This document shows, in pieces, positions 1 through 64,000 of a DNA stretch of 64,000 nt. Source of the DNA: Candidatus Flexifilum affinis (GTDB lineage: Bacteria; Chloroflexota; Anaerolineae; Aggregatilineales; Phototrophicaceae); assembly GCA_016713325.1 (NCBI GenBank), contig JADJPJ010000087.1:1-64000 (forward strand), in the 5' to 3' direction. Position 1 is the stretch's first letter; each line of letters begins with the position of its first letter. Under the pieces are notes generated by a model. It worked only from the letters and a program-made list of their open reading frames with translations. It ran no database searches and was not told the origin of the DNA. A program made the translations under genes and the position numbers.

Positions 1-3
1 TTC

Positions 4-35
4 AACGCCGCGCTGGAGTCTGCGCGGCGTTTATG
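4..35 (+). terminator. Terminator of the gene left of the window
   Basis: A 9-bp perfect stem pairs 5-13 with 23-31 around a 9-base loop, followed by a short T-containing tail. It sits just before the aminopeptidase ribosome binding site (GAGGAG near 40-45), so it most likely ends the preceding operon. The tail is short, so it could also be an intergenic hairpin. Confidence 0.5.
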
Positions 36-54
36 TAGAGAGGAGCAGTACTAA

Positions 55-1153
55 ATGGCCGACACGCGCATACAGCGATTGGCGGATATTCTGGTCAACT
101 ATTCGACGAAGGTGCAGCCGGGCGAATGGGTGGGCATTCTCGGCGATGTCGCGGCCCTGCCGCTTCTCCGTGAGGTGCATGACGCCGTCGTCAAAGCGGG
201 TGGCAACCCGTCCGTCATGTTCACCGACGAGTACATGACCCGTTCGTTTGCACGACATGCCAACGACGAGCAGGTGGCGTGGCTGGACCCGGCCCAGTCC
301 CAGTATTACGACAATGCCGACGTGTATCCGCTGCGGCGCGCTGCCCAACACCCGCGCCAGCACCAACGTCGACCCGGTGCGCCAGCAAAAATCGCTGCGG
401 CCCGCCGCCGCTGGCTGGATACGCGCATGCGCCGCGCCGCCGAGGGCAAGATGAAGTGGGTGGGGACGCTGTTTCCGACCGAAGGCAGCGCCCAGGAAGC
501 CAACATGAGCCTGGAAGAATACGAGACTTCGTCTTCGGCGCGACCTTGCCGACCAGGACGAGCCGGTGGCGGCCTGGCAGGCGATGGGCACGACGCAGCA
601 AAAGAAGATTGACTGGCTGAAGGGCAAGAAGCACGTCAAGCTTCAGGGGCCGAACATCGATCTGGAGCTGTCGATCGAGGACCGCGTCTTCATCAACGCC
701 TGCGGCGAGCGCAATATGCCCGACGGCGAGATCTTCACCGGCCCGGTGGAAGAGTCCGTTCAGGGCTGGTACCGCGCGACCTTCCCGTCGATCGTGCGGG
801 GCAATGTCATCGAAGATATCGAACTGCGTTTTGTCGACGGCAAAGTGGTCGAGGCCAAGGCCAAGAACAACGAGAAGTTCCTGTATTCCCGCCTCGATGC
901 CGACCCGCGCTCGCGCTACCTGGGTGAATTCGCCTTCGGCACGAACTTCGGCATCCAGAAGTTCACAGGCAGCATCCTGTTCGACGAGAAGATCGGCGGC
1001 ACGGTCCACGTGGCGCTGGGGTATCAGCTGCCGGACACGGGCAGCAAGAATGTCAGCACCATCCACTGGGACATGATCTGCGACATGCGAACGGACAGCA
1101 CCGTCCACGTCGATGGCGAATTGTTCTACAAAGACGGACAGTTCGTCGTCTAG
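55..1153 (+). CDS. M29-family metallo-aminopeptidase (several frameshifts)
   Basis: Cytosolic aminopeptidase of the thermophilic M29 family (AmpS/AmpT type), which releases N-terminal residues using two metal ions. The N-terminal part (55 to about 340) and the C-terminal part (about 560 to 1153) read well. The C-terminal part has the family's metal-site regions: ERNMPDGE, GEFAFGTN and a final stretch with STIHWDMI. Between about 335 and 560 the reading frame changes about four times: frame 1, frame 2 (ASTNVDP-like), frame 1 (TLFPTEGSAQEANMSLEEYE), frame 3 (FVFGAT), frame 2. Homology continues through every segment, so I treat this as poor sequence over one gene. A real pseudogene cannot be excluded. 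ATG 55 follows GAGGAG. Combined length is about 366 codons, a little short of the usual 370-410. Confidence 0.85.
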
Positions 1154-1178
1154 CCAGGATACACAACTGGGATCAAAA

Positions 1179-1192
1179 GGCCACGCGGCCCC
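1179..1192. repeat. Left copy of the terminator-derived direct repeat flanking the IS
   Basis: The 14 bases 1179-1192 reappear at 2584-2597, immediately outside the right end of the insertion sequence. Extended to 18 bases (1175-1192 against 2580-2597) the match is 16 of 18. The right copy forms a complete terminator hairpin, so this left copy looks like the duplicated target (or a partly duplicated hairpin) made at insertion. Confidence 0.6.
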
Positions 1193-2579
1193 TCATAGGC
1201 ATCAAGATAAGCAAAAAAGGGCAACCTCAGAGAGAATGATTGTGCCAACAACATTCAACCGAGGAAGCCCTTTTATGTGTACAAGCATACTTGAACTTGG
1301 AGAAATACTGCAGACGCTGCTGATCGAGGACGCTAACCGGATTGGGCGTGAGAGTGGATTTATTCAACGGCAGCGAAAGTTCAGCGGGTCAAGCTTTGCC
1401 CAAACGCTGCTGTTTGGCTGGCAAGCCAATCCGAAAGCGAGTTTGGAAGAGCTGTGCCAAAGCGCGAGTCAGGCAGGGGTGAACATCAGTCCGCAAGGAT
1501 TGCAGGAACGAGTGAACAGTCGAGGGGCAAACGAATTTCTCCATCGCCTGCTGCTACGCAGCCTGGAGTATGTGGTTGAAGGTGAAGCAAAGCCGTCGGC
1601 GTTGTTGAGGCGATTTACAGGGATTTATGTGCAAGACAGCAGTAAGGTGGAACTGCCCGCACAGTTCGCTGCGGTGTGGCAGGGAAACCAGGAGCAGCAA
1701 GCGACGCTGAAAGTGCAAACGGTTCTGGATTACCGAAGCGGCAAATTGGACTTTCGTTTAGCCTCCGGTCGTCAGCATGACTGTCCGTTACAAACAACCG
1801 ACTTGCCCGCAGGCAGTTTGCGTCTGGCGGATGTGGGGTATTTCAAGGTCGGCGTGTTCAAGACGCTCAATGCGCGCGGTGTCGCTTGGCTGAGCCGTCT
1901 GCCTGCACGGGTGGGCCTCTGGACGGGTGAAAAAGTGACCCATGTCCTGGATTGGCTCAACCGACACCCTGGCGACTGCCTTGACCACTGGGTGGAACTC
2001 ACCGCCCAGCGCTTCCCAGCCCGCCTCATTGCTATCCGCGTCCCCCCTCCTGTCGCTGAAGAGCGGCGCAAGCGCGTTCGTGAAGCAGCCAACAGTCGCA
2101 AACACAGTCAGTTGAAGCCGGAAACGCTCCGTCTGTGTGATTGGACACTGATTGTCACCAATCTTGATGCGGAGGCGCTTTCCGTTCACGATGCCTTACG
2201 CTTGCTGCGTTTACGCTGGCAGATTGAGTTGCTTTTCAAACTCTGGAAACAGCATCTCTCCCTCGATGAATGGCGCACCCAACAACCTTGTCACATCCTG
2301 AGCGAGGTTTATGCCAAATTGCTACTGGCTCTCGTGCAGCATTGGCTACTCATTCTCGGTTGCTGGGACGAAGACAATGCCAGTGTGGTCAAGGCAACTC
2401 TCTTCCTCAGAAAACATGCCTTTCATCTTCTCTCCGTTCTCCACGATTTCCTCCCCCTTGTCCGCGCTCTGTCCGTTATTCTCCCTCAACTTGCCCGGTG
2501 CAAAATCCAGAAACGAAAAGCGAGACCCGCCACTTTTCAGCTCTTGGGTCTCGCCGATTCCCTATCTTGATGCCTATGA
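1193..2579 (+). mobile_element. IS4-type insertion sequence with 17-bp perfect inverted repeats
   Basis: The ends are a 17-bp perfect inverted repeat: TCATAGGCATCAAGATA at 1193-1209 and its reverse complement at 2563-2579. The element is about 1387 bp and carries one transposase gene whose stop codon lies inside the right inverted repeat. Direct repeats derived from a terminator hairpin flank it. Base composition is less GC-rich than the neighbouring aminopeptidase and uvrB. It lies between the convergent 3' ends of these two genes and disrupts neither. Confidence 0.85.
1275..2570 (+). CDS. IS4-family DDE transposase
   Basis: Catalyses movement of the insertion sequence. About 431 residues from ATG 1275, which follows GAGGAAG at 1261-1267 at good spacing. 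An in-frame ATG at 1236 is possible but has no such site. DDE residues can be placed: an Asp in YVQDSSKVE, an Asp in LADVGYF, and the Glu of LRWQIELLFKLWKQH, which matches the Y/R-E-K signature of IS4-type enzymes. The open frame is intact, so the element may still be active. The final codons overlap the right inverted repeat. Family assignment rests on motifs, and the subgroup is not determined. Confidence 0.85.
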   Translation: MCTSILELGEILQTLLIEDANRIGRESGFIQRQRKFSGSSFAQTLLFGWQANPKASLEELCQSASQAGVNISPQGLQERVNSRGANEFLHRLLLRSLEYVVEGEAKPSALLRRFTGIYVQDSSKVELPAQFAAVWQGNQEQQATLKVQTVLDYRSGKLDFRLASGRQHDCPLQTTDLPAGSLRLADVGYFKVGVFKTLNARGVAWLSRLPARVGLWTGEKVTHVLDWLNRHPGDCLDHWVELTAQRFPARLIAIRVPPPVAEERRKRVREAANSRKHSQLKPETLRLCDWTLIVTNLDAEALSVHDALRLLRLRWQIELLFKLWKQHLSLDEWRTQQPCHILSEVYAKLLLALVQHWLLILGCWDEDNASVVKATLFLRKHAFHLLSVLHDFLPLVRALSVILPQLARCKIQKRKARPATFQLLGLADSLS

Positions 2580-2602
2580 AAGGGGCCACGCGGCCCCTTT
2601 TT
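2579..2602. terminator. Bidirectional terminator between the IS and uvrB
   Basis: The 9-bp stem AAAGGGGCC / GGCCCCTTT closes an ACGC loop and is followed by five T. It has A on the left and T on the right, so it can work in both directions. It serves the convergent transposase/aminopeptidase side and uvrB (stop at 2612). Before insertion it was probably the shared terminator of the aminopeptidase and uvrB genes. Confidence 0.8.
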
Positions 2603-2611
2603 GATTCGCTG

Positions 2612-4632
2612 TTATCCGCTGATCAGCAGATCTTCCGGTTCTTTCTCAATCAACACCTGCTTCAGCTCGATCATCTGATCGCGCAGCAGGGCCGCCTTCT
2701 CAAATTCTAGCGCCTTGGCCGCGTTCTTCATTTCCTGCTCCAGCGCCTTGATCATGCGGGTGCAGCTCGTCCCTTGGGCAGTGCTGCCAGCGACATGGGA
2801 CCGTTGATCGTGTCCCGCACCTCCGGCTCGACGGCTCCACGAATGCGGTCCGTCAGGTCGCGCACCTGCTTGACGATGCTGGTCGGCGTGATGCCGTGCG
2901 CCTCGTTATGGGCCTGCTGGATGGAGCGGCGGCGCTCCGTCTCCTGGAGGGCGCGCTTCATCGAATCGGTCATGTGGTCGGCGTAGAGGATGACCTTACC
3001 CTCAATGTGGCGGGCCGCACGGCCAATCGTCTGGATCAATGCCTGCTCGGAACGCAGGAAACCTTCTTTATCCGCATCCAGGATAACCACCAGCGACACT
3101 TCTGGAAGGTCGATGCCCTCGCGCAGCAGGTTGATGCCTACGATGACGTCGTACACGCCCAGACGCAGGTCGCGCAGGATTTCGACGCGCTCCAGCGTCT
3201 GCACTTCGGCGTGCAGGTAGTTAGCCTTGATGCCCATCTCGTTGATGTAGCCGGCCAGCTCTTCGGCCATGCGCTGGGTGAACGTCGTCACCAGAGCGCG
3301 CTGGCCAACCTTGACCCGGGCCGCGATCTCCTGGAGCATGTCGTCGATTTGCCCCTTGGTCGGGCGGACATACACTTCCGGATCGACCACACCGGTCGGG
3401 CGAATGATCTGTTCGGCAATGCCGTCGGCAACCCGGCGCTCATAAGGCCCTGGCGTTGCCGTGGTATAGATGACGGTGCTGGTGCGCTGCTCGAATTCCT
3501 CGAACTTCAATGGACGGTTATCGAGCGCGCTCGGCAGGCGGAAGCCGTAATCGATCAGCGTTTCCTTGCGCGAACGATCGCCGTTGTACATGCCATGGAG
3601 CTGCGGCACGGTCATGTGGCTCTCGTCGATGACCATCAGGTAGTCTTTGGGGAAGTAGTCGAGCAGCGTCCACGGTGGGGTGCCTGGTGCGCGCTGGTCG
3701 AGGTGGCGCGAGTAATTCTCGATGCCGGAGGTAAAGCCCATCTCCCGCAGCATTTCGACGTCGTAGTTGACGCGCTGCTCCAGTCGCTGCGCTTCGACCA
3801 GCTTGCCCTGGCTCTTGAACCAGCGAATTTGTTCCTCAAGCTCGGTCTCGATGTCGTGGATGGCCTGCTTCAGCTTCTCATCGTCGGCGATGAACTGCGC
3901 CGACGGGAAGAAGACGACCACCTCGTGATTGACGAGGAGTTCTCCGGTCAGCGGGTCGAACTCGACGATGCGTTCGATCTCGTCTCCGAACAGTGTCACG
4001 CGGTAGGCTGTCTGCGTGTACGACGGATAGATTTCGAGCACGTCGCCGCGAGCTCGGAAGGTGCCCGGCCCCAGGTCCATGTCGTTGCGCGTGTACTGAA
4101 GCTGGACCAGACGGCGCAGGATCGACTCTCGGCGGACCTCATCACCCTTGCGGACTTCGAGGATGGTCTTGCCCCAGGTGACCGGGTCGCCCGTGCCGTA
4201 GATGCACGACACAGAGGCCACAATGATCACGTCGCGCCGCGAGAGCAGAGCCGCCTTGGCGGCGATACGCAACCGCTCGATCTGGGTGTTGATGTCGGTC
4301 TGTTTCTCAATGTACAGATCGTAGCGCGGGACATACGATTCCGGCTGGTAGTAGTCGTAGTAGCTGACGTAGTATTCGACGGCGTTACGGGGGAAGAACT
4401 CTTTGAATTCGGCATAGAGCTGGGCGGCCAGAGTCTTGTTGTGCGCCAGCACCAGCGCCGGCCGCTGCAAGCGCTCAATGCAGTGCCCGATGGTAAAGGT
4501 CTTGCCGGTTCCCGTGGCGCCGAGCAGGATCTGCTTGTGCTTGCCGGACACGACCCCTTCGACAAGGGTGTCAATGGCTGTGGGTTGGTCACCGGTGGGC
4601 TTGAAATCTGAGACCAGTTCAAACTGGGGCAT
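2612..4632 (-). CDS. uvrB: UvrABC system subunit B (one frameshift near the C-terminus)
   Basis: DNA damage-recognition helicase of nucleotide excision repair, partner of UvrA and UvrC. Visible from the N-terminus: Walker A GATGTGKT, the beta-hairpin region [16 protein letters not shown], and the helicase end [15 protein letters not shown] and QTIGRAARH. The straight reading frame stops at 2752, but the following bases (2612 to about 2760) encode a perfect UVR domain ([19 protein letters not shown]) ending EDLLISG in another frame. A net one-base shift near 2755-2775 therefore separates the two parts, and full length is about 673 residues as expected. ATG 4632 begins [12 protein letters not shown], typical for the family. 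Regulation: an SOS-box-like palindrome overlaps the promoter. Confidence 0.95.
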
Positions 4633-4656
4633 CGGTCGATCGTCCTCTCCAAGAGG

Positions 4657-4679
4657 CGAACTAGCGTTCTATCATTATA
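4657..4679 (-). promoter_or_regulatory. uvrB promoter -10 with an SOS (LexA) box-like operator
   Basis: On the minus strand a perfect TATAAT lies at 4679-4674. Five bases downstream is the palindrome GAAC-N4-GTTC (4669-4658, read in context as CGAACTAGCGTTCT on the plus strand). This is the half-site pattern of the Bacillus-type SOS box and would cover the transcription start, 26 bases upstream of the uvrB ATG. No good -35 was seen. LexA binding is inferred from sequence only. Confidence 0.65.
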
Positions 4680-4783
4680 GCACAAACCGACGTCTATTCC
4701 TGGCTCATCTGGGAGATAGTGGGCGTATACTGAAAGATGAATAGACGTTTTTTTCGACAGGATTTGAGAGAGCGAGCGCCCTT

Positions 4784-5678
4784 ATGTCTCATACACAGTT
4801 AGCGACCGTGACGCGCGGGCTGCGTCGTGATACTCCGCCTATGCGGCTGTTCGAGAAGGCGAAGAAACTCGGCGTCTGGAACCCGAGCGATCTGGATTTC
4901 ACGCGCGACCGCGCCGATTGGCTCAGCCTTACGGAACGTGAGCATGACGTCATCCTCCGGCTCACGTCGATGTTCCAGGCCGGAGAGGAGGCAGTCACGC
5001 TCGACCTGCTGCCGCTGATCACGGTGGTCGCGCAGGAGGGGCGTATAGAGGAAGAACTCTATCTGACGACGTTCCTCTGGGAGGAAGCCAAGCACACCGA
5101 CTTCTTCCGGCGCTTCCTCGACGAAGTGGCCATGGTCCCCGGCGACCTCAGCCACTATGCGACTGACAACTATCGCGCCGTGGTCTACGAAGCACTCCCG
5201 TCAGCGCTGAACAGGCTCTCGACCGATGCTTCGGCTGAAGCGCAGATCATTGCCTCCGTCACCTACAACATGATTGTCGAGGGCGTCCTGGCCGAGACCG
5301 GCTATCATGCTTACAAATCGATGCTGGAGCGCAACGGCCTCATGCCGGCCACGCTTCAGGGGATCACACTTCTCAAGCAGGATGAGTCGCGGCACATCGC
5401 CTATGGTATCTATCTGATTTCGCGCCTGATTGCCGAACACCCGGATCTGTGGCAGGTGGCCGAGGCACACATGAACGGCTTGCTCGTGCCGGCGGTCGGC
5501 GTCGTCAACGACGTCTTTGCGCTCTATGACCCGGTGCCTTTCGGCTTGCAGATTGACGAGTTCACGGCCTATGCAGTCATGCAGTTCCAGAAGCGTTTTG
5601 CGCGCCTGTCGGCTGCCCGTGGCGCTGGCGGAGATCAACGCGCTGACTCAGAGCGCCATCGATCGCGACGATTCATAA
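4784..5678 (+). CDS. R2-like ligand-binding oxidase (R2lox)
   Basis: Ferritin-like Mn/Fe oxidase related to ribonucleotide reductase R2. In known R2lox proteins the dimetal site sits beside a bound fatty acid and makes a Val-Tyr crosslink; the substrate is unknown. Metal-ligand motifs appear in order: FQAGEEAVTLDLL (first Glu), WEEAKHTDFF (Glu, His), MIVEGVLAETGYH (Glu) and DESRHIAYG (Glu, His). The straight frame runs on to 5710 with an unlikely tail. A one-base shift near 5625 gives the sensible ending ALAEINALTQSAIDRDDS, with a stop at 5676-5678. That end also leaves the tRNA promoter at 5707 free. Preceded by GAGAG about 10 bases before ATG 4784. Confidence 0.88.
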
Positions 5679-5706
5679 TGATCTTAACAGTCGGCCGGAT
5701 TGCCCG

Positions 5707-5735
5707 TTGACACGTGCTCCCTCGCATGATAACCT
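5707..5735 (+). promoter_or_regulatory. Promoter of the tRNA pair
   Basis: TTGACA at 5707-5712, a 17-base spacer, then TAACCT at 5730-5735. This puts the start of transcription a few bases before the first tRNA (5747). The -35 is a perfect match to the sigma-70 consensus; the -10 keeps the T-A-...-T positions. Confidence 0.65.
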
Positions 5736-5746
5736 TCTCCTTACGT

Positions 5747-5818
5747 TGCGGGGTAGAGCAGTGGCAGCTCGTCGGGCTCATAACCCGGAGGTCGCAGGTT
5801 CGAATCCTGCCCCCGCTA
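5747..5818 (+). tRNA. tRNA-fMet (CAU), initiator
   Basis: Cloverleaf with anticodon loop CTCATAA. Initiator features are visible: three consecutive G:C pairs in the anticodon stem (GGG/CCC) and no Watson-Crick pair at the first acceptor position (T1 against T72). The T arm is GCAGG-TTCGAAT-CCTGC. The 3' CCA is not encoded (A73 is followed by CT), so it must be added after transcription. Confidence 0.92.
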
Positions 5819-5827
5819 CTTGAACAT

Positions 5828-5901
5828 GGTGATGTAGCTCAGCTGGTTAGAGCGATGCACTCATAATGCATAGGTCGCTGGTTCAAGTCCAGCCATCACC
5901 A
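5828..5901 (+). tRNA. tRNA with CAU anticodon (elongator Met, or Ile after lysidine modification)
   Basis: Acceptor stem GGTGATG/CATCACC, anticodon stem ATGCA/TGCAT around CTCATAA, T arm GCTGG-TTCAAGT-CCAGC. The anticodon is CAU. Sequence alone does not let me decide between elongator Met and the tRNA-Ile type read after TilS modification. No CCA is encoded. It lies 9 bases after tRNA-fMet and shares its promoter. Confidence 0.9.
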
Positions 5902-5902
5902 C

Positions 5903-5936
5903 AAAGAACCCTCCGAGCGAGGGTTCTTTGCTTTTA
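5903..5936. terminator. Bidirectional terminator after the tRNAs
   Basis: An 11-bp perfect stem pairs AAAGAACCCTC (5903-5913) with GAGGGTTCTTT (5919-5929) around a 5-base loop, followed by GCTTTT. It separates the tRNA operon from the convergent DUF456 operon, whose last gene stops at 5946. Confidence 0.85.
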
Positions 5937-5945
5937 GGGAAGATG

Positions 5946-6443
5946 CTACATCACGACGCTGGCGAAGAAGACCCCGATGATCGCCAGATTCAGCGCCGCC
6001 TCGATGAACAGCCCCTTGAAGAAGGTATCTAGCGCGAAGACCCCAGCCTGCATGGCGGAGCCACGGTCGCGGGCGCGCAGCACCTCGAGCACAATCGCCC
6101 CGCCGACCGCGCCGATCAGCGTGCCGAGGATTGGAACGGGGATCAGGAATGATCCGGCCAGGCCACCCACGATGGTGCCGATCACGCTGCTGCACGACAT
6201 CTCACCGCCGTTCATCCCCAGCAGGGGCAGCCAGAAGCCGCTGGTGGAGGCCAGCAGCATCAGCATCGTGATCAGGATCATCGAGACCCAGGTAACTTCG
6301 TTGAAGTTGGTCAGGATCGCGTAGAGCAGGCTGAGCGCCCACAGAATGGCGGGACCCGGGATGAACGGGATTAACGCCACGAAGAACGTGATGACCATCG
6401 CCACCAGAGTGACGACGGTCAGCGCAGATTGTGCAAATTCCAC
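5946..6443 (-). CDS. DUF456-family membrane protein
   Basis: A 165-residue integral membrane protein with about four to five hydrophobic segments. The conserved N-terminal signature FIPGPAILWALSLLYA and the later glycine-rich stretch IGAVGGAIVLEVL are typical of DUF456. No enzyme motif is seen. It is the last gene of the minus-strand operon that starts with psuG: its ATG is 11 bases after the MurF-like stop. The family's function is not established. Confidence 0.8.
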   Translation of the reverse strand: MEFAQSALTVVTLVAMVITFFVALIPFIPGPAILWALSLLYAILTNFNEVTWVSMILITMLMLLASTSGFWLPLLGMNGGEMSCSSVIGTIVGGLAGSFLIPVPILGTLIGAVGGAIVLEVLRARDRGSAMQAGVFALDTFFKGLFIEAALNLAIIGVFFASVVM

Positions 6444-6454
6444 GGTCTAACGCC

Positions 6455-8095
6455 TCAAGTCGAATACGTATCGGGCAGATCGTTTAGAAATAATACGGTA
6501 TCGCCCCGACTCAAGTTGCGCTTGTACCACTCCACTGCCTCGGCCAGTGTGTTCACGACCAGCAGTCGCTCCGCCGGGAAGCCTGCCGCCAGCAGCCCCG
6601 CCTTGATCGGCGCGGTTCGCGTTTCTCCCACCAGAATCACGTCTGTGGCGTGCGCCGCAGCCAGTGCGCCCGGCCGACGGTTCTCCTCTTCCATTCGTTC
6701 GCCGAGCTCAACCATTCCCGGCGTGATCAGCAGTCGTTGGCCCGTCTGGTGCAGCGACAGCACCCGCAGCGCATAAACTATGCCAACCGGGTTGGCGCTG
6801 TAGGCATCGTTGATGATGGTGATTCCTTCGGCGGTCGTGGAGCGGACCAACCGGCTTTCGGCCGGTTTGAGCGACCGTGCGCGGAAAGCCACGTCGCGCA
6901 GCGGCATCCCCTCGTGAACGGCAACGGCCGTCGCCAGCAGAATGTTTGTCACGTTGTGCTCACCCAGCAGCGGCGTGCTGAACTCTTCGCGCGCGCCCGA
7001 TTGTGTATCGGTAACGGTGAAACGCAGCCCGTCCAATGTCTCGGTGATGGTCGAGGCGACGAAGCGCGGTGTCGCATCCTTGACCGCCGCCGGATCGACC
7101 GTTTTGCTCACCGTCAGCCGGGTTTGCGGATAGCCGCGCGCTACCATGTCGCGAATGTACGGATTGTCCCAGTTGAAGACGCCGACCCCGTCCGGCGGCA
7201 GCGCCTTAATCAGCTCGTACTTGGCCGTAGTGATGTTTTCCAGGCTGCCGAAGCGCTCCAGGTGCTGCGGGCCCACCTCGACGAGGATGCCGATGCGAGG
7301 ATGTGTGAGGTCGCAGATCTCCTGAATCTCACCGCGCACGTACGCGCCCATCTCGGCGATGAAATACTCGATGCTGTTGTCGTTGGCCAGATCGTTGTTG
7401 ATGGCGATGCACACGCCCATCAGCGTGTTGTAGCTCTTGGGGGTGGGGTAGGCGCGAAAACGTCCGTTGAGCAGGTGCGCCAGCGTGACCTTGGTGGTCG
7501 TTTTGCCGTAGCTGCCCGTGATGCCGATGACGGTCGGATTGACCTCGTTCAGTGCCTTGCGCGCCCTCTGCACGAAGCGCCGCCGCATGGCCGCTTCCAC
7601 CGGCGCGAGCAGGAGGTTGGCCAGCACGAGGAGCAGCGGCGCGGCGACAAAGCCGGTGAAACCCAGCGCAGCCAGGATCAGCGGACGGAAGCGATCGGGC
7701 AGCCCGGCCGCGACCGTCAGCGACGCGATGCCCATCACGGCGACCAGGACAAAAGTTACGGCCAGCAGGCGTCTGGCGCGGGAGGTGGCGCGGAAAGCCT
7801 TCTTGATCTCGGCGGCGCGTGGCGGTGCGACGGCTGCCGCAGCCGCGGCGATGAGTATCAGCGAGGGCAGGGCGCTGCCTGGTGACTCGCCCAGCGCGAA
7901 AGCCAGCACCGAGCCGATCAGCCAGGCCAGCGACGGGCGACGCGGCAGCCAGCGCTCCCGCTGCGCGATCATCCAGCGCAGGTAGCGCCGGTTCATATAC
8001 TCTTCAATCTGGAAGAAACGGGCCTGCCGGTAGGCGTTGGCGGCGGCGCCGCCGAACCAGACCAGCGTGAGAAGGGTCAACAACAGTTCAAGCAT
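6455..8095 (-). CDS. murF: Membrane-anchored MurF-like Mur ligase
   Basis: ATP-dependent amide ligase of the Mur family, best matching MurF, which adds D-Ala-D-Ala to the UDP-MurNAc-tripeptide. Residues 1 to about 175 hold five or so hydrophobic segments, which ordinary MurF lacks. The ligase core then begins with the P-loop GITGSYGKTTTK, followed by AEMGAYVRGEI, a catalytic-site region VEVGPQHLERFG, and the MurF-like INDAYSANPVG and GMVELGER. At 546 residues it is longer than usual because of the membrane part. The substrate could differ from cytosolic MurF. It follows the hydrolase by 30 bases and precedes DUF456 by 11. Confidence 0.78.
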   Translation of the reverse strand: MLELLLTLLTLVWFGGAAANAYRQARFFQIEEYMNRRYLRWMIAQRERWLPRRPSLAWLIGSVLAFALGESPGSALPSLILIAAAAAAVAPPRAAEIKKAFRATSRARRLLAVTFVLVAVMGIASLTVAAGLPDRFRPLILAALGFTGFVAAPLLLVLANLLLAPVEAAMRRRFVQRARKALNEVNPTVIGITGSYGKTTTKVTLAHLLNGRFRAYPTPKSYNTLMGVCIAINNDLANDNSIEYFIAEMGAYVRGEIQEICDLTHPRIGILVEVGPQHLERFGSLENITTAKYELIKALPPDGVGVFNWDNPYIRDMVARGYPQTRLTVSKTVDPAAVKDATPRFVASTITETLDGLRFTVTDTQSGAREEFSTPLLGEHNVTNILLATAVAVHEGMPLRDVAFRARSLKPAESRLVRSTTAEGITIINDAYSANPVGIVYALRVLSLHQTGQRLLITPGMVELGERMEEENRRPGALAAAHATDVILVGETRTAPIKAGLLAAGFPAERLLVVNTLAEAVEWYKRNLSRGDTVLFLNDLPDTYST

Positions 8096-8125
8096 AGAGT
8101 GGCTCGTGGCATGGATCGCAAAGGA

Positions 8126-8932
8126 TCAGTGTCGCAGAAAGTAATCAAGCGTGCGCGCGATCTCAACCTGATGGCGGAGATAGGCGTAATGGTCGCCCTT
8201 CTCGTAGATGATCAGCCCGGCGTCGGGGATCAGCTTCTCCAGCATTTTTCCCTGCCAGAGCGGCGTTTCCTGGTCGAGCGCGCCCCAGAAGAGCAGGGTC
8301 GGGTGGCGCACCTGCGCGGCGACGGTGCTCAGATCTTCGTTCACGACCTTGAGAAAGGTCTCACGCATAACGCCCGACGCCGCTTGATAGTCGGCAGATC
8401 CGTACCGTGTGCCATACCAGGCGCTGAGCCGATCCGCCAGCGCGGACGCGCCGACAGTCTTGAGCACCGACCGAGCGGTCTTGTACGACGACAGCCTCAG
8501 ACTCGAAGAAAGCGACTTCTTCGAAGGAATTCCGGCCGCGCCGGTCAGGGCGATCTTGTCGATGCGATCCGGCGAGCGAGAGGCCATCACCATGGCGACT
8601 CGTGCCCCGAAAGAGTGGGCGAAGAGGTGAACGCGCGGCATCTCCAGCGCATCGCAAACGTCGAGCGTCCACTGCGCATAGTCATGCACCGTCCATGCCG
8701 TCGGTGGGGCAGGGGTTGAACCAAAGCCAGGAAAATCGGGGGCGATACAGCGATAACCGAGCGCCGCGAGACGCTTCGCAGGCGCCTTCATCAGTTCAGA
8801 GTGCACACCCCAGCCATGGAGCAGCAGAATCGGCGTCGGATGCGAATCCACGCCTGGAGCCTGCTCAACGGCAAGATATCCGGCGTGGCGATTCTGAACG
8901 CGCAGCGTTGTCAGACCGGTCGGCTGGCTCAT
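8126..8932 (-). CDS. Alpha/beta hydrolase
   Basis: A 268-residue alpha/beta-hydrolase-fold protein. The oxyanion region is ILLLHGWG, the nucleophile elbow is FAHSFGARV (Ser in A-H-S-F-G), an acid candidate lies in WGALDQETPL, and the catalytic His is in GDHYAYLR. The start at 8932 overlaps the MurA-like stop as ATGA; longer upstream reading is in the shadow of that gene. The substrate is unknown. Its place in a cell-wall-like operon suggests a role with the Mur-like enzymes, which is inference. Confidence 0.82.
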   Translation of the reverse strand: MSQPTGLTTLRVQNRHAGYLAVEQAPGVDSHPTPILLLHGWGVHSELMKAPAKRLAALGYRCIAPDFPGFGSTPAPPTAWTVHDYAQWTLDVCDALEMPRVHLFAHSFGARVAMVMASRSPDRIDKIALTGAAGIPSKKSLSSSLRLSSYKTARSVLKTVGASALADRLSAWYGTRYGSADYQAASGVMRETFLKVVNEDLSTVAAQVRHPTLLFWGALDQETPLWQGKMLEKLIPDAGLIIYEKGDHYAYLRHQVEIARTLDYFLRH

Positions 8933-10188
8933 GCGGCGGTGATCTGCGCACCCAGCGCGGCGAGTTTGCTCAAGACATCCCCGAACGCATGAGAGAGGAC
9001 CTGGCTGTTGTCGATCTGCGTGACGCCATCGGCCACCAGCGCCGCGGCGAGCATGCCCAGACCGGCGCGGATGTCTGGCGTGTCCATATACAGCCCTTGC
9101 AACCGCGACGGGCCTACGACGATCGCCCGGTGCGGGTCGCACAGGACGATCTGGGCCCCCATTGCCTTCAGTTTGTCCACAAAGAGCAGTCGATTGGCGA
9201 ACATCTTCTCGTGAATAAGCGATGTGCCCACGGCCTGAGTCGCCAGCACCGTGGCGACCGCGACCAGATCGGATGGAAATCCGGGCCAGGGCGCGCTCTC
9301 AATGGAAGCGTCCACATCTTCTTCGCGATTGGAGATGCTCAGTCCATCATGGTGGGGAACGTAGACGTTGGACTCATCCATGTCGAGATGGATACCGAAG
9401 CGGCGGAAGATGCGCCCGATCATGCGCAGGTCGGCGCGGCGCACACCCTCGATCTGGACGCGCCCACCGCAGAGGGCTGTCATGGCCGCGATGCTGCCGA
9501 CCTCGATGTGGTTGGGGCCAATCGAGGCCTCTACACCCTTCAGCGTCTCTGTCCCATAGACGGTCAGGATGTTCGAGCCGATCCCCTCGATGGTTGCGCC
9601 CATAGCAGTCAGCAGGTGCGCCAGCTCCTGAACGTGCGGCTCGCTCGCGGCATTATGGATGGTCGTTTGCTTGCCCAGGCGTGCCGCCAGCATCATGATC
9701 AGCGAAGTGGCGGTCACGCTCGCCTGCGTCAGCAGCACGTCCTTCTTTTCCCAGGTGGAGATGTTCAGCTCGACGGCACTTCCCGAGGTCACGACGTCGA
9801 TGCCGAGGTCGCGCAGCGCTTCCAGATGCGTGCGAATGCGGTTCAGCGAGAAATCAATCTCCAGGCGGACGTGTTGCCGCCGCACCAAAATAGGCGCGGC
9901 CAGCAGCAGGGCGCCGGACGAGAGTTCGGTATCATCCTGGGACAGCACGCGGCGTTTGATCTGCGCCGCGGTCAGCGTCATTTCCCCGTCGCTCCACTCG
10001 ATCTGCGCGCCCAGCCCGTCGGCAATTTCCGCCAGGGCCTGCGTGATCAGCGTATGCGGGACGTTGTGCAGTCGGGTCGTCTCTTCAGTGAGCAGGGCGG
10101 CAGCCATCAGGGCCAGGGCTGCATTGGGATTGCCGCCGGGCCGGTAGACCCCGTTCAGTGGATGGCGACCTTCGACGCTGACGAGCAT
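8929..10188 (-). CDS. MurA-like enolpyruvyl transferase homologue lacking catalytic residues
   Basis: A 419-residue two-domain EPSP synthase/MurA-fold protein. Alignment from memory with E. coli MurA matches the N-terminus (GGNPNAALALMAAALL), the middle (TQASVTATSLIMMLAARLG), PWPGFPSDL and DIRAGLGMLAAALVADG. The Lys of the GAKNAA motif is Pro here. The whole loop carrying the PEP-binding Cys (GGCxIGxRPVDLH) is replaced by about IDFSLNRIRTHLEALRDLG. The C-terminal Arg of the GYERI motif is missing. It is therefore probably not a standard MurA; it may bind a related nucleotide sugar or be a pseudo-enzyme. It overlaps the hydrolase by 4 bases and follows psuG by 7. Confidence 0.75.
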   Translation of the reverse strand: MLVSVEGRHPLNGVYRPGGNPNAALALMAAALLTEETTRLHNVPHTLITQALAEIADGLGAQIEWSDGEMTLTAAQIKRRVLSQDDTELSSGALLLAAPILVRRQHVRLEIDFSLNRIRTHLEALRDLGIDVVTSGSAVELNISTWEKKDVLLTQASVTATSLIMMLAARLGKQTTIHNAASEPHVQELAHLLTAMGATIEGIGSNILTVYGTETLKGVEASIGPNHIEVGSIAAMTALCGGRVQIEGVRRADLRMIGRIFRRFGIHLDMDESNVYVPHHDGLSISNREEDVDASIESAPWPGFPSDLVAVATVLATQAVGTSLIHEKMFANRLLFVDKLKAMGAQIVLCDPHRAIVVGPSRLQGLYMDTPDIRAGLGMLAAALVADGVTQIDNSQVLSHAFGDVLSKLAALGAQITAA

Positions 10189-10195
10189 CGTGACG

Positions 10196-11128
10196 CTACC
10201 GTCCTTTTTGCTGGCGCTGGCGCAGCGCTTCGGCGATCAGCGCGGCTACCCGCGCGTTGTTGACCAGAAGCGAGACATTCGACCGACGCGATTCGCCTTC
10301 GGTCAGCTCAGCGACGCGTGCCAGGACGTACGGAGTCACCTTGGCGCCGCTCAGGTGCCGGTCGTGCGCTTCTTGTGTCGCCTGGGCGATGGCGGTTTCG
10401 GCGATGCTGCCGGCCAATTCGTCCTCAGCCGGCACCGGTACGGCGACGAGCAAGCCTTGCTTGAGCTCCAGACCGAACGACGAGTCGATGATGGCCGCGG
10501 CTTCTTCCGGCGAACCGATGCAGACGTCGATTGGCAGATCGGTCTGGCGCGTGTAGAAGGCGGGAAGGTGGTCGGTATTGAGGCCGAGGATTGGCACGCC
10601 CTGCGTCTCCAGCACTTCCAGCGTGAGCGGCAGGTCCAGGATCGATTTCGCGCCCGAGCAGACGACGGCGACCGGTGTGCGACCCAGCTCATACAGATCG
10701 GCGCTGACGTCGAAGGGTTGACCGCGATGCACCCCGCCGATGCCGCCGGTGGCGAAGATGCGAATGCCTGCCATATGCGCGACGATCATCGTCCCGGCGA
10801 CGGTGGTCGCACCATACTCACCGCGCGCGACGGCGATGGCGATGTCGCGTCGGCTGCATTTGCGTACGTCCTGCCGCTGGGCCAGGTCGCGTATCTCTGC
10901 CTCGCTCAGACCGACGACGATTTTGCCGGCCAGAATGGCGATGGTGGCCGGCACCGCGCCCTGATCGCGTATCGCTTGTTCCATGGCCAGCGCCGTCTCG
11001 ACATTGGCCGGATAGGGCAGGCCGTGGGTGATCAGCGTAGACTCGAGCGCGACTACGGCGCGGTCCCCTCGGGTTAATGCGTTTTGGACTTCGGCAGAAA
11101 GAACCAGTTGGGTGGGATGAAGTGTCAT
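10196..11128 (-). CDS. psuG: Pseudouridine-5'-phosphate glycosidase
   Basis: Splits pseudouridine 5'-phosphate into uracil and ribose 5-phosphate (reversible), a step of pseudouridine salvage. 310 residues from ATG 11128 (MTLHPTQLVLS); the open frame continues upstream without homology. Family motifs: VALESTLITHGLPYP near the N-terminus, ATGGIGGVHRG, and CSGAKSILDLP, whose Lys is the Schiff-base residue in characterised PsuG. It is the first gene of a five-gene operon with MurA-like, hydrolase, MurF-like and DUF456 genes. No pseudouridine kinase gene is adjacent, which is unusual. Confidence 0.9.
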   Translation of the reverse strand: MTLHPTQLVLSAEVQNALTRGDRAVVALESTLITHGLPYPANVETALAMEQAIRDQGAVPATIAILAGKIVVGLSEAEIRDLAQRQDVRKCSRRDIAIAVARGEYGATTVAGTMIVAHMAGIRIFATGGIGGVHRGQPFDVSADLYELGRTPVAVVCSGAKSILDLPLTLEVLETQGVPILGLNTDHLPAFYTRQTDLPIDVCIGSPEEAAAIIDSSFGLELKQGLLVAVPVPAEDELAGSIAETAIAQATQEAHDRHLSGAKVTPYVLARVAELTEGESRRSNVSLLVNNARVAALIAEALRQRQQKGR

Positions 11129-11200
11129 ATTGGCTATTCGTATCCCGTCAGAAAGTGCGTTACAATTTATATCACGTTCAAGCGTAAATCGGTATGGGTG

Positions 11201-11689
11201 ATGGTCGATACCAGCAGCACACAACCGAGAACCACCGCGCCAGACGCGGGGATTCGTCGTAAGCGGCATCGACGCGCGGTACGCCTGGGCATCTACTTGC
11301 CATTTGCTGGCGCATTCTTAGTCATTCTGGCGCTCACAGGCGTCGCGCTGGCAGGCGGGCAGGCAGGCACGGTCGCCAACATCTTTCTGACCATTGCCAT
11401 CCTGTGTCCGCTGGCCATCTGCGTCCTTCCAATTTACGTGCTGTTCCTCGCCCTGATCTCGCTGATGGGACGGGCGAATCAGGCGTCGGCGCGCGGCTTG
11501 CCCCGCCTTGGAGACTCTCTGGTCAATGCAGAGGGACGCGCCGCCAAAGTCGTGCAGCGGATTGCCGGCTACACTATTCGTTGGAACAGCGCCTTCGCCT
11601 TTCTGGATAAAGTCGCCTCGCGCGTCTTTGACTCCGAGGCTGGAACACGGTCAACGAGCGATTCACATGTGAAAAGGGAACTGCCGTAA
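11201..11689 (+). CDS. Hypothetical membrane protein with two transmembrane segments
   Basis: A 162-residue protein from ATG 11201. A basic N-terminus (RRKRHRRAVRLG) is followed by two hydrophobic segments (about residues 35-60 and 70-95) and a soluble C-terminal half. I do not recognise a family. Its stop overlaps the next start as TAATG, so the two are co-translated; the SRAP gene follows. Divergent to psuG across a short AT-rich gap containing TACAAT and TATATC-like boxes. Confidence 0.6.
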   Translation: MVDTSSTQPRTTAPDAGIRRKRHRRAVRLGIYLPFAGAFLVILALTGVALAGGQAGTVANIFLTIAILCPLAICVLPIYVLFLALISLMGRANQASARGLPRLGDSLVNAEGRAAKVVQRIAGYTIRWNSAFAFLDKVASRVFDSEAGTRSTSDSHVKRELP

Positions 11690-11946
11690 TGAATTCACCC
11701 ATTCAGACGACGTCACGCAAAAACAACCGGACGCAGAACTATCTTGTTGGTGCGGTGGCTGGGCTGCTGTTCGGGTTACTGTCGGCCTACATGTTCAATC
11801 GTTCCGGGGGCGAGGTCGATCTGCCTCCTGGGACGACACGTGTCAAATCGGGCGAGCTGCTTGGCCTTGCGCTGGCGGCTCTGGGCGTGATGCGTCAGAT
11901 TTCCGAACTGGGACGTCCCGATCTGAAGCAGGGAAAGCGGAGATAA
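11689..11946 (+). CDS. Small hypothetical membrane protein
   Basis: 85 residues with one hydrophobic segment (YLVGAVAGLLFGLLSAYMF, about residues 15-33) and a charged C-terminus. It overlaps the upstream membrane protein by one base (TAATG) and ends 3 bases before the SRAP gene, so it belongs to that operon. No family recognised. Confidence 0.6.
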   Translation: MNSPIQTTSRKNNRTQNYLVGAVAGLLFGLLSAYMFNRSGGEVDLPPGTTRVKSGELLGLALAALGVMRQISELGRPDLKQGKRR

Positions 11947-11949
11947 CCG

Positions 11950-12615
11950 ATGTGTGGGCGATACGTGCTGGCTGTTGATCCCGAAGCCTTGCAGACGGCG
12001 TTCAATCTGACGTCGGTGCCCGATTTTCCGCCCCGGTTCAACATCGCTCCCACGCAGTTCAATCCGGTGATCACCAACGAACACCCCTCCAGCGCCGAGC
12101 TCCTGCGCTGGGGATTGATTCCGTCCTGGTCGAAGGACGCCAAGATCGCCTCATCGCTCATCAACGCGCGCGCCGACTCGGTAGCCGAGAAACCGTCGTT
12201 CCGCACCGCATTCAAACGCCGCCGCTGCCTGATTCCGGCGACGGGATTCTACGAATGGACACAGCGTGACGACGGCAAGGCGCCGATGTACATTCGTGTC
12301 GCGGACACCCCGGTTTTCGCGTTTGCCGGGCTGTGGGAAGTCTGGAAAGACCCGGCAACCGGGGAACTGGTCAAGACATACGCCATCATCACGACCGACG
12401 CCAACGACTTCATGCAGTCGATCCATCACCGTATGCCGGTCATCGTGCCGCCGGTTGATTATGATCTGTGGCTGCAAGCGGGCGAGATTAGTCCGAATGA
12501 TGCGCGCTCGGTGCTGCGTCCATACGACGCGGGGAAAATGGCGGCCTACGAAGTCTCCAAGGCGGTCAACCGTCCGGCCAACGACTCGCCGCTCCTGATC
12601 GAGCCGGTCGCCTGA
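11950..12615 (+). CDS. SOS response-associated peptidase (SRAP, YedK/HMCES family)
   Basis: Forms a DNA-protein crosslink with abasic sites in single-stranded DNA, shielding them. 221 residues. The catalytic Cys2 is present (MCGRY), as are PRFNIAPTQ, LRWGLIPSW, NARADSVAEKPSFR, the Glu of FYEW and the His of HHRMPVI, which together make the SRAP active site. Met removal to expose Cys2 is required. The neighbours are two small membrane proteins. No SOS-box palindrome was noticed directly upstream. Confidence 0.93.
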   Translation: MCGRYVLAVDPEALQTAFNLTSVPDFPPRFNIAPTQFNPVITNEHPSSAELLRWGLIPSWSKDAKIASSLINARADSVAEKPSFRTAFKRRRCLIPATGFYEWTQRDDGKAPMYIRVADTPVFAFAGLWEVWKDPATGELVKTYAIITTDANDFMQSIHHRMPVIVPPVDYDLWLQAGEISPNDARSVLRPYDAGKMAAYEVSKAVNRPANDSPLLIEPVA

Positions 12616-12652
12616 CGGCCAGTCCCTCACAATTTCCGCAACCTTTGGTCAT

Positions 12653-12685
12653 AGGGGCGAGCCGTCGGCTCGCCCCTCCATACCT
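12653..12685. terminator. Bidirectional terminator between SRAP and ftsK
   Basis: An 11-bp perfect stem pairs AGGGGCGAGCC (12653-12663) with GGCTCGCCCCT (12667-12677) around a 3-base loop. It lies between the convergent stops of the SRAP gene (12615) and ftsK (12686). The T tract is weak on both sides. Confidence 0.7.
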
Positions 12686-15230
12686 TTAGTTTTCCTTGTT
12701 GACGCGCTTGTCGATGATGTCCTTGAACGGGTCCTTGCCGGGCTTGATCAGGACTTCGCGCCCACGCCCGCCGGGGAGCGTCTGCCCGATGATGCCCAGT
12801 TCTTCCATCAGATCGACGATCCGGGCGGCGCGAGGATAGCCCAGCCCCAACCGCCGCTGAATGAGGGATGCTGAGGCTTCCCCTTCGGCGATCACCAGCT
12901 CGATGGCCTGCTCCAGCATCGGATCGGTCTCGGCCAGGAATTCGCGTCGGGTCAGGCCGCGTTCCCACGGCCCAATCACGCGCGGCGCCTGGCCATTATT
13001 CTGATCCGCGGCCCACTGCCGCCAGTGATGCGTGACCAGTCGCACCTCGTCGTCCGAGACGTAGCAGCCTTGCGCGCGGCGCGGTTGCAGCATGTCGGCT
13101 GCCTGATAGAGCATGTCGCCATGTCCCAGCAGCGCCTCTGCGCCCACGCTGTCCAGAATGACGCGTGAGTCCGTGCCCGAGGCGACCGAGAAGGCGATGC
13201 GCGAAGGGAAGTTGGCTTTGATCAGGCCGGTGATGACGTCGACGCTGGGCCGCTGTGTGGCCACAACCAGGTGCATGCCGACCGCGCGGGCCATCTGCGC
13301 CAGGCGGGTGAGCGTCTTTTCCGTCTCGTCGGGGTGATTCATCATCAGGTCGCCCACTTCGTCGATCATGATGACAATGTAGGGCAGGTATTCGTCACGC
13401 CGCCGGCGGCCGAGGCGAGAGTTATACGTGTCGATATTGCGAGCGGCGTTTTCTTCGAGCAGCTTGTAGCGCCGATCCATCTCGCGGGTACACCAGCGCA
13501 GCACACCGATGATGCGCTCCAGGTCCGTTTCGACGGGGCCGAGCAGGTGGGGCAGGCCGTTGAAGCGGCTCAGTTCCACCATTTTTGGATCGAGCATCAC
13601 CAGCTTGACCACGTTCGGGTGGTTGTCCATGACCAGGGATGTGGCCATGGCGGCCATGCACACCGACTTGCCCGAACCGGTCGTGCCGGCGATCAGCAGA
13701 TGCGGCATGCCCGCCAGATCGATCCCGACGGGCTCGCCGGCGACATCGCGACCCAGCGGGATGAAGAGCGGTGACTTCTTTTTCTGATTCTGCTCGTAGT
13801 ACGACTTGCTTTCGTAGACCGAACGCAGGGAGACGACGCTGGGACTGCGATTCGGAACTTCGATGCCGATGAAGTTCGTGCCTGGCACCGGAGTCTCCAG
13901 ACGCAGGCGTTTGGCCGAAAGCGACAGCGCCAAATCGTTGACCAGCGAACTGATCTTGCTGATGCGTGTGCGACTGAACGCCACTTCCCCGTCTTCGCCG
14001 GTCGTCTCGCGAAACGGCTGGATCAGGTATTGGGTCACCGTCGGGCCATTCGGTGGCCTCGGGAACGCTGATCGGCATATCGACCAGCAGATTCAGCGGC
14101 GGATAGACCGGGTCGCGCTTGGCGATCTGCCGCGCTTCCTTGAAGTTGTCCGGCGTGAAGTAGCGCCGGACGCGTCCATCAGGCCGCTCGATCCTGGGCG
14201 GCTCACCCTTCTTCTGAATGACTTGCATGGAACTCAGCGGCGAGGGGCGCTCCGTCGTCAATGAACGCCTGAACAGAGGGTGCTGCGAGTAATCGATGGA
14301 CTCACTCGGTTCCAGTTTGTCATCCTCCGGCGAGGGCTGCGTGACCCCATAGCGGAGCGACGGCGGCAGGCTGTCCGGGTCAGGACGAATCAGCATCAGC
14401 GAGAAGGCGCGCGCCCGCTGCTGTGAAAGCTCGCTCACCCGCTTGAGCGCAGGCGCGCCGCTGTCATCGATGATCACCTGGCGCGCCTCAGGCTTAAGTG
14501 CATCATCCAGAGAGGATCGCTCCGGGCGGGGACGTTCCTCCGGTTGCCAATCCTTGGCCAGCGCCGTCAGGCCGGCGCGCAGGCGTGTCAGTATGGATGT
14601 GACGTGCTGACGCCGGATGCCGATCGCCAGCGCGATGCCGACGACCAGCAGGGTTCCATAGACCGCGATGGCGACGGACGATCCAAACAGACTGACCACC
14701 AGCGCGCTCAGCGCCCAACCGACCTGGCCACCGCCCCGGCCTTCCCGAGCCAAATTTCGCAGTTCGGAGTCGCCTGCCGCCAGATGGAGCAGCGCCAACA
14801 TCGACAGGAAGACGATTTCAATGGCCAGGATACGGCGGGCGGGAAAACGAATCACGATGCCCAGCTTGGGCAGGAGGATGATGACGCCGAGCGCGAACAG
14901 CCCGGCGCATACGATGATCCCGCCAATCCCAAAGAGGCTGGTCAGCGCACTCGACCAGGCTGCGGCGAGCGAAGCGTCGGCTGAAACGTTGAGCAGCGAC
15001 AGGAACGAGACAATGCTGAAGATGATCAGCGTGATGGCAGCCATCTCGTCTGCCCAGGGGGGCAGAGCGCTCAGGATGGTGTCCCAGAACTCCGCCTTAA
15101 CGGTGTAACGTTCGATGACGGGCGAGGGCGTCGCCGGAGTCTTGGAACCGTCCTTTTGCCCGGCGCGCTTGCCCGATGCCGGTGCGTCCTTGGCGTTGGG
15201 TCGGCCGGATGGCTTCCGACTCTGCGTCAC
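12686..15230 (-). CDS. ftsK: FtsK/SpoIIIE-type DNA translocase (frameshift and missing segment)
   Basis: Septal DNA pump that clears chromosomes during division. N-terminal part (15230 to about 14050): four hydrophobic segments in residues 55-220, then a linker. C-terminal part: NGPTVTQYLIQPF, Walker A GTTGSGKSVCM, VMLDPKMVELS, Walker B VIMIDEVGDLMM, ATQRPSVDVITG, and a winged-helix gamma domain (LIQRRLGLGYPRAARIVDLM). The frame changes near 14045-14060. About 40 residues normally found between the PPL linker and NGPTVTQ are absent, so a short deletion accompanies the shift. This may be an assembly error in a gene expected to be important. GTG 15230 starts MTQSRKPS. It follows the S1 gene by 37 bases. 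Confidence 0.85.
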
Positions 15231-15267
15231 AGAAGCTCCCTGTACTGTCTCGATGCGATTCGGATGG

Positions 15268-16245
15268 TCACGTGTTGGAACGCAGGCTCAGACCCAGCCG
15301 ACGCGCGCGTCCGTCGATGCTCAGGATACGCGCCTGGATGTGCTGACCTTCCGTCACCACATTTCGCGGATGCAGGAAATGCCCCTCGGCAAGTTCCGAA
15401 ACGTGGATCAGGCCCTCGAGACCTTCCTCGATGCGTGCGAAAGCGCCGAAGTCCACCACATTGGTGATGATGCCTTCGACGGTCTCGCCGACCTCATAGC
15501 GCTGCGCAACAGTGGCCCACGGATCGGGATGAAGCCGCTTGAAGCTGAGCGCTACCCGTCCCGCCTCGGGGTTGACTTCCAGCACCGTCGCGCGAATTTG
15601 CTGGCCGCGGCTGAGTATTTCCGCCGGATGACCGACGCGCCCCCAGCTCAGTTCGCTGATATGAATGAGACCCTCAAGGCCTCCGAGATCGATGAATGCG
15701 CCAAAGTCGCACAGGTTTGTGACCATACCCTCGACCGTATCGCCGGACTGGAGCTTTGCAAGGATATGGGCGCGCTCGCCAGGACTGGCAGAGGCCGCGC
15801 GTTCCGACAGGATCAGGCGGTTCTGCACCTCGTTGAGCTCGATGACGCGCAGACTGAGCGTTCTGCCCACACAGGCTTCGAGCAGACGTTTGCGCGCCGC
15901 TTCGTGGTTCACCGCGGGGAAGTCGATGAGCTGGCTCGCAGGGACGAAACCCCGTAGGCTTCGCCATTCCACAAGCAGCCCGCCACGATTGTAACCCGTA
16001 ACGATCAGTTCCAGGACCTCGTCATGCTCCTTGATCTGCATGACGGCGTCCCAATCCGACTCCTGCTGCGCTTTTCCGTTAACTGAAGATTCGCTATGTC
16101 CGTTATGGTCGGCGGTGACTTCACGATGTTCACTAGTTCCAAGAGCAGTAGCTTCTGCGAACTCTCCCTCGCGCAGCAGCGCCTCCCAGTACCCTTCCTC
16201 CAGGTCTGGCGGCATATCATCTCGACGCTGCAAATTCGGGGTCAT
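15268..16245 (-). CDS. S1 RNA-binding domain protein (ribosomal protein S1-like)
   Basis: About 325 residues. An acidic N-terminal tail of roughly 65 residues is followed by three S1/OB-fold domains: one with GYNRGGLLVEW and RGFVPASQL, one with VTNLCDFGAFIDLGG and GLIHISELSW, and one with ITNVVDFGAFARI and GLIHVSELAEG. This is the pattern of a shortened ribosomal protein S1, which helps mRNA bind the ribosome; another S1-domain RNA-binding role is possible. ATG 16245 has GAGGGA seven bases upstream. The alternative ATG 16290 has its purine tract too close. ftsK follows. Confidence 0.8.
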   Translation of the reverse strand: MTPNLQRRDDMPPDLEEGYWEALLREGEFAEATALGTSEHREVTADHNGHSESSVNGKAQQESDWDAVMQIKEHDEVLELIVTGYNRGGLLVEWRSLRGFVPASQLIDFPAVNHEAARKRLLEACVGRTLSLRVIELNEVQNRLILSERAASASPGERAHILAKLQSGDTVEGMVTNLCDFGAFIDLGGLEGLIHISELSWGRVGHPAEILSRGQQIRATVLEVNPEAGRVALSFKRLHPDPWATVAQRYEVGETVEGIITNVVDFGAFARIEEGLEGLIHVSELAEGHFLHPRNVVTEGQHIQARILSIDGRARRLGLSLRSNT

Positions 16246-16309
16246 GCCTGCGTCCCTCAACACCTTACTCACTGCACTAACGATGGTCATCCCTCAAAAC
16301 TGCCATATA

Positions 16310-16339
16310 AGTATAGCATTAGAGACTGAGGCGCGGCAA
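16310..16339 (-). promoter_or_regulatory. Candidate promoter of the S1-ftsK operon
   Basis: On the minus strand TTGCCG (16339-16334), an 18-base spacer and TATACT (16315-16310) precede the S1 gene. The -10 differs from consensus at one position. Confidence 0.5.
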
Positions 16340-16386
16340 TTGAATGAACGAACACCTGTTTTGTTGAAGGGGAACCGACAAGGGGA

Positions 16387-18348
16387 TCAGGCCGAGGGTT
16401 TCTTCTTCAAATTCTGCTCTTCTTTCCACAGTGTATCCGCAAGCTGGTCGATAGCGACCCGCTGTTTGCGGTACAGGTCGGATTCGCCGAGCACGAGCTT
16501 CACGGCGACCTCACGCACCTTGATCTGCTGGACGAAGCGCATCTCCAGAATATTGTAGAGGGTCCACTCCGGAGCGACGTATTTGCGTTCACCTTCCGGT
16601 CGCAGGCTTTCGATGCCCTGACGCAGCACCTCACGCAGCGCTTTGACCGGGTTGTTGTCCGTCTCTGGCAATGCCCGCCGTACAAGCTGTGTCTCCAGGA
16701 GACGACTGCTGGTCAGACCGGGGCCACCCCAATAGTGGCGCAGTGCAGCTCGTACCTGCTCTTTGAACTGTTCTTCGTCGACGCCGCCGGCATCGCCATT
16801 GGTTGTGAGCGTATCCGTTCGGCCTTGTCGATACTCCATTGTTGTCGCGCGCGAACGGGTGAGCGTCACCTGTGGCAGAAGCCCTTCGAGGAGGGCGAAC
16901 AGTTCTCCCTGAAGCGCAAGATCGTCGAGCGCCTGCCCAGCGCGCCGGACCAGGACGGTCAGCATACGGGTATCGTCTTGCGTGAGATCCACGGAGCGCG
17001 CCCGGGACTGGATGCCCATGACCCCAATAAAGGGATGGTCGCCAGCACGCCTGCTGTGCAGCGGGATCAACCAGAAACCATTCCAACTGCGAATTGCCGA
17101 CAGACTGTCGACGCCATTGTCGAGCACCGCTTCGCTGTCGCGGAACTGGAGGGCCTGCGCTGAAAGCTGCTGAGGGTCAGGCAGAATAGGACCGATCGAG
17201 CTGATCGTTTCGACGCTCTCTTCATCGCGCATGCCGGCAACGAAGGCGCTGCTGATCCGCAGATAATCGCAGGTCGATGCCAGCACGGCTTCCAGCTGCT
17301 GGAGGAGATCGCTGCGGGTCAGGAGGCGATCAGAGAGATCCTGGAGTTTCTCGATCTGCTCGGCATCTTCGGCGGGGTAGACGAGCCACCGTTCAAGATA
17401 CGGAAGGCCGAGCGCCACTGACCACTGCCACAGCAGCACCACGGCCACGACCGCAAACGGCATGAACTCACTACCGGGCAGGCTGAAGATACGCGACCCC
17501 GAAGTGGTCAGGATGATGACGCCCAGCGCCAGAAGGCCGGTGCCGGGTCCTCGCAGCAAGAAGCGCAGAAGCTCGATCTTCACTAAACGGTCGGGAATCC
17601 GCGAACCAAAGAAGGAGAGCGGGTAAGAGAGGAAGATCAGCATCAGGATGACGATGACGTTGGCCAGGTTGACCAGGGCGAGTCCGGCGATCGTGCTCTC
17701 CGTGCCCGCCCCTAAGATGAGCACAAACGGGAACGTGCCTGCCGCCGGGGTGAGCACCGCGAATTGCAGATAGCCCATGCGCCGCCGTGTGCTGCGGGCA
17801 ATGCAGCGGACGCGCGCGCGCTGCATGTTGAGGAAAGCCGCGCCGGTGACGATCAGAAAGTACATCACGTAGATGGGGAACATCGGTCCCGCCACCAGTG
17901 AGACGACATCGTCGCTCCCGATGACGATCTCGGATCGCACGGTCAGCGGGTCAATCAGCAGGTCGGTGAGCGTTGCCATGAAGACGAACGCCAGGGCGAT
18001 GAGATAGAGCAGGCGAATCACGCGGCGCCGCCGGCCACGCGAAGGGAGTCCTGTCGTCGCCAGCAGTGCGTCGGAAAGGTGATACATGGCGACCGGCATA
18101 AACGCGATGCCGATCCACTGGAGGCGCAGGACAATGGCATAGATGGTCGACTGCGGTCCCAGCGTCACGAAGGTGTCGGCGAGATAGACCACCGTCAGAC
18201 AGCCGAGCACGATACCCGAGGTCCTGGCGACCCGATCGCGGAGATTTCGTGTCAGGTTGTAGAGCAGCAGGGAAGAGGCAATGACGACGATCGCCGCTGT
18301 CAGAATTTCGTTGGCGGTGGTGAGTATCTCAACAATGATCGTGTTCAT
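16387..18348 (-). CDS. 7TM sensor - GAF-like - HTH membrane protein
   Basis: 653 residues. Residues 1 to about 310 hold seven or more hydrophobic segments resembling the N-terminal 7TM module of bacterial sensor kinases. A short coiled region (AEDAEQIEKLQDLSDRLL) leads to a GAF-like domain (about 355-485). The last 60 residues (EMRFVQQIKVREVAVKLVLG and SDLYRKQRVAIDQLADTL) look like a sigma-region-4/LuxR-type helix-turn-helix. No histidine-kinase H box or ATPase domain is present. I infer a membrane-bound one-component regulator; the ligand is unknown. It starts 11 bases after the GNAT gene in the sigA operon. The HTH call is by eye and is the uncertain part. Confidence 0.6.
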   Translation of the reverse strand: MNTIIVEILTTANEILTAAIVVIASSLLLYNLTRNLRDRVARTSGIVLGCLTVVYLADTFVTLGPQSTIYAIVLRLQWIGIAFMPVAMYHLSDALLATTGLPSRGRRRRVIRLLYLIALAFVFMATLTDLLIDPLTVRSEIVIGSDDVVSLVAGPMFPIYVMYFLIVTGAAFLNMQRARVRCIARSTRRRMGYLQFAVLTPAAGTFPFVLILGAGTESTIAGLALVNLANVIVILMLIFLSYPLSFFGSRIPDRLVKIELLRFLLRGPGTGLLALGVIILTTSGSRIFSLPGSEFMPFAVVAVVLLWQWSVALGLPYLERWLVYPAEDAEQIEKLQDLSDRLLTRSDLLQQLEAVLASTCDYLRISSAFVAGMRDEESVETISSIGPILPDPQQLSAQALQFRDSEAVLDNGVDSLSAIRSWNGFWLIPLHSRRAGDHPFIGVMGIQSRARSVDLTQDDTRMLTVLVRRAGQALDDLALQGELFALLEGLLPQVTLTRSRATTMEYRQGRTDTLTTNGDAGGVDEEQFKEQVRAALRHYWGGPGLTSSRLLETQLVRRALPETDNNPVKALREVLRQGIESLRPEGERKYVAPEWTLYNILEMRFVQQIKVREVAVKLVLGESDLYRKQRVAIDQLADTLWKEEQNLKKKPSA

Positions 18349-18359
18349 GGCGCGGGGCT

Positions 18360-18911
18360 TTAGCGTACGGCCTGGCTGAAGAATACCGCAATGTCTCGGT
18401 TGGGGTAATGATGCTCGTTGAACCCGCAGAAGGTATAGCCGAGCGACTGGAGGAACAGGATGGCCGGGTAGTTGGTCGTCTGCACCGCCACCTGCAAGCG
18501 GGCGATCTGCCGTTCCCTCGCCCAGTTCTGGGCGACCGAGAACAGCCGCGAGCCAAGGCCGCAGCGCCGTGCCTGTTCGTCGACGGCAAAATCGAAGATG
18601 TGGCCAAGGTGTGGCATAGACCCCAGTCGCATGGTCAGATAGCCAAGCAGGTCACCGGTATCCCGGTCGGAGGCGACGACAAAGCAGTGCTGCGAGGTAA
18701 GGGCGGCCTCCAGCCGGCGCGCATCGACGATGTGCTGGCTTTCGAGCTGGCGTGGCAGGCGTTCGGGCCGGAAGGTGATGTGCCAGCCTTCTTCCTGGCG
18801 GATATGCATCTGCCAGACATGATCGGTTTCGTAGCGGTGATCCAGGGCAAGACAGCCGGCTACGTCATCCAGAACCGCATCACGGATGACCATGTTCACG
18901 GAATTCGCCAT
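18360..18911 (-). CDS. GNAT-family N-acetyltransferase
   Basis: 183 residues with the GNAT acetyl-CoA fold. The core has FDFAVDEQARRCGLGSRLF, the R/Q-x-x-G-x-G/A-type motif A in a RimI-like arrangement, then a later NYPAILFLQSLGYTFCGF motif B. The substrate cannot be told. An alternative start is Met7 at 18893. It lies 31 bases after the toast-rack gene and 11 before the 7TM protein, so it is part of the sigA transcription unit. Confidence 0.8.
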   Translation of the reverse strand: MANSVNMVIRDAVLDDVAGCLALDHRYETDHVWQMHIRQEEGWHITFRPERLPRQLESQHIVDARRLEAALTSQHCFVVASDRDTGDLLGYLTMRLGSMPHLGHIFDFAVDEQARRCGLGSRLFSVAQNWARERQIARLQVAVQTTNYPAILFLQSLGYTFCGFNEHHYPNRDIAVFFSQAVR

Positions 18912-18942
18912 TTTGCTGACCTGTGGGCAGGCGCTAGGTTGC

Positions 18943-19728
18943 TTAAATCAGGTACGCATCCCCAAAGGTGCCATTCACGTAGATGGTCGCCTCAGGGCGT
19001 TCCGGGTCGGCATCGCGCGCAACGTACACGTTCGGCTCAGGACTGGTGTAGCGCGCTTCATCGACGTTCACGCTGAATTGCCGGGTCTGGCGGACGACAA
19101 CCCTGGCACTGTGTCCGGGGGGGACTGTAACGCGAATACTGCCTAAAGTCGAGCGGATGTGAATCGGCGCCAGCGCTTCAACGGGGGTTGTGACGTGAAT
19201 GTCGCCAAATCCTGTGGCGATGACCCCGCCTTCGACGATCAGGTCGGCCAGATCCGCGCTCACCTGGCCGAGGTGGGTCGAGATGTACAGCTTCCAGGGA
19301 AGGTCCCGAGCGAGGGCGACCGACCATGGTGTGAGCGAGAAGAAAGGCGTCGCGGCACGATCCATGCGCAATCGTGCGCTTACGCCGTCGACGTTGAGTT
19401 CTGGCCGCGCATCCGGTGCATATTGGCCGGCGATCAGGCGAGCTTCTCGCTGAAGGCTGTAGGCCTGCACGTCGACCGGGCCGGCGCTGATCTCCAACGC
19501 CGCATTTTCGACGGCTCCTCGTGTGATGCCGAAGTTCTTGCCACCGCCCCCGGCGAACAGATCGCCGCGGATCAGGATGACGCCGCCGATGATGACAAGA
19601 ATCAGCGGCAGCAACGCAGAAACGTTGAAGCCGCTGATCAGGAGAAAGTTATTTGCCAGCAGGAGGACCCCCAGCGCGACCAGCGCCAGAGGCCACAGCC
19701 ATCCGCCTGAGCTTCTTTTCGAGCGCAC
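18943..19728 (-). CDS. Membrane protein with LiaI/DUF5668-like and toast-rack domains
   Basis: 261 residues. Two hydrophobic hairpin segments (about residues 9-50: WLWPLALVALGVLLLANNF and SALLPLILVIIGGVILI) match the LiaI/DUF5668 type. A C-terminal beta-rich part follows (IHVTTPVEALAPIHIRSTLG) like the putative adhesin/toast-rack domain of LiaF/YvqF relatives. Such proteins act in cell-envelope stress sensing in other bacteria; here the role is inferred. It starts 6 bases after sigA. Confidence 0.7.
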   Translation of the reverse strand: MRSKRSSGGWLWPLALVALGVLLLANNFLLISGFNVSALLPLILVIIGGVILIRGDLFAGGGGKNFGITRGAVENAALEISAGPVDVQAYSLQREARLIAGQYAPDARPELNVDGVSARLRMDRAATPFFSLTPWSVALARDLPWKLYISTHLGQVSADLADLIVEGGVIATGFGDIHVTTPVEALAPIHIRSTLGSIRVTVPPGHSARVVVRQTRQFSVNVDEARYTSPEPNVYVARDADPERPEATIYVNGTFGDAYLI

Positions 19729-19734
19729 GCCTCT

Positions 19735-20980
19735 CTACTCCTCGTAGAGATAATCGCGCAGGGTCACATGTGCCGACGACTGACGCAGCCGGTTGAGGGC
19801 CTGGGCTTCCAACTGGCGCACGCGTTCACGTGTGACGCCAATCGCCTGGCCGACCTCTTCCAGCGTATAGACTTTACCATCTTCCAGACCGTAGCGCAGG
19901 CGCAGAATCTGCGCTTCGCGCTGCGGCAGGCGATCCAGCGCCGAGTTCAACTGCTCGTGGAGCAGGTTGGTAGCAACTTCTTCCGCCGGGGCCGGGCTGC
20001 TGATGTCCTCTACGAAGTCGCCAAAGGTGCTGTCGCCATCTTCGTCGATCGGAGTCTCAAAACTGACCGGACGGCGCGCAATCTCCAGCAGGTTCTCGAC
20101 CTTGTCGGCCGTGGTTTCCATTCGATCGGCGATCTCTTCAATCGACGGATCGCGTCCCAGTTCCTGCGTCAGACGCATCTGGATGCGCCGCATACGGTTG
20201 AGTTGATCGCCCATGTGCACCGGCACGCGAATGGTGCGCCCCTGGTCAGCGACAGCACGGCTGACCGCCTGGCGAATCCACCAGGTCGCATAGGTGCTGA
20301 ACTTGTGCCCGCGGCGATACTCGAACTTGTTGGTCGCCCGAATAAGCCCGATGTTGCCTTCCTGAATGAGATCGAGGAAGGGCACGCCACGGCCGATGTA
20401 CTTCTTGGCGACGCTGATTACCAGACGCGCATTCGCACGCACAAGGTGCTCCTGCGCCAGTTCCCCATCCGAGATGATATCGCGCAGGGTATAGACATCA
20501 TCAAGGGGCAGCGTGTCGCCGCGTGTATCGATAATGCGCTTGGCCTCGACCGCGCGCTCCATGCGCTTGGCGAGCGCGACCTCCTCGTCGGCGGTCAGGA
20601 GCGGCACACGGCCAGCTTCCTTCAGATATAGACCGACCACATCGTCGCTGTCCAGCGCCTGCTGATAACCTGCATCCTGGATCAGCGTGTCATCAAAGCC
20701 CCAAGTCGACTCGATTCCTTCTTCTTCAAGAAGTTCAAGCTCGAAATTGGCATCTTCCAGTACGCGATCCATCTCACGAGTATCAAACATAGGGCGAGCC
20801 TGTTCTCCAGCCGAAGTGACTTCAATTCCCGCGTCGAGAAGGTCATCCATCAGGTCGTCAAGCAGGCTGAGGTCGCGCTCGGCATCCGGGATGACAGTCA
20901 GGATGTCGTCATACGACAAGCTGCCCCTGCTTGCGCGCGCGCTGAATGAGTTGATTACGGAGTTCGTCTAAGTTCACCAT
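19735..20980 (-). CDS. sigA: RNA polymerase primary sigma factor (one frameshift near the N-terminus)
   Basis: Sigma-70 family factor that directs RNA polymerase to -10/-35 promoters. Region 1.2: [18 protein letters not shown]. Region 2: [18 protein letters not shown] and [19 protein letters not shown]. Region 3: [11 protein letters not shown]. Region 4: [20 protein letters not shown]. The straight frame begins at a TTG (20919), but upstream bases from ATG 20980 encode [20 protein letters not shown], the typical start, in a frame shifted by one base near 20918-20922. Full length is about 415 residues. It is probably the housekeeping factor, although shorter than some RpoD proteins. First gene of an operon with the toast-rack, GNAT and 7TM genes. 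Confidence 0.92.
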
Positions 20981-21177
20981 GACCTTCAGCATACGTTAAA
21001 CACCAGCGTTATCGCCATTACCTTTCGCACGACAGGACAAACCAATACACCACCCGATAGCTTCACGCCTTGATTGCGAACGACGGTGAACGGGGGGAAA
21101 TCAGAAAGAGGCAAACAGATCTAACGGACCTGTTGTTCCGATGCAATCAGACAGAATAAACACTTTTGAATATCTTG

Positions 21178-21723
21178 TCAAGCAACTGGCGGCTCGCGCA
21201 GTTGGCTGATCAGATAATCAATCGCTGCCCGATCCAGAACGTACATTTCCGGCCGGTCATCGATGAAAGCGTAATACCCGTCTGCCGTTGGAGTCCGATA
21301 CCCGACAGCGACGACATGGGTCGCGCTGTCTATCAAGACGATTTCAATGGAGAAGATGCCCTCCGGTTGAAATCCATATTCGCTGAGTGCTTCGACCGGT
21401 GCGGTTTCGCTGGTGTACGGCAGCAGCGAGATGGTCCTCGCCAGATTGCTGCCGGCACCTTCTGCCAGCGTCCCTTCGCGGTCCACAACCTGCCACAAGC
21501 CTTGCGCATCGCGAGCTACGGTCAACGCGTCGTTTGTTTCGGGACTGCGTAAACGTATCGCCGCTAGATCCAACACCGCCAGTTCAGGAAAGACACGGAA
21601 AAATGGCGTTACCGGCGTGAGTGATTGATTAGACTCTGCCGGCGGACCCTGCGTTGCCGTCAGGATGGCCAGACCGACGAAGATGACGAGCAAACTCAAC
21701 ACCCCGAAGCGTCGTCCCTTCAT
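21178..21723 (-). CDS. DUF4340-domain protein of an ABC export cluster
   Basis: 181 residues with an N-terminal membrane anchor (about residues 7-25) followed by a DUF4340-like extracytoplasmic region. Proteins of this type are regularly encoded after GldG-like genes. Here the start overlaps the GldG-like stop by 4 bases, so it is the last member of a four-gene ABC-2 operon. Most relatives are longer, so this is a short version. Function unknown. Confidence 0.7.
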   Translation of the reverse strand: MKGRRFGVLSLLVIFVGLAILTATQGPPAESNQSLTPVTPFFRVFPELAVLDLAAIRLRSPETNDALTVARDAQGLWQVVDREGTLAEGAGSNLARTISLLPYTSETAPVEALSEYGFQPEGIFSIEIVLIDSATHVVAVGYRTPTADGYYAFIDDRPEMYVLDRAAIDYLISQLREPPVA

Positions 21724-23387
21724 CGCCGACTCCGCCTTAACCAGATGCCGATGCCGATGAGCAGCGTGGCGGCGGGCATGAACACGACGGTGAAGAAGAC
21801 AATCGTGTCCATCTGCTGCTGGCTGATGAAGATGAGCGGCAGCCCCTGCCCGAAAAGCTGTGGCGAAAACTCGATCTCCTCGTTCAATCCCGTGAGCCAG
21901 ACCAACGCATCGGTGAACAGGATTCCGTTCCCCGGTACCAGGATTGAGCCATCGGTGTTGCTGACAATTCGCCCGTTGGCCACATAGTCGCCGTCGCCGA
22001 CGAGCACGATTTTTGCACCGGTCGCCAGATTGGTCGCCCAGGCGGCTGTGGTCAGCGGCCCTGGTACGTCGACCCCTTCATCATATTGAGTGGTGTTTGT
22101 ATCTCCCAGCAACTGCAGGTTTGTCTCGCCGTAAGCCTGGTCTGTTGTGAAGATCAAACGCCCGGTTGCGATGTCCGGTGGTGTATTCGACAGTTTTACA
22201 TCGACTGCACGCGCAACCGAGAAGAGCGTAGGGTTAACGGCGGGATCGAGGCGGGCAGCGATGTCGGATTCAGCGAAGACGAAGGCGCTGATCACGTCCA
22301 GCGGCGTCTGCGCGCTCAGACCCGGATCGACCACGGCGGCGTCAATGGCGCCAATGCCGTAGTTCTCCAGCAGGAAGAGATTGAAGGCGCCGGTCTGGCT
22401 CATGAACGGCTGGTCGTTAAAGAGGACATCCGGCATGAGAAAGAGCGAGCCCCCACGTTCCAGATAGCGGGCGACGACGTCGATCTCCGCTGGGTTCAAA
22501 TCGCGCAGCGGACGGACGAAGACGACTGCGGAGGCGTCGTTGGGGATGTCGCCGTTCTCCGCCGCAATCTGCGCCAGATCCAGCGTGCGCGCGTTGATGC
22601 CGCTCTCCTGCACGCCGGCGAATACAGCGGAGATGCCTTCCTGCGTGGCATCCAGCGGACCGCGCTCGCCCAATCCAACGTTGAAATAGACCGACAGCCG
22701 GCCGGCGATCATGAAGCGCGCGATCGCCTCGGTCATGTCACGTTCCTGTGTGCCATTTGACGGCACGCGGGCCAGGGTCGAGAAATCGATCGACCCGTCC
22801 TCAAGCAGGCCGGCAATGAAGACCTGCCCGTCGTACTGCACGCTGTACCGCCGTGCCAGGGCGGGCTGCTCGTCGGGATCGTAGTACTGGCGGCTGATCC
22901 TGCCGTCGGTAGCGTCCTCATACAAACGGAAGAACTGGTCGTCAGTTTCCCGAACGGTCAGAGAGCGCGGGCTGTAAAAGCCAATGATGCGCAGCGGCTG
23001 GCTCAGACGGCTGATGACGCGCTCGGTTTCGGGACTCAGCGTGAAACGTGTGGCCTGGGTTGCATCGAACGTCCAGGCAGCGCGGAGCATCTGCAAGTAG
23101 ACGAGCGTGACGATTCCGATCAGCAGCAGAGTCGAGAAGACAGCCATGGTACCGAACCGGGCCTGCCGTCCGGTGAAAAAGCCGGTGAACTCCTGAGGCG
23201 TCATGACCGCCCAGAGCACGATGCCGAAGATTGCGGCGACAAAAGCGGCGATCGTGAAACCGCTCTGAAAGCCGGTCCAGATCAGGCTGACCACGCCGAA
23301 GATGAGGCCACCCGCGGCCAGGATACTGCCCAGGTTGCCCAGCGCGCGCCGACGAATTACGATTGGCGAACCACTCTTGTTGGTCAC
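21720..23387 (-). CDS. GldG-like ABC transporter auxiliary membrane protein
   Basis: About 555 residues from GTG 23387, whose GTGA overlaps the permease stop. Three N-terminal hydrophobic segments (residues 12-95) are followed by a large extracytoplasmic domain of the GldG/ABC-type-uncharacterised type (FTLSPETERVISRLSQPLRI; GAIDAAVVDPGL) and one C-terminal membrane segment. In Bacteroidetes GldA/F/G are needed for gliding; in other phyla the cluster's cargo is unknown. The open frame upstream of 23387 lies in the permease gene and is not part of it. Confidence 0.78.
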   Translation of the reverse strand: MTNKSGSPIVIRRRALGNLGSILAAGGLIFGVVSLIWTGFQSGFTIAAFVAAIFGIVLWAVMTPQEFTGFFTGRQARFGTMAVFSTLLLIGIVTLVYLQMLRAAWTFDATQATRFTLSPETERVISRLSQPLRIIGFYSPRSLTVRETDDQFFRLYEDATDGRISRQYYDPDEQPALARRYSVQYDGQVFIAGLLEDGSIDFSTLARVPSNGTQERDMTEAIARFMIAGRLSVYFNVGLGERGPLDATQEGISAVFAGVQESGINARTLDLAQIAAENGDIPNDASAVVFVRPLRDLNPAEIDVVARYLERGGSLFLMPDVLFNDQPFMSQTGAFNLFLLENYGIGAIDAAVVDPGLSAQTPLDVISAFVFAESDIAARLDPAVNPTLFSVARAVDVKLSNTPPDIATGRLIFTTDQAYGETNLQLLGDTNTTQYDEGVDVPGPLTTAAWATNLATGAKIVLVGDGDYVANGRIVSNTDGSILVPGNGILFTDALVWLTGLNEEIEFSPQLFGQGLPLIFISQQQMDTIVFFTVVFMPAATLLIGIGIWLRRSRR

Positions 23388-24109
23388 GCGTGCCACCTCT
23401 GCGATTCGAGGATCTGCGAGGTCATGAACAGCATCACCACGATAATTCCGGCGAAGAAGGCGACATCTTCGGCGCGCATCAGGCCGGATGCGAACGATGT
23501 CGAGAAATGGCCCTGCAGTGACAGCAGTCGGATAATGATGGCAACATCGATGTTGCTGACGATCTGACCGGCCTGGTCCGCCAGCCACAGCAGCATCAGC
23601 GCGACCATGGCCAGGAAGGCGGCGACGATTTGATTCTCCGTCAGCGCCGAGAACACCATGCCCACCGCCAGAGTCGCGCCGCCGTACAGCCAGATGCCGA
23701 TGTAGGCGGCCAGGGCGTGGCCAAGGTCCGGTGCCGTGATGCTGACCAGGATCGCCTGGTAGACCAGTGTGAGCGCCAGGAGTAGCGTGAAGTACGCCCA
23801 GGCGCCGAGAAACTTGCCGATCACGATACTAATCTCTCGAACCGGCGCCGTGAGCAGCAGTTCCATGGTGCCTTCGCGCCGTTCTTCGGCGAACATCCGC
23901 ATGGTGAGCAGAGGTGCGAAGAAGACCATGGCGAAGGACAGCACCGAGGGCACCAGCGCCGGATCGGCCGGTTTGGTGCTGAAGCTTATGGTGAGATCCC
24001 GCGTGAACAGGACGCCGGTCAGAATCAGGACCGCCGCCGCGATGACGTAGGCGAAAGGTGTCGTCAGAAAATGGGTGATTTCTCGCCGGAAGATGACCCA
24101 GACGGTCAT
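23384..24109 (-). CDS. ABC-2 type transporter permease (GldF-like)
   Basis: About 241 residues with six hydrophobic segments. Typical features are the N-terminal FRREITHFLTTPFAYV and the cytoplasmic loop MRMFAEERREGTMELLLTAP, which is diagnostic of ABC-2 permeases of the Gld/Nos type. ATG 24109 overlaps the ATPase stop as ATGA. Works with the adjacent ATPase and GldG-like protein. Confidence 0.88.
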   Translation of the reverse strand: MTVWVIFRREITHFLTTPFAYVIAAAVLILTGVLFTRDLTISFSTKPADPALVPSVLSFAMVFFAPLLTMRMFAEERREGTMELLLTAPVREISIVIGKFLGAWAYFTLLLALTLVYQAILVSITAPDLGHALAAYIGIWLYGGATLAVGMVFSALTENQIVAAFLAMVALMLLWLADQAGQIVSNIDVAIIIRLLSLQGHFSTSFASGLMRAEDVAFFAGIIVVMLFMTSQILESQRWHA

Positions 24110-24834
24110 GGGGTGGCTCCGGGGTGGCTGCCGACGATGCTCAGGAAGACGTCCTCCAGCGTAGCGCCCGGGCGCAGCTTGCGCTTTAGGTCGTTCGGTT
24201 TGCCCTGCGCGACGATCCGGCCTTTGTGAAGGATCACCACCCGGTCGCAAACATGGTCTGCCTCTGACAGGATATGAGTGCTGAACAGCACCGTCTTGGT
24301 CCGGCCCAGCTCGCGAACCGTGTCGCGCACTTCGATAACCTGCTGCGGATCGATGCCGATCGTGGGTTCGTCAAGAATCAGCACTGGCGGATCGTGCGCC
24401 ATGGCCTGCGCGAAGCCGAGCCGCTGGCGCATCCCTTTGGAAAGGTTGCGAATGAGCGTGTTGCGCCGGTCGCCCAGGTTGACCCGTTCAATGACGGCAT
24501 CGGCGCGCGACGAGGCATCACGGCGGCCCCGGAGCCGCGCCCAGAACAACACATACTCTCGCACGGTCATATCCGGGTAGACCGGCACGCGTTCGGGCAA
24601 ATAGCCGACGTTTCTGCGCGCTTCGAGCGAGTCGCTGACGATGTCGTGCCCGGCGATCTGCGCAGCCCCTTCGGTGGGCGGTAGAAAACCGGTCAGCATG
24701 CGCATCGTCGTCGTCTTGCCCGCGCCATTTGGACCGAGCAGACCGACGACTTCTCCTGGTTTCGCGACAAAAGAGATGGAATCGACGGCGAGTCGATCGC
24801 CGAACCGTTTGGTCAATCGCTTCACTTCGATCAT
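24106..24834 (-). CDS. ABC transporter ATP-binding protein (GldA-like)
   Basis: 242 residues. Walker A GPNGAGKTTT, Q-loop region, signature LSKGMRQRLGFAQAM, Walker B VLILDEP and the H-loop STHILSEADHVCDR are all intact, so it should hydrolyse ATP. The C-terminal extension (RPGATLEDVFLSI) is that of the ABC-2 drug/gliding subfamily. First gene of the four-gene operon. Confidence 0.92.
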   Translation of the reverse strand: MIEVKRLTKRFGDRLAVDSISFVAKPGEVVGLLGPNGAGKTTTMRMLTGFLPPTEGAAQIAGHDIVSDSLEARRNVGYLPERVPVYPDMTVREYVLFWARLRGRRDASSRADAVIERVNLGDRRNTLIRNLSKGMRQRLGFAQAMAHDPPVLILDEPTIGIDPQQVIEVRDTVRELGRTKTVLFSTHILSEADHVCDRVVILHKGRIVAQGKPNDLKRKLRPGATLEDVFLSIVGSHPGATP

Positions 24835-24842
24835 GGATTAGA

Positions 24843-25057
24843 CGTGCCTGACCCGTTCGTTCTTTCGTCTCAGATCACTATGGAAGGGGCGGACGCCAGG
24901 CGTCAGCATGCCACTTCTTCCATCTATTCTATGCCTAAAGATGCCTCAGGGTGTGGGGCTCGTAAAGTGGCGACCCCCATCAGCTTGTTATGGTTTTGTG
25001 TGGTTTGTGGGGAACGCGCCCCCAGATGAGGTGAGCGCTGGATTGATCGGACGATTG
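24843..25057. other. Intergenic stretch, no gene recognised
   Basis: Between the ABC ATPase start and the argC promoter. Small open frames here have no recognisable products and poor start contexts. One short inverted repeat, GACGCC-A-GGCGTC, is at about 24892-24904. It probably holds the ABC operon promoter; none stood out. Confidence 0.4.
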
Positions 25058-25086
25058 TTGACAGCCGGCGTTGCCCTGGGTATCAT
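25058..25086 (+). promoter_or_regulatory. Promoter of the arginine operon
   Basis: Perfect TTGACA at 25058-25063, a 17-base spacer and TATCAT at 25081-25086 (one mismatch from TATAAT). Transcription should begin near 25094, just before the leader open frame. It is one of the clearest sigma-70 promoters in the window. Confidence 0.75.
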
Positions 25087-25099
25087 TGTCTCTATTCGC

Positions 25100-25207
25100 A
25101 TGAAGCAATCCAAAGACCAGATCCTGTCTATGATTTCCGTCTGTTTTCTGCGTCCTCGTAGCCGTCGCCCACTGACCACCGAGGTCATGTTGGGAGTTTT
25201 GGCGTAG
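25100..25207 (+). CDS. Arg-rich leader peptide of the argC operon
   Basis: A 35-codon open frame (MKQSKDQILSMISVCF, then LRPRSRRPLTTEVMLGVLA). Translation could also begin at the second in-frame ATG, 25130, giving 25 residues. Four of six consecutive codons, 25151-25168, are Arg (CGT, CGT, CGT, CGC). It starts a few bases after the predicted transcription start and ends about 36 bases before a strong terminator. I infer a regulatory leader peptide on which ribosomes stall when charged tRNA-Arg is scarce. No strong ribosome binding site is seen; initiation may be nearly leaderless from 25100. Confidence 0.6.
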   Translation: MKQSKDQILSMISVCFLRPRSRRPLTTEVMLGVLA

Positions 25208-25280
25208 CGCGGTTACGACTGCCTGGACCTGAGCCAAACTCGACCCCTGACCTCGATGAAGAGGCGGGGGTTTTTGTTTT
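25180..25280 (+). terminator. Attenuator: terminator with competing antiterminator upstream of argC
   Basis: Terminator stem: 25243-25254 pairs with 25261-25271 (A:T, four C:G, T:G, G:C, one bulged A, then CCTC:GAGG), loop GATGAA, followed by TTTTTGTTTT. The 8 bases CGAGGTCA at 25180-25187, inside the leader ORF just after the Arg codons, are perfectly complementary to TGACCTCG at 25248-25255, part of the terminator's 5' arm and loop. A ribosome halted at the Arg codons leaves this element free to block the terminator; a ribosome at the leader stop (25205) would cover or pass it. Confidence 0.65.
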
Positions 25281-25310
25281 CTTGACCTGAAAGGAGTGGA
25301 CTCAACGATA

Positions 25311-26335
25311 ATGCCCGAGCAAGAATCCAAACCTGTGAAAGTTGGCGTCTATGGCGGCAGCGGCTATGCCGGCCAGGATGCCGTGGAGATTCTGGCCAAG
25401 CATCCCTGCGTCGAATTGGTCTTCGCCACCTCGTCGACCTACGCGGGGCAGCGCGTGCCGTTCACCAATCTGCGCTATGTGCAGCCCGACGACGTTCCGC
25501 TCTCCAGCGACGCGGTGGATGCGGTCTTCCTCGCTCTGCCGCACGGCGTTTCTGCGAAAATGGCGGCCCGGGCGCTCGACGTCGGCGTTCGTGTGATCGA
25601 CCTCTCGGCCGACCTGCGTCTGGATACCCCGGAGAGTTACAAGCTTTGGTACGGGCATACCCACCCCCACCCGGATCTGCTCGCTTCAACGCCCTATGGA
25701 CTGCCGGAATTCAATCGCGACCAGCTTCGTGGCGCGCCGGTGGTCGCCGCCCCCGGTTGCTACCCGACCACGACGCTGCTCGGCCTGTATCCACTCCTCA
25801 AGGCAGACTGGATCGTCCACGAAGCACCGATCATCGTCGATGCCAAGTCCGGCGTCAGTGGGGCAGGGCGTGAACCCAAGCCGCACCTGCACTTCGTCGA
25901 GGTCTACAGCAACCTGTCGCCCTACAGCGTCGGCCGTTCGCATCGACATGTGGGGAGATCGAGCAGGAGATGCATAAGATCAACCCAGCCGCCGGTATGC
26001 TGATCTTCACACCGCACCTGCTGCCGGTCGACCGCGGCCTGATGTCGAGCATCTACGTTCCTCTGGCCGATGGCTACAACAGCGCCGACGCGCAGGCGCT
26101 CTATGAAGAAACGTACGCGGGCGAGCCGCTGGTCAATGTGCTGCCGGCCGGCGAGCAGGCGACGCTGAAGCATGTGGTCAGGACCAATGGCTGCGCGATC
26201 AGCGTCACCCCGGCGGCCGACAAGCTGGTCCACGTCACCAGCGTCACGGACAACCTGCGCAAGGGTGCTTCCGGGCAGGCGGTGCAGTGCTTCAATCTGA
26301 TGCTCGGCTTCGAAGAAACGATGGGGCTGCTGTGA
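25311..26335 (+). CDS. argC: N-acetyl-gamma-glutamyl-phosphate reductase (one frameshift)
   Basis: Reduces N-acetylglutamyl phosphate to the semialdehyde with NADPH, third step of arginine synthesis. NAD(P) motif VGVYGGSGYAGQD at the N-terminus; active-site Cys in VAAPGCYPTTTLLGL; KSGVSGAGREPK; C-terminal TPHLLPVDRGLMSS and DNLRKGASGQAVQCFNLM. The frame shifts by one base near 25955 in GTGGGGAGATC, where the expected reading continues as GEIEQEMHKINPA. Full length is about 341 residues. ATG 25311; AAGGAG at 25291 is somewhat distant. Its stop overlaps the argB GTG. Confidence 0.93.
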
Positions 26336-27120
26336 CCCAGGTCATCAAGATCAGTGGGCACGAACTGGACAGCCCGGAATACGTCGAAGCCTTCGTCCGC
26401 GTCGTCGCTGCGCTGCCGGAGCCGCCGGTGATCGTTCATGGCGGCGGCAAGGAGATCAGCCAGCTTCAGGAGCGCATGGGCATCACCCCCCAGTACGTCG
26501 ACGGCGTGCGCGTGACCGACGCGGACTCGCTGGCGCTGGTCGAAATGGTGCTTTGTGGCATGATCAACAAGCGGCTGGTCCGCAACTTCGTCAACGGCGG
26601 TGTCCAGGCGATCGGCCTCTCCGGTGTCGATTTCGGACTGGTGCGCGCGACCAAAATGGCCCATTTGAGTGTGGATATGGGCTTTACCGGTGAGGTTGCG
26701 ATGGTCCGGCCGGACCCCCTCTTGGCGCTGCTTGCTGCCGGCCTGACGCCTATCATTGCGCCCATTTGCCTGGGTACGGCCAGCAACTTCAACGTCAATG
26801 CAGATCACGTCTCCGGCGCGCTCGCTGCGGCAATTGGGGCTGAGCAGCTCGTGTTTCTGTCCAATGTTCCCGGCGTGATGCTCGACGGTCAGGTGCTGCC
26901 CACCCTGACCGATGCTCAGACCGAGGCGATGATCGGCGACCAGACCATCTTCGGCGGCATGATTCCAAAAGTGCGGACGGCGACTGGCGCGCTGCGGCGC
27001 AGCGTACGGGCGGTCGTGATTACAAATCTGGACGGACTGCGGGACGGCACCGGGACCACCATCACAGCGATCACTGAACAGGGACTGCCGCAGGAGGGCT
27101 ATAGCGAGAGAATGGAATGA
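26332..27120 (+). CDS. argB: Acetylglutamate kinase
   Basis: Phosphorylates N-acetylglutamate, second step of arginine synthesis and often the feedback-controlled one. 262 residues from GTG 26332 (VTQVIKISGHELD), which overlaps argC as GTGA. Motifs: VIVHGGGKEISQLQERMG, RVTDADSLALVEMVL, VNADHVSGALAAAIGAEQLV, LSNVPGVM and GGMIPKVRTA. No LysW-type carrier gene is nearby, which favours the arginine rather than the lysine pathway. The protein lacks the long N-terminal extension of hexameric arginine-inhibited forms. Confidence 0.93.
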   Translation: MTQVIKISGHELDSPEYVEAFVRVVAALPEPPVIVHGGGKEISQLQERMGITPQYVDGVRVTDADSLALVEMVLCGMINKRLVRNFVNGGVQAIGLSGVDFGLVRATKMAHLSVDMGFTGEVAMVRPDPLLALLAAGLTPIIAPICLGTASNFNVNADHVSGALAAAIGAEQLVFLSNVPGVMLDGQVLPTLTDAQTEAMIGDQTIFGGMIPKVRTATGALRRSVRAVVITNLDGLRDGTGTTITAITEQGLPQEGYSERME

Positions 27121-27752
27121 GCGGCAAGCAGGTTGATCGGGGCGGAGAAGAGCCGGCGCGCCCGGACCTGAACGAACAGGTCCAGGCGCTTTATGAACTG
27201 GTGCGCTCCATCTATCGCGACAAATACGCGGGCGAACTGCTGGAGAGCTTTGAGGCGGCGTTTGCGGCGCTGCCCGACGAGAACGCGCGGTCGGAAGTGG
27301 TGGCTTCGTGGCTCGACTTCTACCGCCTGCAGCGCTACAAACTGTCGCGTCGACGGAGACGACCCAGGTTTCAGGAGCGGGTGAAAGCCTGCTCGGGCTG
27401 CGGATATCCGACTTCTCAGCGCCATCACCTGTGGGATGTGGCGACGCACGGCGAGAACAAGGTCACGATACAACTCTGCGCGAATTGTCATGAGCTGCAC
27501 CATCTCATGTACAACGCGCTCGTAAAAGGATCGGAATACTCGCGCAAGTTGGTGCTTCACATGCTGTTTTCCGGGCGAATTACGCGTGACACGGCCCTGT
27601 TGATCCTGGGATGGTGTCTGGCCACCATCCGCTATGAGGCCGCCAACGGATGGATCGCGCAGGGCAAAGACCGGCGCGACTGGCTGGAAGAACGGCTGCA
27701 CTGGTCCGAATTCTTGAAGATATACGATGCCAAAGAAGGGGAAGTGAAGTGA
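27117..27752 (+). CDS. HNH-type zinc protein inside the arginine operon
   Basis: 211 residues. Residues about 95-140 form an HNH-like unit: CSGCGYPTSQRHHLWD, then GENKVTIQLCANCHELHH, with two CxxC pairs, the double His and the Asn/His positions of HNH nucleases. The flanking parts are helical and a basic run (KLSRRRRRPRF) precedes the motif, fitting nucleic-acid binding. ATGA overlap with argB and GTG overlap with argD show tight co-translation with biosynthetic genes. Nuclease activity is an inference; a structural or RNA-binding zinc domain is possible. Confidence 0.7.
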   Translation: MSGKQVDRGGEEPARPDLNEQVQALYELVRSIYRDKYAGELLESFEAAFAALPDENARSEVVASWLDFYRLQRYKLSRRRRRPRFQERVKACSGCGYPTSQRHHLWDVATHGENKVTIQLCANCHELHHLMYNALVKGSEYSRKLVLHMLFSGRITRDTALLILGWCLATIRYEAANGWIAQGKDRRDWLEERLHWSEFLKIYDAKEGEVK

Positions 27753-28945
27753 TCGCGAGTATCAGCACCAACTGGGTGATCGAGCAGGATGCTGCCCACG
27801 TCGTCCAAACCTACAAGCGGCCGCCGTTCGTCCTAGCGCGCGGCGAAGGCGTGACGGTCTACGATGCCGAGGGCAATGCCTATCTGGACTGGGTGGCCGG
27901 CATCGCCGTGAACGCGCTTGGCTACGGCGACCCAGGGCTGACCGCTGCCATTCAGCGCGCGGCCGAAGGGCTGCTGCACACCAGCAACCTGTATTACACT
28001 GAAGCGCAGGCATCTCTCGCGGTCGCCCTGACCGATCGGTCGTTTGCCGACCGCGTCTTTTTCAGCAACAGCGGCACGGAAGCCAACGAAGGCGCGCTCA
28101 AGTTCGCCCGGCGCGTGGCCTATGACTCCGGCGAAGAGGGCAAGCACGAACTCGTCTGCTTCACGGATGCTTTCCACGGCCGTACGCTTGGCTCGCTTTC
28201 CCTGACGCCCAAAGAAAAGTACCAGCAGCCGTTCAAACCGCTTGTCCCCGGCGTCAAGGTCGCCACCTTCAACGACATCGCCAGCGCTCGTGAGGCCATC
28301 ACCGACAAGACCGCCGCCGTGTTCATCGAGCCGCTGCAGGGCGAAGGCGGCATCAACGCGGCGACGCCGGAATTTCTGGGCGCGCTGCGCGAACTCTGCA
28401 ACCAGCATGGCGCGCTCCTGATCTTCGACGAGGTGCAGTGCGGCGTTGGACGCACCGGCACTCTGTGGGGGCACGAGCCGGCCGGCGTCACGCCGGACAT
28501 CATGACGTTGGCCAAGCCGCTGGCCGGCGGCCTGCCCATTGGCGCGATCCTCACGACCGACGCCGTGGCCAGTCATCTGCACGCCGGCGATCACGGCTCG
28601 ACCTTCGCCGGCAGCCCGTTCATCACCAGCGTGGCGCGCTACGTCCTGGAGCGCATTGCCGAACCCTCGTTCCTGGCGCATGTCCGCGGCGTGGGCGAAT
28701 ATCTCAAGGAGCGGCTGGAAGAGATCAACAGCCCGCACATCAAGCAGGTGCGCGGCCGTGGTTTGATGGTCGGCATGGAGCTGGACGTGGAAGCCGCACC
28801 CCTTATCGATGCCGGATACAAGAACGGACTGCTGCTGGTCAACGCAGGCACGAATGTCGTGCGACTGGTGCCCCCGCTGGTGGTGCAAACCGAGCATGTC
28901 GACACGCTGGTCGAACGCCTGACCGGCATGCTGGCCGCTCTCTAG
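27749..28945 (+). CDS. argD: Acetylornithine aminotransferase
   Basis: PLP enzyme converting N-acetylglutamate semialdehyde to N-acetylornithine. 398 residues from GTG 27749, which overlaps the HNH gene's stop. Class III motifs: YLDWVAGIAVNALGYGDP, NSGTEANEGALKFAR, FHGRTLGSLSLT, PLQGEGGINAA, LIFDEVQCGVGRTG, and the PLP Lys in MTLAKPLAGGLPIGA. Some class members also act on other omega-amino acids; context supports arginine synthesis. Confidence 0.93.
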   Translation: MIASISTNWVIEQDAAHVVQTYKRPPFVLARGEGVTVYDAEGNAYLDWVAGIAVNALGYGDPGLTAAIQRAAEGLLHTSNLYYTEAQASLAVALTDRSFADRVFFSNSGTEANEGALKFARRVAYDSGEEGKHELVCFTDAFHGRTLGSLSLTPKEKYQQPFKPLVPGVKVATFNDIASAREAITDKTAAVFIEPLQGEGGINAATPEFLGALRELCNQHGALLIFDEVQCGVGRTGTLWGHEPAGVTPDIMTLAKPLAGGLPIGAILTTDAVASHLHAGDHGSTFAGSPFITSVARYVLERIAEPSFLAHVRGVGEYLKERLEEINSPHIKQVRGRGLMVGMELDVEAAPLIDAGYKNGLLLVNAGTNVVRLVPPLVVQTEHVDTLVERLTGMLAAL

Positions 28946-28960
28946 CTGAATCTGACCTAG

Positions 28961-30217
28961 ATGCCTGCCTCTCACACTCAGGATATGCAGATGACTGATG
29001 CGACCGTAGTTTCGCGAACCGTTGCCGGCTTTCGGACCGCCGGCGTTTATTGTGGACTGAAGGCGGACGGCGTCCTGGACTTTGCCCTCATTGCCAGCGA
29101 CTCGCCCTGCATTGCCGCCGGGGTTTTCACGACTAATCACGTCAAGGCCGCGCCTGTCCTCTTTAACATGGAGGTGCTGGCGCAGTCCAGCGAGGGCATC
29201 CGCGCCGTGGCGGTCAACACCCGCTGCGCCAATGCCTGCACGGGCGAGCAGGGTCTGGCAAACGCCAAAGAAATGGCTCGTCTGACGGCGGAAAAACTCG
29301 GCGTCCCGGTCGAGTCGGTGTTGGTGATGTCGACCGGCGTGATCGGCACCCAGCTCCCCATGGAGAAGATCGCTCGCGGTGTGGCGCTCTCGTCCGCCGA
29401 CCTGCGTGCGGATGATGCCGCGTGGCATGCCGCCTCCCAGGGCATCATGACCACCGATACACGCCCCAAGATCGCCTCCGCGGCTGTATCGCTTTCCGGC
29501 GGACAGGTGCATATCACGGGCATCGCCAAGGGCGCCGGGATGATCGCGCCAAACATGGCCACCATGCTCAGCGTCATCGTCACCGACGCGGCGCTGTCGA
29601 TCGAGCAGTGCCAGCGGCTGCTGCGCCAGTCGTCGGATGTCAGCTTCAACCGGATCGTGGTGGATGGCGATACCAGCACCAACGACACCGTGCTGCTCCT
29701 GGCCAATGGCGCCAGTGGTGCGTCGCTGGCGTCAGCGGCGGACGAGTCGGCGTTCATGGCGGCACTGGTCGCTGTCAGCACGCAGTTGGCCCAGGCCGTC
29801 GTGCGCGATGGCGAAGGCGCGACCAAGTTCATCACCATCGATGTCACCGGCGCGCCGGACGACGCGGCGGCCAAGCAGATCGCCAACACCATCGCCACCT
29901 CGCCGCTGGTCAAGACGGCCTTCTACGGCGGCGATGCCAACTGGGGACGCATCGTGGCGGCGGCCGGTCGTGCAGGTATCCCGATGGACCCTGAGGTGAC
30001 GACGCTGGTCATCGCCAGGGCGGGAGAGCAGGACGGGCTGCTGCTTTTCGCCGATGGCATGCCGACCGCCTACGATGAAACCCTCGCGACGGAGATTGTC
30101 AAAGCCGAGTCCGTCGATGTCCGGCTCAGCGTGGGGCAGGGGAGCGGCGCCGCCATCGTCTGGACGTGCGACCTCAGCCATGATTACGTCTCCATCAATG
30201 GTCATTATCGCAGCTAG
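28961..30217 (+). CDS. argJ: Bifunctional ornithine acetyltransferase / N-acetylglutamate synthase
   Basis: Transfers acetyl from N-acetylornithine to glutamate, giving the cyclic arginine pathway, and may also make N-acetylglutamate from acetyl-CoA. About 418 residues. The self-cleavage site with the nucleophilic Thr lies in KGAGMIAPNMATMLS. Other motifs: GVFTTNHVKAAPV, DGDTSTNDTVLLLANG, FYGGDANWGRI and the terminal YVSINGHYRS. Candidate starts are ATG 28961 or Met11 at 28991. It follows argD by 15 bases. No argA-like gene is visible in the window. Confidence 0.94.
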   Translation: MPASHTQDMQMTDATVVSRTVAGFRTAGVYCGLKADGVLDFALIASDSPCIAAGVFTTNHVKAAPVLFNMEVLAQSSEGIRAVAVNTRCANACTGEQGLANAKEMARLTAEKLGVPVESVLVMSTGVIGTQLPMEKIARGVALSSADLRADDAAWHAASQGIMTTDTRPKIASAAVSLSGGQVHITGIAKGAGMIAPNMATMLSVIVTDAALSIEQCQRLLRQSSDVSFNRIVVDGDTSTNDTVLLLANGASGASLASAADESAFMAALVAVSTQLAQAVVRDGEGATKFITIDVTGAPDDAAAKQIANTIATSPLVKTAFYGGDANWGRIVAAAGRAGIPMDPEVTTLVIARAGEQDGLLLFADGMPTAYDETLATEIVKAESVDVRLSVGQGSGAAIVWTCDLSHDYVSINGHYRS

Positions 30218-30226
30218 GAGTCGAGT

Positions 30227-31452
<1,226 letters not shown>

Positions 31453-31456
<4 letters not shown>

Positions 31457-31635
31457 TGCTGATTGGGCGTGGGCCCAGGCTGTTCGCTAATGAAATCAGG
31501 TTGTGGAAACGCAGAACCCCGCTTGTTCGCACCACGACATGGGAACGACTCAATGTTCTCAGAGGGTGCATGATACTCGGCGTATGGATAGTGATAGCGA
31601 TTCTCATGCTCAATCTACTCATGAACGGCGCATAG
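31453..31635 (+). CDS. Short open frame with a hydrophobic C-terminus before carB
   Basis: 60 codons ending [20 protein letters not shown], one possible membrane segment, with the stop 5 bases before carB. The surrounding 200 bases have lower GC than the operon and begin right after the G-rich block. I cannot tell whether it is a genuine small protein, a leader, or a fragment brought in by a misjoin. No family recognised. Confidence 0.25.
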
Positions 31636-31640
31636 GACGA

Positions 31641-34600
31641 ATGCCAAAACGAACAGACATCCAGACCATCCTGGTCATCGGCTCCGGCCCCATCGTCATC
31701 GGCCAGGGCTGCGAATTTGACTACAGCGGGGTGCAGGCGTGCAAAGTGCTGCGGGCGCAGGGCTACCGCGTTGTCCTGGTCAACAGCAACCCGGCCACCA
31801 TCATGACCGACCCGGAATTCGCAGACGCGACGTATGTCGAGCCGCTGTCACCGGACATCGTCGAACGCATCATCGAGGCCGAGAAGCCCGATGCGCTGCT
31901 TCCCACCGTCGGCGGGCAGACGGCGCTCAACCTGGCGATGACCCTGGCCGAGTCCGGCGTTCTGGCCAAGCACAATATCGAACTCATTGGCGCGCGCCTG
32001 GAGAGTATTCAGCTGGCCGAAGATCGCCAGTTGTTCAAGGACGCCATGCTGGAGATCGGCCTCCAGTGCCCGGAAAGCGAAGTGGTCGGCACGATCGAGC
32101 ATGCGCTGCGCGTCGCCGAGCGCATCGACTACCCGGTGCTGATCCGTCCCTCGTTCACCCTAGGCGGTTCGGGCGGCGGCATCGCCTACAGCCCGGAAGA
32201 TCTGGCCTCGGTCGCCGAGCGCGGCCTGAAGCTCAGCCCCGTGCACCAGGTGCTCATCGAGCGCAGTGTGCTGGGCTGGAAGGAATACGAACTGGAAGTG
32301 ATGCGCGACACGGCCGGCAACTTTGTGGTCGTGTGCACCATCGAGAACCTCGATCCGATGGGCGTGCACACCGGCGACAGCATCACCGTGGCGCCGGCCC
32401 AGACTCTGACGGACAAAGAGCTTCAGCGTCTGCGTAATGCCGCCAAAAAGGTGCTTGACCGCATCGGGCTGGCGACGGGTGGCGCGAATGTGCAGTTTGC
32501 CGTCAACCCCGCCGATGGGCAGGTGTACGTCATCGAGATGAACCCGCGTGTCTCGCGGTCGTCGGCGCTGGCCAGTAAGGCGACCGGTTTTCCGATCGCC
32601 AAGATCGCCGCGCTCCTGGCCGTGGGCTACAGTTTGGACGAGATTCCTAACGACATCACGCGGGTGACGCCGGCCTCCTTCGAACCGTCGCTCGACTATG
32701 TGGTCGTGAAGATTCCGCGCTGGGATTTCGACAAGTTTCCCGGCGCCGACCGCACCCTGGGCCCGCAGATGAAGGCGATTGGCGAGGTGATGGCCATCGG
32801 TCGCACCTTCCCGGAGGCGCTGCAAAAGGCCATTCGCTCGCTGGATATCGGCATGCTCGGCTTCGGCGCGAAAGTCATGCAGGTGACGCCGGAATCGCTG
32901 CGCATGCCGACGGCGCAGCGCCTGTTCCAGGTGGCGACGGCTCTCACCGATGGAACCCCGCTGGATGAGATCGTCGCGACCACCGGCTTTGACGCCTGGT
33001 TCGTGCGCCAGCTCGGCGATATGGCGGCGGCGCGGCGCGGGCTGCTCCCGGAGGGCGCGAAGCTGGCCGATCTCGACGCCGACTCCTTTCTGGCGCTGAA
33101 GCAGCTCGGCTACGGCGATGCCCATCTTTCGCGTCTGCTCGGCGTGTCGGAGCTGGAGGTTCGCGGCCATCGCAAAGCCCTTGACGTCGTGCCCAGCTTC
33201 TATCGCGTCGACACCTGCGCGGCGGAGTTCGAGGCCTTCACTCCCTATCTGTATTCGACCTACGAGCCGGAAGACGAGAGCGCGCCGACTGAGCGCAAAA
33301 AGGTGCTCATCCTCGGTGGCGGGCCGAATCGCATCGGGCAGGGGATCGAGTTCGACTACTGCTGCGTCCATGCCTGTTTCGCCCTGCACGACCTGGGCTA
33401 TGAGACGATCATGGTCAACTGCAACCCCGAGACGGTCAGTACCGACTACGACACCGCCGACCGTTTGTACTTCGAACCGATCACGACCGAGGATGTGCTC
33501 AACGTCGTCGATCGCGAAATGCCGGATGGCGTGCTGGTGCAGTTCGGCGGTCAGACTCCGCTGAACATCGCCCGGTCGCTGGCGGAGGGCGGTGCGACCA
33601 TCTGGGGGACGTCGGTCGATACTATCGATCTTGCGGAGGATCGCAAGCGCTTCCATGGTCTGATGCAGGATCTGGAGATCGCCCAGCCCTCCGGTGCCAC
33701 AGTTCTGACGCGTGAAGAGGCTCTGGTTGCCGCCGATCTCGATCGGCTACCCGGTGCTGGTCCGCCCCAGCTACGTCCTCGGTGGGCGTGACATGGCCAT
33801 CGTCTTCGACCAGCAGATGCTGGAGGCGTGGCTGGATAAGCACCTGGAGGCGCTTGGACACCCGGTGCTGATCGACCAGTTTCTCGACGATGCCTTCGAG
33901 ATCGACGTCGACGCGCTGTGCGATGGCGAGCGCGTGACCATCGGCGGCATCATGCAGCACATCGAGGAAGCGGGCGTCCACAGCGGCGACTCGGCCTGTG
34001 TGCTGCCTCCCTACAAAGTCAGCTACTACCATGTCGAAATCATTCGCGAGTACACCGAACGCATTGGCAAGGCGTTGGGTGTGCGCGGACTGTTCAACAT
34101 TCAGTTCGCGATTAAGGATGAGGTGGTCTACGTCCTGGAAGTGAATCCGCGCGCCAGCCGCACTGTGCCCTTCGTCAGCAAGGCGACTGGCATTCCCCTG
34201 GCGCGCTACGCGGCGGAGATCGCGGCCGGCAGGACACTCGCCGAAATCGGCTTCCTGGAAGAACCCCGAGTCGATGGCTTCTTCGTCAAAGAGGCGGTGC
34301 TGCCGTTCCAGAAGTTCCCCGGTGTCGACGCTCGTCTCGGCCCGGAGATGCGCTCGACCGGCGAAGTGATGGGCCATGCATCGAGCTTTGGCCATGCCTT
34401 TGCTAAGGCCGAGCTGGCGGCCAATACGGCACTGCCTGACAGTGGCACGGTGTTCATCAGCGTCAACAACTTCGACAAGGGCGCAGTCGTGAAGATCGCC
34501 CGGGACCTGCACCAGTTGGGCTTCGAACTGATGGCCACCGAAGGCACGGCCTCTCTGCTCCGGTCGGTGGAGATTCCTGCCCGCACGATCAACAAGGTGA

Positions 34601-34839
34601 GCGATGGCTCGCCGCACGTGGTCGATGCCATTCGCGCGGGGGAAATCCAACTGATCATCAACACCCCGCGTGGCGGTCAGGCGCACTACGACGGTGGACT
34701 GATTCGCGGAGCGGCGGCGCTGTACAACGTGCCGATCATTACGACGTTGAGCGCGGCCACCGCGGCGGTGCAGGGCATCAAGGCGGTGCGCACCAAACCG
34801 CTGCGTGTGCGTAGTCTGCAAATTCACCACGGCCTGTAA
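31641..34839 (+). CDS. carB: Carbamoyl-phosphate synthase large subunit (one frameshift)
   Basis: Makes carbamoyl phosphate from ammonia, bicarbonate and two ATP, for arginine and pyrimidines. About 1066 residues from ATG 31641 ([20 protein letters not shown]). The two ATP-grasp halves are complete: [34 protein letters not shown], then [53 protein letters not shown], and the allosteric MGS-like domain ([20 protein letters not shown]). The frame shifts by one base near 33740-33750, between EEALVAADL and [10 protein letters not shown]. Last gene of the arg-car operon. Confidence 0.95.
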
Positions 34840-34843
34840 AGAC

Positions 34844-34882
34844 GAAACGCCGGGCGGCGCACCTGCCCGGCGTTTCTTTTTC
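34844..34882 (+). terminator. Terminator of the arg-car operon
   Basis: A 12-bp perfect stem pairs GAAACGCCGGGC (34844-34855) with GCCCGGCGTTTC (34865-34876) around a 9-base loop, followed by five T. It begins 4 bases after the carB stop. Confidence 0.93.
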
Positions 34883-34914
34883 CTGAACTTAGAATGGGTG
34901 CGAGAGCAGGATTT

Positions 34915-35283
34915 CTACGATCCGTTCTGGACGTCCAGCTCCAGCCAGTACTGGTTCCAGCCGTAGAGGCTGTACACCTGACCTTCGGACGCCCAGCCCC
35001 GTTCACCGGTCTCGTACTGGATCTCGTACCAGGTGAGCGGCCCGTTCCCGGCGCACTGCGGACCTTGCAGCACGACGAAGCGACGCGGCGCGTACATCAC
35101 CTGGAGCGGCTGACCGGCGGGTGATGCGCGCAGGGTGCTGAAACGCTGTGCGATTCGCCCCTGGTCGCCGACGACCAGGCGGGCGGGCGGCGATCCGGCG
35201 CAATCCTGGCCGCTGGCCGGGACCACCGAAAAGGCGGCGGCGATGACAAATACGAGGACGACGATCATCAGGACTTTACGCAT
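34915..35283 (-). CDS. Secreted SH3-like domain protein
   Basis: 122 residues. An N-terminal signal peptide (MRKVLMIVVLVFVIAAAFSV, cleavage likely after ASG-Q) is followed by a bacterial SH3-like beta domain (ARLVVGDQGRIAQRFSTLRA, then TWYEIQYETGERGWASEGQV). Such domains bind cell-wall or other ligands outside the cell. Two Cys may form a disulfide. Purine-rich AAAGGAG lies just upstream of ATG 35283. It stands alone, convergent with the arg-car operon and divergent from hpt. Confidence 0.75.
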   Translation of the reverse strand: MRKVLMIVVLVFVIAAAFSVVPASGQDCAGSPPARLVVGDQGRIAQRFSTLRASPAGQPLQVMYAPRRFVVLQGPQCAGNGPLTWYEIQYETGERGWASEGQVYSLYGWNQYWLELDVQNGS

Positions 35284-35430
35284 GAAAAGCTCCTTTCACG
35301 GTCATTGCTCACGAGAAGATGACCAGGCAGCGATGAAGCTTCATGATCACACTAGCGCAAGAACTCGATCCGCGCAAATGACTGTGCGCCAGAACGCGTT
35401 ATAATGCGAGGACTAACGAGGGAAGATACC

Positions 35431-35979
35431 ATGGCAGCATATGACCAATACTTGGCGGAAGTCCTCCTGGACGCGGAGACCATCAACCGGCGCGTGGCCG
35501 AACTTGGCGCTCAGATCTCGGCGGACTATGCGGACCGGCCGGACCTGGTGCTCATCTGCATCCTGAAGGGTGGGGTCGTCTTTCTGACCGATCTCATGCG
35601 CCACATCAACGTGCCTCACGAAATTGACTTTCTTTCTGTTTCCAGCTATGGGCGAGGTGTCCGGGCTTCTGGGGGCAATGTTCGCATCGACATGGACCTG
35701 CGTGGCGAGATCACGGGCAAGCACGCGCTGATTGTGGAAGACATCATCGACAGCGGCCATACGCTGCGCTTCGTCATCGATGTCCTCCAGGCCCGTCACC
35801 CGGCCAGCGTCAGGCTCTGCGCGCTGCTTGACAAGCCGTCGCGCCGAACAACGCCCATCCCGATCGATTACACGGGCTTTGTCATTGAAGACCGGTTTGT
35901 CTTCGGCTATGGTCTCGATCTGGACGAGAGATTCCGCAACATGCCTTTTGTCGGCGTCGCCAAGCCGGGTGGAGTGTAA
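35431..35979 (+). CDS. hpt: Hypoxanthine phosphoribosyltransferase
   Basis: Purine salvage: joins hypoxanthine (and guanine) to PRPP giving IMP/GMP. 182 residues from ATG 35431, which follows GAGGGAAG; the in-frame ATG 35404 is less well placed. Motifs: LICILKGGVVFLTDLMRHI, the flexible loop VSSYG, the PRPP motif ALIVEDIIDSGHTL, and the terminal GLDLDERFRNMPFVGV. It lies 5 bases before the nucleotidyltransferase gene. Confidence 0.93.
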   Translation: MAAYDQYLAEVLLDAETINRRVAELGAQISADYADRPDLVLICILKGGVVFLTDLMRHINVPHEIDFLSVSSYGRGVRASGGNVRIDMDLRGEITGKHALIVEDIIDSGHTLRFVIDVLQARHPASVRLCALLDKPSRRTTPIPIDYTGFVIEDRFVFGYGLDLDERFRNMPFVGVAKPGGV

Positions 35980-35984
35980 GTCGC

Positions 35985-37481
35985 ATGGTTGATGTTGTAC
36001 TGGCCTGGACGGACTTTGTCCTGGATCTCAGCGAAACCCTCAGCGATTGGCCCGGTGAGGTGTACCTTGTCGGCGGCGCGGTGCGCGATGCCATTCTGCG
36101 CCGGCCCATCAAAGATCTCGACCTGGTCACGCCTGATAGTGGGCTGAGCCTGGCTCGCACGATCGCCAATCACTTTCGGGGCGATTTTTACCCGTTGGAC
36201 GAGAGCCGCGATGTGGGTCGGGCCATCGTCGATACCCTGGACGGCCGGCTGATTCTCGACGTCTCCGGCCTGCGCGCCCCCGATCTGAACGGCGATCTGG
36301 CCGATCGCGATTTCACCGTCAATGCTATCGCCGTGAATCTGCTCGGCGACATGCAGGTGATGATCGATCCGCTCCATGGTGCGGACGATCTGTTGAAGAA
36401 GACACTGCGGCGCTGTACGCCTGCGTCACTGAGCAACGATCCGGCACGGGTGCTGCGTGGCATCCGCCAGAGCGTCCAATTCGGGCTGCGTATCGAGCCG
36501 GAGACGCTGGCCGACCTGAAGGCGACAGCGTCCCATCTGGACCAGATCTCCGTGGAACGTGTGCGCGACGAACTGGTCAAAACCCTCGGACTGTCGAAGC
36601 CGGTCAAGGCGCTGCGGGTGGCCGATGCGATTGGCGCACTGACCACAATCATCCCGGAACTGGCGGACCTGCACGGGCTGGCGCAGGGGGCGCCGCATGT
36701 CTTCGACGCCTGGAACCACAGCCTGGCGGTGGTGGAGGCGCTCAACGACATCTGTGTGACGATCGGCAGCACGCGCAGCGACGAGACAGCGGCGCAGTTC
36801 AACCTGGGCATGGTCGCCATCGGGCTGGATCGCTTCCGCACCCGGATGCAGCAGCGCATTGAAGGTGTCATCACCGACGACCGCCCGCACCGATCCATCC
36901 TCCTTCTGGCCGCGCTCATGCACGACGTTGGCAAAGCTTTGGTTGAGTCTGCGCCGAACGCGGCGGGGCGCAAAGGTTTTCCAGGACATTCCGCGGCCGG
37001 GGCGCAAGCAGCGCTGGGGAGGCTGACGGCGCTGCGGTTCAGCAATGCGGAACGTAAGCTGGTCACGTCCCTGGTCAAAAACCACATGGACGGCACGCTC
37101 TGGAGAGACGACCTCAACCCGGTCGATATCTACCGATTCTGGCGCGAGTTGGGCGAAGATGGCATCGATCTGATATTGCTGATACTTGCCGACTATCTGG
37201 GCACCGTCGGCCACGCTTACGATCAGGACATCTGGCTGCGCCTGATCGAGAATGCGCAGACGCTGCTGGAGGCTTACTTCGAGAAGCCAGACCAACTCGT
37301 CGATCCGCCCGCGCTAGTCGGCGGGGATAGCCTGATGAAAATTCTGAAGCTGCGTCCCGGCCCGATCATTCGCGATCTGCTGGAAGCTATCCGCGAAGGA
37401 CAGGTCAGCGGTACGGTGCAGTCACTGGAAGATGCAATTCAGGCTGCGCGCACCTATCTGAACAACGGTCACGTAGAGTAG
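35985..37481 (+). CDS. tRNA nucleotidyltransferase / poly(A) polymerase family with HD domain
   Basis: Class II nucleotidyltransferase, likely CCA-adding (or part of it) to tRNA 3' ends. 498 residues. Motifs: EVYLVGGAVRDAILRRPIKDLDL (G-G-x-V-R-D and the DxD carboxylates), RDFTVNAIAVNL, DPARVLRGIRQSVQF (ERxxxE-like region), and a C-terminal HD hydrolase part LLLAALMHDVGKA with HSAAGAQAA and NHMDGTLWRDD. None of the tRNA genes in the window encodes CCA, so such an enzyme is needed. The 3' end overlaps the convergent rsmD gene by 13 bases. Poly(A) activity cannot be ruled out. Confidence 0.85.
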   Translation: MVDVVLAWTDFVLDLSETLSDWPGEVYLVGGAVRDAILRRPIKDLDLVTPDSGLSLARTIANHFRGDFYPLDESRDVGRAIVDTLDGRLILDVSGLRAPDLNGDLADRDFTVNAIAVNLLGDMQVMIDPLHGADDLLKKTLRRCTPASLSNDPARVLRGIRQSVQFGLRIEPETLADLKATASHLDQISVERVRDELVKTLGLSKPVKALRVADAIGALTTIIPELADLHGLAQGAPHVFDAWNHSLAVVEALNDICVTIGSTRSDETAAQFNLGMVAIGLDRFRTRMQQRIEGVITDDRPHRSILLLAALMHDVGKALVESAPNAAGRKGFPGHSAAGAQAALGRLTALRFSNAERKLVTSLVKNHMDGTLWRDDLNPVDIYRFWRELGEDGIDLILLILADYLGTVGHAYDQDIWLRLIENAQTLLEAYFEKPDQLVDPPALVGGDSLMKILKLRPGPIIRDLLEAIREGQVSGTVQSLEDAIQAARTYLNNGHVE

Positions 37482-38491
37482 CTCTTCAGATCCTCCAGGC
37501 GCAGACTCGCGTCCTCTAGAGGGACTTCAAAGTAGGTGCTCATCAACTGGGGCGTTCGGTCGCTGGGACCGAGCGCCTGAATCATGCGTGCCGGCATCAC
37601 AATCATGCGCGCGAACTTCTGGAAGATGGGATCGTCGTCTGTCATGAACGGCATTCCCCTGGACACGGCCCAATCACTCTGAGCGATCACGCGGCCGAGG
37701 AAACGTGCCAGCGACATCCGGGGTGAAAAGGGCGAAGTGACCTTGAGGAAGCCCATCGAAATCTGGGCAATATCGATCTCGCGCCACATACCCGCCTTCG
37801 GATCCTGAAGCATCCGCTCGACAGGGACTGGCGGAGACGTAATTGCGAACTGCTGAATAAGTTCGTCGACGAGTATTTCGAGCTGTGAAAGAACCTGTGC
37901 ATTCGTTTGGGATTCGTGCATGTCCGTCATTTCTGGCGCATGACGCTGAAAAAACTGAAGTAACGTGCTGCCGTAGCGGCGTTCGTCTACCAGAATAAAT
38001 TCCTTTGATCCGACGTCCGCACGCTCGGTGGGGTCGATCTGCACAATGACCTGCCCGTTTTCGGCGACCCACCCCGAGTTCGCTTCCAGATGCTCCAGTG
38101 CTTTCGTCCACAGGTGCTGGTACTGTGGCGGCGCGATGTAGACGAAATCAAAGGCCCGCTCCGGGCGGCCGCGCAGCAGTTGAAAGGCATCCTGCTTGCG
38201 AACGGTGGCCCGGTCAGCGAGCCGTGTGGCCTGAAGATTGTCCTGCATGGTGCGCACCGCCCTCGCCTCGATGTCGATCAGCAGCGCGTAACCTGCGCCC
38301 CGGCTGATCGCCTCGATGCCGACGCTGCCGGTCCCCGCGAACAGATCCAGCCAGGAGCTGTCGAGGACATCGCGCCCGATGATGTTGAACAGCGACTCCT
38401 TGACGCGATCCATGATGGGCCGCGTGCTGTCGCCCGGCACGAGCTTCAACTTGGTCCCTCTGGCCGTTCCCGAGATCACGCGGATGCTCAT
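37469..38491 (-). CDS. rsmD: RsmD 16S rRNA methyltransferase fused to an IrrE/ImmA-like domain
   Basis: 340 residues. Residues 1 to about 185 are RsmD (m2G966 methyltransferase of 16S rRNA): RVISGTARGTKLKLVPGD, RPIMDRVKESLFNII, SAM motif LDLFAGTGSVGIEAISRGA, and VYIAPPQYQHLW in place of the usual DPPY. The frame continues without a break from FFQRHAPE into about 155 residues resembling the ImmA/IrrE family (ITSPPVPVERML, IFQKFARMIVMPARMIQAL, LMSTYFEVPLEDASLRLEDL). The metal motif HExxH is absent; ARFLGRVIAQ stands there. Usual RsmD is about 190 residues. The start overlaps the UroD-family stop (ATGA). Confidence 0.82.
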   Translation of the reverse strand: MSIRVISGTARGTKLKLVPGDSTRPIMDRVKESLFNIIGRDVLDSSWLDLFAGTGSVGIEAISRGAGYALLIDIEARAVRTMQDNLQATRLADRATVRKQDAFQLLRGRPERAFDFVYIAPPQYQHLWTKALEHLEANSGWVAENGQVIVQIDPTERADVGSKEFILVDERRYGSTLLQFFQRHAPEMTDMHESQTNAQVLSQLEILVDELIQQFAITSPPVPVERMLQDPKAGMWREIDIAQISMGFLKVTSPFSPRMSLARFLGRVIAQSDWAVSRGMPFMTDDDPIFQKFARMIVMPARMIQALGPSDRTPQLMSTYFEVPLEDASLRLEDLKSYST

Positions 38492-39471
38492 GCGACTTCG
38501 ACGCCCTCTCGCACCGCGCGAAGGTTGGACAGTGGCGACGTGATCATGGCGACACAGCCCGTCGAGACGATCAGACGGCGTCCATTCGTTTCGGCAATCG
38601 CATTGCGCACAGCCTGACGGATGCTGGTGGGCGTGCCCTGGTGCAGGTCTTCCCACTGAGCGACCCCGCCGCACACTGCGCCGTCGAACAGCGTCTTACC
38701 CATGGCCAGGGAAGGCGGCGTCGACTGGTCATGCCAGTTGACCACCTGCGATGGAAGCTGCGGCGCGAACTTGAACATCGGCATGTTGCCATGCAGGTGC
38801 ACGACGTTCAGCCACCACTTCGCCGGCAGCGTGCTGAGAATCTTCTGGTCGTAGGGCAGGCCAAACGTGACGTACTCGGATTCGGACAAGGCCGAATAGT
38901 TGGCGTACTGTATAGCGTAGAAGATCCCGGCGATCGGCAGGCGCTTCAAGGCTTCGATGAAGCGGAGAGTGGTCTCCGTCAGGACGCTCAACCCGCTCTG
39001 GACGCGGTCCGGCTCAGCGCGCAGGTCCTGGAGCATGCGCTCCTGGCCGGCAAGGTATTTGCACTGTGTCAGCGGGCTGAAGATTGTCTGAATGACCGGC
39101 GTATTCTCGCCCACTGCGTCACAAATCATCCGCACGGCTTCGAGCTGGCGGCCGAGCGCCCCTTTTGACGGATCGAGCGCACGCAGGCTTGTCCAGTCCA
39201 ACGATCGTTCGATGACCCGCTTCTTGTAGACGCGTGTTCCCTCCAATGAGCCTTCCCAGGCATCCTGGACGCCGTAATCGCTCACGCAGAAGCTGCTGGC
39301 GGGTGTAACCTTCACGAAATCCCAGTCGAACGTTTTCTGAAACTCGACGGTCGGCAGGGCCAGATCAGCCGCGCGTTGGTCATCGCCCGGGAAATGACGC
39401 CACAAAGCCACCGGGGCGCGATCTGTCGGTTCCCCGGCGATGGTCTTTTCGAGGCGCTCTCGTTTTTCCAT
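38488..39471 (-). CDS. Uroporphyrinogen decarboxylase (UroD)-family protein
   Basis: 327 residues of the UroD/MtaA fold. The N-terminus KRERLEKTIAGEPTDRAPVALWRHFPGD and C-terminal elements (WLNVVHLHGNMPMF; GRRLIVSTGCVAM) match uncharacterised UroD-like proteins, many of which are corrinoid methyltransferases, rather than HemE itself. No haem genes are adjacent. Its stop overlaps rsmD by 4 bases, and it follows the TPR gene by 23 bases. Substrate unknown. Confidence 0.75.
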   Translation of the reverse strand: MEKRERLEKTIAGEPTDRAPVALWRHFPGDDQRAADLALPTVEFQKTFDWDFVKVTPASSFCVSDYGVQDAWEGSLEGTRVYKKRVIERSLDWTSLRALDPSKGALGRQLEAVRMICDAVGENTPVIQTIFSPLTQCKYLAGQERMLQDLRAEPDRVQSGLSVLTETTLRFIEALKRLPIAGIFYAIQYANYSALSESEYVTFGLPYDQKILSTLPAKWWLNVVHLHGNMPMFKFAPQLPSQVVNWHDQSTPPSLAMGKTLFDGAVCGGVAQWEDLHQGTPTSIRQAVRNAIAETNGRRLIVSTGCVAMITSPLSNLRAVREGVEVA

Positions 39472-39494
39472 GATGTCAGGCCGCGCAGGCAGGG

Positions 39495-39803
39495 CTAATG
39501 CGCTACGCCGGTCACCTCGTTCAGACGCTGCTGAACCATCCTCTGGAGAATTTCGAGCCGGTCGCTGCTCGGGTCATTCTGAAGCGCGGCTTCAATCAGG
39601 CTGCCGGCTTTCTGGAAGCTGCGCGACGCTGCTTCGCGATTGCCCTGTGAGCGCTGAACCAACCCGAGTCCGTAGTGCGCATCAATATTGTCATTGTTGC
39701 GATTCGCCAGGTCCTGAAATGCGCTGGCGGCGGCATCCAACTGGCCTTTGCGGAAAGTGATCCAGGCTTGCCCAATCTGTTCGGCGACGTTGCTCTTGTC
39801 CAT
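39495..39803 (-). CDS. Small TPR protein
   Basis: 102 residues forming about two tetratricopeptide repeats (ITFRKGQLDAAASAFQDLA; DAHYGLGLVQRSQGNREAA) plus a helical tail. No signal peptide, so cytosolic; probably a protein-protein contact module. AGAGGA precedes ATG 39803. Likely first gene of the unit with the UroD-family and rsmD genes. Confidence 0.75.
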   Translation of the reverse strand: MDKSNVAEQIGQAWITFRKGQLDAAASAFQDLANRNNDNIDAHYGLGLVQRSQGNREAASRSFQKAGSLIEAALQNDPSSDRLEILQRMVQQRLNEVTGVAH

Positions 39804-39851
39804 TTGCCATCCTCTTGGGAGTGCATGACTCTAACCACACTTACACCAGGA

Positions 39852-39877
39852 ATTTTACCCCCCGGAGGGCAAAAATA
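39852..39877. terminator. Weak AT-flanked hairpin upstream of the small TPR gene
   Basis: TTTTACCC and GGGCAAAA flank a short loop, making a hairpin with A- and T-rich outer arms. It lies between the stop of the large membrane protein (39890, minus) and the TPR gene start, so it may end the membrane-protein transcript. Imperfect pairing makes this tentative. Confidence 0.35.
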
Positions 39878-39889
39878 ACATTGTTTGGA

Positions 39890-42200
39890 TCATTTCGAAA
39901 CTATTGACGTTGATAGGGGGAGAGCTAATACTGTGCCAATCGGGGCGCCGTCCGAAGCAAAGAGCGTCACAGACTGCCGTTCTTCGCACAGGGCATCGCA
40001 CGAGAACAGGGTCAGAACCAGATCGTAATCGCCGGGCGAGAGGGTGTCCGGGATCGGAATTCGCCAGGTATCCACGACGTAACGGCGTGGGAGCCAGCGG
40101 GTGGTCGGCAGATCACCCGGATGGCGGATTGCCGAGAGGCTGTCGACTCGCCCCGTGGAGCGATCCTGAAAGGCGATCTGCGCGCGATAGTTGGCTTCGA
40201 CAGAGCGCAGGGTGCGCCAATAAAGCGTGAACTCCAGGGTCGAACCCTGGGCGATCCTCCCTGAATCGGCCCGGTACCCGATCAGTTCCAATCCGGCGTC
40301 GGAGCGGATGTTGAGCGGCTGAACGCCGGCCAAGCCTGTTCCGGGCGCTATCTGCCATCCGCCGGCCGCTGCGAGTTCAGGCAGTGCGAAGGACAGGGCG
40401 AGCAGGCCGACCACGCCCAGCATCAGCACGCCAAACAAGCGCGCCTCGGCATGGTTGAGCAGCGCGAACTCGATCTGTTCAGCTTCGTGATCGCCACGGG
40501 TCCGCCAGCGTAGCACCAGCACCAGAGCGGTCCAGCAGCCCACCCAGGTCAGAAGCCAGCCGAAGAGGCGGGGTGGAGTGGCACCAAGTGTCAGGGCGAG
40601 TTCGCCGCGCTGTCCCTGCTGCAAATCGACGTGAAGCAGCGGCTGTTCCGGATTGCTGTGGAGTTCCAACTGCTGGTTGCCGAGTTGTGCCGTCCATCCG
40701 GGAAATGGGGCTGTGAACAACTCCAGCGTGGTCGGCGTGAAGACCTGCACCTGCAAGTGAAGTTCGTGAGCGCTCGCGCTGAGCAATCCGATCTGTGTGC
40801 GACCCGCGACGATGCTCAGTTTCCCGCCCGCGCTGTTGATCTGACTGCGCTGGGACTCAGCGCTGAAGACGTAATCCGGGGGGATGGTCGCAGGCACGCT
40901 GGCCCCAGGTGGTAGTATCGCCACACCGTACCCCTCGCTGCTCGAAACTGGCCGCCGCGTCCGAAGAGAAGTCCCGTGGCGTTGCCGCCGTGTTGAGTCC
41001 AGCCGTGGCGGCGATCCAGGGTTGCAGGACGGTGCCGATGGCGACTGCGCAGACGGCGACCGGAAAGACGCGGCGAAGCGGCAGGGGCAGCCATTCGCGC
41101 AGGTTGATGAGCGAGGCTCCGGCGATTGAGATGCACAGCGCGGCCGGGACCAGCATCCAGACCTGGTTATCGCGGACCACCGCGGCGACGATCAGACCTA
41201 CGGCGGCGGCCAGAAATGCGGCATAGAGGGGCCGCTGCGTGTTCCGGCGAAGCAGGGTCAGGAGTGCCCCCGGCACGGCGACAAGTGGAAAGGCACCCAG
41301 GCTGAATGCCGGCGGATCGAGGAGGGCGGCCGGATCGGTGGCAACCACCGGGGCAAACAAGCTCAGCAGATCGATCCGGTTGGAGGGCGCGATCTCCGCA
41401 GGGTACCACCGAACTGCATAGGCTTCCAGGGCGGCAGGCAGCCAGTGAAAGCTGGCGATGGCGATTCCCAGCAGACCGGCGATCAGCAGTCGAACCCAGG
41501 GGACGCGCCGTCCGTGCGAGCGGTTCACCAGGATGAGCAGGAGGGCCGCGCCCAACCCGGCGGCCGCGAATCGAGTGTCGAGGAGCAGCAGGCCGGCGGA
41601 GAGTAGGACGGCCGCCGCGAGATCGGCTGCGGCCCTGCGCTGCATCAGGCCATCGACCGCCCACAAAAGCGCCGGAAGCAACGCTCCGCCCAGAATGAGC
41701 GAGAGATCGCCAAGCTGTCGTGGCATGACCACGCCGATCATCGGATTGAATACGTACAGGAGCGCCGCGGTGACCCCGATGATCGAACCGGCGCGCCGGG
41801 CCACGAACGCGTAGAGCGCCGTCCCCGCAAGGCACGTGGCGAAGACAAACGTGGCCGAGATCGCCGCCCCTGGGTCGTTGATCAGCGTGATGTCGAGCAG
41901 GGCAGGCAGAAATCCGGCGAGCGGCGGCGTGAACTGCGGAATGGGCGCGCCATAGCCGCCCACTGCTTCATCGGTCCAGCGGGGGTACCACCGGCCCTCG
42001 CCAATCGACTCGGCGATCTCGGCGGCGCGAAATGCGTAACGTTCGTGGGCCGTGCCGACAGGGATGGAGGTCGAGAGAACGAAGGGCAGGGAGGAGATCA
42101 GGCAGAATCCCAGGATGAGCAGGACTCCCCAATCCGTCCTGCGCATGGCGCGCCGCATCCAGAAGGGCAGGTCTTCGTAGCGAATCGTTGACGTCGTCAT
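39890..42200 (-). CDS. Large multi-spanning membrane protein (one frameshift)
   Basis: About 770 residues read across a one-base shift near 40935 (in a GGGG run; EQRG continues as YGVAILPPGASVP). The N-terminal half has some ten hydrophobic segments with ATSIPVGTAHERYAFR-type and WYPRWTDEAVGGYGAPIPQF motifs, as in the 6-pyruvoyl-tetrahydropterin-synthase-related and YfhO-like membrane families. Then comes an extracytoplasmic beta-rich part (PGWTAQLGNQQLELHSNPEQ), two more membrane segments and a C-terminal beta domain. Such proteins resemble GT-C glycosyltransferases, but function is unproven. ATG 42200 begins MTTSTIRYEDLPFWM. Confidence 0.7.
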
Positions 42201-42261
42201 GGGGTCATTGTCGCATAAGGTCGCTTGATCTGAAAATGGGACAATGCTATGCTTTGCCACC

Positions 42262-42729
42262 ATGGTGACCATTCGCCCGATGACCCTGGAAGACCCCCCA
42301 CAACTCGCCTCTCTCTGGCAAGACCAGTTAAGCCTGATTGCGCAGACTGACAGCCGAAGTATGTCTCCGTCTGCTGTGACAGAGTGGACGGCAGGCATCG
42401 TGGCCCTGCTGAGCGATACGCGCGCCGTAGCCCTCACGGCGCTGGCCGACGACCAAAGTTATGCCGGTTATGTGGTTGGCTGGGAACCGCCGGTTGGCCT
42501 GCTGCCGGCCGTCGGATCACGAGTGGGACTCATCGGTGATCTGGTCATCGATATGCATCGCTATCGGGGCGGCGTGGCGCGCGCTCTGGTGGCGGCGCTG
42601 CGCGCGCAGTTTGCTGCGCGCGGGGTGAACCGGTTGGTGGCGCTCAGCGCGCGCCGCCATGTCACCGGTCAGGCCTTCTGGCGATCGGTGGGCGGCGTCG
42701 AATGGATGGATGGTTTCTGGCTCAAGTGA
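42262..42729 (+). CDS. GNAT-family N-acetyltransferase
   Basis: 155 residues from ATG 42262 (MVTIRPMTLEDPPQLASLW). Acetyl-CoA motif A: GDLVIDMHRYRGGVARALVA; motif B: HVTGQAFWRSVGGVEWMDGF. Substrate unknown. First gene of a plus-strand series with a second, unrelated-looking GNAT 28 bases downstream. Confidence 0.8.
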   Translation: MVTIRPMTLEDPPQLASLWQDQLSLIAQTDSRSMSPSAVTEWTAGIVALLSDTRAVALTALADDQSYAGYVVGWEPPVGLLPAVGSRVGLIGDLVIDMHRYRGGVARALVAALRAQFAARGVNRLVALSARRHVTGQAFWRSVGGVEWMDGFWLK

Positions 42730-42757
42730 GCCGCGTAGTGGGGAGAACCTTGAGCTG

Positions 42758-43246
42758 ATGATGGATGTGATCATTCGCGCTGCCGAAACATCGGATATGG
42801 ATGCGATTGCCCGGATGTGGATGGAGCTGGTCGATCATCACCAACTCCTGGACCCCCGGTTGCCTCCGGCGGCGAAAGACGGCGCACGGCGATACGCGGT
42901 GCGACTTGAAGAGCGGCTAGACGACCCGACCACGCGCGTCCTGATCGCCGAGGCAGATGGCAAAGTGGCCGGTTATATCCTGGCCATGATCGTCGATATG
43001 CTGAGCGACCTCTTCATGCAAGAGACCACCGGTTTCGTCGCGGATATCTACGTGCGCCCGGAACTTCGTGGCTTAGGCATCGGCCGCGCACTGGTCGAGA
43101 GCCTGCAGGACTGGTTCCGCGAGAGCGGTGTGCGTTACTATGAATGGCATGTCGCTTCGGAAAACGCCGAGGGCAAGGCCTTCTGGGAATCCCTGGGGGG
43201 CAAGCCGGTGCTGGTGCGCATGAGACACGAGATCGATGAGGCATGA
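42758..43246 (+). CDS. GNAT-family N-acetyltransferase
   Basis: 162 residues from ATG 42758, with GGGGAGA upstream; ATG 42761 is equally possible. Motif A: VADIYVRPELRGLGIGRALV (R-G-x-G-x-G/A); motif B: ENAEGKAFWESLGGKPV. Substrate unknown. Its stop overlaps the AlaX start (ATGA), so the two are translationally coupled. Confidence 0.85.
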   Translation: MMDVIIRAAETSDMDAIARMWMELVDHHQLLDPRLPPAAKDGARRYAVRLEERLDDPTTRVLIAEADGKVAGYILAMIVDMLSDLFMQETTGFVADIYVRPELRGLGIGRALVESLQDWFRESGVRYYEWHVASENAEGKAFWESLGGKPVLVRMRHEIDEA

Positions 43247-43971
43247 CCATGACCGAACTGATTTATCAGACGAACAGCTATACGCGCGAGTTCGACGCTG
43301 TGGTGACGGCCGTGGACCCGGCCGCGCGCACCGTCATGCTCGACCGCACAGCCTTCTATCCCGGTGGCGGCGGGCAGCCCAACGACACGGGTGAGCTGGT
43401 CGTCGGCGACCGGCATTTGCCGGTCATCAAGGTCGATCGCGGTAACCTCCATATCCTGGGCGGGGAAGATCTGGCTTCGGTCGGTGACATCGTCGTCGGT
43501 CACCTGAATTGGGACCGGCGTTTCCAGCTCATGCGCACCCACACGGCAATGCACATCCTCTGCGGCGTGGTCTGGCGCGACTACGGCGCCAGCGTGACCG
43601 GCGGCAACATTGAACCGCTGGAGGGTCGAATGGACTTCGAGTTCGAGCGCTTGCAGAAAGAACTGGTGCAGGAGATCGAGGACAAGATCAACCTGGAAGT
43701 GCAGGCGGCGCGCGATGTTCGGGTGAAGATTCTGCCGCGCGATGAGGCCTTCAAGATCCCCGACCTGATTCGCACCAAGATCAACCTGCTGCCGGAGGGC
43801 ATCCTCGAGGTGCGGACCGTCGAAATAGTCGGGTTGGACCTGCAAGCCGATGGGGGTACCCACGTGGCGAACACGCGCGAGGTTGGCCACATCCGAGTGA
43901 CCGACTACAAGAGCAAGGGCGGAATCAACAAGCGGCTCTACGTCCGGATTGAGGATGCGGCGCAGCCATGA
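43243..43971 (+). CDS. Alanyl-tRNA editing protein (AlaX type)
   Basis: Free-standing editing domain that removes Ser or Gly from mischarged tRNA-Ala. 242 residues. It has the AlaRS editing-domain zinc motifs: HTAMH (HxxxH) and a second site reading ADGGTHV where AlaRS has CGGTH; Asp at that position occurs in some AlaX proteins. The N-terminal FYPGGGGQPNDTG is typical. The C-terminus carries a positively charged patch (TDYKSKGGINKRLYVRIED). Overlaps both the GNAT gene and the TPR gene by 4 bases. Confidence 0.88.
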   Translation: MTMTELIYQTNSYTREFDAVVTAVDPAARTVMLDRTAFYPGGGGQPNDTGELVVGDRHLPVIKVDRGNLHILGGEDLASVGDIVVGHLNWDRRFQLMRTHTAMHILCGVVWRDYGASVTGGNIEPLEGRMDFEFERLQKELVQEIEDKINLEVQAARDVRVKILPRDEAFKIPDLIRTKINLLPEGILEVRTVEIVGLDLQADGGTHVANTREVGHIRVTDYKSKGGINKRLYVRIEDAAQP

Positions 43972-44972
43972 TCAACCGGTCCATTCGCCAGCTCAGCCTC
44001 TTTCTTGGCCCCGTTCGGCTGCGGATACTGTTCTTCCTGATTGGCATCACCGGTCTGCTCAGCCTGATGCTCAATGCCGTCGAAGGGGAGTGGGTCATCC
44101 CGGCGCAGACGCTGCTCGCGGCGTCGGCTGTGGTGGGCAGCCTGGTCATCGTTCTGGGCAAGATGGACCCGGCCGATCGGGGGCGCTGGTTGGCGATTCT
44201 CATTCCCGCGTTCGGCGCCCTGCTGCTCGGCATCTTCTTCCTGCCGCAGTTTCTGCTGCCGTTGGCAGGCGGCGCGCTGGGCTGGATCGTCGCCGGTCTT
44301 CTGTTGTTCCGGTCGCGCATGCCAATGCAATATCGCGAGGCGATTCGCCATCTGCGCAAGAACGAATATGCTGAAGCCGTCAAGATGATGGACGCGATCA
44401 TAAAGGAAGAGCCGGATAAGCCGGATCACCTTCGCTTTCGCGCCGAGGTCCTGCGCGTGTGGGGCAAACTCGACCGCGCCAAACGCGATTACCGGAGGAT
44501 GGTGGAACTCGATCCGGAGTCGGCAGTGGCTTACAACGGACTGGCGGAGGTCTGCCTGCAAGCGCGCGACTATGACGAGGCCTTCACCGCCGCCCAGCGC
44601 GCGGCGCAGTTGGCCCCCGATGAATGGGTCGCGTTTTACAATCTGGGCATGATCGAGGATCGGCTTGGCAAGGCGCAGGCGGCGGCTGAGCATCTGGAGA
44701 AGGCGCTCCAGCTCAACGTCAAGGACGCTCGCCACCGGCTGTTGATCGAGCTGTACCGGGCGCGGGCCTACGCTCGCCTGGGTGACGTGGCACAGGCGCA
44801 GGGCGCGGTGATGGAATTGCGCAAAAGCCGGTCCGGACTCGACGAATGGGATACTATTCTGAAAAGCGAACAGGCGGAGACGCTGCGGGCGGCCATCGGC
44901 GAGGATGTCGAAGCGGCCCGTGCGCTGCTGGCCGGTTCGCAGGATGTGATGAGTCTGGCGGCCGGGGCATAA
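43968..44972 (+). CDS. Membrane-anchored TPR protein 1
   Basis: 334 residues. Four hydrophobic segments in residues 15-115, then TPR repeats from about 120 (YREAIRHLRKNEYAEAVKMM; AVAYNGLAEVCLQARDYDEA; EWVAFYNLGMIEDRLGKAQA). The repeats face either side of the membrane; topology not determined. First of three consecutive membrane-TPR genes. Its stop overlaps the next ATG (TAATG). Confidence 0.75.
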   Translation: MINRSIRQLSLFLGPVRLRILFFLIGITGLLSLMLNAVEGEWVIPAQTLLAASAVVGSLVIVLGKMDPADRGRWLAILIPAFGALLLGIFFLPQFLLPLAGGALGWIVAGLLLFRSRMPMQYREAIRHLRKNEYAEAVKMMDAIIKEEPDKPDHLRFRAEVLRVWGKLDRAKRDYRRMVELDPESAVAYNGLAEVCLQARDYDEAFTAAQRAAQLAPDEWVAFYNLGMIEDRLGKAQAAAEHLEKALQLNVKDARHRLLIELYRARAYARLGDVAQAQGAVMELRKSRSGLDEWDTILKSEQAETLRAAIGEDVEAARALLAGSQDVMSLAAGA

Positions 44973-45835
44973 TGCAGAATCGGCGCTGGTTGACGCTCAC
45001 CTATTTGACATTTCTGCTTGGCCTTGCCGGCGTCGCGCTGTTCATCGGCGCAATCACGGCCGAAATTTTCACGCGCGGAGATGGCGCTGAGTCGCCATTG
45101 GCGCTGGTGGCGTTTGCCGGTCTGTGTTTCGCCGGTGCCGTCTTTCTCCTGTGGTTTCTGTTCGTCGGCATTCTGTTGGCTCGCCAGACTCGCCAGTTGG
45201 GGTCCGGCTATGGCGATGCCTACCGGCTGATCGAGGCGTTCCGCTTCCGCGAGGCGATCCCGCTTCTGGAACGATCGATTCGCGAGGGGAAAGAGACTTC
45301 AGAAGTCCTGATGCTGCTGACCACCGCCTACGCTTACACGGGACAGCTCGCCCGCGCGCAGGCGTCGGCCGACCGGGCGGTCCAGCTTTACCCGAACAAC
45401 CCCACCGCGCTGATCACGCTGGCCAACGGCTATCGTCTTCAGGCCGCCTATGATGAAGCGGCGCAGACGCTCTTGCAGGCAGCCAGGCTGGACCCCGATC
45501 AGCCGATCGTCTGGGCGGAGTTGGGCTTCACCCAGCGGTTTAGCGGCGATGAAGCCGGCGCGGTCGAGTCATTCGAGCGGGCTGCCGCGCGCCCCATGCC
45601 TGCGCCCTATGCCGTGCGCGTGTTTTATCATCTCACTCAGGCGTATCAGGCCAAAGCGGAGACGCAGAAAGCCGTACAGGCGGCGGCGCGGATGATGAGT
45701 GCAAGGGAAGGCCTCTCGGTGTGGAAGGCGGCCTTGAAGGCGATGAGCGGCACAGCCTATGGCAATTCCCTGCGCTACGAGATCGCCGCGATCGAACAGG
45801 CGCTGGCGGATGCTGATGCGGGTCTTCTCGGATAG
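44972..45835 (+). CDS. Membrane-anchored TPR protein 2
   Basis: 287 residues from ATG 44972. Two hydrophobic segments (residues 7-28 and 42-66), then four or so TPR units (FREAIPLLERSIREGKETSE; AQASADRAVQLYPNNPTALI; DEAAQTLLQAARLDPDQPIV). Similar layout to its neighbours, so the three genes probably arose by duplication or work as one assembly; this is inference. Confidence 0.75.
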   Translation: MQNRRWLTLTYLTFLLGLAGVALFIGAITAEIFTRGDGAESPLALVAFAGLCFAGAVFLLWFLFVGILLARQTRQLGSGYGDAYRLIEAFRFREAIPLLERSIREGKETSEVLMLLTTAYAYTGQLARAQASADRAVQLYPNNPTALITLANGYRLQAAYDEAAQTLLQAARLDPDQPIVWAELGFTQRFSGDEAGAVESFERAAARPMPAPYAVRVFYHLTQAYQAKAETQKAVQAAARMMSAREGLSVWKAALKAMSGTAYGNSLRYEIAAIEQALADADAGLLG

Positions 45836-45860
45836 CGATTTGCGAGGATAGCAACGGCCT

Positions 45861-46658
45861 ATGATCTGGTTGATTCGCAACCTGCGTCATGATTATCGCG
45901 CGTGGGATCGTCCGACGCGCCTGGCGGTGTGGCTGGGCCTGGCGCTGCTCCTGGGCGCTGTGGTCCTGATCTTCACCGGACCGGAGCAGATTCGCACGCA
46001 GGCGTTGATCGGTGCGGTGGCGCTGGTCATCGTGATACAACTGGTTGTTCTGTATGGTAACCGGGGCATGACCTCGTTGTACACGCGTGCTCAAAAGCTG
46101 TATCTCCAGGGCCAGTTTGATGAAACGCGCGAACTGCTGGAGAGCGCCCGCGTGCATGGCCGTGCCGACGCCAAGCTTCTGACGTTGCTGGGCAATACTT
46201 TCCGCCAGCTCGGGCATCTCGACTCCAGTGCCGCGGTTTTGTCTGAAGCTCTGAACAAAGCTCCCGATCATCATTTCCCTCTATATGGATTTGGGCGTAC
46301 ACTTCTATCGCAAGGTCGTTATGGTGAAGCCGTCGCCATGATTCGCCGCGCTGCCGATTCAGGAGCGCCGCCGGTGGTGCTGGCCGATCTGGGCGAAGCG
46401 TATTTTCGATTGGGCGATGTGGAGAATGCTCGCTCGGCGCTGGAGGCTGCGGCTGAGCAGCCCGGCAACGAGCGGACGCCGCATCGAGAGCTGATGGTCC
46501 GTTACCTGCTGTTCACACTGGGCGTTGGGCATGCGCCGGAGCCGGCGCTCGTCCAGGCTGGACTGCCATACTGGCGTGCGAGCGCGGAACGGTTCGCTCA
46601 TACAGATTATGGTGCTGCACTTCACCAGGATGTGCGCGCTCTGGAGTCCTCTTTCTGA
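45861..46658 (+). CDS. Membrane-anchored TPR protein 3
   Basis: 265 residues. Two hydrophobic segments (about residues 22-40 and 48-64), then TPR-like helices (LYTRAQKLYLQGQFDETREL; AKLLTLLGNTFRQLGHLDSS; VVLADLGEAYFRLGDVENAR). Starts 25 bases after TPR protein 2. No enzyme motif. Confidence 0.75.
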   Translation: MIWLIRNLRHDYRAWDRPTRLAVWLGLALLLGAVVLIFTGPEQIRTQALIGAVALVIVIQLVVLYGNRGMTSLYTRAQKLYLQGQFDETRELLESARVHGRADAKLLTLLGNTFRQLGHLDSSAAVLSEALNKAPDHHFPLYGFGRTLLSQGRYGEAVAMIRRAADSGAPPVVLADLGEAYFRLGDVENARSALEAAAEQPGNERTPHRELMVRYLLFTLGVGHAPEPALVQAGLPYWRASAERFAHTDYGAALHQDVRALESSF

Positions 46659-46689
46659 CATAGACCTGATGTGAAGGAGAGTTGAACAG

Positions 46690-47202
46690 ATGGCAGCGAC
46701 CAGGACGAGAACCCGCAGTGGGGGAGTCTCCATCGTTCGAATCAGCCTCATTATCGGTATTGTGGGCATCCTGATTGTGGGCGCCTGGCTGGTCTGGTTC
46801 TTCATCGATCAGGCCTCACGGCAGGTCCCCTTCGAGGTGGCCATCTATCCCGGTGCGGAATACTGGGGCGAGAAAAACGTGCTGCCCGGCTCGCGCGATC
46901 TCTTCTACCGCACGCCGGACACGCCGGAGCAGGTGTCGGCGTTCTATACCCAGAAGATGTCCGAGTACTACGGCAATGGCGACCAGGTTTGTGTGCGGTT
47001 GCCACCGGAAGGGATGAATGCCGGTGCGGAGTCCAACCTGAACTCGGTCTTGTACCAGTTCAAGTGCATGTTTGACCGGTCCGGTTTCAACTCGACGCAG
47101 TACACGCAGATCGTCATCTACCCTGGGCGCTACAATGCCGATCCCTTCCTGAATGCCGAAGGACTGACGATTGTGAAATATGAACAACAGTGGCAGCAAT
47201 GA
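46690..47202 (+). CDS. Hypothetical single-span membrane protein
   Basis: 170 residues. Basic N-terminus, one hydrophobic segment (about residues 18-42, IIGIVGILIVGAWLVWFFI), then an extracytoplasmic domain starting with VPFEVAIYPGAEYWGEKNVL and containing two Cys that may pair. GAAGGAGAG precedes the ATG. No family recognised. The last 23 bases overlap the next gene. Confidence 0.6.
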   Translation: MAATRTRTRSGGVSIVRISLIIGIVGILIVGAWLVWFFIDQASRQVPFEVAIYPGAEYWGEKNVLPGSRDLFYRTPDTPEQVSAFYTQKMSEYYGNGDQVCVRLPPEGMNAGAESNLNSVLYQFKCMFDRSGFNSTQYTQIVIYPGRYNADPFLNAEGLTIVKYEQQWQQ

Positions 47203-47734
47203 CCCTGCGCTGACCGGCGCGCCGCCGGGCAGTGCGGACTCCGCGGACGGACAGCCGGCTTCTCCCCGAAGCCGGTTTCCGTCCGTCACGCTGATCCTGC
47301 TGGTCGGCATCGCCTTGACGCTGGCCGCCTACATCGGCGTGAACGTCCTCGGTGTGCTGGTCGGAATTCTCGCGCCGCCACTGCCGCCGGTCCCCGCCGG
47401 GCTGACCGAGATCGACCACGTCAACGAAGCCTATGGCGTCGACATCTGGACGTACACTTCTCCTGCTGATCCCTGCGAGATCGTGACCGCCTTCGAGGAA
47501 ACCGGCTTCTGTACGGTGGCCCCGCTGCAATGCGGCGAACTGCGCACCGAGCCGGATCAGCAGCTGGAGACCAGTCTGGCCGCTCGCTGCGCCGGCGAAG
47601 TCGAGTTCTCGATCTTCACCATGCAGTGGTGGGCGCGCATCTTCCAGGTCAATGCCGACCGGTCGACGCGCCTCGAACTGGAACGGGAAGTGTTCTGGAT
47701 CGGTGACGGAGAACGACAGATCCAGAGCCGCTGA
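47180..47734 (+). CDS. Hypothetical single-span membrane protein
   Basis: 184 residues. A polar Ser/Pro-rich N-terminus, one hydrophobic segment (about residues 32-62, VTLILLVGIALTLAAYIG), then an extracytoplasmic domain with four Cys. Overall plan resembles the preceding gene, with a conserved position in the operon. No family recognised. Last gene of the 42.2-47.7 kb series; no clear terminator follows. Confidence 0.6.
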   Translation: MNNSGSNDPALTGAPPGSADSADGQPASPRSRFPSVTLILLVGIALTLAAYIGVNVLGVLVGILAPPLPPVPAGLTEIDHVNEAYGVDIWTYTSPADPCEIVTAFEETGFCTVAPLQCGELRTEPDQQLETSLAARCAGEVEFSIFTMQWWARIFQVNADRSTRLELEREVFWIGDGERQIQSR

Positions 47735-47825
47735 GTAGCCCCCTGCCACTACCGAAAATGCCGTCGATCAGCCATAATTCAGAGCAGAGTCCACTGTTGT
47801 TTGCACGAAAATCCGGCGAACGATG

Positions 47826-47899
47826 AAGGAGGTGCGGTGGTGTTGAGATGGTCTCTCACACCACGTCTCATTAACGTCTCTCACCGCATACGTCGTTAA
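47826..47899 (+). promoter_or_regulatory. ileS leader: short ORF and alternative hairpins
   Basis: A strong AAGGAGG (47826-47832) stands four bases before a GTG at 47837 that opens a 20-codon frame (VVLRWSLTPRLINVSHRIRR, stop 47897). The same bases can fold two ways: hairpin A pairs 47837-47843 with 47858-47864 (7 bp, extended by GAGA/TCTC), while stem B pairs TGCGGTG (47833-47839) with CACCGCA (47882-47888); they share 47837-47839. The 9-base GTCTCTCAC occurs at 47851 and 47876. I infer a regulatory leader for ileS; no T-box consensus was found. Confidence 0.4.
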
Positions 47900-47947
47900 G
47901 TCGCAAAATCCGCAGAATTCGCAACGTTATGCAGCGTGGAGGACGTT

Positions 47948-50900
47948 ATGTTCAGGAGCGTGAGTCCCAAGGTAGACATCCCGAAGGTTGAGCGTGAACA
48001 GCTCGACTTTTGGCGAGCAAATCGAGTTTTTCAGCGCTCGGTCGAAGAGCGTGAGGGCGCGCCGCGCTATGTGACCTACGAAGGTCCGCCGACGGTGAAC
48101 GGAACGCCCGGTGTGCATCATGTGCTGGCGCGCGCGTTCAAGGATATTTTCCCGCGCTACAAGACCATGCGTGGCCATTACGTGCTGCGCAAGGGGGGGT
48201 GGGATACGCATGGCCTGCCCGTGGAGATCGCGCTCGAGAAGGAACTCGGCTTCACCCATAAGCACGAGATCGAGGAATACGGCATCGCGGCCTTCAACGA
48301 GAAGTGCCGGTCCAGCGTGCTGCGCAACATCTCCAACTGGGAGCGTTTCACCGAGCGCATGGCCTACTGGACCGATCTCGATAATGCCTATGTGACGTTC
48401 ACCGACGACTATATCGAGAGCGTGTGGTGGGTACTCAAGCAATTCTGGGAGAAGGACCTGCTCTATAAGGGCCTGAAGGTCGTTCCCTACTGCGCGCGCT
48501 GCGGTACGCCGCTCAGCAGCCATGAGGTTGCACTGGGCTACAAGGATGTCAAGGATCCCAGCGTATTCATCCGTTTCCCGCTGCGCGATACGCCGGGGAC
48601 CTACTTCCTGGTCTGGACGACCACGCCGTGGACGCTGCCCGCCAACGTGGCGCTGGCGGTGGGCGCGAATGTCGAATACGTGGAAGTCGAAGGACCGATC
48701 GGTGAAGGCGAGGGGACGGAGCGGCTCATCCTGGCAGCGGCGCGCATGGAAAAGGCGCTCAAGCAGCCGGAGAACTACCGCGTCATCCGGCGCATGAAAG
48801 GGAAGGACCTGCTGGGGATGCACTACAACCCCCTGTACACCTTCCTGCCGGTCGAGCAGAAGTACGCTTATGTGGTCGCCGGCGACTTTGTCAGCACGGA
48901 CGATGGCACGGGTATCGTGCACATCGCCCCGGCCTTCGGCGCCGACGACATGAACGTTGGCCAGACCTATGGGCTGCCAGTTCTGCAGACGGTCGCCGCC
49001 GATGGTACGTTCATCGACGCCGTCACCGAGTTCCGTGGCATGTGGGTCAAGGACGCCGACCCGGAGATCACGCGGGATCTGCGCAAGCGCGGGCTGCTCT
49101 ACAAGTCCGAAAAGTACGAGCACACCTATCCGTTCTGCTGGCGAGACGGCACCCCGCTGATCTATATGGCGCGGGACTCCTGGTTCATTCGTGCGACGGC
49201 CTATCGCGACAAGATGATCGCCAACAATCAGGAGATCAACTGGTATCCCGAACACGTCCGCGACGGACGTTTCGGCAACTGGTTGAGCGAATTGAAAGAC
49301 TGGGCGCTGGGCCGCGAACGCTACTGGGGTACCACGCTGCCGATCTGGGTCGACGAGCAGACCGGCGACATGCTCTGTGTGGGAAGTCGCGCCGAACTGA
49401 GCGCGCTTGCGGGCCGCGATCTCTCTGAACTCGACCTGCACCGGCCCTATGTCGACGACATCACCTTCCCGAACCCGAAGGGCACAGGCGGCATCATGCG
49501 CCGTGTTCCGGAAGTCATCGACGTGTGGTTCGACAGCGGCGCCATGCCGGTTGCGCAGTGGGGCTACCCGGCGCACAATCACGAGATGTTCGAGTCGCAG
49601 TTCCCGGCGGATTACATCTGCGAGGCCGTCGACCAGACGCGCGGATGGTTCTACACGCTGCATGCCATCAGCTCGATGCTGTTCGAGACGCCGTCGTTCA
49701 AGAATGTCATCTGCCTCGGCCTGATCCTCGACGGCGAGGGTCAGAAGATGTCGAAGAGCAAGGGCAACGTCGTCGATCCCTGGGATGTTATGAACGTCCA
49801 CGGGGCCGACGCGATGCGCTGGTATCTCTACACCTCCGGTCCTCCCGGTGAGCCGCGCCGCTTCTCCAGCGATCTGGTCGGCGAGACGGTCAGCAAGGTG
49901 TGGCTGACGCTGTGGAATACCTACAGCTTCTTCGTTACCTATGCCAACATCGACGGCTGGACGCCGCAGTCGCCGCGACCGGCCGTGGCCGAGCGCGAAT
50001 CGATGGACCGCTTTGTCATCGCCGAGCTGCATCAGTTGGTCAAGGATGTCACCGAGGCGTATGAGACCTACGACGTACCCGGCGCGACGCGTCCGGTGGC
50101 GGCCTTCATCGATATGCTGAGCAACTGGTATGTCCGGCTGAGCCGCCGCCGCTTCTGGAAGAGCGAGAACGACACCGATAAGCAGGGCGCCTACGCGACT
50201 CTCTACGAGTGCCTGACGACAGTGAGCCAGCTTCTGGCCCCGTCGATGCCGTTTGTCAGCGAAGCCCTCTATCGCAACCTGGTCGCTGACGCTGTGCCTG
50301 GCTCAGCCGACAGCGTCCATTTGACGCTGTGGCCGGAATACGATCCGGCGCTGATCGATGGCCGGCTCATCCGCGAGATGCGCCTGGTGCAGCGTCTGGT
50401 CAGTCTGGGACGTGCGGCCCGCGAGACGGTCAAGATCGGCGTGCGCCAGCCGCTGGCGATCGCGCGCTTCGGGCTGCGCGAGGCGCAGGAAGCAGAAGTG
50501 GTCAGCCGGTTGTCCGCGCTGATCGGCGGCGAGCTGAACGTCAAGCAGGTCGAGGTGCTGACTCAGGTCACCGACGTGGTGAACTACCGGCTGAACCCGC
50601 TGCCGAGCGTCCTCGGCAAGAAGTTCGGCAAGGATTTTCCGCGCGTGCAGAAGGCGCTGCGCGAAGGCGATCCGGCCGACGTGCGCCGCTGGGCGGAGGC
50701 GCTGCTCCGCGGCGAATCGGTCATCGTCACGCTGGACGGTCAGACATTTGAGGCGACACCGGTCGAGGTCGAAATCAAGCGGGACTCGGCGGCCGGCTAT
50801 GCCATCGCCGAAGACGAGGGGTATCTGGCCGCTCTGGACACGACTCTGACCGAGTCGCTGATCCTGGAGGGTCTGGCCCGAGAAGTCGTCCGCCGCGTTC

Positions 50901-51163
50901 AGTCACTGCGCAAGGATGCCGATTTCGACATCAGCGATCAGATTGTGCTGGTGTACGAGGCGAGCGACCGGCTCAACGACGCCATCGAGCGCTTCAGCGA
51001 CTATCTCAAGGCTGAGACGCTGGCGCAATCCATCGAGCGGGGCACTCCCGGCGACGGCTACGTGCGCGCTTCGTTCCAGCCCTCGCCCGACGGCGACCCG
51101 AAGAAGGATGGTTCGATCGACGGTGAGACGCTGCACATCGGCGTGAAGCGCATCCAAGCATAA
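47948..51163 (+). CDS. ileS: Isoleucyl-tRNA synthetase, type II (IleRS2-like)
   Basis: Charges tRNA-Ile. 1071 residues from ATG 47948 with GGAGG five bases upstream. The class I first signature, usually HIGH, reads GVHH in PTVNGTPGVHHVLARAF; the second is QKMSKSKGNVVDP. The long editing domain has WTTTPWTLPANVALAVG and AFGADDMNVG. VPYCARCGTPLSSHE and the long C-terminal extension fit the type II (eukaryote-like) enzymes, which are known for mupirocin resistance, and a swapped GxHH signature is described for a subset of these. Whether another ileS exists in the genome cannot be seen. Confidence 0.95.
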   Translation: MFRSVSPKVDIPKVEREQLDFWRANRVFQRSVEEREGAPRYVTYEGPPTVNGTPGVHHVLARAFKDIFPRYKTMRGHYVLRKGGWDTHGLPVEIALEKELGFTHKHEIEEYGIAAFNEKCRSSVLRNISNWERFTERMAYWTDLDNAYVTFTDDYIESVWWVLKQFWEKDLLYKGLKVVPYCARCGTPLSSHEVALGYKDVKDPSVFIRFPLRDTPGTYFLVWTTTPWTLPANVALAVGANVEYVEVEGPIGEGEGTERLILAAARMEKALKQPENYRVIRRMKGKDLLGMHYNPLYTFLPVEQKYAYVVAGDFVSTDDGTGIVHIAPAFGADDMNVGQTYGLPVLQTVAADGTFIDAVTEFRGMWVKDADPEITRDLRKRGLLYKSEKYEHTYPFCWRDGTPLIYMARDSWFIRATAYRDKMIANNQEINWYPEHVRDGRFGNWLSELKDWALGRERYWGTTLPIWVDEQTGDMLCVGSRAELSALAGRDLSELDLHRPYVDDITFPNPKGTGGIMRRVPEVIDVWFDSGAMPVAQWGYPAHNHEMFESQFPADYICEAVDQTRGWFYTLHAISSMLFETPSFKNVICLGLILDGEGQKMSKSKGNVVDPWDVMNVHGADAMRWYLYTSGPPGEPRRFSSDLVGETVSKVWLTLWNTYSFFVTYANIDGWTPQSPRPAVAERESMDRFVIAELHQLVKDVTEAYETYDVPGATRPVAAFIDMLSNWYVRLSRRRFWKSENDTDKQGAYATLYECLTTVSQLLAPSMPFVSEALYRNLVADAVPGSADSVHLTLWPEYDPALIDGRLIREMRLVQRLVSLGRAARETVKIGVRQPLAIARFGLREAQEAEVVSRLSALIGGELNVKQVEVLTQVTDVVNYRLNPLPSVLGKKFGKDFPRVQKALREGDPADVRRWAEALLRGESVIVTLDGQTFEATPVEVEIKRDSAAGYAIAEDEGYLAALDTTLTESLILEGLAREVVRRVQSLRKDADFDISDQIVLVYEASDRLNDAIERFSDYLKAETLAQSIERGTPGDGYVRASFQPSPDGDPKKDGSIDGETLHIGVKRIQA

Positions 51164-51188
51164 TTGTGCTGATCTGCCTACGAGTGCC

Positions 51189-51229
51189 AACACAGGGACT
51201 GCCATTTGTGCCGTCCCTGTGTTATTTTT
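51189..51229 (+). terminator. Terminator after ileS
   Basis: An 11-bp perfect stem pairs AACACAGGGAC (51189-51199) with GTCCCTGTGTT (51213-51223) around a 13-base loop, followed by ATTTTTG. It begins 25 bases after the ileS stop. Confidence 0.9.
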
Positions 51230-51299
51230 GGTCATAATTCACCAAAACAAGTGCCATCCGTTGTCATAAACGTCGGAAACCTTCTCTGTAATTGGTCAT

Positions 51300-51305
51300 T
51301 ATAAT
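51300..51305 (+). promoter_or_regulatory. Candidate -10 box of the PucR-family gene
   Basis: Perfect TATAAT at 51300-51305, about 28 bases before ATG 51333. No good -35 at the expected distance, so an activator or another factor may help. Confidence 0.4.
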
Positions 51306-51332
51306 CAATGCCTATCAGGGTAGGTGGTGAAC

Positions 51333-52976
51333 ATGACTGAAAACAACAGCGCGTCGCTCCAGGCTCTACTCCAGTTTGCACTCCCGCTGGGTACCCAACT
51401 CGTCACTGGCAATCCCGAAGCGGCCATTACCTGGGCCGTGACCGTGCAGGCGCAACCGCCGGCTTTCCCTGATGTCTATGGCGGCGAAATGGCCCTGGTG
51501 TCGCTCGACATTCTGCGATCATACGACAGCCGCCTGACCCTGGCTGACGTCATCGTCAAGCTGGCCGACGCCGGCGTCTGCGCGATCGCCTCAAAGCACG
51601 ACGTCTCGCCGAGCGCCATCAATGCCGCCAACGATTTGAACGTGGCGCTGCTTGCTCTCCCTGATGAAAGCAGCCTGCCGCGCGTCGAGCGTGCCGTGAA
51701 CACCCTGATCGTCAACCAGCGCGCCCAGATCACCCAGCGGGCGATGGAAATCCAGCGCCAGCTCACCCGGCTGGCCGCGGAAAACCGTGACCTGAACAGC
51801 CTCCTCCAGTTGATTGCCCGCGTCACTGCCAAGCCCATCGTCATTCACGACGACGCCGGCGTGTTGATGGCCCAGGTCTATCCCAACGTCGCGCGCCGAG
51901 CCCAGCCGACCACCGGACGCAGCCTGCTTCAGAGCTTGCCGTACGGCGCCTTCCAGAACTGGCTGAATCGCGATGCGCCGAGCACCGAAGGCGCTATCGT
52001 GCGCAGCCCGCTTGGCTTCACGACCGTGCTTCGGGTGGAAAAGCGCATTGCCGGGTATCTCTCCCTGGTCGACAGCCGCGATGTCCTCGACGACTTCGAC
52101 CGGATGGTGCTCAGTTACGGAGCGGATGTCTGCGCGGTGGAGCTGGCCAAGACCCGGGCGATCGCCTTTGCTGTCGAGCAGGCGCGCGGGGACTGGATTC
52201 AGATGTGGTTGAGCGGCACTCCGGCCGACGATGACATGCTGGCGGCGCGCGCGCAGCAGGCAGGCTTCGAGCCAAACACCATGTATCTCGTTGCCGTGTA
52301 CCGGGCGGCCAGCAGTTCTGGCGCAAGCCTGGCCCTGGATGCTCTGATTCCACTGGTCCGCGACGATATGGCCCGCCGTCAGACCCCTGGCGCGGTCGGC
52401 CAGTATGTCGACGTGATCGTCGCGCTGTATCCGCTGGAGAATGCATCTCAGACGCCGCGCGCCCGCCGCATCATCGACGAAGTGCGCGAGCAGCTCGCCG
52501 CGCGTACGCCAAGCGGCCTGGTGGCGTCCGGTATCAGCCGCCCGGCCGTCGGCCTGAGTGCGCTGCGCGACGCCTACCGCGAGGCAAAGGATGCCGTGAG
52601 CATCGCCAACGAACTCGGGGATCGCGAGCAGTCGACTTTCTACGGCGACCTCAAGCTCTATCAGCTTCTGCTGGCGCTGAAGGATCGCAACCTCGATCAG
52701 ATGCGGCGCTTCTACGAGGAGACGCTCGGCCCGCTGGTCGAGCACGATGAACGCAAGCAGGGCGATCTCATCCGTACACTGCTGGGCTTCTTCGAGGCCA
52801 ACGGCAACCTGGCCAAGGCGGCCAACGACCTCGACGTGCATCGCAACACCCTGGTCTATCGGCTGGAGCGCATCAGCGAACTGACCGGCCTCAACCTCGA
52901 GGACTCTGATAATAGACTGATCTTAAACCTTGCTCTCAAGATCAAGCGCGTGCTGGCGACCCTCCCTGGCCACTAG
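51333..52976 (+). CDS. PucR/CdaR-family transcriptional regulator
   Basis: About 547 residues from ATG 51333; GTG 51324 is a less likely start. N-terminal PucR-type ligand domain (GGEMALVSLDILRSYDSRLT, LPDESSLPRVERAVNTLI), a GAF-like middle (TAKPIVIHDDAGVLMAQVYP), a GGDEF-like region typical of the family, and the C-terminal helix-turn-helix (LLGFFEANGNLAKAANDLDV followed by HRNTLVYRLERISELTG). Family members control catabolic genes in response to small molecules. It stands alone between ileS and the small basic protein, so no target is suggested by context. Confidence 0.88.
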   Translation: MTENNSASLQALLQFALPLGTQLVTGNPEAAITWAVTVQAQPPAFPDVYGGEMALVSLDILRSYDSRLTLADVIVKLADAGVCAIASKHDVSPSAINAANDLNVALLALPDESSLPRVERAVNTLIVNQRAQITQRAMEIQRQLTRLAAENRDLNSLLQLIARVTAKPIVIHDDAGVLMAQVYPNVARRAQPTTGRSLLQSLPYGAFQNWLNRDAPSTEGAIVRSPLGFTTVLRVEKRIAGYLSLVDSRDVLDDFDRMVLSYGADVCAVELAKTRAIAFAVEQARGDWIQMWLSGTPADDDMLAARAQQAGFEPNTMYLVAVYRAASSSGASLALDALIPLVRDDMARRQTPGAVGQYVDVIVALYPLENASQTPRARRIIDEVREQLAARTPSGLVASGISRPAVGLSALRDAYREAKDAVSIANELGDREQSTFYGDLKLYQLLLALKDRNLDQMRRFYEETLGPLVEHDERKQGDLIRTLLGFFEANGNLAKAANDLDVHRNTLVYRLERISELTGLNLEDSDNRLILNLALKIKRVLATLPGH

Positions 52977-53033
52977 CGTGTGGAGTTGTTAAAATCTTGC
53001 GCAATTCGCTGGCGCAGTTTTTAACTTGCGTGT

Positions 53034-53039
53034 TATACT
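53034..53039 (+). promoter_or_regulatory. Candidate -10 box of the small basic protein gene
   Basis: TATACT at 53034-53039 lies 62 bases before ATG 53101, inside a T-rich stretch. The -35 is not clear. Confidence 0.35.
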
Positions 53040-53100
53040 CCTCCTGTATGGACCTGAGCAAATACTTAACGGCGGCTGCACTTAATTCAGGAGCATGGGA

Positions 53101-53313
53101 ATGGCTAAGAAGGTTCAAGTCGAGTTCTACGATGTGAAGATCCGCAAGAAGGTGTCGCTTGACGACAAGAACGTCATGAAGACCACCTTCACGACCGCGA
53201 ACGGCCAGACTCGGTATGGCTTCCGCGGCAAGACGTCGGACAACCGTATGCTGACCAAATTCGTCAGCAAGGCCGACTGGGATGCAGCCAAGTATCCCCT
53301 CGAGAAGAAGTAA
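53101..53313 (+). CDS. Small conserved-looking basic protein of unknown function
   Basis: 70 residues: MAKKVQVEFYDVKIRKKVSL at the start and GQTRYGFRGKTSDNRMLTKF in the middle. It has many Lys/Arg, no Cys and no membrane segment. It has its own -10-like box, AGGAG upstream of ATG 53095/53101, and a strong terminator, so it is a single-gene unit and probably well expressed. Size and charge resemble small ribosome- or nucleic-acid-binding proteins, but I recognise no family and do not assign a function. Confidence 0.7.
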   Translation: MAKKVQVEFYDVKIRKKVSLDDKNVMKTTFTTANGQTRYGFRGKTSDNRMLTKFVSKADWDAAKYPLEKK

Positions 53314-53323
53314 CAGGCTTCAC

Positions 53324-53353
53324 CGCCGCGCCGTCCTGGACGGCGCGGCGCGT
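53324..53353. terminator. Bidirectional terminator
   Basis: An 11-bp GC-rich perfect stem pairs 53324-53334 with 53340-53350 around CCTGG, then CGTTTA. It separates the small basic protein gene from the convergent solute-binding protein gene (stop 53354). Confidence 0.8.
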
Positions 53354-54148
53354 TTACAGCCACTGTTCGATCAACACCTCGACTGTTCCGTCCCTCAATA
53401 GCTCAGCCATTGCCTCCCCGATGTAGGATGACAACGCTCCTCGATCCGCGCGCGTGACCGCCGCGTAGAGCACATCGGTCACTGGCGATGCTTTCGGCTG
53501 CCAGCCCGGGACCCGGCGCAGGAACAGACGCAGACTCACCGAGTCGACCAGCGCGGCATCGGCCGTGCCGGCCCGTACCTGCTCCAGCGCGCCCGCCGGA
53601 CTCTCCGCGGGGAGGGTGTCAAACGCCGCCACCTGTCGGAGCCAGTCGTTGCTGATGGCGTGCGCGATCGAACCGTACTCGAACGCCAGGATCTTTCCCG
53701 GCAGGTCGTGCATCGACATCAATCCTTGGTCGCTCACCAGTACCAGCCCGGCATTGTAGTAGGGCTCGCTGTACGTGACCTGCGCCATGCGGTTGACGTC
53801 GATCGGCACTGAGGCGATGACCACATCCACCTGATCGGCGGCGAGGGTATCGTACAGCCCGTCATAGCCCAACCCGACCAGACGCAGCGGCACCTCCAAC
53901 TGCTCGGCGATCGCCTGGCTGAGCGCGACCTCCAGGCCGGCGTAGCCTTCGGGCGTGGAGGCGGCGAAAGGCGGGTTGCTGGCGTCAATGCCGACGCGCA
54001 GTTCGCCGTTAGGCAGCAGTTCGGAAAGGGAGGGCCTGCTCAGTCCGAGCGTCAGGCGGAAGACGACGAGCACGACGATGAAAACGCCGGCCGCAATCAC
54101 CCCACGCCTTCGCCAATCACGGCGTCGCAGCGGCGCCAGAACGCGCAT
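53354..54148 (-). CDS. Extracellular solute-binding protein, family 3 type
   Basis: About 264 residues from ATG 54148 (MRVLAPLRRRDWRRRGVIAA). An N-terminal membrane anchor or signal (residues 16-38) is followed by the SBP_bac_3 fold: ELRVGIDASNPPFAAS, GYAGLEVALSQAIAEQL, VDVVIASVPIDVNRMAQVTY, then SEPYYNAGLVLV. These bind amino acids or similar ligands for ABC uptake or for sensing. No permease or ATPase genes are adjacent, so it may feed a distant transporter. Its 5' end overlaps the glycosidase 3' end by 32 bases. Confidence 0.85.
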   Translation of the reverse strand: MRVLAPLRRRDWRRRGVIAAGVFIVVLVVFRLTLGLSRPSLSELLPNGELRVGIDASNPPFAASTPEGYAGLEVALSQAIAEQLEVPLRLVGLGYDGLYDTLAADQVDVVIASVPIDVNRMAQVTYSEPYYNAGLVLVSDQGLMSMHDLPGKILAFEYGSIAHAISNDWLRQVAAFDTLPAESPAGALEQVRAGTADAALVDSVSLRLFLRRVPGWQPKASPVTDVLYAAVTRADRGALSSYIGEAMAELLRDGTVEVLIEQWL

Positions 54149-55313
54149 AAGCCTGCACCTCGTAGTAGAGTGGACGGAGCTGGAAAACCGTGTTTGCGAA
54201 CGTGAAGTAATCCGGGTAGCTGAGTGTGGGCTGTGGTGTGCGGAACACCCACAGGCACAGCGTCTTTGCCCAGGGCCAGTCCGATTCCACCAGAGCCAGC
54301 GCATCCAGGGTGTACTCGATCCGCTCGGCTGGGGAAACGGCGTGTGTCCAGCGGGGGTGGTCGTTCCAGCCCGATTCGGTGATGTAAATCGGTGTCTCTT
54401 CGTCCCCGTGGCGGAGCATCACCTCGCGGAGCAGTTCGGCGCGCCGGAAGTTCAGGGCGTCCGGGTCCGGCGCGGCCTCCGGCGGGTGGGTGAAGCCATA
54501 GGTATGGACGGCCAGCGCGTCGAAACTATCGGCTGCGCCTGCCTCGTAGAGGGCTTCGAGATACAGAACATCGTTCAACCCGTGCGGGCTGCCCGGCGGC
54601 TCCAGCGTGGGCGCCAGCCCTGCCGCGAGGATGGTGACGTTCGGGTTAGCCTCGTGGGCACGCGCATAGACCTCGTGAAGCAGCGCCGCGTACCCGGCGG
54701 GGTCCACCTGCTCATACCCCCACTCGAAGGCCAGATTCGGCTCGTTCCAGATGATCAGGTGATCGATAGTGCCCTGGTAGCGTCGCGCGAAATCGGCGAC
54801 GAATTCCGAGAAATCGTCGTAGGCGCTGACCGGCAGCGTGTTGAGCGTCGTCAGGCCGATGTTGTCCGCATCCCGGCGCCGTACCCACTCCGGAACCAGG
54901 CCGAGCCGAGCGATCACATGCAATCCCTGATTCTGGGCATGCCGGACGATCCGGTCCACGTTGTACCAGTCGTAGACGTCTTCGGCCGTCTCGATGTAGG
55001 CCCAGGGAAAGAACTCGACGATGGTGGATGCGCCCATTTCGCGGATGAGCTGGAGCGAGCGCTGAATCTTCCACTCCTCGACCTCGTCGATCAGCCGGGT
55101 GTGCATACAGAGATGCGGCTTTGTCGTGACGACCTGCTGCGGCGGCTCCAGCGGCGCGCGGGGTGGGGCAGGCGCCAGGCCATGGAGCAGCGCTAGAACG
55201 ACCAGCAGGCGCAGCGGCCAGGCAGTCAGACGAGGAAGCGAACTCGACAAAATGGGAATCAGGCGCACAATTGAATCCGGTACGGCGAATCGTCCGCTGA
55301 ATTGTCGCATCAC
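54117..55313 (-). CDS. Secreted clan GH-A glycoside hydrolase-like protein
   Basis: 398 residues. Hydrophobic signal/anchor at about residues 30-48, then a TIM-barrel of clan GH-A: acid/base Glu in LIIWNEPNLAFEWG, nucleophile Glu in IYITESGWNDH, and TYGFTHPP and FPWAYIETAEDVYDW in between. This arrangement occurs in GH39/GH53/GH5-like proteins; the exact family and sugar are not determined. Overlaps the solute-binding protein gene by 32 bases, so the pair is probably one transcript. Confidence 0.8.
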   Translation of the reverse strand: MMRQFSGRFAVPDSIVRLIPILSSSLPRLTAWPLRLLVVLALLHGLAPAPPRAPLEPPQQVVTTKPHLCMHTRLIDEVEEWKIQRSLQLIREMGASTIVEFFPWAYIETAEDVYDWYNVDRIVRHAQNQGLHVIARLGLVPEWVRRRDADNIGLTTLNTLPVSAYDDFSEFVADFARRYQGTIDHLIIWNEPNLAFEWGYEQVDPAGYAALLHEVYARAHEANPNVTILAAGLAPTLEPPGSPHGLNDVLYLEALYEAGAADSFDALAVHTYGFTHPPEAAPDPDALNFRRAELLREVMLRHGDEETPIYITESGWNDHPRWTHAVSPAERIEYTLDALALVESDWPWAKTLCLWVFRTPQPTLSYPDYFTFANTVFQLRPLYYEVQAYARSGAAATP

Positions 55314-55350
55314 TTGGCTGGATCAGTCCAGGCGTCAGTTGTGTTCCCGG

Positions 55351-56064
55351 ATGGACTGGGCAGCACCCCCAATAGAGCTGAAGCTAAATCTGGAGGAAAT
55401 TACGACCGGGATATCTATCAGGGGTTTGTCTTTTCAAGGTGAAATCAAGAGTAAAGGAAGACGACTAGTTTCGGAGAAACTCGTTGGCTTCCAAGCGATT
55501 TTCCAGTTCGGGAGATCTTACCTGCTCAACGCATCTGTTGGAGACGGTGCGTGGGCGTTAAGCTGGATCGTTGGTGGGGAGTTGCAGGAACAAAGTGGGA
55601 AGCTCGAACTAGATGGAAATCTCTACACCCGCGCAGACCGCAGAAAAGCGGCTTGGTTAGTTCGCTTCAGTGAGATTAGAAGATTTGGATTATTCAGTAC
55701 ATCCGTAGAAGCGCAGATTCGTCATGGGCTATTTGATACTTCGAGTCAAGACCGGTACCGAGGCTCCGAGCGTCAAATCAGAGAAGACTTCAATTTGACC
55801 CCCGGAAGATATAGACGTCCACTATCTCAACTAAGCAGTGAGGCATGGCGGGCAAGCTGTGCAATAGGGTTAGCCAACGGTAAGAAGATATTTTGTTTTC
55901 CACATATGGACTACCTGCGTCCGAACTTCGTTGACGAGTATCGGCACCTGTGGCTTGAAGATACACTAACCTATCTCAAGAAATCAGGAGCGTTGGTTTT
56001 GTTTCCAGCCATGCTGACACCAGCAAACGACGGGCTATGTGATGAAGTGACTTCATTGACCTAG
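55351..56064 (+). CDS. Degenerate ABC-ATPase-like protein
   Basis: 237 residues from ATG 55351. The order of elements follows an ABC ATPase: a Walker-A position reading NASVGDGAWALSWIVGG (no GxxGxGKS/T), a following GELQEQSGKLELDGNLY as in nucleotide-binding domains, a signature-like RPLSQLSSEAWRASCAIGLA, and a Walker-B-like KKIFCFPHMDYL. Key residues are missing, so ATP hydrolysis is unlikely. Codon and base use are clearly lower in GC than on either side, pointing to transfer. Similar degenerate domains occur near peptide-export or immunity genes; that role is only a guess. Confidence 0.5.
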   Translation: MDWAAPPIELKLNLEEITTGISIRGLSFQGEIKSKGRRLVSEKLVGFQAIFQFGRSYLLNASVGDGAWALSWIVGGELQEQSGKLELDGNLYTRADRRKAAWLVRFSEIRRFGLFSTSVEAQIRHGLFDTSSQDRYRGSERQIREDFNLTPGRYRRPLSQLSSEAWRASCAIGLANGKKIFCFPHMDYLRPNFVDEYRHLWLEDTLTYLKKSGALVLFPAMLTPANDGLCDEVTSLT

Positions 56065-56080
56065 TCTTCACTCTCAGAAG

Positions 56081-56286
56081 TACTCCGCCGCGAACTGGGA
56101 GTGGATGCTCCCGGATGAAGTGGGAAGCGTGCGGGGTGGTGAGCAGCACAGGCGCTATGAGAGAACACCGGCCCTGAGGCAGACTGACCATGACTTCACT
56201 GGTGAACCGTTTGACGCAATGACGGGGCTGATCTACCTGCGGTCGCGACACCAAAGCCGGGAATGGGTGTGTTCGTGAGCGGACAA
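56081..56286 (+). pseudogene. Rhs-repeat core remnant
   Basis: No intact ORF, but reading from about 56093 gives NWEWMLPDEVGSVRGG, then TDHDFTGEPFDAMTGLIYLR, the hallmark C-terminal core of Rhs/YD-repeat proteins. After a one-base shift it continues GMGVFVSGQ, the usual ending of that core. It is a short, frameshifted tail of an Rhs protein. Complete Rhs proteins deliver variable C-terminal toxins, with an immunity gene next door. Confidence 0.7.
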
Positions 56287-56305
56287 GGTTCTAAGGAAGG
56301 AAGAC

Positions 56306-56608
56306 ATGCTGGACGACGATCCAGGCGTACCTGACTATCTTGAACCCACAATGAAGATGCTGAATTGCGCCTACCCAAATGGCGTCTTGCCGGAGGATTA
56401 TTGGGGGCTCCTTGCTGTGCTGCACACTGAAATGTCTTTCCGCACTTTGGCTCATGCATTGTCTATAGTCACGGGGAAGACGAAGGTTGAAACATACAAT
56501 GATGCGGCTGGCTTTACGCAAGCCGATGTACAGGATCCCACTTCGATCGACCGCGCAATGGAACGCCTGAAGGCGTGTGGGTATGACGAATGGCTCGAAT
56601 CGGACTAG
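56306..56608 (+). CDS. Small DUF3349-like protein
   Basis: 100 residues, preceded by GGAAGGA. The stretch LNCAYPNGVLPEDYWGLLAV matches the DUF3349 pattern (YPxGVPxxDYxPLLAxL), followed by SFRTLAHALSIVTG and a terminal Arg/Lys-Ala-Cys-Gly helix. It sits directly after the Rhs remnant, where an immunity gene would lie. Function unknown; DUF3349 proteins have no established activity that I can name. Confidence 0.55.
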   Translation: MLDDDPGVPDYLEPTMKMLNCAYPNGVLPEDYWGLLAVLHTEMSFRTLAHALSIVTGKTKVETYNDAAGFTQADVQDPTSIDRAMERLKACGYDEWLESD

Positions 56609-56639
56609 GTGCACTAGCTATAGGGGAGCCGAATGCTGC

Positions 56640-56765
56640 TCGTGCTCGCGTCCGATCTCCTCCATTGTCCGCTCGTCGCTCGTTACCTGCTGCGCCACCT
56701 GGTTTTTGAACTCGGCTGTGAACTTCCGTGGGCTTCTCCTTGTTCATCCCCTTCTGGACGTAGGA
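56640..56765 (-). pseudogene. IS3-family OrfA remnant
   Basis: On the minus strand one frame reads RRSPRKFTAEFKNQVAQQV then TSDERTMEEIGREHE, the N-terminal helix-turn-helix of IS3-type OrfA (KxRKFTxEFKxxV...TIAEIAxE). No full ORF is present. It abuts the broken 3' end of the sulfatase-modifying-like gene. Confidence 0.55.
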
Positions 56766-56889
56766 TACTTCATTTTCCTCTGTGTCCAATCTTCGGGAGT
56801 CACTCTATTTCTCCATACGCGGCGACTTGGCTTAACATCAGACTCGAATAGTGGAACAACCCCTCCGAATCACACATTCAGGCAGTCTC

Positions 56890-57462
56890 TTAGGGCGATT
56901 CGTCGCGGGCGCAGCGGACTCCTCCCCCATCAAGGGTGCTGCTGGGTGTGCGACCATCGCGACGGGTGGTCGAGAAATAGTCGGGTGAGTAGTAACCTTG
57001 ATCCCCGCCACGCTGTATACGATGTCCTGTTCCCCAGGGAAACAGCTGATTCTCCGGTCCGCGCGCGGCGTATTCCCATTCGACTTCGGTGGGAAGCCGC
57101 GCACTCCGCAGCGCACAGAAATCGCGGGCTTCAAACCAATTGATGCGAGTTACGGGATGATCTGCCTGTGGCGCGTTCTGCGAATCGGATTTGACGCCAG
57201 CGAGTCGATCAAAGTCCCCCTGTGTCACTTCGGTGCGGTCGATCCAGAAGGGTGAGTCAAAACACTGCTGGTGCACAGGTCGTTCGTCGCCTGCGCCCTG
57301 TTCGCTGCCCATCTGAAAACACCCCGCCGGAACCTGCACCATCACGATACCATCGTCAAATGTGCGTGTAGTCGGTTCAGCAGTTGGTGTTGGTGTCGGT
57401 GTGGATGGGGTACAAGCCCCGATTGAGAGAAGAACTGCCAACAAGCAGCCACGAAAACGCAT
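56890..57462 (-). pseudogene. Truncated formylglycine-generating-enzyme (SUMF)-like lipoprotein
   Basis: From ATG 57462: signal peptide with lipobox (LLAVLLSIGAC), a Thr/Pro linker, then the N-terminal half of an FGE/SUMF1 domain: VQVPAGCFQMGSEQGAGDER, WIDRTEVTQGDFDRLAGV, INWFEARDFCALRSARLPTE and VEWEYAARGPENQLFPWG. Homology is lost after about 57090 and the C-terminal half with the copper-binding Cys region is missing. The gene is flanked by IS3 remnants on both sides, so it was probably cut by transposition. About 190 residues remain of a usual 250-300. Confidence 0.7.
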
Positions 57463-57591
57463 AAAACATCCCATCGGTAGGCTGTCGCTGTGCTCATTAT
57501 GTATTGCGTGTGTTTTCCCGGCAATAATCAGCGACAGACGGTGGTTGTGAGGTGCCTCCAACGTCAGTATCAATTTGACTGAAAGCGGGAC

Positions 57592-57765
57592 ATGCCCCAC
57601 AAACTCCGTGGGCTTCAAGTAACGCAGGCTGCTGTGGGGACACTCCAGTTTGTACTCCAGGTGCCACGGTTCCCGGATCAGTTGTGCCACCTGGCTACGC
57701 GCGAAGCTGTAGCGGTTCAGGCAATCTTCCCTCAAACGACCAATGTAGCTCTCGATGTACGGATT
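57592..57765 (-). pseudogene. IS3-family OrfB C-terminal remnant
   Basis: The minus strand encodes NPYIESYIGRLREDCLNRY and, later, PHSSLRYLKPTEFVGH, the C-terminal part of an IS3-type integrase core (N-x-x-x-E-S/F...PHSSLGYxTPxEF). The catalytic N-terminal part is absent. It lies upstream of the SUMF-like gene on the same strand, while the OrfA remnant lies downstream, so the two pieces are not one simple IS3 copy. Confidence 0.7.
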
Positions 57766-57823
57766 TCCCACACACTGCCAGGCGTGATGTAGACCGTGTG
57801 GCAGCAATCGCGCGGGAACAGAA

Positions 57824-57851
57824 AAGGGACACCGCACGTGCGGTGTCCCTT
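57824..57851. terminator. Terminator of tRNA-Arg (perfect 28-base palindrome)
   Basis: AAGGGACACCGCAC (57824-57837) is followed at once by its exact reverse complement (57838-57851). On the minus strand it lies 5 bases after the tRNA and is followed by TTCTG, so it fits a tRNA-Arg terminator; AAAA on the left would allow it to work both ways. Confidence 0.75.
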
Positions 57852-57856
57852 CATTG

Positions 57857-57928
57857 TGCCCCCAACAGGACTCGAACCAGTGCCTTTGCCTCCGGAGGGC
57901 AACGCTCTATCCGCTGAGCTATGGGGGC
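57857..57928 (-). tRNA. tRNA-Arg (CCG)
   Basis: Acceptor GCCCCCA/TGGGGGC, D arm TAGCTCAGCGGATAGAGC, anticodon stem TTGCC/GGCAA with loop CTCCGGA (anticodon CCG, reads CGG), T arm ACTGG-TTCGAGT-CCTGT. The T stem has one T:T mismatch, which is uncommon. CCA is not encoded. It stands at the edge of the lower-GC patch, its 3' end facing the patch. Confidence 0.9.
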
Positions 57929-58055
57929 AACTTCGCCTAACAGTGTATCAGCGAACCCCATGTGACGCAAGACCCCTTCGGCTTTCGTCGGTTGTTCACC
58001 CCTGGATGATCGAGGAGAAATCTGCTAATGTCCCGATGTGTTCGAAGGAGATGCC

Positions 58056-58820
58056 ATGCCGATCAACGTTCGCTTGCTGCAGCGGTGGGTGTTCCTCACG
58101 GCCGTCACCCTGGCAGCCGCCGCATGCAGCGCTCTGACCCCGGAAGACCCGGCGGCGACGCTCCGCGCTGAACGCGAAGGTTATGTCGCCGAAGCGACAC
58201 AGATCGCCGCAAATGGACTCGCAGCGCAGACTCAGGTCGTCGAAACGGTTGCTGCGGCGCAAGGCCAACTGAGCCAGATTGAAGCCCGCAATGCGGCCCT
58301 GCTGCTGACTCTGCGCGCGGCAGTGCCGGCCACCCAGCAGATTGTCAGCGACAGCGGCGTTGTCACCCCCGGACAGGTGGCCACGCCCGCGCCGCCCGGC
58401 TCGGTGGGCAGTGCGGGCGGCGCGACACAGCCGGCGCCGGGTGGAAACTCGGTTGCTGGTGGCACGCAGTTTGTCGATGTTGCGACGGCCCTGACTGTAC
58501 GCGATTCCGATGGCTGCGCCGACGTGATCCAGAGCGCCTTTGCAGCCGATATCCAGCGCATCTATGTCACGGCGCGAGCTTTCAATATCACGGCAGGGAC
58601 GACAATGCGTGTGGAGTGGCTGTATTTGGGCGAGATGACCTTCACGGAGAGTTTCACCGTCGACGTTAACGACGACGACTTCTGTCTGTGGTTTTACATC
58701 GAGCCGACCGAAACCGTCTTTTCGCCGGGCAGTTGGTCTGTGCAGTTGTATGCCAACGACCAGTCGATTGCTCCCGCCGCGACGTTCACTATCGGTTCGG
58801 CCGATACGATGACGGGCTGA
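58056..58820 (+). CDS. Hypothetical lipoprotein
   Basis: 254 residues from ATG 58056, with AAGGAG seven bases upstream. Signal peptide with lipobox (VTLAAAACS), a helical coiled-coil-like stretch (residues 35-90), a Gly/Pro-rich linker (GSVGSAGGATQPAPGGNS) and a C-terminal beta domain (TTMRVEWLYLGEMTFTESFT), with two Cys. Likely anchored to the outer face of the membrane. No family recognised. Confidence 0.7.
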   Translation: MPINVRLLQRWVFLTAVTLAAAACSALTPEDPAATLRAEREGYVAEATQIAANGLAAQTQVVETVAAAQGQLSQIEARNAALLLTLRAAVPATQQIVSDSGVVTPGQVATPAPPGSVGSAGGATQPAPGGNSVAGGTQFVDVATALTVRDSDGCADVIQSAFAADIQRIYVTARAFNITAGTTMRVEWLYLGEMTFTESFTVDVNDDDFCLWFYIEPTETVFSPGSWSVQLYANDQSIAPAATFTIGSADTMTG

Positions 58821-58866
58821 ACCCCGCACGCTGGCCAATTTATCGCGTGAATGATACGATTCGTGG

Positions 58867-60889
58867 ATGTCTTTGCCGCGCCCTTTCACGAGTGACCGAG
58901 TGAGCAAACACCTTCGATACCTCCTGCTGCTTCTGGTGTTCTGCAGCACGGCACTCGCCGTTGCACAGGATTTCCCGACAGAAACACCCATCGATCCCGC
59001 TGCAACCCCAGCACCTTCGCCGACTCTGGTGCTGCTGCCGACGGCTACACCCGTCGGCAACTGGGTTCGGGCGGGCGTCGTCGGGGCCTACGTGCGCGCC
59101 GGCCCCGGTCTGCGTTTCCCGGTCGTGGGCACGGTATTGAATGGCGATATCCTTGAGCCGGTCGGCCGCGACCGCGAAGCCGGCTGGATCCTGGTCCGCC
59201 TTGACTCCGGTTTTGGCTGGATCCGGCGCACGCTGGTGATGTGGGTCGAACCTCTGGACACGCTGCCTCGCCTGGAGATCGGCGCGCTCACGCCGTCGCC
59301 CACCGCTACGTCCACTGCGACCCGACATCGACATCGACGGCGACGGACACGCCCTCGCCAACGCCGCTTCCAAGTGCCACGCCCAGCGCCACGCCTTCGC
59401 TGACGCCACTTCCAAGTGCCACGCCCTCGCCAACGCCTTCGCTGACGCCTACACCTTCGGCGACATCCACGCCGACGGCGTTGCCGACATCGACATCGAC
59501 TCCGGCACCGACGTCGACGCCGACCTCGACTTTCAGCGCGACACCTGCGGACGCGCTATCGCCGACGCCGCTTCCCAGCACAACGCCCACGCCTTCGCTG
59601 ACGTCGACGCTTTCGGCGACATCCACATCGACTCCATTGCCGACGTCGACGCCGACCTCGACTTTCAGCGCGACACCGATGGACACGCCATGGCCGACAC
59701 CGCTTCCCAGCGCGACGCCTAGCGCGACGCCCAGCGCAACGGCGACGAATACGGCAACTCCGATCCCGAGCCCGACGGTCACTTCGACCGATACCGCCAC
59801 GCCGGTGCCGAGCGAGACGCCTACTCCGACGTCCACCAACACCGCGACGGCTGTCCCCAGCGACACGCCCAGTGCGACGTTCACGGCCACGGTTGCGCCG
59901 AGTGATACGCCGACCTCGACAGCGACGAATTCGCCGACTCCGACGCTGCTCCCCCGACGCTTCCCAGTGAGACTCCGACTGTCACGGCTCCTCCGACGGA
60001 GAGTGCCGCGCTGATCGCCGTCAGCCCCACCAGCACAGCGACATCGACGGTTGTGCCGAGTGACACGCCCAGCGCGACCCCATCGTCCACAGGGACGCCG
60101 GTTCCGAGCGATACGCCCACGGCCGAACAGACCGCCACAGCGACGTCCACACCAACAGCCACGGAGACGGTCGTCCCAAGCGCCACCACAGTACGCGCTA
60201 CTCCATCGAGCACTGCCACAGAAACAGCCGCAGTGGCCGCACTGCTGACAAGCTCTACGCCTGAGCCGACCGAGCGCCCAACGGATGCCTCAACGGCCAC
60301 GCGGCTTCCCAGCGCGACACCTTCGCCCAGCACCACGCCGGCACCCACCCGGACGTCGGCGCCCACTGCGACCTTGGATGAAGCGGGCGTGATCCCGGTG
60401 CCCGCGGCGACGATTGCGCCCACGCTGGTTCTTCCCACACCGGTTCCCGATCGGGAACCGGCTGCAGAAGCCCAGGTTCCAGGCGCCGGCGTTTCCATCG
60501 AGGCGCTTGTCGCCGGCGGGGTGATCGCGCTGGTTCTCCTCTATATCCTTCTCTACTGGCGCGGCATGAATATGGTGGAGCGCTATGAACGCGGCTTCAT
60601 CATCGACACCTGCCCGGTATGCCGGACCGGTGAACTGCATGTCGATGTGCGCGTCGATCGCGTCCTGGGCATACCGCGTCCCAATGCCATCGTCTACTGT
60701 GACAACTGCCGGTCGCTCCTGCGACGTACGGGCCGTCGTATGTGGCGCTACGCCGTCGATCGAACGGCAAACCCGATGCTTTACGGGCAGTTGAATGGGC
60801 GAGTCATCAGCGAAGTGCGTCTGAAGGCGCTCAATGCCTGGAATGACGCCATGCACAACCCCCCGAAGTTCGAGGACGACTCCGCGTGA
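58867..60889 (+). CDS. SH3 - Thr/Pro stalk - TM - zinc-ribbon protein (frameshifted)
   Basis: One gene read over at least two one-base shifts (near 59325 and 60000), about 674 residues. A signal peptide ([17 protein letters not shown]) is followed by an SH3-like domain ([32 protein letters not shown]). Some 370 residues of Thr/Pro/Ser-rich repeat come next, then a membrane segment ([19 protein letters not shown]) and a cytosolic zinc ribbon ([10 protein letters not shown] ... [11 protein letters not shown]). The layout suggests a wall-binding head on a stalk with an inner signalling or binding end; this is inference. GTG 58900 is an alternative start. Its stop overlaps ftcD (GTGA). Confidence 0.72.
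59290..60380 (+). repeat. Thr/Pro-coding repeat tract
   Basis: About 1.1 kb of degenerate short repeats built from units such as ACGCCG, CCGACG and CCCAGCGCGACG, encoding PS-x-TP-type runs ([22 protein letters not shown]). The low complexity probably explains the frameshifts in this gene and gives long meaningless open frames on the other strand. Confidence 0.85.
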
Positions 60890-61809
60890 CGTCAGCCTTG
60901 ATCGAGTGCGTTCCCAACATCAGCGAGGGTCGCAACCGCCCGCTGATTGACCGGATCGCGTCAGCGGTTCCAGCGGAGGGCGTTTCCCTCCTCGACGTGC
61001 ACAGCGACGTCGACCACAACCGGACGGTGCTGACGTTCGGCGGGCAGCCCGACGCCGTCGAGGCCGCCATGATGCGCGTCGCCGAGATCGCCATCGCCAA
61101 TATTGATCTGGAGCAGCAGCGTGGCGTGCATCCACGCATCGGCGCCGTGGACGTTGTTCCGTTCGTCCCGCTGCGCGACATTTCGCTGGCGGCCTGCGCC
61201 GAGCGCGCTCGCGCCTTCGGCCGATGCTACGCGGAGCGTTTCCGGATACCGGTCTACCTGTATGAGGCATCGGCGCTGCGCCCAGATCGTGTCAGCCTGC
61301 CGAATATCCGTCGCGGTGGCTACGAACTGCTCAAGCAGGCGATTGCGACCGATCCGGCGCGCACGCCCGACTTTGGGCCGGCGTCGCTGACCGGGGCAGG
61401 GGCATCGGTGATCGGTGCGCGAAACCCGCTCATCGCTTTCAACGCCTACCTGGAGACGGATGACGTGCAGATTGCGCAGGCAATCGCCCGGCAGATCCGT
61501 GAATCGAGCGGCGGGCTGTCGCGCGTTCGATCGATTGGTGTGCTGGTTGGCGGCCGAGCGCAAGTGTCCATAAATGTCATTGACTTCCGGACGACGTCTC
61601 TGTATACCATCATGAGTAAGCTGGAGGCGCTGGTCAGCGCCTATGAGACCCGTATCGTCAAAACTGAACTCGTCGGTCTGATTCCTCAATCTGCGCTCCT
61701 CGGGGCGGCGATTGAGTTTCTCCGTCTGCCTCCGGAGGCAGCGGCTGCGACATTGGAGCGCCGGCTCGGCGACGCCATCGGTGATTATCGTGAGGTCATG
61801 TTCGAGTGA
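60886..61809 (+). CDS. ftcD: Glutamate formimidoyltransferase
   Basis: Transfers the formimino group between formiminoglutamate and tetrahydrofolate, the last step of one histidine-degradation route. 307 residues from GTG 60886. N- and C-terminal FTCD subdomains: [51 protein letters not shown], then [17 protein letters not shown]. The cyclodeaminase domain is absent, as in many bacteria. Overlaps both the stalk protein and the M23 gene by 4 bases. No other his-utilisation gene is visible, so the company is odd. Confidence 0.92.
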
Positions 61810-62952
61810 AATTTGCGATTGTATGGTTTGCACTCATCGGCGTCGTCTTGATGGGCGGCTGCGGACCCAGTTCGTCAATTACGCCCTCTGAGGTGCCGCT
61901 GGGCGGCAGTCGTTCTCTGGGGGGCCAGACGCTTGTGTCTGCGCTGAATACACCTGTTCCGACCGCCAATCTTCAGCCGACGCGGACGGTGACTCTGCGG
62001 CCTACCGACACGGCGACGCCGACTCCGACGTTTACGCCGACGCCAACGCTGACCAACACGCCGATCCCAACCGAGACGCCGATTCCCACCAATACACCTG
62101 TGCCCACCAGCACGCCGACGCTGACGAACACCCCGATCCCGACCGACACGGTCACGCCGTCGCCGACCGCCAGTCCGACGCTGCCGCCGACGATGGTGGC
62201 GATTGCCTCGGCGACACCGACCGCGCTCGGTTCGGATCCGAACGCGACGCCGCTCCCCACCTGGACGCCTCCGCCGCCCGACCCCGCCAGCCAGATCGCC
62301 GATCACTACGCCTTCTCGCGGCCGATCTCAAGCGATGGGACGAACTGGGTCAGCCGCCGGCAACGGCGTCGTCTTCTACGCGGGACCGGATACCGAAATC
62401 CAGTTCGGGCCGATCTTCAACTATTACGGCAACCTGGTCGTTATCCAGCATGATGTCGCCGACGCGAGCGGGCAGCCGGTCTACACCGTGTACGGCCATA
62501 TGGCGCGCGTCGAGGTGGCTTCTGGCCAGACCGTGGCAGCAGGGGACAAAATTGGCATCGTGGGTGGGACGGGCGTGGCGCTGGGACCTCATCTGCACTT
62601 CGAGGTGCGTGTGGGCGACCCCTACAATTTCTACAGTGTACGCAACCCCGAACTGTGGATCCGACCCTATGGCGGCTATGGTACGCTGGCCGGCCGCGTG
62701 ACCGACTCGAACGGGGCCATCCTGTATGATGTTACGCTGACCATCCAAAGTGCACGCATCACGCGCTACGCCTTCAGCTATGCCGGGACCGAGGTCAGCG
62801 GCGACAGCGTGTTCAATGAGAACTTCACGCTCGGCGACCTGCCTGCGGACTGGTACACGGTGACCGTGGGCGAGGGCGGGCGGGTCCGCTTCCGGCAGCT
62901 CATGTATGTCTATGCCAACCGCACGACCTGGTTGAACGTGGTGCTGAACTGA
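61806..62952 (+). CDS. M23-family peptidase lipoprotein (frameshift and missing segment)
   Basis: Lipoprotein signal ([11 protein letters not shown]), a Thr/Pro linker (62000-62200), then a LytM/M23 peptidase domain: [53 protein letters not shown] and [15 protein letters not shown], followed by a beta-sandwich-like C-terminal region ([16 protein letters not shown]). The frame changes near 62345. The usual segment with the first metal His (HxGxD type), expected between NWVS and GNGVVF, is missing, so bases have been lost there. M23 enzymes cut peptidoglycan cross-bridges; with that His absent this copy as written would be inactive. GTG 61806 overlaps ftcD. Confidence 0.8.
61990..62210 (+). repeat. 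Thr/Pro-coding repeat tract in the M23 lipoprotein
   Basis: Short tandem units such as ACGCCGAC and CCGATCCC(A/G)ACC encode [24 protein letters not shown] sequence, a flexible extracellular spacer similar to that of the SH3 protein upstream. Confidence 0.8.
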
Positions 62953-62982
62953 AATCCGTCTCCGGGGAAGCATCTCGTGATC

Positions 62983-63011
62983 TTGATTTTCGTTTTTCCC
63001 GTGACTATACT
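62983..63011 (+). promoter_or_regulatory. Promoter of the MBL-fold hydrolase gene
   Basis: TTGATT at 62983-62988, a 17-base spacer and TATACT at 63006-63011. Both boxes are close to consensus and precede ATG 63053 by about 40 bases. Confidence 0.65.
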
Positions 63012-63052
63012 GCCACCACTCCATTATTGGCAGTGAGAACGGACTGGGTTCA

Positions 63053-63886
63053 ATGCAGCGGGAACGGATAGCTGACGATATCACCGTTTTTGTCAGCGAC
63101 CGGTATGTTCAGGTCACGGCCACAGTCATCCTGACATCGGATGGCGCCGTCCTGTTCGATACACTCCTGTATCCGGATGAGACCAGACAAATCAAACGCT
63201 TTGTCGAATCTCGCCTCGGGTCAGAAGTCCGGTACGTCATCAATAGTCACTTTCATGCCGATCACACCACCGGAACGTATATGTTCCCGGAGGCGCAGGT
63301 GATCGCCCATGCCCGCTGTCGTGAATTTCTCGACCGGCGGGGCCGCGTCGGCTTGCAGCGGGCTAAGGCGTCGACCGATGAAATGCGCGACGTGATGCTG
63401 GTGCTGCCCGATATCACGTTTGGCGATGAAGGGATGTCCCTTCAGATCGGGAACAAGACCTTCGAGCTGACGGTCGCGGCTGGTCACAGCCCGGACTCGG
63501 TCGTCTGTTTGGTCAAGGAAGATCGCATTTTGCTTGGCGCGGATACCGTCATGTCGCTGCCTTACTTTGTCGACGGCAGCTACGACGATCTGCAGCGGTC
63601 CCTCGAACGCCTGCTCGGCGGGAACTACGAGCACATCGTGCAGGGACACGGGGACGTCATTCTGCGCGGCGAAATTGAGGAAAAACTGCACGGCGATCTG
63701 GGCTACTTGCAGCGCGTGCACGATGCTGTCACCGATGCTATCGCAGACCGCTCGCGAGAGTCCGCGTTGGCAGCCATTGATATTGAGACCTGCGGTAAGA
63801 GTCGAATTCTGTTGAACGGGTCCGCGGAAGTGCTGCACCGTCAGAACGTGCTTGCGCTCGCCAGTCGCCTCATCGCTGAATCCTAG
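63053..63886 (+). CDS. MBL-fold metallohydrolase
   Basis: 277 residues of the metallo-beta-lactamase fold. Metal motif HFHADH in YVINSHFHADHTTG, later His in VAAGHSPDSVVCLV, Asp in LLGADTVMS, and terminal His in VQGHGDVILRG, so both metal sites look complete. Close relatives include hydrolases of thioesters, lactones and glutathione conjugates; the substrate here is unknown. Own promoter; greA follows 30 bases downstream. Confidence 0.85.
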   Translation: MQRERIADDITVFVSDRYVQVTATVILTSDGAVLFDTLLYPDETRQIKRFVESRLGSEVRYVINSHFHADHTTGTYMFPEAQVIAHARCREFLDRRGRVGLQRAKASTDEMRDVMLVLPDITFGDEGMSLQIGNKTFELTVAAGHSPDSVVCLVKEDRILLGADTVMSLPYFVDGSYDDLQRSLERLLGGNYEHIVQGHGDVILRGEIEEKLHGDLGYLQRVHDAVTDAIADRSRESALAAIDIETCGKSRILLNGSAEVLHRQNVLALASRLIAES

Positions 63887-63916
63887 GGCTCTGCCTATTT
63901 CGAAGGGACGTAAACC

Positions 63917-64000
63917 ATGTCGGATGCTGTATACCTGACTGCCGAAGGCGCAGAAGATCTGCGTCGCGAGCTTGATACCCTCATCAACGAGCGTCGACCG
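63917..64000 (+). CDS. greA: Transcription elongation factor GreA (partial, runs off the window)
   Basis: 28 codons are visible from ATG 63917: MSDAVYLTAEGAEDLRRELD and TLINERRP. This matches the N-terminal coiled coil of GreA (YLTxEGxxxLxxELexL...RP), which rescues backtracked RNA polymerase. GAAGGGA precedes the start. Confidence 0.8.
   Translation, partial: MSDAVYLTAEGAEDLRRELDTLINERRP

Follow-up and report, generated by a model that had tools for sequence, protein, structure and literature searches.

The 64,000-nt stretch of DNA analysed here (the window) carries, upstream of argC, a leader that we read, with a probability of roughly 0.88, as a ribosome-mediated transcription attenuator of the trp/his type. 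Judged by sequence comparison, the leader would sense charged arginyl-tRNA and control argC-argB-(unnamed)-argD-argJ-carA-carB. Its parts, their conservation, a complementarity that is kept while its letters change and the amino-acid specificity were observed directly. The following features were located.

25058..25086, + strand: sigma-70-type promoter, TTGACA-17-TATCAT, 11/12 matches
25100..25207, + strand: leader ORF, 35 codons from ATG 25100; alternative ATG 25130 gives 25 codons
25151..25168, + strand: Arg codon run, CGT CCT CGT AGC CGT CGC = R P R S R R
25168..25194, + strand: region 1:2 hairpin, core 25173-25177 with 25183-25187, outer CCCA/TGGG
25180..25187, + strand: region 2, antiterminator 5′ strand, exact reverse complement of 25248-25255
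25194..25204, + strand: match to the G-10 Y-1 G+1 pause consensus (G 25194, C 25203, G 25204), part of GGGAGTTTTGGCG
25242..25279, + strand: intrinsic terminator, regions 3:4, stem 25242-25272, T-run 25271-25279
25248..25255, + strand: region 3, antiterminator 3′ strand, within the terminator 5′ arm and loop
25311..26335, + strand: argC, predicted first controlled gene, reading frame interrupted near 25950 in the assembly
26335..34839, + strand: rest of the operon: argB, unnamed Cys/His protein, argD, argJ, carA, carB

The original prediction had placed before argC a promoter, a leader ORF of 25-35 codons with four Arg in six, an 8-base element after these codons with its exact complement in the 5′ arm and loop of a terminator, and the strong terminator itself. 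All of these were recovered, with coordinates shifting by 1-2 bases. Between 24900 and 25500 the listed promoter was the single call (shuffles average 0.2). ATG 25100, located 13 nt past the -10 box, is a candidate start codon, and for either start the ORF ends at TAG 25205-25207; a clear Shine-Dalgarno sequence was absent on inspection of the ORF by eye. Arg codons start at 25151, 25157, 25163 and 25166. Folding of the terminator region 25235-25282 gave -22.3 kcal/mol (z -3.8). A simple terminator scan, the description of which makes no mention of bulges as allowed, gave no call in the leader region of the window; the stem has a one-base bulge. Taken for the window by itself, the 8-mer complementarity was equalled in 0.5% of 200 runs with the post-Arg segment shuffled and in 10% of swaps with the terminators of other loci. 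Downstream, family matches were obtained for ArgC, ArgB (amino acid kinase), ArgD (class-III aminotransferase), ArgJ, CarA and CarB.

Two further elements, absent from the original prediction, are the hairpin at 25168-25194 and the pause-like motif at 25194/25203/25204. The hairpin ends in and overlaps the 8-mer (25180-25187); 25168-25200 folded with -12.3 kcal/mol (z -2.0). It is probably a pause or anti-antiterminator hairpin, and together with the pause motif it would fit a synchronising pause. Close relatives carry a stretch similar to the GGGAGTTTTGGCG region of the window. The definition of the pause consensus was taken from a passage of PMC9291695.

A stalled ribosome had been expected to leave the antiterminator free. 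If the edge of the stalled ribosome is placed ~12 nt downstream of the A-site codon's first base, this holds for the last Arg pair (25163-25168), where a stall covers the upstream strand 25173-25177 wholly or partly and the 8-mer is free. It does not hold for the first two Arg codons, where a stall should leave the 1:2 hairpin free. Toeprints at +13 of a slowly decoded A-site Arg codon are described in a passage of PMC13009471; for a stall at 25166-25168 such an edge lies at ~25178, just before region 2 and past region 1.

Related loci were compared, as the original prediction had suggested. Arg codons, complementarity and terminator co-occur and co-change across Chloroflexota, with exceptions, and this comparative evidence is strongly in favour of the arginine attenuator reading. 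Among at least 120 homologues listed for an ArgC piece, named entries were mostly Anaerolineae or Chloroflexota metagenome proteins. An ArgC-alignment scan of named genomes gave at least 594 loci, of which the best 80 were taken, and the upstream argC regions of 23 Chloroflexota loci were inspected. With the window included, a terminator preceded argC in 20/24 named Chloroflexota loci; within range it was missing at L016, L019, L067 and L068 (4/24), L019 having a hairpin whose T-run was passed over by the terminator rule.

In the related class, a terminator-like hairpin with T-run was found ≤260 nt upstream of canonical argC in 60/69 cases and was missing in range at 9/69. These 69 genes are a fetched subset of the listed rows plus L152, no full census, with relatedness uncollapsed. 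Paralogous argC-like genes of the same class had a terminator within this distance in 1/20, canonical genes and paralogues being separated by the analyst according to how far the argC profile matched. The shuffle control on 67 canonical regions gave 15/670. In many class genomes, G015 for example, there is a further argC-like gene whose profile match extends to the end and which mostly lacks a leader. Phylum-wide best hits (L123-L151) had a terminator in 1/29; these 29 match the profile to the end like paralogues and are thus no proof that canonical argC is without the leader in other classes. In the class of G016, which a related Kouleothrix locus suggests to be Chloroflexia, a leader was present at 7/22 canonical-type argC genes examined, five being nearly identical, and absent at the other 15/22.

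A covariance model (R1), run with strict filters and scoring 10 candidates a genome, gave 27 places in 25/298 class genomes, 19 of which were arg leaders on inspection. The other 8/27 (L111, L112, L115, L117-L120 and L122) were unconvincing, and eight weaker places (L089-L096) look like chance. A plasmid search with the leader DNA returned zero matches. In one 23-row alignment, 3/23 rows were opposite-strand matches. The locus titled Pleurocapsa minor (L003) has a Chloroflexota leader, and its ArgC shares 70% identity with the Chloroflexota query; its organism label looks wrong.

For amino-acid enrichment and complementarity, terminator-bearing regions were used with near-identicals collapsed, resulting in 71 regions and then 70 (ORF with at least 2 Arg in 7 codons). 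Clustering of Arg in short ORFs of the 71 regions reached z 11.3 among 20 amino acids, followed by Pro with 1.7. At least 4 Arg per 8 codons were present in 44/71 regions (12.5 expected) and at least 3 per 8 in 65/71 (38.8 expected). An Arg-bearing short ORF was missing by rule in 1/71 (L179), and 7 further regions had just 2 Arg in 7 codons. Arg was outside the six highest z values both for paralogues (21 regions) and for phylum-wide best hits (28 regions); the canonical set used for enrichment omits canonical L169 and L178, which its paralogue set includes.

Across 63 leaders with at least 3 Arg, the run codons were CGT (94), CGC (79), AGG (42), CGA (16), CGG (11) and AGA (3), giving 49 CGN-majority and 14 AGR-majority leaders. 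The codon family changes while the amino acid stays, which argues for selection on the amino acid. In nine complete or partial genes of the window, CGC is the most used Arg codon and CGG the second. Seven close relatives (L001-L007) share the same layout, in which EV follows RRRSRRP or a variant of this Arg run. Promoter calls were obtained for 56/63 leaders (window included), and 51/56 score at least 9 of 12 with a start codon behind. In 17/51 leaders this codon lies 6-11 nt past the -10 box (window 13 nt), suggesting as a lead, with start codons chosen by rule, that leader peptides may be leaderless or nearly so.

The post-Arg segment and the terminator arm had a mean complementarity score of 18.8 over 70 loci, versus 14.3 for shuffles (z 15.3) and 15.1 for between-locus swaps. 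Taken singly, 32/70 loci had p≤0.05 and 38/70 lay above, and 18/70 were within the top 5% of partner swaps. GAGGTCA faces TGACCTC in L001-L007, with small departures in L006 and L007. In more distant loci the letters are replaced: GGTCTGG faces CCAGGCC in L014, CCGGTCTGG faces CCAGACCGG in L009, TGAGGTTCG faces CGAACCTCA in L011, GGGCCCGG faces CCGGGCTC in L017 and CCGTCTGGA faces TCCAGACGG in L211. L008 and L116 have a mismatch within 2:3. Pairing is kept while letters change together, and the antiterminator shares the 5′ arm of the terminator. L010 and L011 keep TTTGCGTTGG in another frame than L005 and L006, which favours a nucleic-acid role.

Forty of the 70 loci were selected for at least 3 Arg, a 2:3 score of at least 18 and region 2 within 22 nt. 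Here region 2 starts at a median of 11.5 nt past the last Arg codon (range 2-21; window 11 nt), a placement of the codon run that would let a stalled ribosome free region 2. Partial transcripts, from the start of region 2 to past region 3, had a 2:3 probability of at least 0.5 in 39/40 loci, a result that is partly by construction since good complementarity was a selection criterion. Folding of the full-length RNA favours the terminator, also when region 1 is left off (median P(2:3) 0.0 over the 40 loci, L009 being an exception). Because the terminator dominates as soon as region 4 has been added, the antiterminator has to act kinetically; the trp attenuation switch is generally held to be kinetic.

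The 1:2 hairpin scored a mean of 14.3 versus 10.7 for shuffles in the 40 loci, with p≤0.05 in 11/40 and p 0.31 in the window, giving modest support across loci for a 1:2 hairpin that would exclude the antiterminator. One pause-motif pattern was found in 13/40 selected loci versus 8.0 expected (z 2.1) and a second in 13/40 versus 5.5 expected (z 3.7), a modest enrichment over this wider set.

From this layout we infer that the leader is translated, that the ribosome stalls in it, that polymerase pauses and which way control runs. RNA polymerase would transcribe the leader and probably lose speed where the first hairpin and the pause motif lie, so that a ribosome can close up to it. A shortage of Arg-tRNA would halt the ribosome while the last Arg codons occupy its A site; region 1 (25173-25177) would then be covered, and region 2 (25180-25187) would stay accessible. 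Once transcribed, region 3 (25248-25255) would pair with region 2, the terminator would be barred and the operon read. When Arg-tRNA is plentiful, the ribosome would reach the stop at 25205-25207 and either mask region 2 or depart so that 1:2 forms. Region 3 would then pair with region 4, and transcription would stop before argC.

The fungal arginine attenuator peptide is an example of exit-tunnel stalling on arginine, and the recurrence of Arg runs and Pro-Arg pairs among the leaders would agree with an Arg-rich nascent peptide stalling in the exit tunnel here, possibly on free arginine. We consider this improbable. Beyond Arg the peptides differ greatly (PRRRSRRP, RSPRR, RRIRRR, RRPRM), region 2 follows the codons at about the ribosome-edge distance, and stalling at high arginine would turn synthesis on when it is unneeded. 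Slightly less credible still is a constitutive terminator with a translated uORF that only blocks or couples transcription, the Arg codons being incidental. A looser rule did find a terminator before argC in 21/57 loci of other phyla, with an Arg-bearing ORF flagged in 16; however, 10/16 of these ORFs end in RRxKQFSKR-like tails and thus belong to a neighbouring gene, which we take to be that of ribosomal protein S9. Against this explanation also stand the strong enrichment of Arg alone in relatives of the window and a complementarity kept far above shuffles. The S9-like ORF ends before argC (10/57 other-phyla loci, L020-L080) are a trap for Arg-run searches.

Bacterial arginine synthesis is usually explained by ArgR or T-boxes, ArgR being a known way of arginine control. 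Action of this repressor, or of an ORF-free RNA (T-box or riboswitch), would be an established type of control, Arg T-boxes being described in a passage of PMC1262725, and yet we hold it the least credible account of this leader. ArgR (PF01316) was above cut-off in 1/140 class genomes, a set outside which the window's own genome lies, and in 3/140 at E≤0.001. The sole genome above cut-off passed it by half a bit over 45/70 positions, whereas control genomes were matched in 9/14, with 8/14 above cut-off. A T-box or other known Rfam leader was rejected on covariance models, the window region having no Rfam match at E≤1 and 10 related loci none at gathering scores.

Returning to the attenuator reading, an Arg leader with terminator also precedes argG in G036 and G078 and argD in G149. 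Among 30 argG loci, 12 had a terminator, and 10 of these also an ORF with at least 3 Arg in 7 codons, a count made without shuffle control. The argG leader of a close relative (L264 of G003) contains CGT CGT CGC CGC; the argG leaders L248, L261 and L265 are doubtful. As further members, argF (terminator 2/30, Arg-bearing ORF 2) and argS (terminator 5/30, Arg-bearing ORF 3) were rejected, none being convincing by eye. For Anaerolineae and some Chloroflexia we lean towards a repressor-free regulon, in which Arg-codon attenuators would replace ArgR at the argC operon, at argG and sometimes at argD. Many leader peptides would then be leaderless or nearly so, the ribosome loading at the RNA 5′ end before the switch.

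The Rfam Trp, His and Leu leaders are ribosome-mediated transcription attenuators. With trp, his and leu attenuators the present leaders have in common cognate codons in a leader ORF, a choice between 2:3 and 3:4 pairing, an intrinsic terminator and a hairpin with pause motif. Unlike them, arginine would be sensed here, the targets are argC, argG and argD, an Rfam family match is lacking, and some Arg leaders start 6-11 nt past the -10 box. The hisL and leuL pauses bear the G-10 Y-1 G+1 consensus according to a passage of PMC9291695.

Passages from PMC5864092, PMC8632094, PMC9045200, PMC1262725, PMC4046766, PMC13009471, PMC6386406 and PMC4046918 were compared. In the Salmonella speF leader ORF34, consecutive Arg codons, ribosome pausing and alternative RNA structures likewise sense arginine; Rho, RNase G and an RBS-sequestering structure are its own features, and ornithine decarboxylase is controlled (PMC6386406, passage compared). 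A leader of the ORF34 type was rejected here, the downstream gene being argC and not that of ornithine decarboxylase. The S. aureus rbfL leader peptide also senses Arg-tRNA supply by Arg codons in a short uORF; there the rbf RBS is blocked (translation control), a terminator switch is lacking and low arginine represses (PMC13009471, passage compared). Actinobacteria have attenuators of the classical type outside Proteobacteria, for trp, leu, ilv and cys, and the passage compared from this 2005 survey states that conserved RNA structure upstream of arginine operons was not observed (PMC1262725). A leader peptide without ribosome binding site, as may apply here, is named for C. glutamicum ilvBNC in a reference title in PMC4046766. 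The original prediction had called an arginine version much less familiar. In the open full-text literature searched, most subscription journals lying outside it, and in the passages obtained, an Arg-codon transcription attenuator for arginine synthesis was unreported.

Arginine would thus be an added amino acid for a known attenuator mechanism that appears widespread in its clade. If true, the list of attenuators gains an amino acid, and the leaders would illustrate a change of regulatory mechanism in a conserved pathway, in lineages seemingly without ArgR. They would also provide a sequence handle to annotate how argC, argG and argD are controlled in uncultured Chloroflexota, and the many variants of the switch that occur in nature would help to test which codon, pause and helix matter.

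Several observations concern the operon itself. The argC frame break lies at 25940-25965 and is possibly an assembly error; residues 1-216 are matched in a frame that runs to 25958, residues 214-341 in a second frame starting at 25949. The 3′ end of carA (31355-31445) is a long G-rich low-complexity stretch, which looks like a sequencing or assembly artefact, and carB is split over two frames (31503-33791 and 33712-34839). The argB/argD interval (27117-27752) encodes the unnamed protein, with the Cys/His pairs CSGCGY and CANCHELHH. It matched no Pfam family above cut-off and is HNH-like by eye. Homologues were found in 4/15 related loci searched (L001, L002, L004 and L006), also between argB and argD.
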